Below are positions 1 through 64,000 of a stretch of DNA of 64,000 nt, one piece after another. The first letter of the stretch is position 1, and each line of letters opens with the position of its first letter. Made by a program: the position numbers and the translations under genes. The notes beneath the pieces were generated by a model. The model worked only from the letters and a program-made list of their open reading frames with translations. It was not told the DNA's origin and ran no database searches. The DNA is from Lepisosteus oculatus (Eukaryota; Chordata; Actinopteri; Semionotiformes; Lepisosteidae), in NCBI RefSeq assembly GCF_040954835.1, contig NC_090697.1, forward strand, positions 6,522,501 through 6,586,500. Reading direction: 5' to 3'.

Positions 1-234
1 GGTCTACAGAGAACTGCATGGAGTCCTGGCACACAGAAGGACACGATGGAAGACTTAATACTCCACATTTAGTACTTTGTTTAGGATTGTATAACGTTAG
101 CATGCCCAGAGGTGTTGTGCAGTCAGCTGACCTTGGACCCCTAGAGGTTTTGTTCTCCTTACAGAAGAGTTTTTGGATTCTCTCCTCCGTTGTCTTCTGG
201 CTTTTTCTCTTTCTGTATTGTAATGTCATGTACA

Positions 235-695
235 TGTCAGGGAACCTATTGGTAGAATTGGAGGATCCTTATGCGTGACCGTGAATCCCACAGAACGCAG
301 AGTAGCAAAGGGACAATCCAAAAGACGAAATCCAAAGGCTTGGTCGATTAGGGAGGCAAAGGGTCCGGTAACAAGAGATATCCAAAAACAATCCAAAAGA
401 CAAAATCCAGAAGGCAAGGTCAAAAGGCGGGAGCAAAGATTAGTAATGTGAGATCAGTCAAAAGGCTAAGAAACGCACACAGGAGAATTCTACAAGAGGC
501 TTCTCAATTGTGAGCGTGGGAAGGTGTGTGAGGGGAGTTTAAATACTGAAAGGAAAGGGATGTGGTTAGATAATTGGTTAGGGAGTGAGAATTTGGGGAA
601 TCTAGTGCATGTGGGAATGTGATGGGTTTGTGAGGGAGAGTGTGGAGTGTGACAGGAATGGAATGGCGTTTGCATGGAGAGTGTGGGGCGTGACA
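235..695 (-). mobile_element. Solo LTR, gypsy-like, with exact 5-bp target duplication
   Basis: Read on the minus strand the repeat begins TGTCACG at 695 and ends CCCTGACA at 235, the TG...CA termini of an LTR. It is flanked by an exact 5-bp duplication GTACA (230-234 and 696-700). The interior holds a TATA-like TATTTAAA about 160 bp from the 5' end and a C/T-rich run followed by TTTTGGATT-type repeats. No internal gag or pol sequence is attached, so it is a solo LTR left by recombination. The same termini occur at 20666-20988. Assignment to Ty3/gypsy rests on resemblance to fish LTRs and is inference. Confidence 0.75.
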
Positions 696-700
696 GTACA

Positions 701-780
701 GTCACACAGCTTTGTTAAGTGCCTTGGGGCAACCTTGTTGTGAAAGGTGCTATATAAAAATAAATCAAATTGAATTTAAT
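701..780 (+). repeat. 3' tail of a SINE or L2-type LINE
   Basis: The run ends with GTGAAAGGTGCTATATAAA followed by AAATCAAATTGAATTTAAT, the structured 3' tail plus short TTGAATT-type repeat that ends many fish SINEs and L2 LINEs. It directly abuts the solo LTR, which probably inserted into it and separated it from its 5' part. Confidence 0.5.
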
Positions 781-3700
781 ACTTAGTTTTCCTCATTCCC
801 ATTTGTTACTGATTCGTGCATATTCACAGGGTGCTTTTTGGCTATAGAGCAAACGTAACTTTATACGAAAATGTCAACATTTTCATGGACTCTCTGAGTT
901 TCCTTCGTGGCAGTGATGATCGACAGAGACTGCGATTCCCCCAGCAGTGACACACAATTGACCGAGAGCTGCTGAGAGTATAGTGGTATCAGTTAGCCAG
1001 GGCTGACTTGACTGACTAGGCTCTCAGCAACACAATGACTCCTGTGGCCTTCTGAGCTCTTGCAGTCATGCAGTGCTGTGCTGCCTGTGAAAAGTCAAAT
1101 GATGAGTGTCGTGAAGGTGAATGGTTGTCAGAATCGGCTAACACTTCCTCATTCTCACTGGTGGAGTTGCAGGCCCAGCAGCAGTGAGCCAAGTCATTAA
1201 AAGCAAAGAGCTGGCTAGTTCAAGCTGTGCGGGCATAATAAAACCAAATGTCAATTCCAAAATTTTAAAAAAATGTGTTTTACAAAATGTATTAAGACAT
1301 AATGTCCGTATGGAAAGGATGTGTGAACTAAATCAACTTTGGGATAATAAGTTGAATTTGAAAATGTAGGAAAAATTCAGATTTAGAGATTCGATTTAGC
1401 TGAGATATCCTCAGCAGAGAATCAAGCCTGGGAATCTCAGGCATTCAGGAGATTATTCCGCACTCATGTGTACACAATAAAAAATTCAACTCCTTGGGCA
1501 TCTTTGTATTTAAAGACCTTTGCACACAGAACAATCAGGATTTGTATGAAAACCATTAAAAAAGATTAAAACGTGAATATATAGAGCAGAAAACACTGAA
1601 ATACTGAAATGGTTAGATTTATTCATGAGGATGAACAGTTTTACATTACGGAAGTGAGCTGAAAATGTACAGTATGCTTCTGAATCCACAAATATTGGGT
1701 GAAGAGACCAGTACTGGCTAAATTATAAAACCATACAAATCAAGTGCAATGCAGCTCTGATACGCCTCTAAAACTCAGTAAGAGAGGATTAGATAGGGAG
1801 AACCTGCATGTCATTGCAACTTTGCTTCCATACACAGAAAAGGCGCCTAGGATTGGCCAGGCAGTAAAGGTTAATACCTAAAACAAAGTGACATCATGTA
1901 GATTATGGGAAACTAACAACATCTGATCTTCTATTAACATTTTATTGTAAAAAACAAAGATATTGACAGTCTATTACAGTATTTGGCAAAATATAAGGAT
2001 TTGGCAAATTAGGAACATAGTGTTAATGCTACACAGCTTCCAACAACTAGTGTGAGAGAACTGACAGATGGATCAGGATTCTTCATCTTGAACTCCAAAA
2101 GAGTTATGTAGTAATTTCATGTGTATTGACAGTTTTAATAACGCACATTTAAAAGTTTTACCCTTATCGATCCTCAAGTGCATATATTGTTATACCATTT
2201 TTAAATGTATTTTCTTCTGCTTCTTAACTGCATTTATCCTTGAATTTCACAAATTGCTTTCCTGGATGAAGCAACCCCTAGAAAAAACAGACAATACCTA
2301 CATTTGAATTAATCCTCCTCTGGTATTCTATTATATGTGTGAACTATGCATAAAAATTACAGACAAAAGTGAGATTTTAAAATAAAAAAGCTAAACAAGT
2401 GCTCTGAGTGCATTTAAGTGTTTATCATATTCACCCACTAACGTGGGATACATAATTAGTCACTCATTGAACTTTTATACTTTTAGAACAAAGACAATTA
2501 CATGTGCAAAGAATTCAGTTTGCTAATTAGTAAAGACGAGTACTTTCAAAAACTTTAGTTACATAACTGATGTAACTGGGATTTGAAATAAATATGAACA
2601 CCATTTACATTTACAGGTTTGCTATTAACAAAAGGTTTCTCCAGGTATTTTAATTATTACAAAAATTAAAGATGTGTGGGTATAAATTTAGAGTAGATGG
2701 CTCAGTACAAAAAGATGCATAGAAAGAAAAAAATTAACAAAGTAGTACAGTTGATTTTGAACTGCTGTATCACTCTTTGAAAAACGCAAATGAAAAGAAA
2801 ATATATACAGTTCCCTGTAAGCCAAGGTGTAACATTGAGATCTGCTTCCAGTTAAAAAGCTGTACTTCACTGCATTACAAGATTTTTGGAAAGTGTAAGC
2901 ATTTTACATGTTTTGCATAACCCGTAAGCAATACTTTGTAAGGAAACGGAATATATACAGTATATATATATAAAGATACATGATTCCCTGAACCCTTATG
3001 TTTTAGAGATTAAACTCCATTTATGAACATCATAAAACATAGTTGTCCATATTTTAGAAGCTTCCATGGTGACAATTCATGGTCACACAAAGCCACAGTT
3101 GGAGGCCGTCACTCAAACAAAGAGTCCAACATCCTGAACAGAAACTCGATACATTTTTGCAGAAACCTGACGAGATGAAAGCAATTCGATTCGATAGCGT
3201 CAACAAGATTAACAATAACCCAAATTCCAGTTCCTATTCTCCCATGGAATTATACTCAGAACAACACAGCATCTACCGTTTCAGCCACCCAGCTCTGTAC
3301 AGAGTTTCTACATTGTTTCTTAAAGTTACAGGAAAACTCTGCAGAGCAGTTGTGATCAAAACTCCATTTCTTACTCTCACCATTGTAATAACATTCATAC
3401 TGAGAACAATACCCTCACTGAGTACAGCTAATATTCAACACACATATTTAACATATACAGATATAGGTATTAATTAAAAACTATTAGAAACATCACAATT
3501 TTATGGATGGGCCACATCTTTATTTTCAGTGATTTAACATATTTTAATATGCAAGGAAACATGATGCCCACTTCACTGAAACACTTCTAAAGATGACTTC
3601 ACAGGTTGTGAATTTAATCACATTGTAGTGAGTGTACACAATACACATACTGATTCAGACACATTATTATTATTGTTACAGCTTTCAGACATCGTAACTG

Positions 3701-4675
3701 TCAAATGATGAGACTGTATTAAGATACACAAGACTGAAGAACAAAATTGTATAAACCCTTAAAAATTAATTATAATTGCTGCTACATTTTACTGCCCAAG
3801 CAGTTATCTGGGTAACACATTTATTCATGTGCTGGTTATAATTTATTAGCATATTTGTGTGTGGCTGTATGTACATATAAATATAATAGCCAATGAAAGA
3901 GTTGCAAAGTATTTAGTCCTCTATAGTGTAGTATTAATGGACCTTTATTCACATGTACTTTTTTTGAGAAGCAATTGGAACTATATCATCTTAAATTTAT
4001 GCTGAAGCACAGTAATATGTAAGGAGAGCTGACAGATTCCTTCTCTATATACAGTATATCTGAATTTGTGTGTCATTTGCATGATAAGTGTGAAGGTCAT
4101 ACAGTACGCTTTACAAATCATATACAAATAATGAATGATGTTATTAAATTCTTACTATACAATTACTGGTATCACAGTACTCTTCACACAAATATTACTG
4201 ACACTACAATATATCTGAATCACTGAAAGAACAGATTTTTTCATTAAAAGTCATTTCAAGGCCATGTTAGTAATGTGCATAATGAGTATGGTTAATTTTA
4301 TACTATACGCCTTACTACATTCTGTTCTGCATTTCCTTCCTGTATTGTTTCGTATTGTATTCAAAATTATATTTTTACAATGAAAATGAAACAAAAAAAG
4401 ATCAGTAGTAAATTTTATTCCATTGACTTCAGAGTTACCTATAAATAACAATACTGGTGGAATTTGTGCTTTTTCTTTACTTTTTAAAAAAACCCATTTG
4501 TGCAGGTGTGCATTTTTAGACGTTTTGATATCTAATAACATATTATTCTGCGATTCTCAGATTATTTCCAAGCTCAAGATTCTAGTAAGAATGTCTCCTG
4601 ACCCAGCTTGTTACATTTTTAAAGGGGAAGAAAATTGTGTTTACTTCACGTCTTTTAAGAACGTAATTTGGAAAA
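781..4675. other. Non-coding 3' flank of FUT9, AT-rich
   Basis: No supported gene. The open frames here are short and have no recognisable domain. The tract is AT-rich with short TATACAGTATA-type palindromes near 2950 and 4055. A weak repeat resemblance is noted at 890-1195. Part of this stretch could belong to a long FUT9 3' untranslated region, but nothing in the sequence proves it. Confidence 0.5.
890..1195 (+). repeat. Possible SINE copy related to 63480-63760
   Basis: Both places share the order: a run around CGATTCCCCC or GGGATTCCCCC, then GACTCCTGTGGC, then ATGCAGTG or GATGTCATG. This looks like two diverged copies of one interspersed repeat. The boundaries are approximate and the family is not identified. 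Confidence 0.35.
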
Positions 4676-4918
4676 TGCCAATTGCCCATTCCTGTACTCC
4701 TTCCCTTTTCCTCACTGTCTCCCCTTTTCCCACCTCCCTCCTCTTATAAAAGGACAGAGAGACCCCTGCTCTCCCTCTCTCATCTGGGATTTTGAGAAGA
4801 GCAGCAGTACCCATCTTCCTCTGCTATCACAGCCTCCCATCTGACTAACACACCTTGTTGTAAATAACAGGACAATAAACCATCCCTCATTATCTCCTTG
4901 CTTCCAGAAACTGCCTCA
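4676..4918 (+). repeat. 5' LTR of a decayed LTR retrotransposon
   Basis: A C/T-rich tract is followed by a TATA box (TATAAAAGG near 4746), an AGAGAGACCCCT block, AACACACCTTG, TAAATAACAGGACAATAAACC (contains an AATAAA polyadenylation signal near 4873) and CTCCTTGC...AAACTG. The same blocks in the same order recur at 6320-6561, which identifies the pair as the two LTRs of one element. The ends are placed by the limits of similarity and are good to about 10 bp. Confidence 0.6.
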
Positions 4919-6319
4919 AAAATGACAACGGTCATGCTGGTGTTAGAATGGGAATGGAACCCAGGATCAACAGGAACAACTGGATTAACTTGGGGTGGAT
5001 GTCATGGAGAGGTAGCAACAAGCTCAACCAGCAGACTTCCCCAGTCAGACAGGCCCGAGGACTCAGGAGTAGATGTAAATTCCCCTGAATTAATAAAAGA
5101 CAGTTGTAAAACTGATAGCAGAGAATCGGACGAACCACATGGGTCACTATGTCAGTGAATTGCGAGCACTGCAGGGGTAGAAGGGGTGAGCACTTGAACG
5201 TTTTATAGTTGTTAGAGTGATCAGGATACAAAGCAGCAAAGGACACAACTCTGGGGTCAGAAAGAAGGACAAACAGCACAGTTCAGAGACCAGGGGTCTC
5301 AAGTGAGCACCAAAACCAGGACGTGCCACTTTCAGCCATGCATTACACTCAATGCAATTCAAGCATCACTTGAGACAATCTGGGGAGAAACTTAAGACAT
5401 ATCTGATCTGCACATCCGTTTCCCTAAGAGGTCCAGGAAGAATTAATGACACACCGATTTTGACTGCCTCCATCATCAGGAGCACTTAATATCCCAAGAG
5501 ACCCTGGATCCAGCGTTAAGGAGTGAGGCTCTTCAGTGAGCTAAAGAGACCGAGGTGGAGGAGATTATTTTAGAAATAACACTCAAACCGAAAAGGTGCC
5601 ATGGGCCCCACACCATGTGGCTGTTTAGTGAGAGATAGAGGCCAGGCTTAAAGGCGAAGGCAGGGAAATGTGTTTGCACCAGTGTGAGAGGGACCGGAAA
5701 CTCCAGGCAGCTTGCTGGATCACCAAGCTGCAAGAATTAAATTTTACAGCACAGGACCGTGCCGGCGAGCACCATGGGAACTCTGATGCTCTCTCCAGAT
5801 AACGCTTTGAGGAACCCAGCTGTAAACATCACTGGATTGATGGGAGGCAAAGCACCGAGGGTGAGACTCCTGCCTTATCACAGGCTGCAGGAATACAGAG
5901 GCTGGCAGGTGCCCCACTGGAGAGGCTTGCTGTAGACGTCCTGGAACTGTTTCTACGCAGGCTTGCGGCTAGAGCTTGATGCTGAGTGGGTGATGCCCTG
6001 CTGCATCATGGCATGGGGTGAGTGATCCTTCCCCCGAATGGTCATCTGGCGTTGAAATATCAAGACCGAGTGGCCTCCTAGCGTGGAGGTGTGGTGTCCA
6101 CTTGAAGTCCTGCCTGTTCCCTCAAGCCGACCCTGTCTGACGGAGAGCACCCCCAGATCCAGCAGGCTCCTAAGCGTCTCCAGTGACCTAGGAGCCTTTC
6201 CCATTTGCAGATACTCTCAACCATCCCGGTCCCCTCCCTGTGGACCAGACAGAGGCCAGTCCATTTCTGGGGCAACAATATCTCCCTCAGGCTTTGTAGT
6301 GATCCTCTTCCCCCCAGAA
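4919..6319 (+). mobile_element. Decayed internal region of an LTR retrotransposon
   Basis: About 1.4 kb lie between two similar LTRs. Just inside the 5' LTR, near 4938, is TGGTGTTAGAATGGGAATGG, which resembles a degraded primer-binding site. Intact elements carry several kb of gag and pol. Here no reverse transcriptase, protease or integrase motif is readable in any frame, so the body is deleted and decayed. The region is more GC-rich than its surroundings. The short open frames in it have no recognisable domain and are not called as genes. Confidence 0.5.
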
Positions 6320-6561
6320 TGGACTGTCCCTGTATTTCTCCCCTTCCCTCTGGCTCCCATTTTCCTGACTTCCCTCCCCATAATAGGTAAGAGAGACCCC
6401 TCTTACTTTTTTACTTACCTGTCCTTTTTGTCCCTCTGCTCCTTCCCTACTTTTGCTACCCCTGTGAATAACACACTCTCCATAAATAACAGGGCAATAA
6501 ACCTTCCCTAAGAGCCAAGACAACAGCCTCCTTGCCCCCTTGTGTCCACAAACTGTCTACA
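6320..6561 (+). repeat. 3' LTR of the same element
   Basis: It repeats the blocks of the LTR at 4676-4918: CCTGTA, a C/T-rich run, AAGAGAGACCCCT, AACACACTCTCC, ATAAATAACAGGGCAATAAACC and CTCCTTGC...AAACTGTCTACA. The TATA box of the first copy is replaced here by CATAATAGG. The two LTRs differ at many positions, so the insertion is old. No matching target duplication was found. Confidence 0.55.
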
Positions 6562-7563
6562 TTATCAAAATACATTAGATATCAATTAGTTAAAGCAATT
6601 AGACCTCCAAATTGTATCATTATCAAAACAACGTCTGCATTGTCAGGGCGATAAGATGACATAGCTTACTTGACCTTGATAAGGGTCTTTCTGGTAAAGT
6701 GTAAAAAAAGTAAACATTATTGGTGGAAATTAATATGAAAGGTTGCAGGTTTATTTACCAAACAATTTAGTGTTAATATCAATGAGTGTAAATACACAAT
6801 TTTCCCACTACAGTTGGAAATATAATTTCACAACCTCTGCTTGTTTATCAGGGACACTATGAATCCATTAGAGATACCACTGTCATTAGTGGGTTTCTAT
6901 CGGTGAACTTTCTGGCCAGAAAGATTCTCTGATCCGAAGAGTATTCAATAAGCCCATCGAAAAGAACACAATCAAATCAAACAGAAGTCCTGTTGGAATT
7001 CTGTTCTGGGACAGTAAAGAGTGGGGTGTTATAGTTCTAGTAATCTTAACAAAGCACGTCACACATGAGTCAAAATCATTAGTCCATTATGATTAATTAA
7101 ATACTCTTCTTGTTGACTTGTTTTTACAACTTTCTGCTTACTAGACATATCAGACATGTTTCCCTTTGGGTGTAAGGGGAATATGTGCTGTTAACAGGCC
7201 TGCAGTTTGTTTATACTGAACATACTGTCTGCACTTGTCTGGCCTTCAGGCCTCTCGTTTGCAAACTATGTCAAACAGCTGAATTTGTTGGAGATCTGAA
7301 TTCTATATATATTTCTATACAGTATATAACATTTTATATGTGTAGTTTACCTTGTATCATTAAGACTTCTTGATCCAGTATCTTTTCAACTGTTATTTAA
7401 AACTATATTCTGCACTGAAAAAAGGAATACTACACATTGTCAATACAGCTTTTGATGCACAAAACAAACATTAATGTTAAAACACATACTGTGTGTGGTT
7501 TCCTCAGAAAACCAATCAGCAAACAATACATGTAGTTTCCCAAAGAGAATTATTCTTGTGAAG
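6562..7563. other. Non-coding, nothing recognised
   Basis: AT-rich sequence without a convincing open frame, RNA gene or repeat boundary. It lies 3' of FUT9. Confidence 0.5.
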
Positions 7564-8142
7564 TTAAAGGGGAACTGCAGTCCCAATTTCTCAGACAGTT
7601 TATTAAATCTTGGCAACAAAATAAATTGATTGACGTTATAGAAAAACAAAATTTAGGATTGAGCGCAAAATTGTGAATTTTGTGAAAGCACTGTAAATTT
7701 CCATGGATTGGGATGTGATTTCCCCCTTCCTCCTCACTAGTCTCTGTTATGACTAATATAATGTGATATACGAGCAAATAAATACAGGTTGTGCAGCAGA
7801 CATTTCACTGCAGAAATGTTCCAACGTGATCTGCATGCGGAGCTAAGAAGTAGTATTTGTCGGCAAAACTGTGATGAAGGCAATATTTCTATTGGATTAA
7901 AAGTGATGTATTCACAAGTCTGCTTGTTTACAATGTAATACGGCCTCAACACATTGCCGAATGTTTTTGTTGCCTTGTTCTGAATCACAGAACATGGCTC
8001 TGCACATACATGGAAATTTCACCTATTTGTGATGAAAAAGTTACCGTGTACATTTTACTTTTATTGCAGTTTGAAAAGCACTCATCAATGTTTATTCTTT
8101 CTAACCCTGAAAGATAAAAATATCATTGCAGTTCCCCTTTAA
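7564..8142 (+). mobile_element. TTAA-flanked MITE, copy 1 (Kolobok/T2-like)
   Basis: The element begins TTAA-AGGGGAACTGCAG and ends TTGCAGTTCCCCT-TTAA, giving terminal inverted repeats of about 13 bp directly inside a TTAA duplication. It is 571 bp between the TTAAs and has no transposase. Related copies lie at 18233-19042 (inverted) and 42989-43335 (truncated). TTAA duplication with a TTAAAGGRR-type terminus is the hallmark of the T2/Kolobok MITEs known from Xenopus. piggyBac also uses TTAA, so the superfamily is an inference. Confidence 0.85.
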
Positions 8143-8807
8143 ATGTGAAAATTGTGAAAATACATATACAGTACAGTATATTCTAGAGCTTACACATCAT
8201 TTTAACAGCTGAATGGGATGAACTGTACAATTTACTTTCTTAATCAATCTATTTTGAGTAAGGATAATTCAATTTTAAGTAATAATAATAATAAAATATA
8301 TGTGCAGTAAGTCTAACAATGATGTAATTTAATGGCTTTTAACATTTTGCCCTTCCAGGTTTATGGAAACTTCCCTTCACATTCTGACCAGGCAACAAGG
8401 AAATGAGTATAACCTCTTCTGTTAACTGAAAATTAGTACAACAGGAAACACCAAGACAACAACAAAGCCTCTAACAAATTACACAGTCTTTAAACTGCCC
8501 TCTTATTCTGCACCTTGGAAGGCTTTCAAAAGCACAGCTGCTTGTAAGGGAGACTTATCTGACAGGGATTTATGAGTATTTCCCCCTTTATGAACACATT
8601 TTTGACAATCATACAGCTCTCTTCAACAACATAAAGACATTTTCATTTTAAGATGCAAATCAGTGTCTGTTTTTTCAGTCTATGGAATTCCAATTGTTAA
8701 TAAACAGAAAAGCATAAGAGGAAATCCTCTGTGTTTGTTGTAGACAAACAGTTGTGCAGACTGCTTATGCATGTTCAGTCACGGAGTAACTGTTTTCATG
8801 TGTAACC
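8143..8807. other. Non-coding, non-repetitive-looking
   Basis: No gene. 8340-8640 is of more even base composition than its AT-rich neighbours and shows no repeat I recognise. It may be conserved 3' flank or untranslated sequence of FUT9, but this cannot be tested here. Confidence 0.4.
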
Positions 8808-9065
8808 CATCCATCTTTTGTAACCAACCTCCTAGACTGATACAGAACCCATAAGCCTATAGGGGACAATTGAGAGCCGCCAATTAAACTAGACAGCCTG
8901 TCTTTGGACTGTGAAAAGTAACCAGGGCACATGAGCAAAAAACCCATGTGGCCATAGATGGAACACGCAAATGACACACGTATCCCAGGTATCCCAGCCT
9001 GGAATCAGACCCGGGACCCGAGCTGTGAGACAGCAGTGCATCTGCTCTGCCCACATGCTGTGATA
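8808..9065 (-). repeat. Diverged tRNA-derived SINE, minus strand
   Basis: It contains CTGTCTTTGGACTGTG, then AACCCATGTGG, GGAACACGCAAA and GAATCAGACCCGGGACCCGAGC, in the order seen in the minus-strand SINE at 35001-35290 and its relatives. On the minus strand the last block reads as a worn B box (GGTCTGATTCC against GGTTCGANTCC). Many substitutions mark it as an old copy. Confidence 0.6.
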
Positions 9066-11399
9066 AGTCGTCTGTAAGACTAAACATGCAGTTATCAGTC
9101 AATCATACCATGTGATCAGAAAGCTAAACAAGATTAGATCCCCCCTACAGCAGATGTGTTGAAAACCACACCTGTAGACTTTATAAAGGAAATGCCTGGT
9201 GGCATGATTAATCAGTTGGCATGTTTCTTTTTAAGCACATAAAGACTACAAAATATTACTATTAATAAATACTCATTATTTTCTGCTTTCTGATTTTCTG
9301 CTAAAATGCACTATACTGTATGTACTGTATATCCGACAACGTCTGTAAACCACAAGCAACCACATTTTTATGTAAACATTCTCCATTAAGCATCTTTTGA
9401 TAAAAAAAACTGCAACAGATACTCTGGAGTTGGTTATAATTAAATGCATGTGCAGTTAACCAACACATTTTGAATAGTGTAATGCTTGAAAAGGTTTTGA
9501 AAATTGCTTTTGTTCACATAACACATGCATTATAATGACTGTCCTCTTAAATGTGTCGTTTATGTCATGAGCTATCTCTATATTTTTAAAGAAATGGCAT
9601 TTTCCATTATTTCATATCAACTTTCTTATTAACTGCTGACTCCAGGTTACATAGCAACTGTGAAGGATTTGTGTCATGTACTGTAGCTTTTTTTAAAATG
9701 AACTTGATACTTATTGTTCTATTATCTTACTCAAGTCAATACTTACAGATGCTCATTTATGATTCATATATGATAAAATTTTGTCCACCTGGTAATGGGA
9801 GGAAAATCCCACATATGGGACAGAAAAAGAGGATAGTGCAAAAAAATTCAAAGTGACAAAATATGCATGACAATACATGTCCTAGATAAAGGTTTGTCCT
9901 TTCTTTCTAATACAGTACATGAAGCATACAAAAATAATAAATATCTCTGAAAGGTTACAATACATGGAATGTTGGTTTGTAATGATATTTGTAAACACTT
10001 TTAAATGTTTATTTTGTGATCAAAAATGTCTAATTACCAAAAATATATTTTTCATGTTCAAATTTTGTTTCCAACATATGACAAGAGAAATGCCAAATCA
10101 ATGGTATTCACAAAAGAGGAATCCACCATTTAAACGAGTTGTCATAACAAACAGGCAAAGAGATATTCCCTATGTCACTGAATTTTAAAATCTGTGAGTT
10201 TCTTCTGTTTCTGTGGCCTAGTTCAGTGATTCTCAATCACTGTTCTGGAATACTCCTGTATTTGCAGGCCCTTCTGCCAAGAGGGCCCTTAATCACCACT
10301 GCTAATTGCTTTCAGTGAGTGATTTGAGTGCTTGTTTAGACTTTTTTCCTGCACTTGGGCCTTGGTTTCAAAAACAGTGTTTCTCAATCCTGGTGCAAGT
10401 AATACATTTGTCTTCTGGTTCATGCTTCATCTGAGTTCTTAATTACAGGCTATTTTGTTTCAATTTTCTATCTTTAATTTCAGCTCTTAAGAAGCCCAAC
10501 GAGATTCGTAATTAGTACTGTATGAAGCCTGTGCTAATTACCGAGTTTCTGACCTGCCCTCATTCAGGTGTATTAGCTACAATACAACCAATTGGACTTA
10601 AGCAGAAGGAAACACTCCGACTCCCTTTGGGGATTCTGATGTCATTCCCATCTGCTTCTGTTCTTTTTAATTGGTCACCTGTTACGAGCTGTTTAACCAG
10701 AAAGAAGGGAGCAGATTCTTAATCAGGAAGTTGAGGTGAGGCTTCATTAAGTGCTGTGATTTGAAGCAGTCTGAACATTTTTTAAACCAAGCACTGAGCG
10801 CGGAAAAAATTCTAATCCAACAGGCAGATCAGATACAGGTACCAATTAGCACTAGAGGTTAAGGGTGCAGTTGAAAAAAAACAGTGAACACAAGGATACT
10901 GGTCTAGTCCGTTGGAGTAAAGGCAAATGTAAGACATGCTGCACATAACAGCAGGTCAGGTGACGAGGACACTGTATTGTAAGGCAAGGTCAGGTGGGGA
11001 ACCAGTAAAATAACATAACAGCTGATAGACATACAAGTTAAATAAATACTCACATGGGCAGGTGGATCCCCCTTTTAGAATTACGAATTCATTTTAGAAT
11101 TAATAGTAAATGTCCCCCACTTAAATACAATGTTTCTTGCTGTTCCTTTTTAAACTTCACCTATACCACAATTTCTAGACAACTGCAAACAACAATGAAA
11201 TAAAGAGCATTGTATATTAGCCTGTTTAGATAAAAGAACCATTTAAAAGAAACTGTTGATTCGCTGAACATGCTCTCTTCTGTCACTGTCACTATTACTT
11301 TGTTTGCTAATCAGCATTCATTCATATGCCATTGAATACAGAGGAACCTTTTCTGCATTAATCCATGATAGAAAGAAAAAGATCAAATTGGGAGCATTT
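9066..11399. other. FUT9 3' flank
   Basis: No further gene. AATAAA on the minus strand (TTTATT at 10008-10013) is a possible polyadenylation signal giving a 3' untranslated region of about 1.4 kb. FUT9 often has a much longer one, so other signals are equally possible. Short open frames in this tract have no domain. Confidence 0.4.
10226..10480. repeat. hAT-like MITE ends
   Basis: CAGTGATTCTCAATC at about 10225 and CAGTGTTTCTCAATCC at about 10376 are two versions of the CAGNG...TCTCAA terminus of many hAT elements, in direct orientation about 150 bp apart. The spacing suggests either a nested pair or an internal terminal fragment. There is no transposase. Confidence 0.4.
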
Positions 11400-12479
11400 T
11401 TAATCCCAAAACCATTTCTCAAGATTAGGAATAGTCTTGTATTCTTTGTGTCTTTTAATATAATCACAGGTAAGACAAGCATGTTCTTCCCAAAAGAATG
11501 ACTTCTTCACCTTGAAGTACTTGTGCCAGGAAACGTACTGCAAATACATGTCTTCATTTTTGTCTAGAACCAGAAGATAATCGGCCAGTTCTTTTGGCGA
11601 AAGGAAATCATCTACATGAATAAAAGCATCTCCAGGAATGTAGTTCTCGTAGTTTTCTCTTGATGGTCCCAGGACAATTGGCACTGTACCGACCGATAGT
11701 GCATTGTACAATTTTTCTGTGATATAGTCTCTGTGGATTGAGTTTTCAAATGAAAGATAAAATTTACAGCTGGCAATAGTAGAGAGAAAGTTCTTATCAC
11801 TAACATATTCCCCAAACGCCTGACCGTAGGTGTTTATTTCAATGTGTTTGTATAAGTCATTGTAGTACTTTACTCTGGCATGTTCAGGATTCCAGTTGCT
11901 CACAATCCAGCAGACCAATTTGTTCTTTACTGGAACTTCAAAATCTGTAGGTATCCTGCTGGAAATAAGAGACCCATAAGGCACTTCAATGTCAGAGTCC
12001 CGTCTGTAACTTAAGGTCACATTGAAGAGGTTTTCAAGACCAGCTGTTTTTGGAGAGTGAGTGGGTGACTCCAAGTTCATCCACACCCATTTCTGGAATG
12101 GGGGCCGATACATTGGTGGCAGGTTGACTAAATCCCTGCTGATGTCTCTGTGGTGGAGAAGAACTGCGTCCGATTTATTATACAGATTCCTATCCACTGT
12201 TAAATGGCATCCATTGATTTGGAACAAAGAGTTACAAGAATTTAACTCAAAGGTCTGGCCGAATGGCCAAAGCCAGATAAGAATGACCGTGTGATTTAGG
12301 TCATTTTTTGAAGAGAAAAGGTTTTTCACCTTCAGTACTGATGTTGCTGACTCAATAGGACCTGATATCCAGCTACTGGAGGGCTTTATATACATAATTA
12401 TAAAAGTCACAAAGCAACCCAGGAAAAGGGTAGCAATTAAAAGGGGGCGTAGAATTCCGTGAACAGATGCAGATGACAT
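11400..12479 (-). CDS. FUT9: Alpha-1,3-fucosyltransferase 9, complete coding exon
   Basis: This Golgi type II membrane enzyme (GT10 family) transfers fucose from GDP-fucose to GlcNAc of terminal N-acetyllactosamine, making Lewis X (SSEA-1/CD15). The chosen ATG at 12479 gives 359 residues, the length of human FUT9. The ATG 14 codons upstream lies in intron sequence beyond the acceptor and is rejected. Visible features are a short cytosolic tail ending GILRP, a membrane anchor at residues 12-31, the acceptor motif HHRD at 109-112, and the GT10 motif at 240-271 (FENSIHRDYITEK, then NA..VGTVP). N-glycosylation sequons lie at N62, N101 and N153, positions I recall as shared with human FUT9. A CLTC pair is at 335-338 and the end is NLEKWFWD-TAA. 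The coding sequence is in one exon, as in other vertebrates. MANEA lies upstream on the same strand. Within the GT10 family the near-colinear FUT9 match and the synteny exclude FUT4 or FUT7. Confidence 0.98.
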   Translation of the reverse strand: MSSASVHGILRPLLIATLFLGCFVTFIIMYIKPSSSWISGPIESATSVLKVKNLFSSKNDLNHTVILIWLWPFGQTFELNSCNSLFQINGCHLTVDRNLYNKSDAVLLHHRDISRDLVNLPPMYRPPFQKWVWMNLESPTHSPKTAGLENLFNVTLSYRRDSDIEVPYGSLISSRIPTDFEVPVKNKLVCWIVSNWNPEHARVKYYNDLYKHIEINTYGQAFGEYVSDKNFLSTIASCKFYLSFENSIHRDYITEKLYNALSVGTVPIVLGPSRENYENYIPGDAFIHVDDFLSPKELADYLLVLDKNEDMYLQYVSWHKYFKVKKSFFWEEHACLTCDYIKRHKEYKTIPNLEKWFWD

Positions 12480-12510
12480 AATTTTTCCTATTAAAGAAAC
12501 AAGACAAAGA
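12480..12510 (-). other. FUT9: Splice acceptor and 5' UTR end of the FUT9 coding exon
   Basis: On the minus strand a T-rich tract (GTCTTTGTCTTGTTTCTTTA) leads to ATAG at 12488-12489. The exon then begins GAAAAATT directly before the start codon. This leaves only 8 bases of 5' UTR in the coding exon and shows that the remaining leader is spliced in from an upstream exon. Confidence 0.85.
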
Positions 12511-12949
12511 CAAACAAACATATAAATAATGATTCCTTGATATTACTGCACATGAGTCTTCTGGTTCTCTAACTGAATGCTTTTCAATAAAAACTGTATG
12601 TTTGGTTTTGAAACTTGTTAAAACACTGTACAGTATGACTAAATTGGAAACACCTGTTAAGTTATACAAAACATAAACTGCTAACAATGCTGAATTGCAT
12701 TTCAATTTTTGCATTTTGTTCTGATAAAAACATGGTTCTCAACAATTAAGTTCAAAAGCTTTCCTCACACAGTAGGTACTGATGCACAAATAGTAACAAT
12801 GCCAAAATTATTCTGTCTAAATTATTCAAATATTTTAAACCTAGATATCAAACAAGATCACAGTTAATGTGAAAGCACAAATTAGAGAATCCTGCATAGT
12901 ATCCAGTATCAAATGTGACACTGTCAAAACGAAAACATAATTTCAAGTG

Positions 12950-13520
12950 TGCCCTGCTCGACCATGGCCCATTATCACACCCCTGACAGTGTTAACGCAC
13001 TGACCCAGTCATCCTCTGGAGATACCACTCTGGGACATTCTGCCACTCTTCCTGTGCAACTGCAGCCAGCTGGTGAAGTCTCTTGATGGCACTGACAAAT
13101 TATTTCACACTCCACAACTGGCTTGCAGAAACCGAGGGCTCGGGGTCTCCATCAATGTGTCATTGACAGATAAAGTTGCCTTCAATCGGCTCCTAAGGTG
13201 TTCTTTTGTTAAAGGGGATTCCTTACCACATCATCACACCCCATAGTTAGCTTGTAAAGTAGACTGCCCCTGAATGGCCTCTGAGCTTGGAGATCATTTT
13301 CACCCACATGCCAAGCTACAGACACTCTGCTGCTGTTAATTTCTTTCCTTAAAATTTCTTGATCTATAGCCAATACAGTCTGATCAGACACAGTCCTGGA
13401 CTGGTATGATGGCTTGCTGTACCCCTGTCCCTCACAGAGTAGGATTCTTGGTTTCTCTGGACTAGTGTTCTGATTATTGAAAGACAATGTCTCCAAAAGG
13501 CAGGCTACCCTGAGTTGCAA
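12950..13520 (-). pseudogene. Tc1/mariner-like transposase remnant
   Basis: Read on the minus strand, 12990-13090 gives a peptide like AVAQEEWQNVPEWYLQRM followed by ...GSVR. That is the carboxy-terminal pattern W..IP..Y...L..SM.RR of Tc1-like transposases. Upstream at about 13160 is a trace of LRSRLKA. Stops and frameshifts break the frame throughout. No terminal inverted repeats were located, so the limits are approximate. Confidence 0.5.
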
Positions 13521-13529
13521 TGACATCTA

Positions 13530-16500
13530 CAGTACCACACAAAGTTCATCACTTTGAACTTAGCATGGTCGCATATTTCAGTGTTCTTGAAATGATTAAA
13601 ATCCTGTCTTTTTTGCTCGGTTGTTTAAATTCTCAAAGACTCTTTAGCTTGTGACTAAACTCAAACATCAAACGCCAAAAAACTGCCACTTTTATAAAAC
13701 CACTTGATTTTAACTCGGTATGGATCAATACTACACAATCAACAAACCCATTTTTAATGATTTAAAACATAAATAAAATCAATTATGTGCTTAATGGGTC
13801 ACCGACATCACACTGCATTTTCATTGTGCATCAGTATAATTATTCTGTCTCATCAATGTTCACAGTCACTGTTAAAAATGATGTCTTTGCTGTTTGAAAG
13901 CTTCCTTTTTCCTTTTATGAGTTAATTCAACATTGGTTAATTAAAAAAATAGCTTCTAGTATGGTCAAAAATAAAGAGCTGAACTGAATTTTTGTTATTT
14001 TTTTCCAGTTGACTGAAGGGAGAGATTGAAATAAAAACCAGTTTGCCTGGTAGATGAAACAAGTTATCTTGTTCCAAACTTTTCAATATTAGAAAGATAA
14101 TTCAGACAGGATATTTTTGTTGTTTAGCTTGTTATAGTGTCAGACCAGCTTTCTTGAATGTGATACTTATTACTGTTTAGTTCCCATCCCATTTAGTTCC
14201 TCATTCCATTTTTCTCCCAAAAATTATCATTACTTTGTCTCTGAGCTCTTCAGCTAAAAAACTGGAAAGACCTCTGTGCACTAACAGTTAAAGCAATTAA
14301 GAGAGCACAATGCCCATACTAAAATTAAGAGATTATCTGCAGAATTATCTGACTGCTTACAGAGTATTTTTCTTTATTCAAATTTCCTACACTAGTTACT
14401 AAATCTGGCAAGTCTGAGACTGTCTCAGAATCCTGCTGTTTTAATGGTTGCTATCTCCGAATAAACGATTCTTTGAGCACATGCCGAGAATCAATTTCTC
14501 ACACAACAAACTGCCACAACAGTAGCTCCACCTACACATGTTTCCACAGGCACTGCACAAGGATCCAGATGCTAACCTATCTGTTGCCAACATAAGACTT
14601 AATGATTGATGTTATCACCTTGAATTTAAGTACGAATCCAAAAGCCTGGGCACTCCAGCACTCAGATTACGAGTGACAATGCACCATCTAATGTGCCTTG
14701 TCTTGCTTGAACCATAACCAGTTGTATTTGTCACAGCTCGACTGTCACATGTTTTTTGTAGATGTTAAGAACACTAATATGCCTTGGTATGAACACTTCT
14801 AAAAAATATGATGAAATCTGAATGAATATTTTGATTATGCATATTAATTACTAAAACTAAAAAGACGTGGTTATGTCTAAAAAATTGGGAATAATTTTAC
14901 AAAAGCTGTTCTGTCTCATATCCCTTTCTATTTTTGTATTAAAGCAAAAATATCCAATTAACTGCATTTTTATTTTTATAGAGAACTTGGTCCTACTCCC
15001 CAAAAATTACAAAATTAAATGTATATTAATTGTGCACTTAGTTAAATAATTAAATCTTTATGATTATGCATTATTTTAACCTTTGAGTTGTGTTAGCAAT
15101 TTAACAGGATTTCATTGTTTTGAAAATATTTTATGTTTTAAGAGACATACTATACAGTACTAAACCAAAGAATTAAACACTTAGAAGACAGTTATAACCT
15201 AATATAGTCTGAAGTATCAAATAAATCACTTTAATGGTTTAGAATTCGATGTTTGTAGTAGCCCGTTATGTTAACTGGAATGTTAAAGTATTTTTTTTAG
15301 ACTAGCAACAGATTATCATCTTGCGTAATCATAATTTATAATAATCTCTTAGCATTTCTTTTGAAATGTTCTGTTTTGGGGGGATTTTTGTCATTCATTA
15401 AAATACAGAAGCTGCTGTATATTCATATGCTGAAAATACTTACATGAACAACCTTATGCTCTGCTAGAGTGCAGGAGTCCAGAAATATCTGGTGATTTTT
15501 AATAAAGAAAACACCAGCAAACAACAAGGAATACTTGGTTAAAATGCGGCATATCAGCTTCTGGTAATACAGAGCAGTAAAAAGAACAGAATCGAAAGCA
15601 TCTCACACCAGATCACAGGTTATGATCTTCTCCTCTGAGTGAATTCTGTGGGAGATTTTTCTCTTGATCTTGATCTTGCACTTGTTGGGCTTCTCACACT
15701 GTCTGCAGCAAGAGCTTCCATCAGTTCTCCTCCCTGTAACTTAAGGAAGCAGAAACAGCAATCACTGCCTTGGTCCCAGAGGTGGATGAAGCTCAATAAA
15801 ACAAAAAGCATCTGCTATGTGGCCTTAATAGCAGTTATATATATATACAGTATAATAGCAGTTATATATACACTACTGTATTTGCCATGTTATGTTGGAT
15901 CATTCTGTCCCATAACAGTGCACTGTATATAGACATACTGTAGAGACAGAACACCCAGAGACACGAAATAGAGGAATCTGTGGACATAAACACTGCACAT
16001 CTGAAATACAATGACATTAGAATCCAGTACTTTCTGGTCTTGTTCAAGGTCACGCTGACAACGGTTGGGAAAACATACATGTTGTTTTGATGTCCAAATC
16101 CTGAATACTGTTTACATCTTACTTCTAATATACTGTATACTGTACGTGCAAATCACCTTCATAATGTTAACTACATTAACTAAGTTGTCGAGTAACCATT
16201 TGTACAGTATGTCTACTGTGAGTATAGTGCTAAATGACACTAAATGAGTGTTTTTATAATGCATTAGACAGTACACATAATCTAAAATAATTACCCCTGG
16301 TTACAATGCCAAGATAAATTTTGTGAACCCCAGCTATAATTATTAGAAGTACATTTTCTTATTATGATACCCTTGTTTAATTGAAAGCAGTCTTTGCTTA
16401 AATAACCAAAAGTGTTTACAGTACATTTACCAATTCAACATTTGAGATGCAATGGTACTGTATATGAAGCAAAAAAAAAGAATTACTGTATTAAGAATCA

Positions 16501-16790
16501 ATGAAAGCAAAAAAATAAATGAACCCCTAATTACTGTAACTAAGCACACATAAAGGGTTAATTTAAGTACCAAGTAAACAAGGACTAAGTCTGAGCAACT
16601 CTGTCCTATAAAATAGTCAGAATCTTTTTGAGTTTGGTCTTCACAAACTTCACAGGTAAGTGTAAACCTACAAAGCAGATAAGTTATAGTTTTTGTGCTG
16701 TGTCCATTAAGAACATCACTTCAATCTTCTTTTCTGTGCTTTTTTCTGACCATCAATGAGTTCTCAAGAAAATGCGTGCATTACCTTGAA
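13530..16790. other. Intronic, AT-rich; one enhancer-like tract
   Basis: There is no gene and no clear repeat. 14400-14720 has balanced composition and includes TTAATGATTGATGTTATC, which carries a PBX/HOX-type TGATTGAT core. 15840-16220 is rich in TATACAGTATA-type palindromes. Confidence 0.4.
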
Positions 16791-16799
16791 TGCCTACTG

Positions 16800-17720
16800 T
16801 CTGCAATTTGGGAATTAATCTTTAATGAGGAACTTTATCGAAAAGCCTTATGAAACTTTAAATGTGTTTTCATTACAGCTGTGACTAATTTACAACATTT
16901 CTAAATCCATGTTGACAATAAACTAGAATTCCATTATCATACGAGCGATTTTCTAGTTTAGTTCTAATTACCGTCTCCATAACCTTGCACATAATGTAAT
17001 AGGAGCAAGACACATTGGTCTATAATTACTTTGGTTAGTTTTGTCACCCTTTGTGTGGATCTGTATTAGAAATTTTCCAGTCACTGTGTGTTAGTCTGAT
17101 ATTGTGTTTTTTGTTATCGTTCATAACATAATAATAATAACATCACTTTATTAACCCTTTACAATTTCTTGCAGTAGGAATTTGTCTTTTCACATGCCCC
17201 AGCTTGCTCTCCATGAGACACACAGACAGGGAGAGAGCATGGGGTCAGAGCACAACACTCCTGGAGCAGTTGGGGTTAAGGGCCTTGCTCAGGGACCCAA
17301 CAGAGTAGGATTCATCTGCCAGATGCAGGATTTGAACCAGCAACCTTCTAGCCATAGGCACAGATCCTTAGCCACAGAGCCACCACTCCACCCAGTCCAA
17401 CATCCATCATTTTCTTTTACTACAATTGAATACCATCAGGCTCTGGAGATTTCTTTATCTTAATTGTGTCTAGTAGCTGTAATACCTCTTCCACTGCTGT
17501 GTAAATATAATTACATATAGAGCTGTTGTCCTCATCCACGTTGCCTTTTTTTGCCTGAGCTAAAGACCAGTCTAACCTATCAGTAATTTCCCCTTCAGTC
17601 TTTTAAAGTTTCCCATTATTTCCTTGATTATATCATTTAGTGTTCCACATCATTTAATAGCTCTCACTGCAATAAAACCTTCTTCTCTATCTTGACTTTC
17701 CCAACAACATTTTTCATCTG
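16800..17720 (-). pseudogene. LINE reverse transcriptase remnant, split by a SINE
   Basis: On the minus strand 16980-17100 reads SDWKISNTDPHKG, then a frame slip, then DKTNQSNYRPM and a KVME-like run. This is the segment DWK.ANV.PI.KKGDK..P.NYRPISLTS..CKVME that precedes the palm of CR1/L2-group reverse transcriptases. The frame is broken by stops. The SINE at 17145-17398 interrupts it, and 17400-17720 appears to be the upstream continuation. Confidence 0.55.
17145..17398 (-). repeat. tRNA-derived SINE, minus strand, nested in a LINE
   Basis: The right end reads, on the minus strand, as a tRNA-like head: GGTGGCTCTGTGGCTAAGGA with an A-box-like start, then GGTTCAAATCCTG as the B box near 17335. 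A conserved body follows (GGCCCTTAACCCC, CTCCATG) and an AAATTGT...TTAATAAAGTGATG tail. AACATC occurs on both sides (17139-17144 and 17399-17404) as a likely target duplication. A second copy is at 56110-56370. Confidence 0.75.
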
Positions 17721-18079
17721 TGCTTGCAGTTAACTGCACTGCTTCTCTTTAACTGGCTGTTTTAAAATAATTTTAAAAGTACTATTTTTCTCCTTCTGTT
17801 TTTCTTAATTGATTTATTAAACCTTTTGAATTCTCCCTTTCAACATTTTGATATACTTTTAAAATTAATCTGTTCTGTGCTTAAACAGAATATCTTTAAA
17901 ATGCTGTCACCCACTCTCTGGTGATTCTTTATCTTGGTGCATTTTATTTCTTATCTCATTCCTCAACCCACCTCATACCTTCATAACAAATTTGTAGTTC
18001 TTTCCTTTCTTTTGACTTTACTTATACAATTTTAATTTGTTTTATGAATACCATAGTATCATTGCACTAGTCTAATGAT

Positions 18080-18165
18080 TCTCTCATTTTAGTTGTGGCA
18101 GTATGGAACAAGCTACCCAGCCACATTGTTGAAATCAGTACCCTGGTTTCTTTCGAGTAACTGTG
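18080..18165 (+). pseudogene. Fragment of LINE ORF carboxy terminus
   Basis: It contains GTATGGAACAAGCTACCCAGCC, then ACATTGTTGAAATCAGTACCCTGGTTTC. This is the coding pattern WN.LP..VV.A.TLVSFK that ends the reverse transcriptase ORF of a fish LINE. Longer related remnants are at 24902-25495, 41128-41375 and 56375-56665. Confidence 0.5.
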
Positions 18166-18232
18166 AGTAACTCATCACTTCTTCATAGTCAACAATTTCA
18201 TGTTTCTATCTCACTTAAAATATTCAGTCTTA

Positions 18233-19042
18233 TTAAAGGGGAACTGCAATGCTATGTTTAGATTGTGGGGCTTATAGTGAATCAGCAAGGATGAGCGCAT
18301 TTCAAATCAGGATGAAACTACCAAGCACGCAGTAACATGTATAACCTTCAATTTACATCACAAAATTGACAAAGTTTCAATGTATCATTTCCATTGGTGG
18401 TTTTTTGTGGTAAATCACACCAAGAAGAAAAATTCTAGCAGGATGTATATTTTTGTAGCCCATGCTGTCGCCTGAACAGCTGATTTGAATTAGTGCAGCT
18501 GAACTGAAATCATCACATCGACTTTAAGACAGTTTTGTAAACAGATACTACTTGTTAACATACAGTTCATGTTCAGTTTTAGATTACAAACATTTCTGGG
18601 GTGAAATGTCTGCTGCACAACCTTTACTTACATCACACTGAATCGCATCGAGAAACTTGTCAATGGGACCAACATTATTAGCCATTTCTTGGCTTGTTCA
18701 CAATCCTTTGGAAAAGGAAACAGTTTGACTTTCTGCTAACCTCTGTGCGGTGCACGACCACTATGTTCTGAATAGCCAAATATTTGACAGTGAGGCATCA
18801 TTTAAAATATTACATGAAATAATAAAGACAAAAACGAATTAACGTTGTTGGGAAACCACATTTCTCATTTTCTTACAGTGTCTAGCGAGCAGGAAGGGCT
18901 GCTTTTGTGCAGTAATTTAGCTAAATTCACAATTTAATACCAAATTTGAAATTTGTAAAATGTTGTGATACCTTCAAATGATTGAATTTGTTACCAAGAT
19001 TTAATATTGGTTTTGAGAAATTGGGACTGCAGTTCCCTTTAA
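18233..19042 (-). mobile_element. TTAA-flanked MITE, copy 2 (inverted)
   Basis: The ends are TTAA-AGGGGAACTGCAATG on the left and GACTGCAGTTCCC-TTTAA on the right, so the TTAA duplication and terminal inverted repeats are kept. Its right end on the minus strand (CAGTCCCAATTTCTCA, then ATTAAATCTTGG) matches the left end of copies 1 and 3, so it is inserted in the opposite orientation. It is about 230 bp longer than copy 1. No transposase is present. Confidence 0.8.
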
Positions 19043-19806
19043 CTTTGAGTATGCCTATAGCTTTCACAGAACATATACTTTTTCATAGAACATAAATATA
19101 GTAGCCCATTTCACAATGCAGGGACATTGAAGTCTTAAAAAAAAAGTTGCATGCTTTAGAGGTATCCAAATGTTTAAAATTCACATCAAAGCACCCTATT
19201 TAAAAATGGTAAAACAATGGGAAACCTTTATGGTGTTTGCTATTAAGCAAACTGCCATTGTTCTGTTAAAGTTATTCTAAATTTAAGTCAGACTAAACCA
19301 ACTGCTGTTAAATCATTAAGCAAGCTTTCTCAGAACATCAACAGCGAAGACAGGATAAAAAGAATAGGCAAAGAGCTATTGCTTTGGGAACACTGTAATT
19401 CATGCCAATAAATCTCTCTGAATTTGATTTTGAGAGAGTAGAGAGAAAGAAGAGAAGAGACAGGCGAACAAAAGGAAGAAGATGGTGAGTAGTCTGTCTT
19501 TTCCCAGGTCCCTGACATTTCAGATGACACACCAGAAACATAATAAAGAAGTGAGGGAGACCAGAATACAGGACTACAAGCAGAAGGAGCTCTAATCTTG
19601 AGCTACTGTTCGGGTAAACTGGCCATGTGATACACATTCTGTGTGTCTGATGTCTGAATGTATCACAGCAACGTAATACTGAGCAAACCAGTACCAGCTG
19701 ATGGTGTTGATTTGGATCAGTGGTCTTCAAAAAGGAGATTATTGAAGGGTTATTGAAGACAGGAATGCCATTTTATTTTAAGGAACTGACGTTTTCTTCA
19801 AGTATC

Positions 19807-19990
19807 TGTCACGCCCTGTACTCCTAGAGGGCGCTGCTCTTCTGTCCTGTTCCTAGTTCCCTGTGATTATTCATGTCTTTCTGTTGTGTCTTGTTGTGTA
19901 GCCTATTTACTTCCTGTGTCTGCTCTGCTCCTTGCCCAGCATTGAGCGTTCAGATGTCTTCCCGCCTAGTACCAGGTCGTCTCCTCCTCC
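19807..19990 (+). mobile_element. Truncated LTR fragment
   Basis: TGTCACGCC.TGTACTCCTAGAGGGCGCT and the following 170 bp match the first half of the solo LTR at 20666. Similarity stops after ACCAGGTCG near 19985, so the 3' half is missing. Confidence 0.65.
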
Positions 19991-20665
19991 ATTTTTCACT
20001 GTGAATTCTGCTAATGTGTGCTTTGCATAGAATACACTCATCACATTCTTATTCAATAAATATGACTACTCTATATATATAGTATATATACTGTATATAG
20101 TAGCAATATATAAAACACTAGTATGGCAATTTGAATTATTGTGGATTTAAAGACGCTAGAAAGAGAGATGAGGATTTGGACAAATCAAACATGTTTTAGG
20201 GCAGTTCTTACTTCTTGTTCTGAAGATCCACAGCCCTGTAGTCCTGACAGAAAATCCAAATGGCTCGATGACTGAAAACTTGGAATCGGTTGTGAATAAT
20301 ACCAACTAAACCACCACTTTTAATCCATTTGCTCATAGAGTTTGTCAGAATTAAAACCAGGAGACTTTGTGGCTCCCCAGGACCCCAAAACTCAAGTAAG
20401 AATCAAGTAAGAATAAGTGTTTTAGGGGTTGGTGTCTTAACAACTTTGATCCCACTGTCAAATTTAGAATTGTATGTTTTTTTTTAATTTCATACATAAA
20501 TGTCAAAATAAAAGGATAAATATAATATCATTATGTACTGAACTAGAAGAATGCAGAGAAAAAAAAAACAAGCTAAGCGATATAGATTTAATATATTTAG
20601 ACCAAATTTGTTGTGTTACAACATTCACAGGTCCAAAAGTCCAAGGTCATGAACCAATCGCAAAC

Positions 20666-20988
20666 TGTCACGCCCAGTACTCCTAGAGGGCGCTCTACTT
20701 CTCTCTTGTCCCTCGTTCCCTGTGATTATTCATGTCTTTCTGGTGTGTCTTGTTGTGTAGCCTATTTATGTCCTGCTTCTGCTCTGCTCCTCGCTCAGCA
20801 TTGAGGTTCGGATGTCCTGAGACCCGCATAGCACCAGGTCGCCCCACGTCCGCTACCTGAGGGCATAGGTTTCTATACGGCATCTCCTGAACAGCTGAGC
20901 CCGGGCTAACCCCCGTCTCGCTGCTACGCATAGGGTTTTTATCGCTCTCTTGCCATTCCACGGTTTGTCCTTTCCGACATCCCTGACA
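20666..20988 (+). mobile_element. Solo LTR with exact target duplication
   Basis: It starts TGTCACG at 20666 and ends CCCTGACA at 20988, and is flanked by CAAAC on both sides (20661-20665 and 20989-20993). The termini equal those of the solo LTR at 235-695. A second, truncated copy lies 860 bp upstream. Because this copy has its own target duplication, the two are separate insertions, not one element with two LTRs. Confidence 0.8.
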
Positions 20989-21069
20989 CAAACCACTGGT
21001 GTTGGCATGGTCTCTCATTTGACTGGATGGCAATTCCAAAATGGCACTGACAAAGCTCAATAAGGCATT

Positions 21070-21700
21070 TTAAGGTCTTATTTTGAATCAATTGAACACA
21101 CTTCAGTTTCCCAATGGCACACTGCTGACTGCTGCTACTGCTGACAAGTGCGCCTTTCACAATGAAGCCTACTTCGGACATATAGATAATACAACACTTG
21201 GACCCAATAAATTAGTTTTTGCTTACACTTGGCCCACATTAATCAAAGCCTTCAGGATTGTTTCCAAAGTATTTGCCAAACATTTTGTGGTTACATGAAA
21301 GGAAAGGTATTCATCATGATTTTGCTTTAGAAAGCCCTATCACTTCTGCACCTTTTCTGTGTAAATTAAAGCAGACATTTTGCTGAGGACTTGGCTCCTT
21401 GTGCCATAGCCCAATTGAATGAGAAAGAAAATCAAATCACTGTCTGTTGGTTACTATGGTACGAAAAATCCAGCAGAGGTAAATTGAGATTTAAAGTAGG
21501 TTAATGCTGCAAGTGGCATTAATGTCCCTGCAGCCACAGGGGTCATGAATGAGAAAGAATGGCTGCTTGGGTGCCACGTTGATTTTGTTTCTTTCAAACA
21601 GTGAATGCAAATCAAATCCAACAGCACCCAGGATGTCAAAAGAGAGGTTTGGACATCCCAAACTGCTTCACCTAGAAAATATTTATCATTGTACACCATG
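21070..21700. promoter_or_regulatory. Candidate intronic enhancer 1
   Basis: A non-repetitive tract with balanced composition, clustering TAAATTAAAGC, GGTTAATGCTGC, GGCATTAATGTC and a perfect POU octamer ATGCAAAT near 21607. Such clusters typify conserved enhancers in developmental genes. Conservation cannot be tested here, so this is a hypothesis. Confidence 0.3.
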
Positions 21701-22129
21701 TTACTATATATATATGCTATATATACTTAATATTATAATAATGAGAAGCTGAAATCTTATTGAGGATATCTCTATTTATAGAAAGCGTTTAACATGGGTC
21801 ATCATATGAAAAGACAATGGTTACTGTATTCTAATCTTGAGAACGTGGTACTCTATGTATTTTGATATTTCTAAAAGTGAATCTAGAAATTAAATTAGTC
21901 AGCAAGGTTAGTCAACCAGCAACCTCTTGGTTTTCCGGAAAAACTCCTGTGATTTGTCAAGTGCTTTCAAGCTTCCAGTGATGTCAGTGAGAGAGGTGGG
22001 GTTTCCCCACTTTGATCTTCCTGTCCTGCAAGGTGCTATGCTGATTGTAAGATGTAAAGCGATGAATGGCTGTGTAGGAAGACTTAAGAAAATGAGATGA
22101 TTTTCTATGTATTTATATGTATAAATACA

Positions 22130-22300
22130 TTATGTATTTAATCCATTTGCAACCCTAAATCAGTTCAGATGCAAATGAAGAGTTTCAGAGGTCAAAAGTA
22201 GTTAAATTGTCACTGTGACTGCATAATCAAAGTGCATTAACATGACTTCAGAGTACTGTAAATACCACGTTTGCTTTACATTCTCTCTGATAGATACAGA
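22130..22300. promoter_or_regulatory. Candidate intronic enhancer 2
   Basis: It contains CAGATGCAAATGAAG (POU octamer), GTGACTGCATAATC and GTGCATTAACATGAC within about 120 bp, in non-repeat sequence of the FUT9 intron. Inference only. Confidence 0.25.
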
Positions 22301-22754
22301 ATTTCAAGTCACAACTTACTGATACAACAAATATGATAAAGTGGCAGAGAAGCACTAGAAGGTGAGGTATCCCTTTGAGTAAAGTGATGTTGATTATTAA
22401 GATAAGGAATGTGCATTATAAAACTCAGACACTAGCCAAATCAGGCCACCCTTCCAAACTGAGCAGCTCATAAGGCAGGAAAGACATTTGGAATGCCAAG
22501 GTGATTTTCTAAAGATTTGATTGATATGTCTGAGATGGGAGTCACTATTCATACATTGACAGTATCCTGGTCGCAGGCTAACTTGGATGAGTGAAAATCA
22601 AGGTTTGACTGGAAAAGACCTTAATTCCTGTATGAGGTATACTGCATAAGTGCAGGTTTTGTGGTTAGACAAGAAAAAAATGTAACTTTGAAATGCAAAT
22701 ATAAAGTCGTACATACATCTGGAGCATTCTCAACATACTGTAGCACATCACATA

Positions 22755-22850
22755 GCTAGCACCATCCCAGGTGTCAAGTATGGCGGTGGAAACATCATTA
22801 TATGTGGCGATAATAGCTAGGGACCTATCTAGGGGAGGCACAATTACAAA
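22755..22850 (+). pseudogene. Tc1-like transposase fragment
   Basis: ACCATCCCAGGTGTCAAGTATGG followed by CGGTGGAAACATCATTATATGTGG encodes a worn version of VKHGGGSIM.WG, the block before the second catalytic aspartate of Tc1 transposases. The rest is not recognisable. Confidence 0.5.
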
Positions 22851-22930
22851 GAAGCAAAGAAGATGGACTTAAATACTTTTAACCCATCTGAGCAGCAGGT
22901 TAATGATGCACAAGTCACAGATGTATTTCG

Positions 22931-23245
22931 GCCAGCAGTCATATCACCCTGCGACACACAACTGGCAACCCACTGAAGCTCAGCAGGTGTGAACCTGGTC
23001 TCTACCTGAATGGGACATCTCCTGGGAAAGAGGTGTTACTGGGGCTAGTAGGGGGTGCTCATCCTGCAGCCTGTGTGGGTCCTAATGCCCCAATATAGTG
23101 ATGGAGACACTATACTGTAAAAACGGGCACACGCTATGGCTGCTGTTTCATCATCCAGGTGGGGGCTGGTGGTGGAGGTTAATCCCCATTACCTGTAAAG
23201 CACTTTGATTGGAGCCTCCAGAAAAGTGCAATATAAGTGTAAGGA

Positions 23246-23314
<69 letters not shown>
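22931..23314 (+). repeat. 5S-rRNA-derived SINE (SINE3 type) with ATT tail
   Basis: The head (22941-23040) follows 5S rRNA: ATATCACCCTG, then GAAGCTCAGCAGG (5S GAAGCTAAGCAGG, box A region), CCTGGTCTCTACCTGAATGGGA and CTCCTGGGAAA. The body and tail contain CACTATACTGTAAAAAC, ACCTGTAAAGCACTTTGA and CCAGAAAAGTGCAATATAAG, then the ATT microsatellite. Part of the usual body between the two is deleted. A 5'-truncated relative lies at 45156-45418. 5S-derived SINE3 elements are known from zebrafish and other fish. Confidence 0.85.
23246..23314 (+). repeat. ATT microsatellite, about 23 units
   Basis: An uninterrupted ATT run forms the 3' tail of the SINE3 copy. Its purity suggests recent slippage. Confidence 0.95.
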
Positions 23315-23469
23315 TTAGGGTGTCTTGTCCTGTACAGAATCCATAAAAAAAGATCTTCCTTTTCTTGTGGCTTCTAAAAACATTTTATTTTCAACACACG
23401 TAAGCAACCACCATAATGTCTGCTCCTTCATCAGGTCTAGAAGCTAGCTTTTGCTAAGAAAGACACATT

Positions 23470-24420
23470 CCAAAACAACATTTCAGAAGAGCCCTCTTCC
23501 TTCTCATTGATTCATTAGTTTGCTCCCTGCATCTGTCCTCCTTTGTCTAGCATGTGTTTTGGGCAACTTTGACTGGGTAATTCCATTTTTACTTCAGCAT
23601 TCACACAATCTTTAGTTTGTTATTGGACAGCCCAATCAAGCTTTCTAAAATGACTGAAGAAGCACTCTGTCCACTTTGACTATGAGCTTACATTGCCTCA
23701 CTTTAACCAAGGCCAACAACGGAGGCAGTCTGCAGCTCGACTCCCCATCAGTCACTGCACACTCCCATACCAGTGATTAAATAATAATTGCTGCTTATGG
23801 TAATTAAAAGCCCTGTTGCATTGTTCAGCTTGTTGTGTTTTTGTTTGCTCCGGCAGAGGTCTTCCCTCTGATTTAATTTGTACTTTCTTTTTAAAATTCA
23901 ACGTTTCCAAGGGAGCCTTCAAAACAATGACCTGTCATGACAGCATACCTCTCAAGGCAGTACCCCCAAATTTAAAAATGCTACAATTAAATATTCAGCA
24001 ACAAACATAAACTGGATTTCACTATTAAATCCCCAAATCTCTAATCACCTACTCTATGCATATGAATTTACAGATCTCAGTCCGTATTATAATTCCTCTA
24101 GCAAACACGCATCTCTCCAATAACAGCATGTCCTATTTTCAATGGTGCTCCGTCATAACAAAGGGGAGGCAGACTGCGGCCTGGGGGAACTAAAAAGCCA
24201 CTATCTCACTCATGTTAAAAAGACGCAATTCATCCAGTAAGAAGCCATTTTTAGAGACACAGGGCTAGGGGGCAGAAGTGTGGAGTCTGTGTGAAATAGA
24301 TAGACAGCTAACTGGAGAAAGCCAAAAGGCTTTCTCTCCCTTGCTTTACAAAAAGTGATGAGCAATCTTCCTGCTCATGTGTTGGTTGTTATAGAATAAA
24401 ATCTGGGTGAAGTGCATTTT
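23470..24420. promoter_or_regulatory. Candidate intronic enhancer 3 (strongest)
   Basis: A 0.95-kb non-repetitive tract with balanced composition. 23780-23850 packs TAAATAATAATTGC, GGTAATTAAAAG and a SOX-like CATTGTTCAGC. 24050-24075 has TATGCATATGAATTT, a POU-type palindrome. AT-rich homeodomain sites within otherwise complex sequence, inside the intron of a gene known to be controlled in neural progenitors, make this the best cis-regulatory candidate. This is an inference without alignment. Confidence 0.35.
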
Positions 24421-24616
24421 CCTGACAACCTTATCACTGAGCACCTGATGTCGTCATTTAGGACTGTCTCCCATTTTTGCTCTTAATATGTTGCTTACAC
24501 ATTGTTCTTAATATATTTTTGCTTCTGTGAATATTAGGTTTGGGCAGTTGGACAGGATTGAGCGAAGACTGGATAGTGAAGTGTAGGTGAAACACGGAGA
24601 AAAACCTGCTTGACTC

Positions 24617-24800
24617 ACAGTGCAGTAGGACAGGGACTTGAAGCACAAGGCCAAAGCTACACTGGACTGGTCTGAGAAGGAGAGAGTGAATGTTCTCGAG
24701 TGGCCCCAGTCAAAGTGCTGATTTGAATACGATCAAAAATGAATGGCAAAGCCTGATGATTGCTTACCAGCTATCCAGAAAAAAAACACATCTAAACCAA
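24617..24800 (+). pseudogene. Tc1-like transposase fragment
   Basis: AAGGCCAAAGCTACACTGGACTGG, then GTTCTCGAGTGGCCCCAGTC and GATTTGAATACGATC encode a broken version of VLEWP.QSPDLNPIEN, the block around the third catalytic position of Tc1 transposases. A one-base insertion (WPQSKC) breaks the frame. Confidence 0.6.
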
Positions 24801-24842
24801 AGCAATTTTACTAGGGAGAATAAAAACATATATCATCCAACC

Positions 24843-24901
24843 GGGTGGCACAGTGGCGCAGGAGTTAGCATTGTGGCCTTGCAGCGCTGGGACCCTGGGT
24901 T
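24843..24901 (+). repeat. tRNA-like head of a SINE
   Basis: GGGTGGCACAGTGGCGCAGG begins a tRNA-like 5' head, and CTGGGACCCTGGGTTCAA ends it with the start of a B box. The body is missing. The next bases already belong to the LINE remnant that follows. The family is the one at 35001-35290 and 40024-40858. Confidence 0.65.
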
Positions 24902-25495
24902 CAACTGAATGCAGACAAGTGTGGGGTTTTTGTGTTCTGGTAGTTAAAACATAACATAAACATAAACGTTGGGAGTTAAAAGAGACTACTTTGGAAAAAT
25001 ACTTGGGTGTTTATATTGACAAAGATAATGTGGGGAAGAAATAAAAAGGTAATCAACGTGTAAGACTATATCGTAAAAAGTGAGAATTTAAATCCAAGGA
25101 TGTTACGTGAAAATTTTACAATGCACTGAATAGGTTTTCATTCATACTGCTGGTCTAAAATCAACCCGGGACTTGAAATAATGTCCTACATTGACAGAAG
25201 GAGAGAACTAGACCTTTATGGTCCTGAATAGAAAATTTATGAGGGGACCTAATACAACTACTCAAAATCCTCGAAAGCACTAACAAAATCCTCACACTGG
25301 ACTTCTCCGACATTAACAGTCAAACAGGAACCGGAGGGTGGCGGAAGTATGGAACTCGCTGCTCAGCCGTGTTTCTGCACTTAAGAAACGGCAGGAAGAG
25401 ATTCTGGGATCGATTAGTCACTACTAGCAACCGAACAAGCTAGAAGGACCGAATAGCCCCCTCTCATTTGTAACTTTACGGGCTCGAGGGAATCA
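24902..25495 (+). pseudogene. LINE reverse transcriptase carboxy-terminal remnant
   Basis: Fragments in several frames read LNADKCGVFVF, LEKYLGVYIDKD, then GDLIQLLKIL and WDRL. These match, in order, the LN..KC.V, LGV.ID, DLI..FKI and terminal segments of a CR1/L2-group reverse transcriptase ORF. It has many stops. Confidence 0.6.
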
Positions 25496-25499
25496 TACT

Positions 25500-28400
25500 G
25501 AACCAGGTAATTGCACACCGATAAAAAACAGTGCCTATTATTTGGGAGAAAAAAAATAGTTTTCAGACAGTAATGGCGTTATTGGAGCACTCCTGTACAA
25601 ACACTTTATTACTGGGGATAGTCAACACATGTTCCACAGAGGGAGGAATGTTAACTTACAACTCACCCAGAAGAAGCCATAAAATGTGCTAAAATATGTA
25701 CTCCTTTGTGTAACTAGATTTTCAGAAAGCCTTTGACAAACATAATAGCCCACTTGAGATCTAGTAACTCAAATTTGTGAGTGGGAAAGTTTTTTTTTTT
25801 CACTGTTTGACTCAAACTTTGAGAGACATGGCTTCACATACGCAATTACTCACCTTCTCCACCATTCACTTGTGAGACCTATGACGAGAAGGTGGTGAAA
25901 CATTTAACTACAACCTCTTCCTGAAATATGACTCCTGTAAATTTGACTCCTTTTATTAGAAGACCTGCTGTGGGTCTCGTAATAAGCTCTTTAACTTTCT
26001 AGTTAAAGAAAGTTTGCGTTACATTGAATACATACAGTAAAGAATAAGTAGTGCAGCATGTTCCTTCCATTGCTGAAAAGTGCAGAGTTAAGTGTGACAC
26101 AGTCATCACCAGCAAACACCACCACGGCTCTATTTTACATACAGGACACTATCAGTCTAACTCTACATGTCATCTACATGCAATCATGCAATAAGGCACC
26201 TAACTTCATGCTGATTTCATGCTTTTGATTATTTACTGTGTATTTTATTATGTGTTTGGTTACGGAACAACACAATGTAGTGTAATGAAATGGACAGTAT
26301 TTTAAATTCCTTAAAAGATAATCCCTTCCTAACATTTGATTTATTTTCTGCGTTGTGTTTTTTTAACGGTATGCTATATTTGTTGTTTAATCATTCTAGG
26401 TAAAGGCTTTAGAATATTTTTTGGTATTTACTGTCAATCCCTATTTCATTTCTTTCTTCCTTTATTAAGAGGAGAAATGTCCTTCCTATCTCTACCTCGT
26501 GGACTAGCTCCTCCTGCTTGCTGTCTCTAGCTCGGTACCCTCCTCTACATGCGCTTCTTATCCAATGAAGGACAACAAACCCTGTTGAGCCTGCAGTTCT
26601 GCTCTCTTCACTCCCAGACACAGCTAGGGTAAATAAGGGAGGAAAGCTGCAGTCTCATGAATGGTGATATTCTATATGGACTCATGCAAAAGCTGAGAAA
26701 GGGACGCTTTTGATGTAAAGACAAGAGCCCTTCTGAAATCCTGAGAGTGTATATATTGTAAATTGACCATCACACCATTGTACTTGGCACTTAAATGAGT
26801 AATGAAGCCAATATCAAGCCAAGGCTGAAAGAAAAGGTTATATTTTGAGTACAACTTTCAAACCTTATTCAACAGGTCTAAACCTGTTGTCATGGCAATA
26901 GAACTCAAAAGTGATTTTTTTTTTCAAAATAAATTTGTTTGCATTTTCCCAGCTTTTCATTATTTGCACTAACACATTAGGAAATTGCAATCTTTTATCT
27001 TTAAAGAGTGTGAGCTTCAGATTTTCTAGATTATGATGTGATTTGGCTCAAATCACTCCCCAGACTTCACCAGAGCAATACTCATCCTAAAATTAGACTT
27101 AAAATATCGTAAAATGTCACAACATTTATAAAAATGCATTGTATGACCTAGAAAGTTTCACCTTCCCTTTTCACCTTTAAAATGCACAAACAGCATACTG
27201 TATGTGAACAAATTGTTTTTAATTTTAAGGGGTGTTTTTTCAAATTGAGGTCAGTAAATTATGTCTGGTACACATGATTTGTGTAGCACTGCTACTATAG
27301 AGCAATATAACTAAATCAGCAAAGGCTGAGCATTCCTTCAATCATCCCAGTCTTCATGTATCACATCTTAGTTTTATTACATAATCCAGTTAACCTGAAT
27401 GCCTACCATTTGCACTGATAACTGCAATTCATCTGTGCCTCAGCAGGCACAGATGCACAAAACGATCACTTTGGTGTGGAACATCTGTTGAATGTCATTC
27501 TATACTGTACGTTGTCCAGAGTCTATACAGTAAGTCTCTGTGGTTGGTTCACTAGGGATAGAGAAGATAGTGATCCATCTGATTTCACATGTGTTTGATC
27601 TGAGAAAAACTGTTGGTGCTGAAAAAGCCATCGAGGGGCAAGTGATTGGGTGTGATGGTTATTATCCTGCTGTAAACAACACAGGACCTGTGCCATGAAC
27701 ATGCATGAGGGAATGATGAAGGGCGTGAGAACACTGCCCCCGTGGTAGGTTGTAACGAAGTTGGTTACAAATTGTGCTCTTTAAATGGTCATTTCAGAAC
27801 AACCCCCACACCTGTCCCTCTCTTCATTGCAGACTTGTGAAACAAGAGGCTTGCCACACTGTAACAAGCTTGTGGCTTGGAATATTCCATTTCGAAGCAT
27901 GTCCAGGGCTCATCATTGGATAACTGTAGTGTCACTGAATTCTTGGTTGCTTGATGTTGTGACTTCTTAAATGATGTTCCCATATGTTCCAATGAATACA
28001 TTTTGATTCCAAACAATAACTGGATCAGCTCACATCACTTCTCAGACTTTAGGACAGGCTACTGTTTATTTCTAGAGCAGCGGCCCCATCTGCAGTGGGG
28101 CTCTAGCTGGAGGTCACCTGTCAATAATGCACAGATGACCAAACCTGCTGGTTGGGGAATAACATTAAAACTAATTGGTCAACACCAATCACCAACCATG
28201 ATAACAGGACTTGAAATGAAACTGTGTTTACTCTCAGCTCAGCTCTCTTTCTCACTTACGACTTAACATGGTTTTAACCATGACAACCTTATCAACCATG
28301 TGACTGCAGCCACTGTTGTCTGAACGTCCAGAAACACCAGGTTGAAAGTCTGTGAGAGCAGAATTCACACTTTTCTGCATCAAGAGAAACTTTGTGACTC

Positions 28401-29079
28401 AATAACCGATTGTAATTATGCCTGATCAACAAAAAAAATACAGTTGGACTTTTGTCGACAACCCTGAATCTAGATGTTCAGTAGCAGTTATGGAACAACC
28501 TGAGTTTTTCCCCACTGCCATCTCATGCTGGACTGAACCTAAGTGAAACTTTGTAAACAAAGTGTTGGACAGCCACTTAAGACGATCGAAGTGCAATCCT
28601 CTCCTCTTAACTCTAATCCTATTTCCTTTGGAGCCAAGCCAGCAGAATAAGACTTGGCAGCTGTGATGACTCCAGTTCAGTTCCATATCTCCAGGACTTT
28701 CCAACTCTCCATGGAACAGCCTGGACAGTGAATGTTGCTATGGATGAGTAATACATTCAACGTTCACATCAGAAATCTTAAGAATTAAACACATTTGATA
28801 AAGTTTAGTTCATGTCAGTAACTCAATATTGATTTGTTTTTGAGAACATGAATGCTAATTAATTACATGAGACTAATTTAAATTATGAATGAGTGTAACA
28901 ACCAATGTATAGTATGTTAACCCTGATGCATTTAATTAATTAATTTCTTTTTAATCCCTGGGTGAAAGATCCGCCATTTGTGTCAAAGCAGAATGACTCA
29001 CATATAAAATGGCTTGTTAGTTTGCACTGAATATTTTGTCATTGTATTAATAAATTCTATGGTGTTTATAGAGGCCATG
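25500..29079. other. Intronic; one possible unclassified repeat
   Basis: No gene. 27380-28760 is more GC-rich than its AT-rich surroundings and reads like an old mobile-element body, but I could not identify a motif or termini. Open frames of 60-92 codons there have no domain. The rest is AT-rich and featureless. Confidence 0.35.
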
Positions 29080-29510
29080 TGTCACGCTCGTAAACCCCTC
29101 CTCTTAAGGAGGCTCCGGCCCTTCCTTGTTCTGTACTCATCACCTGCACCTGCCTCCGGTTCCTGCCCCCCGTCCTATAAAAGCCTGGCGTTCCTGCCAA
29201 TCGGGGCTCAGCTTTGGAAGACGGACGCCCGGAAGCCCGCCTACCCGCGAGTCCAGGAGCGACTCAGCAGCATTGGCTTCTACGGCGTCCTGCCCTTCTG
29301 GGTCCAGGACTGGAGTGTCTGGTCCCGTTACCCCCTTTAATTCCCCCGACCCTCTGCCAGATCCCGCTCCGGCTTTTAACTCTGTTTGTCTGTCAGGATG
29401 GATTACCCGGTCTAGGACTTTTGCTACACTCATGGATTTGCCTCGGACTCCCTTGGACTGTTTGCCTTGGCCACACCTCCCCGAACACCCCCGAGCATGA
29501 TGACCTGACC
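29080..29510 (+). mobile_element. GC-rich LTR copy, 3' end unclear
   Basis: It starts TGTCACG, followed by CCCCTCCTCTTAAGGAGGCTCCGG, a TATA box in TATAAAAGCCTGGCG near 29177, and GTCTGGTCCCGTTACCCC. The same series of blocks is in the LTRs at 40281-40818 and, on the minus strand, 48628-49070. No target duplication was found, and similarity fades near 29505. The GC-rich strand contains long but domain-free open frames in both directions, which are compositional. Confidence 0.65.
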
Positions 29511-30755
29511 TGCAAAGTTCTGATTTAACACATACGCTTTCTTTTTGTTGCAATAAAGATAATTTTATTCTCAAAAAACTAGCTTTACAACTATGTAACC
29601 TCACTATTTCAACCTCTTTGCTATCTTTGGCTGTTTTCCAGATTGCTACTTGTTCATTAATACTGCACATGCAATTTGACTCGTCAGCCTGCCAACTTCC
29701 ACATTTTAGAATATATAAAATTGATGTGGAGTTATACTGAAATACCAGAGGGATTGTTTGCAGGCCCTGAGCTCCATGAACCATCCGTGCTGCTTTGCAG
29801 AACAACCCGAGTAATTCCTTTGGCAAACAGATGCTATTTTTTGTTACATGTTCTTTGTGATACTACAGTATATAGTATTAAGGCTCCACTAATAAATTGA
29901 ATGTGTGAAGATTATGGTAAAATAATTTGCTGAACACACAGCAAAGGAAAATTAATATGAAGTTTAACACAATCAAAAAATTTAAGAAATTTAAAACTGT
30001 AGTTTCTTAATAAATCTCTAACAATGAGTTTACATTTTTAACACATTGCCAAGGTAAATTTAACTATAATGTATTGCAATTAAACAATTTATTGAACACT
30101 TAAACTGTAATATATTACATTTATAAACAAAAAATATAGATCTGATTAATGCTTAGTCATTACAGCTTTTTAAAAATCCAGTGACCACGTTACACCTAAC
30201 TATGAAATACTGTAACTTGTTTTTTAAGGTTTGCATTTATAAAAACAGTATAAATTATGTGTTGTTTTAATAGATGATTAAATTAATAAAGTAAATAAAG
30301 GTACTATTACTATTTAAATAATAATAAAAATATCTCTTATTTAAAGCAACTGAATACCAACTATGCAAAAGATGTAAACTGCTTTATGAGACATGTAGCT
30401 AAAAAGCTCAGTAAGCTTAGTACTGTACTGTATGTCACATTTACAGCACAAAAGAAAAAGAACACTATGAAGCTGTTGCCTTTCAAAATCAGTGCATTCC
30501 ACTGTGATTAAAAGTCAAATGAATTGAGCAATACATACAGTATGAATACATCCAGAGGAGGCTGAACATTAATGTACTGAAAATGCAGAGGGCAAAATGT
30601 AACAGCTGGGTTCCCTGCCACCTTATTCCCACCCTATCTATGTGCACTGTTGCTTTGCATTGTGTATGCTAGATATTATTTCATATATGTATACTTCCAA
30701 ATAAATTAATATATTGTATATCTATGCTATTTTCTGCACATGTAGGACAAATTAA
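29511..30755. other. Intronic, strongly AT-rich
   Basis: No gene, RNA or repeat boundary recognised. 29950-30600 is particularly AT-rich. Confidence 0.45.
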
Positions 30756-31739
30756 ATGAAAGCAATTCCAAGACCTTGGAATACTATCATCCCAGAGAAA
30801 CTAGTCAAGAAACTCAGTGCACTGGGTCTCAACACCACCCTATACAACTGGATTCGGGACTTTCTGACAGGCAGACCTCAGGCTGTCAGGCTTGGAAACC
30901 ACACCTCCGGCACACTAACTCTGAACACTGGGGTCCCACAGGGGTGTGTGCTTAGTCCATTGCTCTACACCCTCTACACCCACGACTGTAAGACCAAACA
31001 CAACACCAACTCCATCATCAAGTTTGCCGATGACACCACAGTTGTAGGTCTGATCACAGACAATGATGAGAGGGCCTACAGGGAGGAGGTCAATCTCCTT
31101 ACTACATGGTGTGATGACAACAACCTCACCCTTAACGTCAGCAAAACCAAGGAGCTGATCGTTGATTTCAGGAAACTGCAAACCGGACATGCCCCTATCC
31201 ACATCAACGGGACTGAAGTGGAAAGGGTCAGTAACTTTAAATTCCTTGGTGTCCATATCACCGAGGACCTCACATGGTCTCTCAACACCACCTGTCTGAT
31301 CAAGAAAGCGCAACAGTGCCTGTACTTCTTAAGACGGTTGAAGAAGGCTAAGATATGTCCCCAGATCCTCACTAACTTTTACAGATGCACTACAGAAAGC
31401 ACACTGACAGGCTGCATCACAGTGTGGTATGGCAACTGCAGTGCTGCTGACCGGAAAGCCCTACAGCGGGTGGTGAAAACTGCCCAGTCCATCACTGGGG
31501 TTACCCTCTCATCTATCCAGGACATTTATGACAGACGGTGCTTGAGGAAAGCTCTAAGCATCATCAAAGACCCCACACACCCCAGCTACAGACTTTATGA
31601 TCTGCTACCATCTGGAAAATGGTACCGGAGCATTCAGGCCCGGACTACCAGACTCAGAGACAGTTTTTACCCCCGCACTATCAAACTGTTAAATTCCCAG
31701 CCTCTCTCACTCTCACCTCACCTCTCACCTACGATCTGA
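30756..31739 (+). CDS. L2-type LINE reverse transcriptase, 5'-truncated, frame intact
   Basis: This is the carboxy-terminal 327 codons of a non-LTR retrotransposon polyprotein, which copies element RNA at a nicked chromosomal target. The frame starts inside the palm at WNTIIPEKL (family ..DFSSAFNTI), so the endonuclease and the first catalytic aspartate are lost. Then follow [16 protein letters not shown] (palm block B), [11 protein letters not shown] (catalytic Asp pair at about residues 89-90), [56 protein letters not shown] and [16 protein letters not shown]. There is no stop within 984 bp, so the insertion is comparatively young. The first ATG is not a natural start. A more decayed relative is at 44985-47997. 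L2 assignment rests on these motifs and the 3' tail. Confidence 0.9.
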
Positions 31740-32130
31740 ACCTCACAGTGCCTTCTTCCTTTCTTTCTTACCAAAAACCCAAACACACATTGAAAATCTA
31801 TCTCTACCACACATGTCAAAAGCTCACTCCCCATCATTTCTATCCCTTTATTTTATTCTGTTGATGCATATTTTTGCACATAACCTGTTACCTTTTTGTT
31901 GTTTTGCACATTGCCTGTTGTTTTTTTTGCACATCGTCTGTTATTGTTTTTTGCACACTGCCTGTTGTCTCTGTCTTTCTTTTGCTACACAATTGTATTG
32001 TTGTTGTTGTTTTTTTTCTCTTTGTACTACTTATGTCCGAGAGCTAGCTAAATAGCATTTCGTTATACCATATACCATGTATATGAGTGTAATGACAATA
32101 AACTTGAAACTTGAAACTTGAAACTTGAAA
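31740..32130 (+). mobile_element. 3' UTR and 7-bp repeat tail of the L2-type LINE
   Basis: After the ORF comes a T-rich trailer with repeated TTTTTGCACA.TGCCTGTTG blocks, then CATTTCGTTATACCATATACC and GTAATGACAATAAACTTGAAA. The element ends with four direct copies of ACTTGAA at about 32101-32130. Short 3' tandem repeats in place of poly-A are typical of L2/CR1 LINEs. Confidence 0.85.
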
Positions 32131-35000
32131 ATACTAACAGCAGAATCCAATCTGCGGTTTTCTCAGGCACCCTGTCTGTGGTTATAGAGGTGAAAAACAG
32201 GCTTCACCTTTCTCAGATACTGGAAACCTTTCCGTGGCAAAACCTATCAAAACAGATTACAAATGAATAAACTGGATGCCTGTCGCCTAAATGCAATGAC
32301 TTATAGGCAATCTCAAAAACACTTAAACTAGAAGCAAACAGGGTGAAATCATAGAAATCAGCAAAAGAGATGCATGGGGATTTAGCCAAAAAGACAGCCT
32401 AAGGGGAAAAACTAAATGTCAAAGGATAAGGTAATTAAGCACTAATACCTAAATGCCAGGAGCTTTGGGAAAAACAAGCAAGATACACACTTGCCAGGAA
32501 CTGCACTAGCATGCAATCATAACAGATGTATATAATAAAGGGTGCAAAATGCACGAAAAAGAGAAGAGGCCACTTAATCCATGTAGCTTTTTTGATTGCT
32601 AGTAGATATCTACTAGCTAATTGCTAAGCTATCCAAAGATCTCTTCCAGCTATTTCTTATAAAAAGCCAAGGCATCAGTTTTAACAACAAGTCTGGGTAG
32701 TTTATAACATTTTTTTATATACTGTATAGCATCCCAGAGTGCAGAAAAGAAGTGTAAAAAAACAGCAAATGACAAAATAAGCATATAAGGAGCATGAGCA
32801 GTTTGAGATGCAGCAGAAGATACACAGTCATTAGAAAGTGGAGCAGACACAGACACTAATTAAATAAAAGCCTTTCTGCAAAGAAAGGTTTTGAATCTAG
32901 ATTCAAATGCACTCAGGGTCTCTGATATCCTTGGGGATAGAATGCCAGAGCTTTGGGGCGAAGCAGGAGAAGGCTCTGTCGCCCATCGAATGTACACGAG
33001 CTGGAGACACATACATTAAAGAAGACCAGAGTCAGACGAATGAAAGTTCAAAAGTGAGGTGGGGAGCAGACAGATAATAAATTGGACAGGGGCCAACTCA
33101 TGTAGGGCCTTAATGGTGAACATGAGGATTTTGAAAGTCAACTTGAAACTTGATAGGAAGCCGGTGCAAAAACTCCAAGACAGGTGTAAGGTGATCGCTT
33201 TAACGTGAACTGGTCAGAATTCTGGCTGCCAAATTCTGAACATATTGTAGTTTCTGTTACAGTCAAAGATAACATACAGTAGGGCATAATGTGTCAATAT
33301 TTCTGAGGTGGAGGAATGTTTCAACAATACTCACGATGGTCAAACCAGGGTCAAACATTACCCCTACATTCTTCAATTTTGATAGAAATTCAAGTACTGT
33401 GCCATCCACACACATGGTTGCTGCACTGGCTTTATGTACAGTATGTGATGGTAGGTGCCAAGAAGCATGATCTCAGTCTTGTTGCAGTTTAAGTTGAATA
33501 ATTAGGATGAAATTTCAATCACAGAGGCACGGCTAACAGAGAGCCTTGGTGAGTAATGCAACCAGTGATATACAGCATTCTAGAAATGCAGAGAAAAAGA
33601 CAAAGGAGGGAGTATAGCACTATACAGTACATCATAAAACAGGCACAAGAACTAAACCTAGACAAGGTTTTCCAACGGTAGTCCTCAGGGTCCAGAAACC
33701 AGCCTTTTTTATGTTTTCTTAAATTCTAAACGGTCCTACTCCTGGAATAAGTATTACAGCGACCCAATTAATGTGTAACTGTATTCATCTATCACATCTA
33801 AAAAAATTTAACAATTTTAAAGAGACACTGAAAATATGGGTTACAGACAGAAAGGCCCAGAGTTTGGAACACCTGATTAATCAGAATCTCAAACGGTTTC
33901 AGAACCTATGGGGATTATAGACATAAAAAACAGGTGTTATGCTACAGAGCACCAAATCCAGATGATCTATTACAATACATTGTCATTACAATTATAATAA
34001 GGAATCAGAACATATCTGTAAAGAAAGAATTGGCTATGAAGGGAAATGTCACAAAGAGGTTCAGAACAAAAGCAATAGGGACATCAGCAGCTGAAACTGA
34101 AATGGCAAACACAGGTAACAACTTCTTTCTCACTCAGTGTGTCAGAGCACCTAGGAGAGTGGAGGTCCTCATCAATGTGATTTAACATTTTCAAACATTC
34201 AAGGCAGAGGAGGGAAAACAGGGGTGGGAGAACAATAAAGCAATTGTGACAATAATTTGACATGTTTTTAAGTATATTTATAAACTGTACAGAGTCCAAA
34301 ACAAAAGTTTTCAATTTAATGACAGCAGAGTCTGAAGGAAAGAGACACATTTTAAAATAAGCAGAAAGGGACAAGTTAGTAAGGAATCTGGCAGTGAATG
34401 TAGGGCAGCATTTAAAAAAAATATTCTGCTTGAAACAAGTTGGTAACAAAAACAAGCAAATCAAATAAGAAAATGCCAAGACCCAAATGGCTTAATAAAT
34501 TAAGGAGAAAGACAGTCCTTTATAAAATGACTGAAAAGAACAGGATGCATTAGAAGATGTTTACAGGATACATTAGAAGGAGGGAGACCAAAATAAGTGC
34601 TACAATGCAGAATAAAATAAACAACAAAAGGTCTCAATATTATAACAGAGGAACAGAAAAGAATTAATGTAGTGTTCTTTAGAAGTAATCATAGTAATGG
34701 ATATATAGTACAGCATCTAATAAGGTATATTTCGAATGTTAGAGGAGTTTTTTTCCATGTCAATTATTGATTCTTAAATAGAAGAGAGAAGATATTCAAG
34801 GTAATGCATATAATTTTATTGAAAACTGGTTAAGAGAAAATGGAGAGTACAGGGAAACTATAAATGCTAAAATTGATTTGAAGTAATCAGACGAGTACCA
34901 CAGGGATTTATATTGTATTGGGATAGTTAGGTCTGAAGTGGGATTTTCACAAGGAACTCCCAAAATAATATTAATAACAATACTACAATAACTAATACTA
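32131..35000. other. Intronic; one old repeat, otherwise unassigned
   Basis: No gene. Apart from the repeat at 32890-33260, the tract is A-rich on the plus strand and unassigned. Open frames of 83 and 131 codons near 34 kb lack any domain. Confidence 0.4.
32890..33260. repeat. Old interspersed repeat, class uncertain
   Basis: The order AGAATGCCAGAGCTTTGGGG, GGAGAAGGCTCTGTCGCCC, GTAGGGCCTTAATGGTGAAC, AGGAAGCCGGTGCAAAAACTCC and CTGGCTGCCAAATTCTGAAC is one I recognise as a recurring interspersed sequence of fish genomes. Neither termini nor coding motifs are visible, so I cannot name the superfamily. Confidence 0.4.
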
Positions 35001-35290
35001 ATCCATCCATTTTCTAATCACGTCTTCAAATTCAGGGTTGAGGAGGAGCCAGCGCTGGTCACGGAAAGCAACAGGCAGAAGTTAGGGTACACCCTGGACA
35101 CGATGCTAGTCCATTGCAGGCCACAGACACAGACACACATGGACACTCACAACTAGGGCCAACTTCCCAGAAGCCAATTAACCTTCTGTGTTGACTGGCT
35201 AGTATGTTTCTGGACTGTGGGAATAAACCAGAGCACCCGGAGGAAACCCATGTGAACACCGGGAGAACGTGCAAACTCCAGTGCTGCAAG
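35001..35290 (-). repeat. tRNA-derived SINE, minus strand
   Basis: It starts ATCCATCCATTTTCTAATC (the complement of the GGATGGAT tail) and continues with GTACACCCTGGACACGATGC, GCCAATTAACCTTC, TTTCTGGACTGTGGGA, CCGGAGGAAACCCATGTG and GGGAGAACGTGCAAACTCC. These are the complement of the SINE parts at 40024-40280 in reversed order. The tRNA-like head is truncated at the right end near 35290. Confidence 0.8.
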
Positions 35291-35899
35291 GCAACAATGC
35301 TTAACTACTACTTCTACTGCTACTACTACTTTATTACTAATAATAATACAATAAATTCACTTCTACCTAATTGACTCAAATAAACCGACAGTGTCAACTT
35401 CTTTATTCTCACTGAGGAAAAGTACTGGGACAACTGACTGATACAGTAGGTATCTCTTGTTGGTGAGGTGTCTCAGGAAGACAGGAAGGAGCTGATTACA
35501 TCCTATCAACCTGTTTTGTTTTCTCCTCAATGTTTGAAAACTGCAGTCAAAAGTCAAAATGAAAATCAAAGAATATTCTATTTAAGAAAAGCAGGTCAGT
35601 TTGAAGATGAAAGAAAATAAGAAGTAAGTCATAGCACAGAAGCCAGGCATACTAACATCAACATAAAATCCACAGTTCTCAAAAGACTGAGATTAGCAAG
35701 ATTACAAATGTTACATCTCGAGAAGTAAATCTCTCATCAGCACCATGAACAGAAAAGACAGATGAGAATTTACTCAGAAGTGCGAAGGTAAGGCCAGGTG
35801 AGTTTTGGAACAAGGTTTTATAGGCAGATGTACCCAAGATAAAACTTTAACAAAATAATGAAAAGGTTAACATGTGGAAAAAAGACAGAAACTGCAGAT

Positions 35900-36569
35900 G
35901 CTCCAAAAATCGCTACTTAATTTGTGAAGCATAGTGGAGGTCATGCCATACCTGGCTGCCTCTAGAACTGCTTCATTGGATCTTTAATATTGATGCAACT
36001 AATATTGGTTGCAGCAGAGTTAATTCACTTGTAGAACCATATTCTCTATTATGTAGAAGAAAAAGCTTCCATTTTTATTGGATGGTGCACTATGCAACAT
36101 AACAATGATCCAAAACATACAGCTAATGCATCCAAGGAGTTCATCAGGAGGAACAAATGGAACATCTTACACTGGCCAAGTCAATCTCTGGATTTAAATC
36201 CAGATTTATTTTACAGGCAGAAACTCTGTGGCAGCAAAAATGTGGTAAAATAAGGCATTTCATATGATTGAACAAAAAGTTGGTTTGGGTCAATTAGTCA
36301 CAGACTAAAAGAGATATGCAACCAAATATTGGCTTTAGGCTGAAAAGTGAATGTGCCCCAATACTCTCTTGAAATCACTAGGAAGTACATCAAGTATGTT
36401 CTATGTTCAAAAGTGATCAGATGTATGCATGGAATTACCTTAAATTAAAATATAACGTATATTTAAATGTATTTATCACTCATATTAACTTCATGATTAC
36501 ATATACAAATTGTTAATTACAAAAGTAAGTTTTGAGTTAGCTATCCCAATATTTTTTTTGAGGACAGTG
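35900..36569 (+). pseudogene. Tc1-like transposon remnant with 3' inverted repeat
   Basis: 36100-36215 encodes [16 protein letters not shown], then [15 protein letters not shown]. This carries the second and third catalytic blocks of a Tc1 transposase, with one change (SLDLNP for SPDLNP). Upstream, GTGAAGCATAGTGGAGG and GCATACCTGGCTGCC-type sequence matches the VKH.GG....GC block. The right end is CCAATATTTTTTTTGAGGACAGTG followed by TA at 36570, a Tc1-type inverted repeat next to its TA target. The left inverted repeat was not found. Confidence 0.75.
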
Positions 36570-36571
36570 TA

Positions 36572-38805
36572 TGGAAGCAGGGCTCAATAGTCAAAGTGTC
36601 TTTTTTTCTGATTTTCAGCGTGGAATTAACCTCAACTTATTCTTTGTAGCTTGCATGACTCTGCTCTCCACTCCAACATAAATATATAGGATTATTCTCC
36701 CCAAATACTGCCTTATTTTTTTTAAACAAAGATGCTTTTATACTTATTTTTTTCCAAGCCAAAATAGAATAATGCTTCAGATACTGACACAAGCTAGTTG
36801 GAGAATAGGGTGGTATTAAGGTTTCACAACAAACATTAAGAATGAAAAGAGTGAGATGGAAGACTGGCTGGGTTACTAAAAAGAATTCCCTCATCACCAC
36901 AGTAATGTAGTCAACAACAATAAAAGATTATCTATAGCTTTTTAAATAATACCTCCAGACGGAAGGAGCTTTCTTCCCAGAAAGATATCTTCACTTCAGT
37001 TAAGCCGCAGTCTATTTCTGTTGAGCTCAGAAATAAAATGATGAATAAGAAGAAAACCAAGAGAAGACTTTACAGAGGAGTGTCTGCACTAGACTGTGAA
37101 AAATGGAGCAGTCAAACAATAAAGTTGGGGCAGCCTCACGCTGTTGAATACAACTGATGATGTGTGTTTGGGACAGCTAAGAGGTTGTGCATGTACATAT
37201 ACAAAGCTAAATTTTAAACACAGATCTCATCATTAAAGTACATATAACATACAGGATATATTTGGTTAATTTATTCAAGGCACATATACTGTATATAACA
37301 AACCAATTTTCTTTGCAACATCTTTCACTCAATATATAAAACACTAGGTGAAAATACTGTATGCCATGGTACACATACTGTACTGTAAATTACGTATACA
37401 GTGTATAATTATAGCTGTTATCTTCGTGTTGTTTTAATTTTTATCTGGTCAAATATTTTTTGGTTCTTCTATCACTCTCTGAAACATCTAATTATCTTTT
37501 ATTAATAGGTCTTTTTATATCTATAGGAGTATACAGTAAATTAAAGAACCTCTTTTTGCAGTAGCGTCATATGTCGATATAAGGATTGTGTGTGTAACTC
37601 TACTTGATGGTACATTGTGAAAAAATACCAAGACAATTTCAGAATGTTGTTGACGATATACAGTATAGTAATGTACTATATATGATATTGAGCTTATTAT
37701 TTCACGTGAGACAAAGCAATAAAGACAAGACATTAGGAACGAAGACATCTCGTAATATTAAGGTAATATTAAGATAAGATAATGCTTAAACGTGATATTT
37801 AATCTAAATATTAGTGATGTTTAATCTAATACCAGTAAGATTGATAAATACTGTAGGTACTGAGATGTCTTTGAACACGTTGTGCAGTCGCAAAAAAAAA
37901 AACAGCACCACGTCAAGTTCTGAACGAAGCATAGTGGTATTGACATCAAAATGAAACATGCTATTAAAGACAGAATAACTCCAATATCGTATTCTAGAAA
38001 TGTTACGTTTTCTCTGTGGCAAATTATTTTACAATACATCTTCTGCGGTGGTATGCCAAATAGTCTCCGCACCGTGAACACTACCTGATCTCATACAAAA
38101 TGACATCAGCGGTCGTGTCTAACCCCTTGGCAAAAAGCCAGCAACCTGTCCACTTCTTTGATATTTGTAAAATCTTTGAGTCACACTAATTATTCTTTAA
38201 TTCGAGCATCACGTAATAATTTGAAGTAACACCGTGTTTATATCCTATTTCGAAACATTTTAAAAGATCACGATAGTGTTTTATTTTACAGCCAGCGTGC
38301 AACAGAAACGTGGAAAGGACCCACGTACGTCTATTTGGTAGTGAGAAGACAACTGAAGACAAATTTTCGTTGGGGACTAAGGTCATTTCTGGTATTTCGT
38401 GGTGGCCTTTTTAAATAACGTTTTAAATTCACGAATATCCCATGCCGAATATTTTATATTTAAACATTTCGTTGTATACAGGTCTTGTCCATAATAAGAA
38501 TAATTGGTCGTCTATAACATTTTTACACTTGCATCACTCGGCATAGATATACAGTAACTGCCTTATGCTCCTCCAACTCAGTTTCTCAGAAACAGTCGCA
38601 TTCAATGAATAATAAATCAGGCGAATTACAACAAAGGGCATTTTCATGCATGGTGAAGCGCAGTCTTCTAAATGCAAAATGCACCTGAAGAAAACGCTTA
38701 ATTTCTCGTAATCCGTATTCTAATTTAACAAAACCAGGTGAAGGTAAGGCACTGCAGGGTAGTGCTATTGTGTGGTAACATTAAATAACAAGTCCAGTAA
38801 CTCAC
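36572..38805. other. Intronic; CpG content rises toward FUT9 exon 1
   Basis: No gene. From about 37860 rightward CpG dinucleotides become frequent (AACACGTTG, CACGTC, TCCGCACCGTG, AGCGGTCGTG), in contrast to the CpG-poor intron. This is consistent with the downstream shore of a promoter island. Confidence 0.45.
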
Positions 38806-39310
38806 CGTCCTGTGGTAGGACTGACATCAAATAAAACAGATCCGTATCTTTTATCTTTGTAGAGAGAAATCGTTCCGATAAACCCGAGATGGCCATCCAT
38901 TCCGAATCTCGTTCGTTTCTGCGTGGCGTGAAAATGTTTTCGATGATGGTAATGTTTTCTTTCTGCAGCTGATTTTAAAAGAGATTCGGCTGATCCGAGA
39001 CCCATAGTATTGCTGCAGTGTACACGTTGTGCGGGAAGTGGCGTCTTGTCACTTTCACTTAAATGGCATTGAAACAGAACAATCTCAATGAGAAGCCGAC
39101 ATGCTGCGATGGAGCATTTCGAAGAGCTTAAACACACGAAGAGCACGCATCGTTTTAAAGGAACATTCTGCCTTTAAGCGGCAATGGTTAAGCCTGTTAA
39201 AGGAAAAGGTGTTGAACACTACAGCACATCTCAGTTGTGTGTACAAGATAACATGCGGGGGAGAGGGGTGCCTTATCGAGTCGCTGGAATGCTATTCCGT
39301 GCTGTTTTTA
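38800..39310 (-). promoter_or_regulatory. FUT9: CpG-rich candidate FUT9 promoter
   Basis: The block contains about 30 CpG dinucleotides in 480 bp at under 50 percent GC, close to the number expected without CpG loss, while neighbouring sequence is CpG-depleted. This is the signature of an unmethylated vertebrate promoter. The only downstream gene on the minus strand is FUT9. No TATA box is evident, as is usual for such promoters. The start site is not defined. Confidence 0.5.
38806..39110 (-). other. FUT9: Candidate non-coding exon 1 of FUT9
   Basis: On the minus strand the exon would end CCACAGGACG and be followed by GTGAGTTACT, a near-consensus donor with GT at 38805-38804. Joined to the acceptor at 12488 it would place a short leader before the FUT9 start codon. 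The upstream limit (start site) is a guess. The frame beginning at the ATG at 39005 is open to the donor and would overlap the FUT9 start out of frame. Transcript data would be needed to confirm the exon. Confidence 0.4.
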
Positions 39311-40023
39311 TAACATGATATCTGATTGTATTTTTTTAAGTTTTGATTAGATAGTTATAAACTGAAATTGCATTTACTGTATATCTCATATTTCACGTAG
39401 GAAGTGGGACAGGTCTCCAGACAGGTAACATCTTTGGTAGTGTTCGTTTCTTCAAACAGTTTTTACACGCCTGAGTATGCAGTGAAACGATTACTGTATA
39501 GAAACAACCACATTTCTAATCTTAATAGTACATTTTATGTGTCATGTCAGTGTCTTTGATTCAGTGAAGGACAACTGTCAAATTGACCATGGATGAAAAA
39601 TATATATTTGATCTTAGCATTTTTCATAATATGTATTTTTTTTAAATCCGATCAGCTGATTGGTCAGCGTAATAAAATACAACCCAGAATTTCAGCTCTC
39701 AACATGTTACAGCAGTGGTGCTTTGGCTTGTTATACAAATATCATATAATAATCGAATTTGAAAATGGAAACTTTGTTCGGACCATTGCATTACAACGGT
39801 ATTAATAACATCCCATTACTTTTTATTTAGATGACATGAGCTGCAGTTTATTTACAGCCTTGTATCAACTAAGTAGCAGAGAAACAAATGTGATGCTTCT
39901 GATTATGCTAAACATCCTCATGGATGTTTTTCAGAACACATTGGTAGATACCTGGCATTGCTTTCAGAAATTTGCAATCACATTTTACCACATTGAGTAA
40001 TCGTGTATAAGAAAAAAATAATA
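39311..40023. other. Upstream flank of FUT9
   Basis: AT-rich intergenic sequence between the CpG block and a nested SINE. No gene or clear repeat seen. Confidence 0.4.
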
Positions 40024-40858
40024 AATTCCAGACCTGGGGTGCCATTTACAAGGAGTTTGTGTGTTCTCTCTGAGTTCTCATGGCCTTCCTGCGGGTGCTC
40101 CAGTTTCCTCCCACAGTCCAAAAACATAGTGGAACTGTAGGCTAATTGGCCCTGGTGTGAATGTGTGCATGTCTGTGTCCGTTTGCCTTGGGATGGACTG
40201 ACGTTCTGTCCAGGGTGTATCCTGCCTTGTGCCCATTGCTTGCTGTGATAGACTCTGGCTCCCCCACAACCCTGAATCGGTGTCACGATTGTAATCCCTC
40301 CCTCTTAAGGGTGCTCCGGCTCTTCCACAATTTAGTTGATTTTGTGCACTTGCTCCCTGTTCCAGCCTCCCTCCAAAAGCCAGACACTCACTCTGTTCCG
40401 GGCTCTGCATTGGAACACAGATGCCCAGAGGCCCGTCTGCCACCAAGTCGCCCTACGTCCGTGGTTCGAGGGCATAGACCTCCTATCGGCGTCCCAAACC
40501 AGCCGAGTCTGGGACCTGGAGCGCCTGGTCCCGTTACCCTTTTTAATTTCCCCGACCCTTCACCGGATCCTGCTCCGGTTTTTAACTTTGTCGTGTTGTC
40601 ATTTGGATTCCCTGGTTTTTGGACTTTTGGACTTTGCCCCGGTTTTCCCCCTGGACTCCTTCGGATCTGTTCGCCTGGACCATGCCCCCCTGAGCACCAG
40701 TGCACACTCATCACGCCCCCCTGTTCGTCTACCAGCCCAGTTCCTCGTCTCCTCCCCGTGTCTGTTCACTTCCTTCCGGATTCTGCTGTCTGCATAGGAC
40801 CCTAAAAGATGCATAACAATTGGATGAAGTGGTTAGAAAATGGATGGATAATAAATAA
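40024..40858 (+). repeat. tRNA-derived SINE interrupted by an LTR
   Basis: The left part (40024-40280) reads CCAGACCTGGGGTGCC, GCGGGTGCTCCAGTTTCCTC, CCCACAGTCCAAAAACATAG, GGCTAATTGGCCCTGG, GGGATGGACTGACGTTCTGTC and GGCTCCCCCACAACCCTGAA. The right part (40819-40858) continues ATTGGATGAAGTGGTTAG, AAAATGGATGGATAA. Removing the LTR and one target copy restores the expected SINE join CCTGAATTGGAT. The tRNA head is absent. Confidence 0.8.
40281..40818 (+). mobile_element. Solo LTR nested inside a SINE
   Basis: It starts TGTCACGATTGTAATCCCTC and ends GATGCATAACA. The flanks are ATCGG (40276-40280) and ATTGG (40819-40823), a 5-bp target duplication with one transition. Blocks shared with 29080 and 48628-49070 include CTCTTAAGGGTGCTCCGGC, GTCTGGGACCTGGAGCGCC and TGGTCCCGTTACC. 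The long open frames on both strands within it are by-products of its GC content. Confidence 0.8.
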
Positions 40859-42249
40859 AGCATATTTGTGAAATACATGCTGCACGTACTGTATCATTAT
40901 TTTTCAGTCCAATCCCTCTGCACATCCACTTCCCAAGGCTACAAAAGTCTTTGAATGAAAGTTGACTTTGGAATGAAATCATTGTTTTTTTTAACGGAAT
41001 AAAAAGTTCCCTGGGCCATGTCTGCATGACAATTAGTGCTTTGCTATGAAGTTCCAGCCTTGGAGCTCTACTTTCTAAAAGGGCTCTAAATGAACAGCAG
41101 ATCATATCTAAATAAAAAGTAATGGGATGTTATAAATTACAGAGGCATTGACAAAGTCAACCAAGTGGATTTCTTCAGTGAAGTTCTTGTGTGAAACACA
41201 AACCAGAGGACGAACAGTGAGTGGGTACAACATGGAAGTACAGTATGTGTCTTTATCCTATGGGTGGCGGAGTATGGAAAAAGATATCCAGTCACAGTAT
41301 TGAAGCTGATGCCCTGACTTCTTTGGAGGAATAACTGAATGGGATCCTGGAATAAATAAACTACTTCCAAACCTGTTACAATAGATATGCCAAATGGTTT
41401 CCTGTCATTTATAGCTTTTTAATGTTGATTACGCAGACTTAGGCAGATTAGGAAATCTTTTGGTGCTAGATCCACATTGTAACGTGGGTGGAGAAAAGCA
41501 CTCCATTGTAGCCCTTATGGTGCTATGCACTGTCATGGTGCAGGATGGCACCAGCGATGAGTGTCACAATAGGACGTGTGCCTCTGTTTCATTTTGCAGA
41601 TGTGTGAAGGTCATTGAAATAGTTCAATGATGTCACAATCCTCCCTACCCACATCCCCGCACAAACGCACCATTGTAAAACTGACTCATTTAGAAATCGG
41701 TTTCTTGTTCTGCTGTGTCCTTTACCCTCTAAAAAGTCCAAGGAAGCACAAAACTCCATTATATTTTTAAAGCCGTTATCCTTCTAATCCTTCTTGATTT
41801 TTCCCAACATGCTGTAATCATTACTTTCCTGACACTTGAACTTAACTTGGTAGCTCAATGGCATAAATGACTGCTTAGTGACGGAATTGTGTCTGTGCTT
41901 GAAATGAAGAGGAACAGAACACCAATTCCCTCGTTAAAAGTAGTGGAAATAAACATTCCCTTTGTTATAAGAAGCAGCCCCCTTTTAAAAAACCTGTCTC
42001 CACCCCAAATGGTGATTATTTCACACTTACCTTCACCACATCCTAATATTGTCCACCAGTGAGAATTCCTGATACCCACCAAGCAAACACTTTTACAGAG
42101 CTAAAGAATTCTGGCAAAAGGTAATGGCAAATAATCCATCATGGGACACATTTCTAGTTACCCTTCCCAGTCCTTCCCAGGAAAAATAAAAGCATTCAAT
42201 GGATTTTGACTTATTTTGTAAGATCACCTATTTGTCACCTAACCTTTTT
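40859..42249. other. Intergenic; contains an old LINE fragment
   Basis: No gene. 41128-41375 is a LINE fragment (separate entry). The remainder is unassigned. Confidence 0.4.
41128..41375 (+). pseudogene. LINE ORF carboxy-terminal fragment
   Basis: GGCATTGACAAAGTCAACCA and GTGGATTTCTTCAG encode GIDKVNQVDFF. Further on, GTATTGAAGCTGATGCCCTGAC, then GGGATCCTGG correspond to the terminal EA.TL..F...L..ILG segment. It has the same family pattern as 55965-56665. Confidence 0.5.
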
Positions 42250-42988
42250 TAAAATAAAACAATCCCAGATCTCCTGAAGACTGTTGGCCTATCTCTATAC
42301 TTCTCTTCTCTCCAAATCTGTTGAGCAAGCAGGTCAATATTTACTCTCTTTCTCCATAATTTCTGAACACTTCTTTCTCGGCCAAACACAGTCCACAATT
42401 TCACTGAAACTGTTTTATTCTGTTACTAAGTCTTGCAATAATGCATGCCTTGTCGACTTCTCAGCTTTTGACAGTATTGACCAAGACATACTTCACATTT
42501 TTCTCTCTGAAGTTGATTTATAATTAATTTGGTTTACTTTGTTCACTTCCTAACACTTTTGATTGTCCTCCCATGTTTCATGTTTTGAGTTTCTTTGATC
42601 TTGCTCTTCACTTTTCCCAGTGATCCTCAAGCATCAGTACTTGGATATCATCTTCATTCTCTGTGTTTCGGGGTCACATGTATCTGTTTCTGCATCTCCT
42701 ACTCTCCCTTTTCCTTCTTAAAGCTCTGATAATTATCTTATAGTTAAATGATTAGTTATATAACTGTCTCAGAGATATCTCTTCAAATTCAGTCTGAATA
42801 AAGTTTCTACTTCTCTTCCCTCTTCCAATCTCTCTATCGGTGTTTCCCTGTAATTCTCGAATCTATCATCTATACCTTTACAAATCACCTTGGTATTTTC
42901 TTTGATCCAAAGCACTCCTGTGCCTCTGTACATCTTTTCCCCCAACATGAAAGGAGTCCCACGTATGTCTTAAGGATAAATCCTTTCC
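42250..42988 (+). pseudogene. LINE reverse transcriptase remnant
   Basis: The reading order, with frameshifts, is CRPIS-like (DCWPISILL), then a GH/ST..AL region, VDFSAFDSIDQDILHIFLS (family LDLSAAFDTVDH..L, first catalytic aspartate), SSISTW or PQASVLGYH (family PQGSVLGP), and NHLGIFFDPK near 42885 (family NLGVIFD). This is the palm of a CR1/L2-group LINE different from the L2 copies in this window. It ends against a MITE. Confidence 0.65.
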
Positions 42989-43335
42989 TTAAAGGGGAAC
43001 TGCAGTCCCAATTTCTCAGACCGGTTATTAAATCTTGGTACAAAACAAATTCATTAATGATTTAGAAGGAATTTACACATTTCAAATTGAGTACGAAATT
43101 TTGAACTTTGCGAAAGTACTGTAAGTTGCCATGTTTTTGCAAACGCACATTTGAGTTCCCACAAATTGCAATGTGATGCCCTTTCTGCTCACTAGTCATC
43201 ACAATGACTAGTGTAATGTGATGTATGAGCAAATACTGTAAATACTGGTTGTGCAGCAGACGTTTCATTGCAGAAATGTTCCAACGTGATCTGCACGCAT
43301 AGTTAACAAGTAAGTAGTTGTCAACAAAACTGTCT
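42989..43335 (+). mobile_element. TTAA MITE, copy 3, 3'-truncated
   Basis: It begins TTAA-AGGGGAACTGCAGTCCC and shares CAATTTCTCAGAC, ATTAAATCTTGG, GTTGTGCAGCAGACGTTTCA and AGAAATGTTCCAACGTGATC with copy 1. The right end with its inverted repeat is missing. A Penelope-like fragment begins about 50 bp later. Confidence 0.8.
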
Positions 43336-43385
43336 CAAGTTAAATTAAAAGAGGTTTAGTCACAATCCTGGTTTGTTATAGAAGT

Positions 43386-43535
43386 TCAGGTAGGTACAGT
43401 AGCTGCGTCAGCATGCCTAGGCAGCAAAGGAACAAGTAATAGGTTTATTCCATGCTGAAAAAAAGAAGAAAGAAAACACGTTTCGGCTGTGGAGCCTTCA
43501 GGTGTGAGAAAGACAGGGCGGTAAGCAAAGGTAAT
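43386..43535 (-). mobile_element. Penelope-like element terminal repeat, minus strand
   Basis: On the minus strand it reads TCTTTCTCACACCTGAAGGC, TCCACAGCCGAAACGTG, TTTTCTTTCTTC, TTCAGCATGGAATAAACC and TATTACTTGTTCC, then GCATGCTGACGCAGC...TACCTGAAC. The same blocks occur at 50395-50520, 58171-58333 and after the GIY-YIG remnant at 60780-61560, which links them to a Penelope-like element. It contains a broken hammerhead-like core at 43478-43506. Confidence 0.7.
43478..43506 (-). ncRNA. Broken hammerhead-like motif
   Basis: Minus strand: CACAC, CUGA, stem II GGCU-ccac-AGCC, GAAACGUG. Three bases of the CUGANGA core are deleted, while stem II (U-A pair) and GAAACGU are kept. Confidence 0.45.
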
Positions 43536-44984
43536 GTGGCGGGAGTTACAGGGTTTGGAGCTGTAAACTGAGACTTAAGCAATTGCAGATTGGGAGGCTA
43601 CAAAATAAATATAATTGAAGATTTTAAATGGAAAAATAAATGGCATAAATTGCAAACCTTTTTTCAGAAATACACTGTCCTTTAAAACCCTTTAAAAAGA
43701 GTTGCAAAACATTTATTCAATATTCTACCATTCCTGTCAGTTGTGCAATAAATAGCAGGGTAATATGCCTAAAATAAATCTGATTCTTTTGATATTTTAA
43801 TTCACACGTTCTGCAGCTCAAATCAGCTGGGGAATGCTGATAAAATCGATTCAGCGATAATTTCTGCTGCAACATCTGCTTAGCACTGTAATAACAAACC
43901 TATGAATTATGTCAGACCTCTTTATTTTATATAATAAAAATGTCTTCTGGAATGCTGATACTAGCTTTCTGTTCACACTGTTCACACTAGCATATGGAAA
44001 AGGTTATACAGTACAAGGTGTAGAAAGAAGATGTCTATGATTCTCATGATAATATGACCACATCTGAAATCTGATATTAAGGCTTCCAGGTCTCAATGGT
44101 AATCACCAGTAATTCTAATTTTATTAACATTACCCAACTAATTCAGAATATATTCATTAAAAATATCCGAATTAGTGGAGCACAAGTATACAAGCCTTTT
44201 TAGAGTATACACTGCACACAGGTATAAAATAATCATAAAAGTTGTATTTGTTACTGTATAAACACTCTTGAAGTGTTGTCATACATGTATATCATAATTT
44301 TAGTACTTCAGTAAATATTCAGGTCTATATGTATGTTGTTGCTTTATATTGCTATAGAATAAAAATGCAATTAACGTTAATTTAGATATTATTTCAGTAG
44401 CCAGTGATGTTAGTTGATTTTGCAGGTAATGTAGTCTTTATTCTTTTATCTTTTATATTCACAGTTTTTAAAAGTGTGTTTAACTACATGGTCTACTAGA
44501 TTATTTTATTTGGAACTCTGCCCATCATTTGAATGTTAAATCTTTTTTTGCACAGTATAGATGTGCACAGATGGGCATGGACATTTCTAGGTCACTCTCT
44601 GTTTCTTTAAGCAATTGGCCTGTTGAGTTCACTTAATGTTTGATTTTAGCAATGCTTTAGCTACAAGGCAAGTCCTAAAACATTTTAATGAGCAGCTTAC
44701 ATGCTGACAAGAGTCTTATAACCTAAACATTTCAAAAGCAAGTGAAATTACGTTATTTAATTTTAACAACACTTTTATCATAATTATGCAATATATGTAC
44801 TTGTACAATGATATACTGTATATATACTGTATTTGCATATTATTTTTGTTTCAAAATCTCTTCTTGATGCAGTTTTAGGAGTAAAATATTGGATAATTGG
44901 GATTGTAGAAATACAATTAATCTGACGTAATAAAAATCCATCGTGACCAACATGTCACATTGATGGCATGTGCTACAAGCCAAA
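43536..44984. other. Intergenic, AT-rich
   Basis: No gene or clear repeat. 44780-44840 has repeated ATACTGTAT palindromes. Confidence 0.4.
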
Positions 44985-45375
44985 AATGGCGGCGCGCATG
45001 GAGAGGCTTTATTAGCTCTCAAACAATGGTGCTTTTTGTTAGTTATTTTTATGTTATATGTCACGATATTTACTCAAGACACTGAAGTTTACATCTCCTA
45101 CGACCGGAAGACATTACTGGACATCAGAAACAACTGCAGGGATTTGTTGTTGGGATTGGCTTTTACCAATCATGGCCTCCTGATAATCTCCATCTGTGAA
45201 CTGGCTTCATTACTCTGTTCTCCTCCTCACTGATAGCTGGTGTGTGGGGAGCGTTCTGGCGCACTATGGCTGCCGTCGCATCATCCGGGTGGGGCTGCAC
45301 ACTGGTGGTGGTGGATTATTACCTGTAAAGTGCTTTGAGTGGAGTGTCCAGAAAAGCGATATATAAGTGTAAGTA

Positions 45376-45417
<42 letters not shown>

Positions 45418-47997
45418 TCTCGTTCAGTTCGCTTGACCTGGATTACATCAGCTGGTCCATCCTCTACACCGCGGACCCGGAAGCCACGGAGCCGCCAGGC
45501 CATGACCGCCGGGAGAGGACGAAACAAAACTCAGGCTCACTACTTGCCAGGAAATAAAAGACTGCTGCACTGTCATTCAGCGGAACGATTTTTTAACTCT
45601 CTGCCCTGATAAAAACAAGGGAGGAGGTCTGTGTATTTATGTCAACCAAGCATGGTGCAGAGATGCTACAGAAATCGCGATCCACTGCTCACCAGATTTA
45701 GTATTTTTAATGGTAAAAATGCGACCCTTCTATTTACGAAGGGAATTCACGTCGGTCATTATTACCGCTGTGTACATATCTCCTCAAGCTAATGCTAAGG
45801 GAGCAGTCAAAACGCTATCCAAAGCTATTAGTAAACAAGAATCAGCACACCCTGATGGTGCTTTTATTATTGCAGGCGATCTTAATCAGGGAAATCTAAA
45901 ATCAGTCCTGCCTAGCTACCAGCAACATGTTGACTGCCCCACCAGAGGTAACAACACACTAGACATGTATATACTAATGTACAAGGTGCTTACAAAGCAG
46001 TATCTCACCCTCCTCTTGGACAATCTGACCATATCTCTCTGTTCCGCCTCCCAGCCTACAGACGACTTCTCAAACGCACCAAGGCATCAGTTATAACTGT
46101 AAAAACATGGACCAAAGGGGCAGAATCAATGCTTCAGGAATGTTTTGAGTGCACAGGCTGGAGTGTGTTTCAAAGATGCAGCCTCCCACGGACCCACACC
46201 AATATCGACATATATGCATTATCTGTCACCAGCTACATCAGCAAATGTGCTGTGACAAGCGTTAAAAAGATACACAAACTCCCAAATCAAAAACCCTGTA
46301 TGAACACTGAGATCTGCTCTCTGCTCAAAGCCCATGATGCAGCCTTCAAATCTGGTAATGAGGAAGAACGGAGAGTGGCAAAGAAAAAATTAAGAGCTGG
46401 CATAAAATCTGCCAAGAAACACTACTAATCCCAGATAAAACACCAACGCTAACCCACGACTCATGTGGCAAGACATAAATACAATCATGATCTACAAGAA
46501 CAAAACAAGCCCTGTAAGCGCTACTGACCCCTCCCTCCCAAACAAGTTTAACAGCTTCTACGCACGCTTCGAAGCTCAAAACCCTGAACCAACCACCTGG
46601 ACCACTGACTCCCCTGCCACCCCACCCCCCACACTATCCAAGCTACTGTAGATGTGTGGAAATCACTAAGTAGAGTGAACATACAAAAAGCTGCTGGACC
46701 TGATGGTATCCCTGGCCTGGTGCTCAGAACATGTGCCTGGCAGATAGCTGATGTCTGTACTGACCTGTCCTTAGCCCAGGTCACTGTAACTACAGTAGCT
46801 GCTTCAAGACAATCACCATCGTGCCAGTACAAAAAAAAAATCAGCAGCCACATGCCTGAACGACTACCGCCGTATTGCACTCACCCCCATCGTAATGAAG
46901 TGCTTTAAAAAACTTATTCCACACATTAAAGCCAGCATTCCCAAAACACTCGATCCTCTCCAGTTTCCCTATCTCACAAACTATTTCACGGAGGATGCAG
47001 TCTCTATAGCTTTACGCACCACACTAACCCACCTGGATAAAAGGAACACCTACAGTATACAAGAATGCTGTACATTGACTTTAGCTCAGTATTGGTAACA
47101 CCATCATACCCATAAAACTTGCTACCAAACCCGGTGCTCTAGGTCTAGATACCACCCTCTGTAGACTTCTTCACCAGCAGACCCCAAACTGTCAGGATTG
47201 GCAACCTCACCTCAAACACGTTTACCCTTAACCCATAAGGGCTGTGTGCTCAGCCCACTCCTTTACTCCCTGTTCACCCACGACTGTACTGCCAGGGACT
47301 GTGGTGGAGATGGTGAATAACTTAAAATTCCTAGGTTTGGCAACTGCACTGCATCCGACCGTAAGGCACTACAGCGGGTGGTCAAAACTGCCCAACACAT
47401 CATCGGCAGTGCCTTACCACCCATCCAGGAAATCTACACCAGAATCTACACCAGAAGTTTGAAAAAAGCCACCAAAATTATGTCTGACCCCACTCACCCC
47501 AGTCATAACTTGTTTGTTCCCCTACCATCTGGTAGAAGGTTCCGGATGCTCCAGTCACACACAACTAGACTCGAAAATAGCTTCTTCCCCAGAGCCGTCA
47601 AGCTGGTGACGCCCCCACTCTCTCCCATCATACTATGATCTCTCCTCACTTCTTCCTGTACCCACAATGACCGTACTCCAACACCACTACATACACGACA
47701 ACTGAATAGAAGCCGAAATTGTACTTAACACTTTACTAGTTGTACTATTTATTAATCGCTGTATTATTTTTGCACTGTTTTGTCCTGTTTGCATACTTTT
47801 CTCAGTTTGCATATTTGCACAGTTTTTGACAACTTTGCACTGGCAACATACTGTTGTTTACACTGTTAGTGTTATTGTATTACTTTCTATTGTCTTGTCC
47901 TCCCTGCACCTGAGAGATTAATGGGAAACACTTTTCACTATTCTATGCACCCATGTAAGCAAAATGACAAATAAAGTTGAATTTAATTGAATTTACA
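44985..47997 (+). pseudogene. L2-type LINE, both ends present, heavily decayed
   Basis: The copy begins with AAAATGGCGGCGCGCATGG and a 5' ORF trace TEVYISYDRKTLLDIR. After a nested SINE it continues with DKNKGGGLCIYVNQAWC and ITAVYISPQANAKGAV..IAGDLNQGNLK, the apurinic-type endonuclease domain. Reverse transcriptase follows: KAAGPDGIPGLVLRTCA near 46690, [15 protein letters not shown] for the PI.KK..NDYRP region, [16 protein letters not shown] near 47245, KFLG, then [20 protein letters not shown] and DPTHPSHNLFVPLPSGRRF. The catalytic FADD block is deleted between THDC and KFLG. The 3' UTR is rich in TTTGCACA, and the tail is AATAAAGTTGAATTTAATTG. Multiple stops and frameshifts make it a pseudogene. 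Confidence 0.85.
45156..45418 (+). repeat. 5'-truncated SINE3 nested in the L2 LINE
   Basis: GGCTTTTACCAATCATGGCC, TGATAGCTGGTGTGTGG, GAGCGTTCTGGCGCACTATG, GGTGGGGCTGCACACTGG, CCTGTAAAGTGCTTTGAGTG and GTCCAGAAAAGCGATATATAAG, then an ATT microsatellite (45375-45418). It matches the 3' half of the SINE3 family at 22931-23314 and lacks the 5S head. It splits the L2 5' region after ...NNCRDLL. Confidence 0.85.
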
Positions 47998-48584
47998 TGA
48001 ACCCATCACACTAGCCAGATCATACACTATATGCTGTTGTATTTTTATTACTCCCGATTGATATTGGTACAGGCTGAGGCACAGTAGGTGACAATGGAGG
48101 GGTCTCTAAGAATTTAGACACCAAACTAGTGTCAATATTTCCACTTCCTCGAGCTTCAAACCAAGTGGTGTTTACTTGTTTATGGTCAGTGATGGAAACA
48201 CTGATCAAAATAAGCTTCTGCTTTACCTTAGCTAATTAAGTTCTGGGTAATTTAAAATGTAAGTTAATTGTAGATTAAAAGTGTCAAAAGTGTAGGATAA
48301 AAGACAGAGGACAGAACAACAGAAAGAGGGGAAAGGGGAGACCACCAGAGAGAGAGGAGACGGAAAAACACAGAACACAAAGCGTGTGCCAAAAAGACCT
48401 TCTTGGAGCTAAGAATCTGAACCTTGTTAAGAGAACTGGCTATTCTGTAGTTTTTCCTGAGTGACAAATCCTACGGTTAAAATAGCCTCTCCTGGTGAGT
48501 GGGTGAATTTTAGAACAGACGGTTAGGCTCCCATTTATTTTGTGGCATCCGGATTAGAGAGAGAGGTTTAATCATAAATTGCAT
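47998..48584. other. Intergenic, unassigned
   Basis: No gene recognised. Purine-rich tract (AGAGAGAGGAGAC and similar) at 48300-48370. Confidence 0.4.
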
Positions 48585-48627
48585 TCTTTTTAGTTTCCAA
48601 GAGCTTTTTTTCCCCCCCAACGGTTTT

Positions 48628-49070
48628 TGTAACGAACAGTTCTTTCCGGACCCCATGCGGATGACACAATCCGAGGAAGTGGGAAAACACCAGGAAAAAG
48701 ACATGTAGGAATACGGGACTGAAAACAGGGGGCGTGTCCAAAGTGCGCTGGTGCACGGGGGGGGTGTGTGGCCGAGGCAAACAATCCAAAAAGTAATCCA
48801 AAGAGGGAATCCAAAAACGCAAGAAAGTCCATAGCCAGGAGATCTATCCAAACAAGGAATTAAAAACACGAACCAGGTCGGAACCGGCGGACCAGGACCG
48901 GGCGCTTCCAGGTCCCGGACTCGCACGGTGCGGAAACCCGATGCAGAGCAAGGATGAACGTCAGCGCCTGGCTTTTAAGGTGGGCTGGAAAAAGGGGTCA
49001 GGTGCAAAGAAATAAGTCTGAAGTGAAAGGGCTGGAGCACCCTTAAGGAGGAGGGACTATAATCGTGACA
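48628..49070 (-). mobile_element. Solo LTR within the tandem array
   Basis: On the minus strand it runs from TGTCACGATTATAGTCCCTC (49070) to TTCGTTACA (48628). GTTTT flanks it on both sides (48623-48627 and 49071-49075), an exact 5-bp target duplication. Internal blocks (CTTAAGGGTGCTCCAGCCC, TTAAAAGCCAGGCGC, GAGTCCGGGACCTGGAAGCG) match the LTRs at 29080 and 40281. Confidence 0.85.
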
Positions 49071-49478
49071 GTTTTGATTGTTTTAGACTCATTGTTTTTG
49101 CTTTGTGGAACCTTTTCAAATCTGATTAAAACCCCACCTAGTGTCAAGGTTAGCATTTCCACACTCCTTAGACATTTTTTAGGCTAAGTGCTGGATTTTG
49201 AGTCCCTTTAGAACGAGTGATAATTTGCTCCAATCTGAAACTTTTTTTTCTGAGACTTTTGCCTGCCTTTGTTGTACAATATATTGCAGCGCTTAGAAAT
49301 TGTATTTGAAAACTAAGTCTGATTCAAAGTTGTAAGAGCACCTGTTCTGCTGTAGACCATCAGTTTCAAAGACCTTTTTTCAATCGTTTGATTGTTTTAG
49401 ACTCATACCTTTTGGTTTGAGGAACATTTGAAAATCTCATGACTAGAGGGCTTTAGAGACATATTTCAGGACTGCTCT

Positions 49479-49724
49479 TGTAGCGAATTTGGGTTCTTTG
49501 GGGTTTCTGCCCTTGCCGCTCCTGCCCCAGTTCGTCCCCTGCCTCAGGATTGAACCGGAGACTCCAGCGTCACACAACAGGGATATTGCCCGCTGAGCTA
49601 CAGAAGGCCTTTGTCAGTCTGGGCGGCCAACATCCCTGTTATGTCCAGGGGAGTAGAGGACAGTGCCGTCACCATGGTGCAACCAGCTCCTACAACCTGT
49701 ACAGTATGTCGGCCGTTCGTTACA
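49479..49724. mobile_element. 246-bp inverted-repeat element with a tRNA-like core
   Basis: The ends are TGTAGCGAA and TTCGTTACA (9-bp inverted repeats, one mismatch), and CTCT is duplicated on both sides (49475-49478 and 49725-49728). Comparison with the next array unit, which has GCTCTGTTGACACC uninterrupted, confirms the insertion point. On the minus strand, starting at 49607, an A box TAGCTCAGCGGG (49600-49589) and a B box GGTTCAATCC (from about 49556) lie at tRNA positions 8 and 52. The acceptor stem is mostly pairable. The anticodon stem is poor, so this is not a functional tRNA. Confidence 0.65.
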
Positions 49725-50394
49725 CTCTGTTGAAGCCCCAGCAAGGGTGAGCATTAGTATTCCTACACTACTTAGACAGTTTTTACACTCATTGCTGGAT
49801 TTTGAGTCCCAAGGGAACATTAGGACAAGTGATAATTTGCTCCAATCTATAACTTTTGATTTCAGAGACTCTTGGCTATCTTTATTGTATATTACAGTGC
49901 TCAGGAATTGTATTTGAAAACTGTGTCAGATAAAAAGTTGTAAGAAAACCTGTTCTACTGAAGACCATCAGTTTCCAAGAGCTTTTTATTTGTTTTGATT
50001 GTTTTAGACTCATACTGTACTTTTTGGTTTGAAGAACATTTGCAAATCTAATTCCTGGAGGGCTTCATATACAGATTGCAGGAATGCTCTGTTGACACCC
50101 CACGTAGAGTTAGGGTTAGCATTTCCACACTCCTTAGACATGTTTTATGCTCAGTGCTGGAGTTTGGGTCCCAAGGGAACATAAGGACAAAATTGATTAT
50201 TTGCTCTTATTTGAAACTTATTTTTTGAGACTTTTGGCCACCTTTGTTGTACGTATATTGCAGCACTCAGGAAGTGTATCCGAACACTGAGTCAGATCAA
50301 AAGTTATAAGATAACCTGTTCTACTGAAGACCATAAACTTCTTAGAGCTTTTTTTAAAGGTTTTGTTTTAGACTTTTTGGTTTGACTCCAAAAA

Positions 50395-50520
50395 GCTGTG
50401 ACTGCCCTGTCTTTCTCACACCTGAAGAAGGCTCCACGGCCGAAAGGTTGTGTTTTCTTTCTTCTCTTTTCAGCATGGCTCTGTCCTCTTGCTATTGTAT
50501 ACTGTATCAGGAAAATAAAG
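50395..50520 (+). mobile_element. Penelope-like terminal fragment within the array
   Basis: GACTGCCCTGTCTTTCTCAC, ACCTGAAGAAGGCTCC, ACGGCCGAAAGGTTGTG, TTTTCTTTCTTC, TTTTCAGCATGG match the tail downstream of the GIY-YIG remnant at 61500-61560. It interrupts an array unit after GGTTTGACTCC. Confidence 0.7.
50417..50456 (+). ncRNA. Hammerhead-ribozyme-like motif, decayed
   Basis: CACAC, then CUGAAGA (fits core CUGANGA), stem II GGCU-ccac-GGCC, GAAA, then GGUUGUGUU. CACAC can pair with the trailing GUGU as stem I. The base after GAAA is G where relatives have C, which breaks the short palindromic ACGU stem III. Penelope-like elements are known to carry minimal hammerheads of this layout. Confidence 0.55.
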
Positions 50521-51340
50521 TATATGCCCAGCAAGGGGGGTGTAATGTCTTGTCTGTTTATCAAACATAATCTACAATTATGGACAACCATTTTTGCCAT
50601 GGTTGTGAATATTATAATACTGTACCTCTGAAGTCACATCCAATCTTCCTGTAAAATTAAAAAAACACAGAAATACAAGCGGGCACTGATTTATGTCCAG
50701 GATACTCCAATGCCCCAGAAAGTGCCCATTCTCCCCCTTTGAGCCACTGCCCACCAAAAGGTCTCTCTGCACGTCTCTGCGCCGTGCACATGTCCAAATT
50801 CTGTCCTTGTCCAAAACTTTTACAGTTTGGGTGGCGCTGTGCACCACGCGGTACTTGTGTCCCGAGTCGTTCGGATCAAAAGTTGTCATCAAGCATTTAT
50901 GAATCTCACTTAATTGCAAGAGCTTTGATAAACAGTCTTGTTTCCCACTCAAACCTTAGGTTTGGAGAATATTTCAAAATCTGATGCCCAGAGAGGCTCA
51001 GATATCGATCGCGGAAATGCTCTGTTGACACCCCAGGTAGGATTAGGGTTAGGATTCACACACTACTTAGACAATTTTGAAGCTCAGCGCTGGATGTTTG
51101 GGCCAAAGTCAGGTTTAGGATGGGTAGTTTTGTAGTCCTATCTGAAATTTTTTTTTTCAGAAACTTTCTGGGGCCTGGGTGGCACAATTCACCATGTGGT
51201 ACTTTTATCCCGAAACTGAGTCAGTCGGATCAAAAGTTGTCACCAAGCATTATTGAATCTCATTTAATTGCAAGAGATTTGATCAACGGTCTTGATTGTA
51301 TCTTTAGGTTTGGGGAATATTTAGAAATCCTCTAATTTAA

Positions 51341-54020
51341 GTACAAGTGTATTATTAGTGGATCCCATAAGTCATTCTCTTGATTGCATTTATAAAGTTT
51401 ATACTGCATATGTCATATACACTGTATCAATTAGACTACAAATATAAATTTGAAACTGTATCATGTTGCGATCTGTCAGACATTCATGCTTTATGAACTT
51501 TTGCCTGAAAGAGTGAAAGAGTGAGCTAATGTTACATTACATTCCCACTTGTGTTTGATCCCAACCAGAAATGGCTATATGAATAGTCAGAGTAGCAAAT
51601 TTTCATTTTTGTGTATAAATAACTTAAAAGCCATAGGGTAAAAGGTGACCCAGATTTAGCAATAACTCAGTTTTGCAGAATGGAGATTTCCTGTTTGGCT
51701 ATAATAGAAAAATGAATATGCTTTCTCCGTTAAAATACAAAAGACGAAAATAATGTGATGCAGCACATTCCACAACACACACACACACTTTACTAAGCTG
51801 TTTCTTTTATTGAGTTTTATATGAGATATTATAGACTTTATTTCATTTCAAACTGCCATACTGTGCCATCAACCTCTGCGACATCAACTGCAAGCAGCAG
51901 TAAAATATTATTTACCAAAACAACTAAACATGTTGCTCAGATTTTTAAATGTTAAATTAAAATTCACATAAAGAAAGACCACATGCTTAATACAGAATTG
52001 TGAAATCACTGTAATGTCCCCCAGGAACTATGTAATACAGCTGCAAGAGCAATAGGCTGTAAATCATTTGCATCTGATAAAATGCTTTTTAAGTAAATTA
52101 TTATGGTACACAGTGCACCCTCCAACGTAGAAAGAGCAAATACATTACAACAATAACAATGATGCTAGTTTTGTGTGTTTAATATAAGCGCTTATTATTG
52201 TAGTACAGTAAATACTGTAGCAGTACTTTGTCGCTGTGCTCTCACCATTTGAACATTTGCAGTTGGAAAAAATTGGAAAACTAAAAGAACTTGTTCACAT
52301 AATGGAGAGCAGATCCAGACATCTCTCAAGAAACAGTGCAATGAGATCTTTGGACCAATTAAGACCTTCCAAAGTGTCTAGATGGACCAAATTACCTCTA
52401 CTCTTTTGTAATCATATTGCTACGTATGTTCAAAAGGTAGCTGGTACTGTATTTAACATACATACAATTATTTTCCAAATCAACATCTGTAAAAATCATC
52501 TTCATTATTTTTAAGAAGCTGTAAATAATATGGCTTTATAAAAGTAATTAAAAACATTTTTAAATATTTAACTGTGTTAGAGAGGTTCTTCACCCAAATC
52601 CAAAATGGAGGCCAAATGATTCCACCTCTTCATTATCATGGAAAGGGTGGAACATGGTCCGCCATGTTTTAAAACTCTACTATGTTCTATTTTAGAGAAC
52701 TACAATTTTTTAAATTCCTTAGATTTGATTAAAAATCCAAAATGGTGGTAAAGTCGTTTAATCTGCCAGCAGAACTTTGACTCTGATGTAACGTCCCATA
52801 ATTTTACAGTCTAGGGGGTTTGGCATTTCACAGCAATTTTAAAAGTGGCAGAGGCAAAAATAAAAAGGACTTGCCACAGTTCCCAAATATAACATTTAGT
52901 TTATGCACAGGTCTGAGGTGTTGTTGTACATTTCGGTAACACAGCAGTAAGTTAGCTGTCAACAGAAAGGAGACATTCAGGAAAAGAGAGGAAAATGAGT
53001 TAAGACACGGGCTCAGCCGACTGAAGACAGTTTTCACACCTCTTTAAAAATAGCATCTCTTAGAGTATGGTGAATTGAAGTCACAAGCCTAAATCATATT
53101 TAACCCTTGAATTGAATTATTTTATGTATAAGGCTCATCAGCCTGCTCACTGGAGAGCATCTCAAAGCCTTTGTTTTGAACTGTGAACATCAAGTTTATG
53201 AAAACAGAATGTGAATGTAAAAAAATGAAAATTGTGAAGTACTGCATATCTGGCAAAAATAGCAAGTCTTATTAATGTCTGAAGAGTGTAGGGAGAGGAT
53301 TTGATTTTCATACTTCTCTTAAAGAATATGAACTAAATAAAGAAGTATGAAAGTATGTTAAGAGTACTTATCTTAACTCTGTAAACTACAAATACAAATT
53401 TAAAATGAGCCTTACATCACTATATAATTTTACAGTTATGGGGTCTGTCATTTCCTAAGAAAAATGAAATGACAAATCACAAATTTAAAAAATATAATCT
53501 AATTTACTTTTGGCATGGTTTTCAATTTTCCCCACTATCCAAAAACCAGAGGTACGAGATCAATGATCAATGAATTTAGAAGCAGTAGCACAGTGCTCTC
53601 GTTCAAAACAATTCATGCATTGCACTGCAAAAACACTGAAACAAAAGACAACCCAAATAATGAGAAACATGACACACATTGTTCTACACAGTTTATAAAA
53701 AAAAATATCTAAATACTTAAATCATTCATTACGAAACAAAACACTTAAATCAATTCAATTTGAATTTAAGAAACTCTCACCGAACAGGAAATTATAACAT
53801 TTCACAATTTTAATTATGTTTGGCCAGCATGGGAATCTTGAAAGATTACCGTTTTGTAAAACTTAACATTAAACACCTACTGACCAACAAAACAGAATTT
53901 ACTGTACATATTAGTGGTTTCCTTTCTGTCTCGATCATTTGTCTGATACATAAAATGAACGCATAACCAATAAAATGAGAGAGGCATTTTCAGTTTATAC
54001 ATTCTTCCAGTTTCCCTGTT
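51341..54020. other. Intergenic, 3' of MANEA
   Basis: No gene. AT-rich, with a short AC run near 51775. A minus-strand ATTAAA near 53806 could serve as a MANEA polyadenylation signal, but this is weak. No repeat boundary recognised. Confidence 0.4.
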
Positions 54021-54657
54021 TCATATGAGCCACTTCTCTCTTTCTTTAGTGAATCTTTCAGCCCATTTGCGGGTAATATCTAAATATATACTTGGTTTAT
54101 GAGGCAGGTAGTCCTGATAAGTGTTCAGAGCAGATGTTTTTGGCACTGCTTTCTCGATTTGAGTTCCTTCATGCCACTCGTTAAAAGAAGTTATAGAAAC
54201 AATATCTGTCCTTGCTTCCAAGGCAGCACTAAATGCTGTTTCGTAGTATTTTCCATTGATGCGGTGTCGTGTGTTGTGGAAGTTCCACGGTCTGATACTT
54301 GTGTCAATATAACCAGGCCCAACACTCGGAATGAACATCAGATTTTTGCTGTCACAGAACCTTTTTATGGATTTCCAATTACGATGTGATGAACCATAGG
54401 AGAATCCATTTGTGGCAAAATACGTGTACATGCCATCAAACCCAGCTGTCAAGATGCCTGTCTTGTGCTTCTCTTCCACAAGGAGACCAATAAAAATGCC
54501 GTCATATGGAGTGTTCCTGATGCTGTGTTGGCCTGTATCTTTGAGGAGACGTGCCCACATTTCAGGACTAATCAAATAGGAATCATAAACATAAAACAGT
54601 GGATGGAGCAACCCAGTGTTTGTTTTGTATCTGTAGAAAGCAGGGTGGTCACCATAC
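54021..54657 (-). CDS. MANEA: MANEA, last coding exon (211 codons plus stop)
   Basis: MANEA is a Golgi GH99 endo-alpha-1,2-mannosidase that removes glucose-substituted mannose from N-glycans that bypassed the ER glucosidases. This exon begins after TTTCTTTCCACAG with the third base of a lysine codon and YGDHPAFYRYKTNTG. It contains FYVYDSYLISPEMW, SIRNTPYDGIFIGLLVEE, GFDGMYTYFATNGFSYGSS, FIPSVGPGYIDTSIRPWN and SITSFNEWHEGTQIEKAVPK. It ends KWAERFTKEREKWLI-TAA. The two glutamates of EWHEGTQIE are the GH99 active-site pair. The exon is open throughout. The paralogue MANEAL is the main alternative, but adjacency to FUT9 in the conserved order favours MANEA. Confidence 0.95.
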
Positions 54658-55964
54658 CTGTGGAAAGAAACAGGTACACTTCACGTGCTAAGAAATAATC
54701 AAACTTAAACAAAAAAATGTAATTAAGGGCAGCCAAGTTTGCCTGCAATATGAATCACATGCAACCTATCTCATGAACCACACACATTTCCCTATTACAT
54801 TAATCAGTCAGAAACTTGGAAACGAGAAACTGGTAGATCATACAGAAGGTCAGGACAATATTTTATTTCCCTGGCACTCCAATTCCCTGATTTTGCATCC
54901 CATAGAATACACCCACCCAAATACATTTAATTTACTACCCAAGCTAAAAAATAGAAACTCTGGCACCGATTCCACATCACTCAGATTGAAAGGAGTTCTT
55001 AGCTCATAGTCCACCGTTGGTAGATTTAAAAAATGAAAACTGCTGGCAAAATGATGAGTTTTGCTCTTTTGAAATGGACATACTGTAAGAATAAAAGACT
55101 AGTACACAATAAGTATAGTATATAATAATTATAATACATTTTTGCAGTAAACAGGCAGCTGAGAAGACCTTGATTGCAGTTCTCATACTGACAAAAATAT
55201 TTTAAGAGTTAGAACAATGGATATTGTTTTCCCACATTTAAACTCCTAAAGGAGAAGTAGTTTTCAGAAGTCAGGCTTTTAAATGGGACTGCCCACAGCT
55301 GCACTGTAGCTCATCCACCATCAATTCTCTAAAGCTGTGGCTCTCCAGCAGGCAGTGGTTGTCATTATTTGCCATTATTTCCCTGCTGTGGGAAGAATGT
55401 GACCTGAGGTCTTTTACCCAGAGAGCACTCAATCCTGGACCCGAGACCCTGAGTGTGCGGATACCTAGGCGGAGTTCTGTTAACCCATAACCATAAACCA
55501 ATAACAAACCTGACACCAGAGAGCATAACCCAAGGTTCTTTTAAACATAAACCTCATACGACAAAACACAACCACCCCGAGAACATACCCACCAACATAT
55601 ACCATAACCTTCACCTGTAACCAGATATAAACGATAACATTAGCCCGTAACAGTGTTGTATAACCACGTAGACAGATCTATCTCCCATTATTCCATAACC
55701 ATTAACCACCAGGTGTTTTCTCTTTCATATACAACTAGATGTTTTTTAGAAAATAGCCCCCTTGGGGATTATTACTAACCATGTGTACTCCACTCCTTTC
55801 CCCAGGCAAGAGCCACTACTTCCCCCCAGCCTGAGGGCTTACCCACTATTGGATCCTCACAAACACTTACAGACTCCAAGCTCACGGTAACTCTCTTAGC
55901 TACCTCACTGCATAAAGTGGATTTACCCACTGAATGAGCATTTTTCCTTCTTGGTACCAGGTTA

Positions 55965-56665
55965 CACAAAAGATGTTGCAGCTCTGTAATCCATCCAGAG
56001 AAGAGTACCTAGATACTGTACATTCAGGGCTTAAGGGAACAAACTTTTCAGCATTGAACAGAGAAGACTGAGGGGACAAGATACAAATATTCAAGGCATT
56101 AGAGATAAGATCACTTTATTGGCCATACACAATTTCTTGTGATAGGAATTTATCTTTATTCGCAGCTTGCTCTCCATGAGACACAGAGGCACATGGATGA
56201 GGCAAGAGAAGCTTCGAGCCAGAGTGCAGGGTCAGCCATTTATACAGCGCCCCTGAAGCAGTTGGGGTTAAGGGCCTTGCTCAGGAGCCCAACGGAGTAG
56301 GATTCCTCTGCCGGCCGCGGGATATGAACCGGCAACCTTCCAGCCACAGGTGCACATCCTTAGCCACAGAGACCCAAGTCAACCCTGTGGATTTCTTCAA
56401 AATAAAAACACTGAAGCATGAGGGGCAAGTGGAATCTATGTGGAACTAACTGCATTTAAAATAGAGAACAGGAGGATCTTCTTTACCCAAAGAAAAAGGG
56501 GAGTACGGAACAAACAACCCAACTATGTTGTTGAAGCCAATACCCTGGTTTCTTTCAAGAAATGCATACAGGAAATCCTTGGATCAAGTAACTAACTACT
56601 AACAGTCTAATGGACTGGATGGGTTGAATGGTCTCCTCTTATTTGTAAGCTTTCTTATGTTTTTA
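55965..56665 (+). pseudogene. LINE ORF carboxy-terminal remnant, split by a SINE
   Basis: 55965-56108 reads KRYRE-like text, then EQRRLRGQDTNIQ. After the SINE the frame continues VNPVDFFKIKTLKHEG and later YVVEANTLVSFKK, EILGSSN, GLNGLL-type end. This is the terminal segment of a fish LINE reverse transcriptase ORF. Joining the two sides across the SINE restores the GI..VNPVDFF order also seen at 41128. Confidence 0.6.
56110..56370 (-). repeat. tRNA-derived SINE nested in the LINE remnant
   Basis: On the minus strand the head is GGTCTCTGTGGCTAAGGATG with B box GGTTCATATCCCG near 56330. The body has GGCCCTTAACCCCAACTGC and CTCCATG...AGCAAGCTGCG, and the tail is AGAAATTGTGTATGGCC, AATAAAGTGATC. 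Same family as 17145-17398. Confidence 0.75.
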
Positions 56666-56689
56666 CATCTTCTGAAAATCTAAATTTAC

Positions 56690-57060
56690 TCTACTGGATG
56701 AACAGTGTATGTATATCTAGTGCTGCTAATGCTTGTTCAAAGATGTCTAACAACTTAAATAAGACCTACCTTTTCTAAATCTATATCAGCTATCCCTTAG
56801 AATTATATTTCCATACAGATGATCCTCTAGTTGAACTCTTATTATTGTTTCTATAACCTTACATGTAATAGAAGTAAGATTTATTGATCTACATTGACTT
56901 GGTACAGCTTAATCACCCATTTTTATTGACGGGAGCTACATAAGCAGTTTTCCAGTCAGTGGATATTACCCGTCTTGAGAGACTGCTGAGTTTGCACTCC
57001 AGAAAAACTGAATACCACCAGGACACAGAGATATGTTTGTCTTCTATGCTCATATTATTT
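56690..57060 (-). pseudogene. LINE reverse transcriptase remnant, minus strand
   Basis: On the minus strand it reads STDWKTAYVAPVNKNGD, then SINLTSITCKVIETII with a frame slip. It is the DWK.A.V.P..KKGD....Y.PI.LTS..CKV.E.II segment, as at 16800-17120. A different orientation from the remnant immediately left shows that these are two insertions. Confidence 0.5.
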
Positions 57061-58170
57061 AATATAGAACTAAAACATGTTGTTGATTTCTATCTCGGAA
57101 AACACCTAAGTGAAACATTCACTTAAAACATCGGACATTTTCCTTTCACAGTCTAGATGTTTTGTTATATTATCCCTGAGATTCTTTACTTTATCCTTTA
57201 CATTTGTCTAAACAGCTAAACATTTTCTTTTGACCTTTCTTATATCCCTATCACTTGTATTTGGAACTCATTAAATAGATTTTTAACTAGTCCATTTTGT
57301 TTTTGATCATTTATAAAGTGCTCTATTTCTCCTTATATTTGTCTTAATTGATTGATTAAGCCATCTTGAATGTTTGAATAGATTAGACAACTATAAGCAT
57401 TCCCTCAAGCTGGAACATTGACTGTCTGAAAAAAAAACTGCCATTACAGTTTCTTCTGCTGACATTCCCAAGTTTTCCCAGTTCAAATTAAAATTTCCAA
57501 TGAAAACAACCCCTAACCTCATTATGCAAATTTGCATTACAATTTATATTATACAATATAGTATCAAAGATATTCTTAACATGTAAATCAAGATGGAATA
57601 AACAGTATATACTTTCTGCTATGTGGCTATATGCTTTGTGGCTGGGACTAAATTGTTTAATTTGATAACTGATGAGAGTTATCAACAGGGATATATACAG
57701 TAACTGAACTACAGCTAATGTAAAGTCACCAACAAGTGTGAATATGTTTGCAAAAGAGAAATTATGGTTGATGACTTTCTGCAAATGAATGTTTTATCAC
57801 TTTTGCTATTTCCTGCACTTGTTATTTTTATTTTTGTATTCAATAAACGCTTCTATTTTAATAACTCTACAGTTATTTTATTACATGCCTCCTACGGTTG
57901 ACTGCATTTGTTTGATTTGCATCTTATTTAGCTTTAAGCTATTGGTTACTAGTACTTTCTAGATTAAATGAAGTATTACATTGCTTGTTGCTGCTGACTT
58001 TCACTCAAGTGGACAGATTCATGTACATGTAACCCATTAGGGTGGGAGACAACATGTACCCATCATTTTAGAAAGCTGCAAACAAAAAGCTTTGCTTTGA
58101 TCAATTAGAAAAATGAAAATACAGTTACTCTTAAGTAGTCTACTACAACTAACTCAGTTTTGGAATTAAG

Positions 58171-58333
58171 GAGCAAGTAATAGGTTTATTCCATGCTGAA
58201 AAGATAAGAGAAAAAACCTGAGTTTTCAACTGAGTGTTTTGTCTCTTCTCTCTTCAGCATGGAATAAACCTGTTACTTGTTCCTGTGCAGACTACGCACG
58301 CTGACGCAGATACCCACCTGAACTAGTTTGGGA
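58171..58333. mobile_element. Penelope-like terminal repeats as a foldback
   Basis: The left arm, GAGCAAGTAATAGGTTTATT, CCATGCTGAAAAGATAAGAG (58171-58214), is the inverse of the right arm, CTCTTCTCTCTTCAGCATGG, AATAAACCTGTTACTTGTTCC (58243-58284). The spacer is about 30 bp. The right flank GCTGACGCAGATACCCACC, TGAACTAG equals the outer flank of the copy at 43386-43535. No hammerhead core is left in the spacer. Confidence 0.7.
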
Positions 58334-58430
58334 ATTATGTACCCATGACTACAAAGTCCAAATTAAATTAAATTGAAAACTCTTACATAATTAAAAAAGA
58401 ACAAGAGGAAAGCAGACAAAAGGCACTCAC

Positions 58431-58507
58431 TTCTCTACAATGTACTTAATGTTGTTGAACATGCTCAGGTCATCTCGTCCTTTATATGGCTCAATGTGAA
58501 AGGTGAC
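58431..58507 (-). CDS. MANEA: MANEA internal exon (77 bp)
   Basis: It is bounded by TTTTCACAG on the 5' side and GTGAGTGCC on the 3' side (minus strand). It encodes VTFHIEPYKGRDDLSMF, then NNIKYIVE and two bases of a lysine codon. HIEPY belongs to the GH99 barrel. It is phase 0 at the start and phase 2 at the end, matching the exons on either side. Confidence 0.95.
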
Positions 58508-59008
58508 CTGTGAAAACAGACATTACAAGCAGCAGGTACTGTAGATTGATTTCTGTTCAGGAATACAAACGTGTTAACAAGTACAAGTATTAAACTGAAG
58601 GGGAATGAAAAATATTTTTCTCTTCTCTTATTTCTCTGTACATTGTACTTACAAACCTACTACGATAGTATATGTAAACTGTAGAACACTGTGCCAAACA
58701 AAGTGTTTTAATACACTTTACATTGCTTTATTCCACTTATTGAAATAGGATAATTTTCAACCACTACAACCTAGTACATTTAGCAAATTGCTACAATGGC
58801 TAAAACCTTCATTTAGAAATTTGTTCAAAATGATCAAAGATAAAAATATACTCTCCTTTACAATCTTGCTTACATCCTACCCTTGAGCACACCGATAAAA
58901 TGATAAACCTACAGTCTTGTAGAATTAACATTTAAGGAAAAAAGTAAAGAATGCAGATTTTAACTGTCTATGGATTTATTTTTAAATAGCAGGTTCATGA
59001 AGACATAC
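58508..59008 (-). other. MANEA: MANEA intron (501 bp)
   Basis: A short phase 0 intron, GT...AG on the minus strand, AT-rich, no repeat recognised. Confidence 0.9.
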
Positions 59009-59118
59009 CTTCACTTGATATTTATGAGCAATATCCATGATGAGAAGCACCAGATCATCAGTGGGCTCACCATTGTCATCCTTCATGCCAGGTGGATACC
59101 AAGACAGGGCCAGGACAC
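59009..59118 (-). CDS. MANEA: MANEA internal exon (110 bp)
   Basis: It is preceded by ACATTTTATAG and followed by GTATGTCTTC on the minus strand. It completes a glycine codon, then reads VLALSWYPPGMKDDNGE and PTDDLVLLIMDIAHKYQVK. SWYPP...DDNGEPTD is a conserved GH99 endomannosidase block. The end is in phase 0, continuous with VTFHIEPY of the next exon. Confidence 0.95.
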
Positions 59119-59484
59119 CTATAAAATGTAAACTTTAGGATAAGGAGATACATACAATGTGGGGAGGTATCAGATTACAAAGCTTGGTAAAGGTAAAGGT
59201 AGGTTATTACTAACTTACCTTAAACCCTGTATTACTATGAACTTTAAACCCTGTAATCTTATTCCTTTTCCTTTCAAAATTCACCAAGTAGGACTGACTA
59301 TATAACTTTGAGATTATATAGTTTGCCTGTGACAAAACAAATACATTATTAATTAAGCACCTACTCCGTGCCTTTAGTTGTATTTTAATATAAGTTAAAT
59401 ATAGGCATTTAGTAGTTTTCACCGTTGTTCTAGTCTATAGAAACAAAGGTTTTTCAGACGTTTTTCAGTACTGCTTTGTGTTTG

Positions 59485-59650
59485 ATATGACAAATCAAAT
59501 CAAAGTTTATTTATCAAATGCACAACAATACGGCGTGCAGCAGTAGTTGCTGGCAATGAAATTTCTTTTTCTGCGAGCTCACAAAAATTACAAGAATCAC
59601 AAAAATCATAGAAATTCACAAAAACACAAAAATCACAAAATTTAGGTTAC
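59485..59650 (-). repeat. LINE/SINE 3' tail, minus strand
   Basis: On the minus strand it reads GCCAGCAACTACTGCTGCAC, GTATTGTTGTGCATTTGATA, AATAAACTTTGATTTGATTTG, the 3' tail pattern of L2-related elements. It is flanked by short CACAAAAATC repeats (59580-59640). Confidence 0.5.
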
Positions 59651-60359
59651 ATTTTTTAAATTGAATAAAACTCAATGTGAATAGAGCTGTTATGTGTCCA
59701 TGGTGTATGCAATATATACATGTAGTGCAGTTATGCTGAATATAGTGAGAATTGTGTGTCCATGTAGCCATTACAGGTGATTTGCTAAGGAGCTACAGGT
59801 TGGCTATTTTACAGTAACTATTAAAAACATAATCCACATGATTTTTTTAGCCTTTTTAGTTTTGTAATTCCAAGATTAATACGATGTGGACCATCAGGAA
59901 ATAAGGAGAACAGCAAACCAGAACAGTTTGCACTTGACTGAAATGACATCCTACAAAAAAAAGAGACCATATTTCTGATGGGTGTAAAAATAAGTACTGG
60001 GGCTACAGGGTTCACAGACCATGACTTCAGAAACATAAGGGTTCTGGATCATTCAGGGATAGACAATGATCATTAATGCTAGAAAAAATGTATTGGTCAT
60101 AGGTTGTATTTAAATAGTTTAGTTTTAATGTCATTTTTTACCTGGGTCACTGTTTGTATACTGATCATCAAACGAAACATGTCACAAATAAAAAAAGTTA
60201 TTCTGCAACAGTTGTTTTGACATTTTACTCAATAAGGGTAAGACAGGTAAATTCACTATGCTGATCATCCACAGGACTGATAAACCGGGAGTCTACTGTG
60301 AGAGTGGACTAGAAGTCTGCTGGAAGTAACACAAACTATACAGTACATGTGCGACTCAT

Positions 60360-60700
60360 ACTTTGTGTCACATTGCAGATGCTGTCTTGTGGAATTCTGT
60401 CCCTTTCCTCTTGTATAGACTGGATAAGCGTGTGCTTATTCTCTATGTCCGATATCTCATCCTAGCTCATCCCACAAATGTTCTAAATGTCTCAAGGTTG
60501 GTAAGGAGGGCATTCTCAGCATAACTGTCAGACTTTTACCTAGTTACATGAACAGAATGAAGACAAGCGTTTTCCTACTGGAACTTTTTCACTTCAGGGT
60601 GAGCCTGCAGGAAGTGCAGCAAGTAAGGTTCCAGGACCTGATGAATGAAGTGCAATAGAGTCAGGCACACTTCACTAGAAATATGGCACAGATTGCCCAA
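60360..60700 (-). pseudogene. Tc1-like transposase remnant
   Basis: The plus strand shows GCTGTCTTGTGGAATTCTGTCC, CTCATCCCACAAATGTTCTA, then GGGCATTCTCAGC, CGTTTTCCTACTGGAAC and GGTTCCAGGACCTG. This is the complement of the catalytic-half coding sequence of a Tc1-like family, where (minus strand) W.E..QN...V.DEL and related words occur. Heavily decayed. Confidence 0.4.
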
Positions 60701-60779
60701 ACCATCACATCCCTAAGCATCGTATCCTGCACACCCACCAAGTCTATCAGAGTGGTCTACACAAAATCTTAATTCACCA

Positions 60780-61560
60780 ACACACCACTAGCATTAACGT
60801 ATATTTAACTACTCCATTTTACAGGACGATCCCTCCATCGGTACCCTTTTTTCCGACCGCCCAATCAGCTCTTTATCACCGACCACCCAATCTACGTAAA
60901 CTTCTGGTTCACAGCTCCCTTGACCGCACTCAGCAATCATCCCCAGCAGGCACCTTCCCCTGCAACAGAACTCGCTGCATCACCTACAAATACATATCTA
61001 ACAACACGCTCATTCAGGGCCACACAGGTCAATTCTGGATTACCCAGATGACATCCTGTACCTCCAGCAACCTTATTTACTGTATTTTCTGCAACAAAAT
61101 GCCCAGCTATCTTTGCTGGGGAAACCGGACGGAGACTAGAAGACTGCTTCAGAGAACGTGTTCTGGCTGTGAAGATTAAAGACTTCTCCAAGCCCATAGT
61201 TTCTCATTTCACCTCAGATGGCTATGATCACACTGATCTCTCTGTTCTCAAAAAAGGGTTTCTCAACTCCCATAGCAAAAAGACAACAGAAACTAAACTC
61301 ATCCTGAAACTAGGTTCACACCATCCCCCTTCTCTCAATGACCGACTTATTTTCGTGTAGTCTTCTCTATTCTCATGCAAGTTTTTTCTTCACCCCTCTC
61401 CACTTTCCACTTCCCGAGTAGCCTCTTTGCCCCTCCTGCCTCCTCCCCTCTCCCAGCTTTTGTTCTTCTGTGCTATTTAATCTTTGCTGTCTGCCCTGTC
61501 TTTCTCACACCTGAAGAAGGCTTCACAGCCGAAACAATGCATTTCCTTTTCTATTCATAT
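60780..61560 (+). pseudogene. Penelope-like element, GIY-YIG carboxy terminus and tail
   Basis: Penelope-like elements encode a reverse transcriptase followed by a GIY-YIG endonuclease. Here only the end survives, in several frames. NLRKLL-type linker traces are followed near 60950 by CNRTRCITC (Cys-rich motif before the nuclease), then TSSNLIYCIFCNK and, one frame over, CPAIFAGETGRRLEDCF. Then the intact stretch VKIKDFSKPIVSHF..DGYDHTDLSVL, ETKLILKLG and SLNDRLIF-V-stop at 61360 completes the domain. The 3' trailer reaches a tail shared with 43386 and 50395. The reverse transcriptase is absent. The Cys-rich linker suggests the Neptune-type group. Confidence 0.75.
61506..61541 (+). ncRNA. Hammerhead-ribozyme-like motif, decayed
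   Basis: CACAC, CUGAAGA, stem II GGCU-ucac-AGCC, GAAA, CAAUGCAUU. The CUGANGA and GAAA core is intact, and stem II has U-A where the copy at 50417 has U-G. The stem III palindrome and the distal stem I strand are mutated, so cleavage is unlikely. Confidence 0.5.
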
Positions 61561-63479
61561 TGATATTCATGATGGCACCAGACTTCTGTAAAGAGGACTA
61601 GTAAATGCTTATGGCTGACTACATCTTGTTACAATGAGCACTGTCATAAGATTTATTAAAATATCACTCTAGCATACATTTTGCTGAGTCTTCCTCATGT
61701 TACAAACTTTGAATTACTCCAAATTCACCTGTACAAAAGCATACAGACCAGGTGGAAACACCTGGTGCACACTCACAACAGGGTGTAGTTGTACATCCTG
61801 CTACTATTTGCATTAAAGGCAAAATGATGTACAAGCTGTCAGCCAGCACATCAGTAATATTTAAACTGGAAATAGGCAATAATCTTTTGTGAGAAACACA
61901 GAAAATAGAAAATTCCTAACATAATCCATTATGCTGCTTACAAGTCAAGTACAGCAGACTGCAGATTTCTTTCAAAGTCATATAATATAAAATGGTTTAC
62001 AAAACTGATGCAGACTTCCCAAACTACATGCACATACATAATCATATCATCATTGAATAAAACTCTTAATGTGGCTCAGAAATCAAAACTTTAATCTGAA
62101 ATCCTGTCACTACTTTTTTAAACATGAATAATATACACATCAATTATAAAACAACAGATAAAAAAACAACAAATCGACTAGAATAATCATGTAACTACAT
62201 TAAGTTCCTAAACCAAGAACAAAGCAGAGACTTTTAAAGATCCAGAGATGGTTATCAAAATAGAAATTGACAGAAAATAAACTGTAGATATTCAGAACAT
62301 CTGGAATATGCAGCAGCATTCACTTAGCTCACTTGTCTTCATTAATAAAACTGTGCAATGCGTCATTCTGTTTAAACCATCTGCTACTTCCTTTTCCCAG
62401 CATACCTGATCCTCATAATCTTTAGTGCTAAAATTAAAAAGGTGGTAACTTAATTTAAGTGATCCAACATTTCTTTAAGTAGTTGGATGCTTTAAGGTAT
62501 TAATGGTTCAAATATAATAGTATACTGCTACTGTACATCAACACAAACTATCCTGAAGGCAATGTTGTACTGTCTGCACATCCTGTACATCCAAAACCCA
62601 GTGAAATTAAAAACAGCGGTATCACAGTGCCCTCTACTGAATTTAATTTAATTTCATGATATTTGTGCAGCATCAGCAACAAAAGGATACATACAAAATG
62701 AATGCAGTTTAGTACTATTCAAAATTATTCAAATTGCATTGAACAATCCAAAAAATGTAAATAAACGAATGGAAGAACATGATTGTGAACATAGTAAAGG
62801 TCTTTATATGTAAGACATCATGGGCCATGCAGAATACAAGGTAAATCTGGAGAATGACAATGGTTGTCACCTCTGTATTTCTCAGTGTCATCTTTCCACA
62901 GTCTGTGAAAACAGCAAACACAAAATGTTGGAGGAAGCACTTCTTGAATATGGACATTTGTATTTTAACATCAAAGAACATAGTAATGCTAGAACACCAA
63001 AAGACTATTCTTGCGGATTGATTTTTGTTCTCTTTTCAACAAACTACAAAACCCCTTTATTCATCTCAGCAGGGTCTGGGAACATGAAACAGCACAATAA
63101 ACCCCTCCTGTCTGCTCTGGGAGCTGACAAGAGCCTGCATTCACAGAAACACATGGTAGAGGGAAATAACTTGTATTGCTGTGCACAGAAAAGTATCAAT
63201 TCAGGCTCAGAAGCTTTTACAATGTCATAAAACTGAATTACACCACATAAAGTAAATGGAGACAGGTAAAACAAAATACAGAAAAAGCCTGCTGTTGTTC
63301 TTAACATTTACATTCAAGAGGTAAGCTATGATTGCAGCAAAATACCAAAACTATTTAAATTGAACAGGTTAAATAACAGTAAAACCCACGCAGTTCTTTC
63401 ATATCCTCTGATGGCCTTGATCAAGGCATCACGAAAAGGTGTTTTAACATGTTTTTCAGGACCTTTTGAATTAATCAAC

Positions 63480-63760
63480 CAGTAAAGACACCTGGCCATG
63501 TGTAAGCTGAGCTCTCAGCTCACAGGTTTGAGTCTAGGCTATGTCACAGCCGACGGGGATTCCCCCAAGTGGAGGCAGGAATAGAGTAGGGTGGGATGTG
63601 TTGGGAAAGTCTCTATGGGTCTCTTCAGTGACTCCTGTGGCGTTCTGTTGATGTCATGTTCAAAGACCACCAAATGGGAGTAGACTGTTCGCACTTCCTC
63701 TCTCCTGTGTGCGGTTGTGGGGTTTGTAGCTATATACTAAGATATAAAAAAACACACCGC
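63480..63760 (+). repeat. Possible SINE copy
   Basis: ACACCTGGCCATGTG, GAGCTCTCAGCTCACAGG, GTTTGAGTCTAGGC (B-box-like), CAGCCGACGGGGATTCCCCC, AAGTGGAGGCAGG and GTGACTCCTGTGGCGTTCTG form an order seen in interspersed repeats of fish. A weaker relative is at 890-1195. It ends about 145 bp from a MANEA exon. Confidence 0.45.
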
Positions 63761-63905
63761 ACTGGGTATTTTAAATGAAGTTGATATAGCAAAAAATAAC
63801 AGGCAATTCTATTTAAAAAAAGGTTAGTGGATTGCAAGCCTGTCAGTTTTAACCATCCCCGTAAATGCAGTACAAACGTTTAAGAACTAAGAAGGGAAAT
63901 CTTAC

Positions 63906-64000
63906 CTACTGCTGCTGTTCTAAGTTGGAGCACATGTGCTTCAATAACAGAAGGATCTCTAGAACTGTAGGCACCTAGTTCAGGGTAGAAGTTGGACCCA
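63906..64000 (-). CDS. MANEA: MANEA exon, cut by the window edge
   Basis: On the minus strand it reads GSNFYPELGAYSSRDPS, then VIEAHVLQLRTAAV and the first base of glycine, followed by the donor GTAAGATTT. FYPELG.YSS.DP is the start of the GH99 catalytic barrel. The exon continues beyond base 64000, where the amino-terminal Golgi anchor and the first coding exon should lie. Confidence 0.93.

Follow-up and report, generated by a model that had tools for sequence, protein, structure and literature searches.

The described system closest to the motif considered here is the hammerhead ribozyme of the Penelope-like element Poseidon_Ac (PAc) of Anolis carolinensis, which cleaves in vitro with its protein present; ribozyme mutants left insertion in vitro unaffected, and RNA ends at the cut site were not seen (Frangieh et al. 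2024, PMC11167929). The stretch of Poseidon RNA printed in that paper reads CUGAGGA-U-GCCU...GGGC-GAAA-CGU-C. According to passages in reviews, other Penelope-like elements carry minimal type I hammerheads in their pseudo-LTRs, with a palindromic stem III loop and a proposed dimeric action (Cervera & de la Pena 2014; Lunse et al. 2017). The sections of PMC3846280 drawn on here describe Penelope elements of Adineta vaga with an optional tail, head-to-head inverted pseudo-LTRs, 5' truncation, and a very low copy number of canonical elements, and excerpts of PMC7229834 describe metazoan retrozymes that have type I hammerheads and co-occur with Penelope-like elements, the retrozyme hammerheads being canonical and set in short tandem units.

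The window analyzed here is a stretch of 64,000 nucleotides from the gar Lepisosteus oculatus. Its three hammerhead-like motifs, all found where the first-pass annotation had placed them, are decayed copies of one abundant family, and they very probably represent a minimal type I hammerhead in the pseudo-LTR, or tail, of a Penelope-like retrotransposon. The features on which the argument draws are as follows.

50418 to 50453, plus strand: hammerhead copy with complete core, found by pattern search with a descriptor
50418 to 50421 and 50450 to 50453, plus strand: stem I of this copy, ACAC with GUGU
50422 to 50428, plus strand: CUGAAGA, followed by the extra A at 50429
50430 to 50433 and 50438 to 50441, plus strand: stem II, GGCU with GGCC
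50442 to 50444, plus strand: GAA, with A15.1 at 50445, U16.1 at 50448, and U17 at 50449
50449/50450, plus strand: predicted cut
50399 to 50478, plus strand: block common to other tails of the family, from the upstream CTGCCCTGTCTTTCTC to CAGCATGG
61507 to 61542, plus strand: decayed hammerhead copy, CUGAAGA/GAAA and stem II intact
43475 to 43506, minus strand: decayed hammerhead copy, AAG deleted from the core and 3' side shortened
43383 to 43479, minus strand: long tail that follows the 43.5-kb motif, common to the 58.2-kb copy
58168 to 58324, no single strand: head-to-head tail pair of the same family, arms 58168 to 58217 and 58234 to 58324
60679 to 61357, plus strand: Penelope-like coding remnant, in frame from 60679 to 61176 and then in the frame from 61052 to 61357

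Among the three window copies, only that at 50.4 kb has a complete core, reading ACAC CUGAAGA A GGCU CCAC GGCC GAAA GG U U GUGU from 50418 to 50453. The 61.5-kb copy (61507 to 61542, plus strand) reads ACAC CUGAAGA A GGCU UCAC AGCC GAAA and then CAAUGCAU, without U16.1 and with stem I reduced from four pairs to two. On the minus strand, the 43.5-kb copy reads CACAC CUGAAGGCU CCAC AGCC GAAACGUGU from 43506 to 43475 and is short of three core bases, a loss already recognized in the first-pass annotation, and of about three more on its 3' side. The CUGAAGA that had been described as common to all three copies is thus present at 50.4 and 61.5 kb and interrupted by the deletion at 43.5 kb, which leaves the CUGANGA and GAAA core of that copy incomplete. 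The head-to-head tail pair at 58168 to 58324 is a fourth tail that was missing from the earlier list, and no hammerhead core was found in it. The three copies are relatives and do not count as independent occurrences. A core pattern allowing up to three mismatches matched twice in the window and never in 100 shuffles, and a hammerhead descriptor, composed after the motif had been seen and permitting zero or one extra base after A9, matched only at 50422 and 61511, against an expectation from 60 simulated windows of 0.1 per 64 kb (0.017 for the full motif). By these shuffles and simulated windows, chance does not account for the window match.

The genome-wide searches show how large this family is. 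In 1.2 Gb, the complete minimal hammerhead (35 motif places, with stem I, CUGAAGA, stem II, GAAA, ACGU, and U17) has 4,652 exact occurrences, against none for the reversed control. Together with the consensus of 16 copies picked by homology, which is exactly the motif (ACAC-CUGAAGA-A-GGCU-NCAN-RGCC-GAAA-CG-U-U-GUG(U)), this count bears out the ancestor with GAAACGUU that had been proposed from the window alone, and CUGAAGA/GAAA is kept in both. Core patterns with A11.4 and G11.4, slightly different from each other in design, gave 785 and 5,916 exact copies, respectively, and no control matches. Exact tails number 9,715 (control 0), and within the C1 stretch, the part spanned by both lists of 100 places, 35 of 59 full motifs have an exact tail 48 to 57 nt downstream on the same strand. 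Around the cut, the consensus reads A-CG-U-U, so that A15.1-U16.1 and H17 are present; A15.1-U16.1 is paired in 12 of the 16 copies, and all 16 have the extra A after A9. Substitutions are about equally rare at A6, which is essential (59 copies), and at N7, which is free (72 copies); as a test of selection, this comparison did not discriminate, and it implies that most variation within the genome arose by decay once copies had inserted.

These copies can be assigned to the tails of a Penelope-like element: all six coding remnants located precede or run into the motif, and all ten close tail pairs among those listed are head-to-head. In 364 kb examined, every place with a coding remnant (6/6, including the window's own remnant, which served as the query) carries the motif on the same strand, 148 to 174 nt downstream in the five measurable places; at L015, the translated match itself extends into the motif. 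The 61.5-kb tail match follows the end of the window remnant by 148 nt on the same strand. In the DNA examined, a nearby coding match is absent for 10 of the 16 aligned copies, including those at 43.5 and 50.4 kb. A genome-wide protein search yielded 5,272 candidates, of which 150 were scored and all 150 match, and four open frames of 632 to 795 aa contain the coding match. Among 100 listed places, the ten tail pairs less than 1 kb apart are in the (-,+) arrangement, as are all six pairs of full motifs that close together among 100 listed. The place L016, which holds an intact motif copy, contains LIYCISCSKCPAIYIGETGR, a putative GIY-YIG endonuclease sequence, with related sequence in five other places, the window included. 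The match of L016 to Pfam GIY-YIG is weak (E = 0.1, under Pfam's cut-off), and the window coding remnant has no Pfam match to this domain; searches of PDB, Pfam, and PHROGs with that remnant gave only weak matches below the cut-offs, none usable. The AlphaFold model of the L016 remnant is poor, with a mean pLDDT of 42.1, and was set aside. In the phage, viral-contig, and prokaryote-genome collections, no relatives were found; a peptide pattern fitted 16 stretches there, none of them confirmed, and matches of looser patterns to three viral and seven bacterial contigs were taken as chance. The coding remnants, the protein search, and the tail orientation support the connection with a Penelope-like element of the gar genome, previously a supposition, and, with the exact motifs, they support minimal hammerheads in its tails.

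In the consensus, stems I and II pair throughout, and across the 16 copies 79.7% of cells are paired in helix I, 89.1% in helix II, and 83.3% in the whole structure. Slid partners gave at most 44.4% standard pair cells against 83.3% for the true register in the same copies, a control biased toward a structure derived from the consensus, and the paired share is not above shuffles (83.3% versus 83.7%). The earlier proposal that stem II covaries is not supported. In the window, the U at 10.4 does not change, and variation is confined to its partner, A or G; in the 16 copies, the covariation score is not above shuffles and one cell shows a both-sided change, against a shuffle mean of 1.3; and exact patterns for pair 10.4-11.4 genome-wide gave 5,916 U.G copies versus 43 C-G. 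Given these shuffles and counts, we rejected covariation as evidence, in a comparison of low power where variation is mostly decay. For the G11.4 consensus, the most stable predicted fold consists of hammerhead stems I and II (-7.9 kcal/mol); for the A11.4 consensus, a competing fold is predicted at -8.5 versus -7.9 kcal/mol for the hammerhead, and the best predicted single-strand fold of the 50.4-kb copy is another structure (-12.0 kcal/mol).

By our placement of bases, the gar motif and Poseidon_Ac have in common CUGANGA, a 4-bp stem II, GAAA, and CGU followed by H17. On the alignment with the printed part of the Poseidon RNA, both also have a single additional base following A9, as well as ACGU. 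In both, stem III amounts to the A15.1-U16.1 pair, and both belong to Penelope-like elements in which a tail follows the ribozyme. They differ in stem II, which is GCCU/GGGC with a long loop in Poseidon_Ac and GGCU/RGCC with a 4-nt loop in gar, and whereas the Poseidon ORF begins inside the ribozyme, the gar element has no identified ORF start. Cleavage is a biochemical result for Poseidon and a prediction for the gar motif. The gar family also resembles, by description only, the minimal type I hammerheads in pseudo-LTRs covered in the review passages, including the palindromic stem III loop and the dimeric action proposed for it. With the Adineta vaga elements, as far as the cited sections go, it shares the optional tail, the head-to-head pseudo-LTRs, and the 5' truncation, in contrast to the very low copy number there against 9,715 exact tails here. 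Rfam hammerhead families have the same CUGANGA/GAAA core and three-helix plan, from which the gar motif departs in its extra base after A9, where canonical stem II follows directly, its near absence of stem III, and its lack of long loops. Rfam at gathering score gave no matches over the window, and at E up to 10 its hammerhead families had no match to any of the three window copies or to the intact copy in L016, in a scan without a known Penelope hammerhead as positive control; Rfam hammerhead models thus miss the one intact copy scanned. The best sense-strand Rfam match on L016, U6atac at 14.1 bits versus a cut-off of 33, was taken as chance, and the absence of Hammerhead_II matches in the whole genome is uninformative, as none of 14 controls was detected.

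The main competing explanation, which we regard as unlikely, is that the motif is a conserved segment of the element retained for a different role, such as protein binding, a primer/initiation structure, or coding close to the start of the ORF, and that its hammerhead likeness is a relic or coincidence that no longer cuts here. The missing Rfam score and the extra base beside A9 agree with this, as do the read-through of the cut site in most aligned copies, the lack of an insertion effect in vitro and of RNA ends at the cut for Poseidon (PMC11167929), the similar rarity of A6 and N7 substitutions, and pairing no higher than in shuffles. Against it, the consensus core, the registers of stems I and II, U16.1, and H17 all fit simultaneously, and the layout agrees with that of a ribozyme known to cleave. 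Very unlikely is an origin in a non-autonomous element, retrozyme-like or SINE-like, with tails borrowed from Penelope, an idea that draws on the co-occurrence of retrozymes with Penelope-like elements in the excerpted account (PMC7229834) and on the many aligned copies without a nearby coding match, including two in the window. However, 5' truncation predicts copies without coding sequence, all six coding remnants in 364 kb precede or run into the motif, and retrozyme hammerheads, as characterized in those excerpts, are canonical and in short tandem units, unlike the minimal one in gar. That the window holds a chance resemblance in an unrelated repeat has next to no likelihood: it accorded with the initial view of only three related copies and with the lack of an Rfam match, but it is contradicted by the low descriptor expectation for the full motif, the intact genome-wide consensus, and the 4,652 exact motifs.

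Under the preferred explanation, a minimal hammerhead of a Penelope-like element, cleavage is predicted after the U that follows ACGU. Since single-molecule stem III consists of the A15.1-U16.1 pair only, activity would most likely require either a second copy, with ACGU pairing with the ACGU of its neighbor, or the element's own protein, which is what assists the Anolis Poseidon ribozyme in vitro. A dimeric action would fit both the palindrome and the literature. Of the 16 aligned copies, 14, among them two of the window's three, continue past the predicted cut into the CAGCATGG tail stretch or a recognizable form of it, and therefore the RNA template of those insertions was uncut at that 3' site; trimming or separating element RNAs in tandem or read-through transcripts is thus a more likely role for the ribozyme than setting the inserted 3' end. 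The motif, the size of its family, its coding linkage and orientation pattern, and its likeness in layout to Poseidon are observed here; catalysis, the help of a dimer or protein, and the step served we infer. A more speculative proposal, to which we give little credence at present, is that the additional base separating A9 from stem II in both the gar family and the protein-assisted Anolis ribozyme marks a distinct, Penelope-specific hammerhead subclass, inactive alone and activated by the element's protein or a neighboring copy, and that the commoner G11.4 form could have spread here by disfavoring the competing hairpin predicted for the A form.

Ribozymes of this kind are already known in elements of this kind, and the gar family would be a further case, with predicted cleavage. 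Their role in Penelope-like elements is "still a mystery" in the words of one review passage, and thousands of exact minimal hammerheads, many beside a tail and in known orientation, make the gar genome good material on this question. The match in layout to a biochemically tested ribozyme also makes the cut site and the need for a dimer or protein directly testable predictions.

Genome-wide exact counts indicate that the hammerhead-like motifs of the window are decayed members of a real and very abundant family. The assembly searched comprised 1.2 Gb in 813 contigs, and matches were counted on both strands, with each pattern read backwards as a control; the control yielded no matches in any count. 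The core pattern with G11.4, one of two forms of the stem II base facing U10.4, was found 5,916 times (26 places, CG at the end), and that with A11.4 was found 785 times (27 places, A or T at N7, CGT at the end). The full motif with stem I and ACGU-U (35 places) was found 4,652 times and the downstream tail 9,715 times, so the ancestral sequence implied by the first-pass annotation was right. Of the 59 full motifs in the stretch of contig C1 covered by both 100-place lists, 35 are followed on the same strand, after 48-57 nt, by the exact tail. Within G000:C1:6500569-6566353, ten full motifs with tails lie in one direction, and six of the nine spacings are 6,442-6,447 bp; this is a tandem array whose unit bears one Penelope tail.

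In the window, which spans G000:C2:6522501-6586500, the three motifs were found where they had been annotated. The 50.4-kb copy (plus strand) has a complete core and a stem I of 4 bp, the 61.5-kb copy (plus) is missing U16.1 and two stem I pairs, and the 43.5-kb copy (minus) is the one correctly described as lacking three core bases. The core pattern, allowing up to three mismatches, matched twice in the window and never in 100 shuffles. A hammerhead descriptor, composed post hoc when the motif was already known, located position 50422, where stem I, U16.1, and H17 are also present, and position 61511, without them, with 0.1 core and 0.017 full motifs expected per simulated 64 kb (60 simulations). 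Rfam at E up to 10 gave no hammerhead match for the three copies or for an intact copy from another stretch of the genome, L016, in a search that included no known Penelope hammerhead as a positive control. Folded alone, the 50.4-kb copy preferred a non-hammerhead structure (-12.0 kcal/mol), stem II was the sole helix of the 61.5-kb copy, and two helices resembling stems I and II formed in the 43.5-kb copy. The surroundings of the 50.4-kb tail (49121-51297) hold diverged tandem-like repeats, 66-88% alike and spaced 354-933 bp apart. Further direct and inverted repeats occur at 29310-29385 and 40516-40591 and at 35030-35279 and 40052-40277, and the window also contains the following.

Other coding features of the window
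11400-12539, minus strand, fucosyltransferase, probable host gene (Glyco_transf_10, E 1.4e-69)
54024-54680, minus strand, part of a glycosyl hydrolase family 99 gene, probable host gene (E 1.4e-100)
30756-31736, plus strand, open frame of a LINE-like remnant (reverse transcriptase, E 1.6e-18; ALKBH8_N-type domain, E 2.6e-16)

In a sample of 300 kb picked irrespective of the motif, or 364 kb with the window, a tail profile gave 28 matches: the first 314 kb contributed 26, each with E no higher than 0.02, and the final 50 kb the remaining 2. The 16 that span the ribozyme, weak ones and the window's three among them, were aligned. The ribozyme part is absent, cut, or heavily degraded in the other 12 (L012, L014, L018, L023, L034, L039, two in L025, one in L027, both arms of the 58.2-kb tail pair, and a weak match at window 36574), and omitting them makes the proportion of paired cells higher. 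The aligned copies give the consensus TCACACCTGAAGAAGGCTCCACAGCCGAAACGTTGTGTTTT. With G11.4, its most stable fold is hammerhead stems I and II (-7.9 kcal/mol), whereas with A11.4, the majority form among the 16 yet the rarer in the genome-wide counts, a competing hairpin is favored (-8.5 versus -7.9 kcal/mol). The copies at L031:1912-1952 and L029:7945-7985 carry another stem II loop (CUGC, CAGC) followed by AACC/AAUC and may form a separate subfamily having a stem II of its own.

The stem II covariation proposed in the first-pass annotation did not hold. Paired cells in the 16 copies reached 83.3%, compared with at most 44.4% for slid partners but 83.7% for shuffles, and two-sided changes numbered 1 against 1.3 in shuffles. 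At the pair in question, the window varies on the A/G side only, and exact genome-wide patterns with C-G are rare (43 versus 5,916 with U.G). Genome-wide, the essential A6 is substituted about as rarely as the free N7 (59 and 72 copies, respectively). Because neither pairing nor two-sided changes exceed shuffles and A6 and N7 behave alike, variation within the genome is mostly post-insertion decay, which by itself cannot show selection for structure; this restricts the claim and does not count against the consensus.

The suggested link to a Penelope-like family in this genome was supported by coding linkage and head-to-head tails. A translated search of the 364 kb with the window remnant found related coding sequence in six places (the window, L015, L016, L019, L020, and L021), each accompanied by a same-strand motif, which in five lies 148-174 nt downstream; at L015, the coding match begins 268 nt before the motif and extends into it. 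The L016 remnant, LIYCISCSKCPAIYIGETGR, is presumably a Penelope-type GIY-YIG endonuclease; Pfam GIY-YIG reached E = 0.1 on it, under the cut-off, and gave no match on the window's coding remnant. In a genome protein search, all 150 candidates scored, from 5,272 at first look, matched; the longest open frame among them measured 795 aa. At G000:C11:21081526-21085779, two matching 724-aa frames lie in the same direction 3,987 bp apart, a pattern expected of tandem element copies. Some protein matches on contigs C14 and C18 form groups that share both score and frame, such as a trio on C18 at 132.6 bits each, suggesting either very recent copies or duplicated segments. Neighbors less than 1 kb apart among the 100 matches listed were head-to-head in 10 of 10 tail pairs and, in the corresponding 100 for full motifs, in 6 of 6 pairs, with 6-30 nt between motifs. 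Excerpts of PMC3846280 describe head-to-head inverted pseudo-LTRs and optional tails for Penelope elements. No coding match lies near the remaining 10 of the 16 aligned copies, as 5' truncation would give, and a borrowed tail would give the same.

We infer catalysis and a role for the gar hammerhead, which would work as a dimer via ACGU, or helped by protein, and would trim tandem or read-through element RNAs. Of the 16 aligned copies, 14 extend beyond the predicted cut to the tail's CAGCATGG stretch or a recognizable form of it (the 61.5-kb copy and L029 show no clear extension); the template of those insertions was therefore uncut there. For Poseidon, the element's protein is required for cleavage, and cleavage is dispensable for insertion in vitro (PMC11167929). 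Reviews, as excerpted, describe Penelope hammerheads as minimal and without helix III, perhaps cutting as dimers, with a role not known; the literature behind the analysis also comprises PMC6155905, PMC10085705, PMC6466107, PMC7761336, PMC11014351, PMC3088659, PMC1564403, PMC6431247, and PMC7229834. We consider the whole explanation, a minimal hammerhead in Penelope-like tails with dimer- or protein-aided RNA trimming, quite probable, our confidence being lowered by the copies without coding remnants and by pairing no higher than in shuffles; that a hammerhead-type motif sits in the tail of a Penelope-like element is held more surely.

Between A9 and stem II lies an extra base, A in all 16 aligned copies, that looks odd relative to the canonical core. 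The Anolis Poseidon ribozyme, which has been shown to cleave, reads CUGAGGA, an extra U, GCCU...GGGC, GAAA, CGU, and C in an excerpt of PMC11167929; by our own placement of the bases, its layout matches that of the gar motif, so the extra base appears common to both. This kind of ribozyme in this kind of element is already known, and specialists would expect the gar family, which is decayed in the window and intact in thousands of copies elsewhere; the useful points are the apparently common extra base and the copy number.
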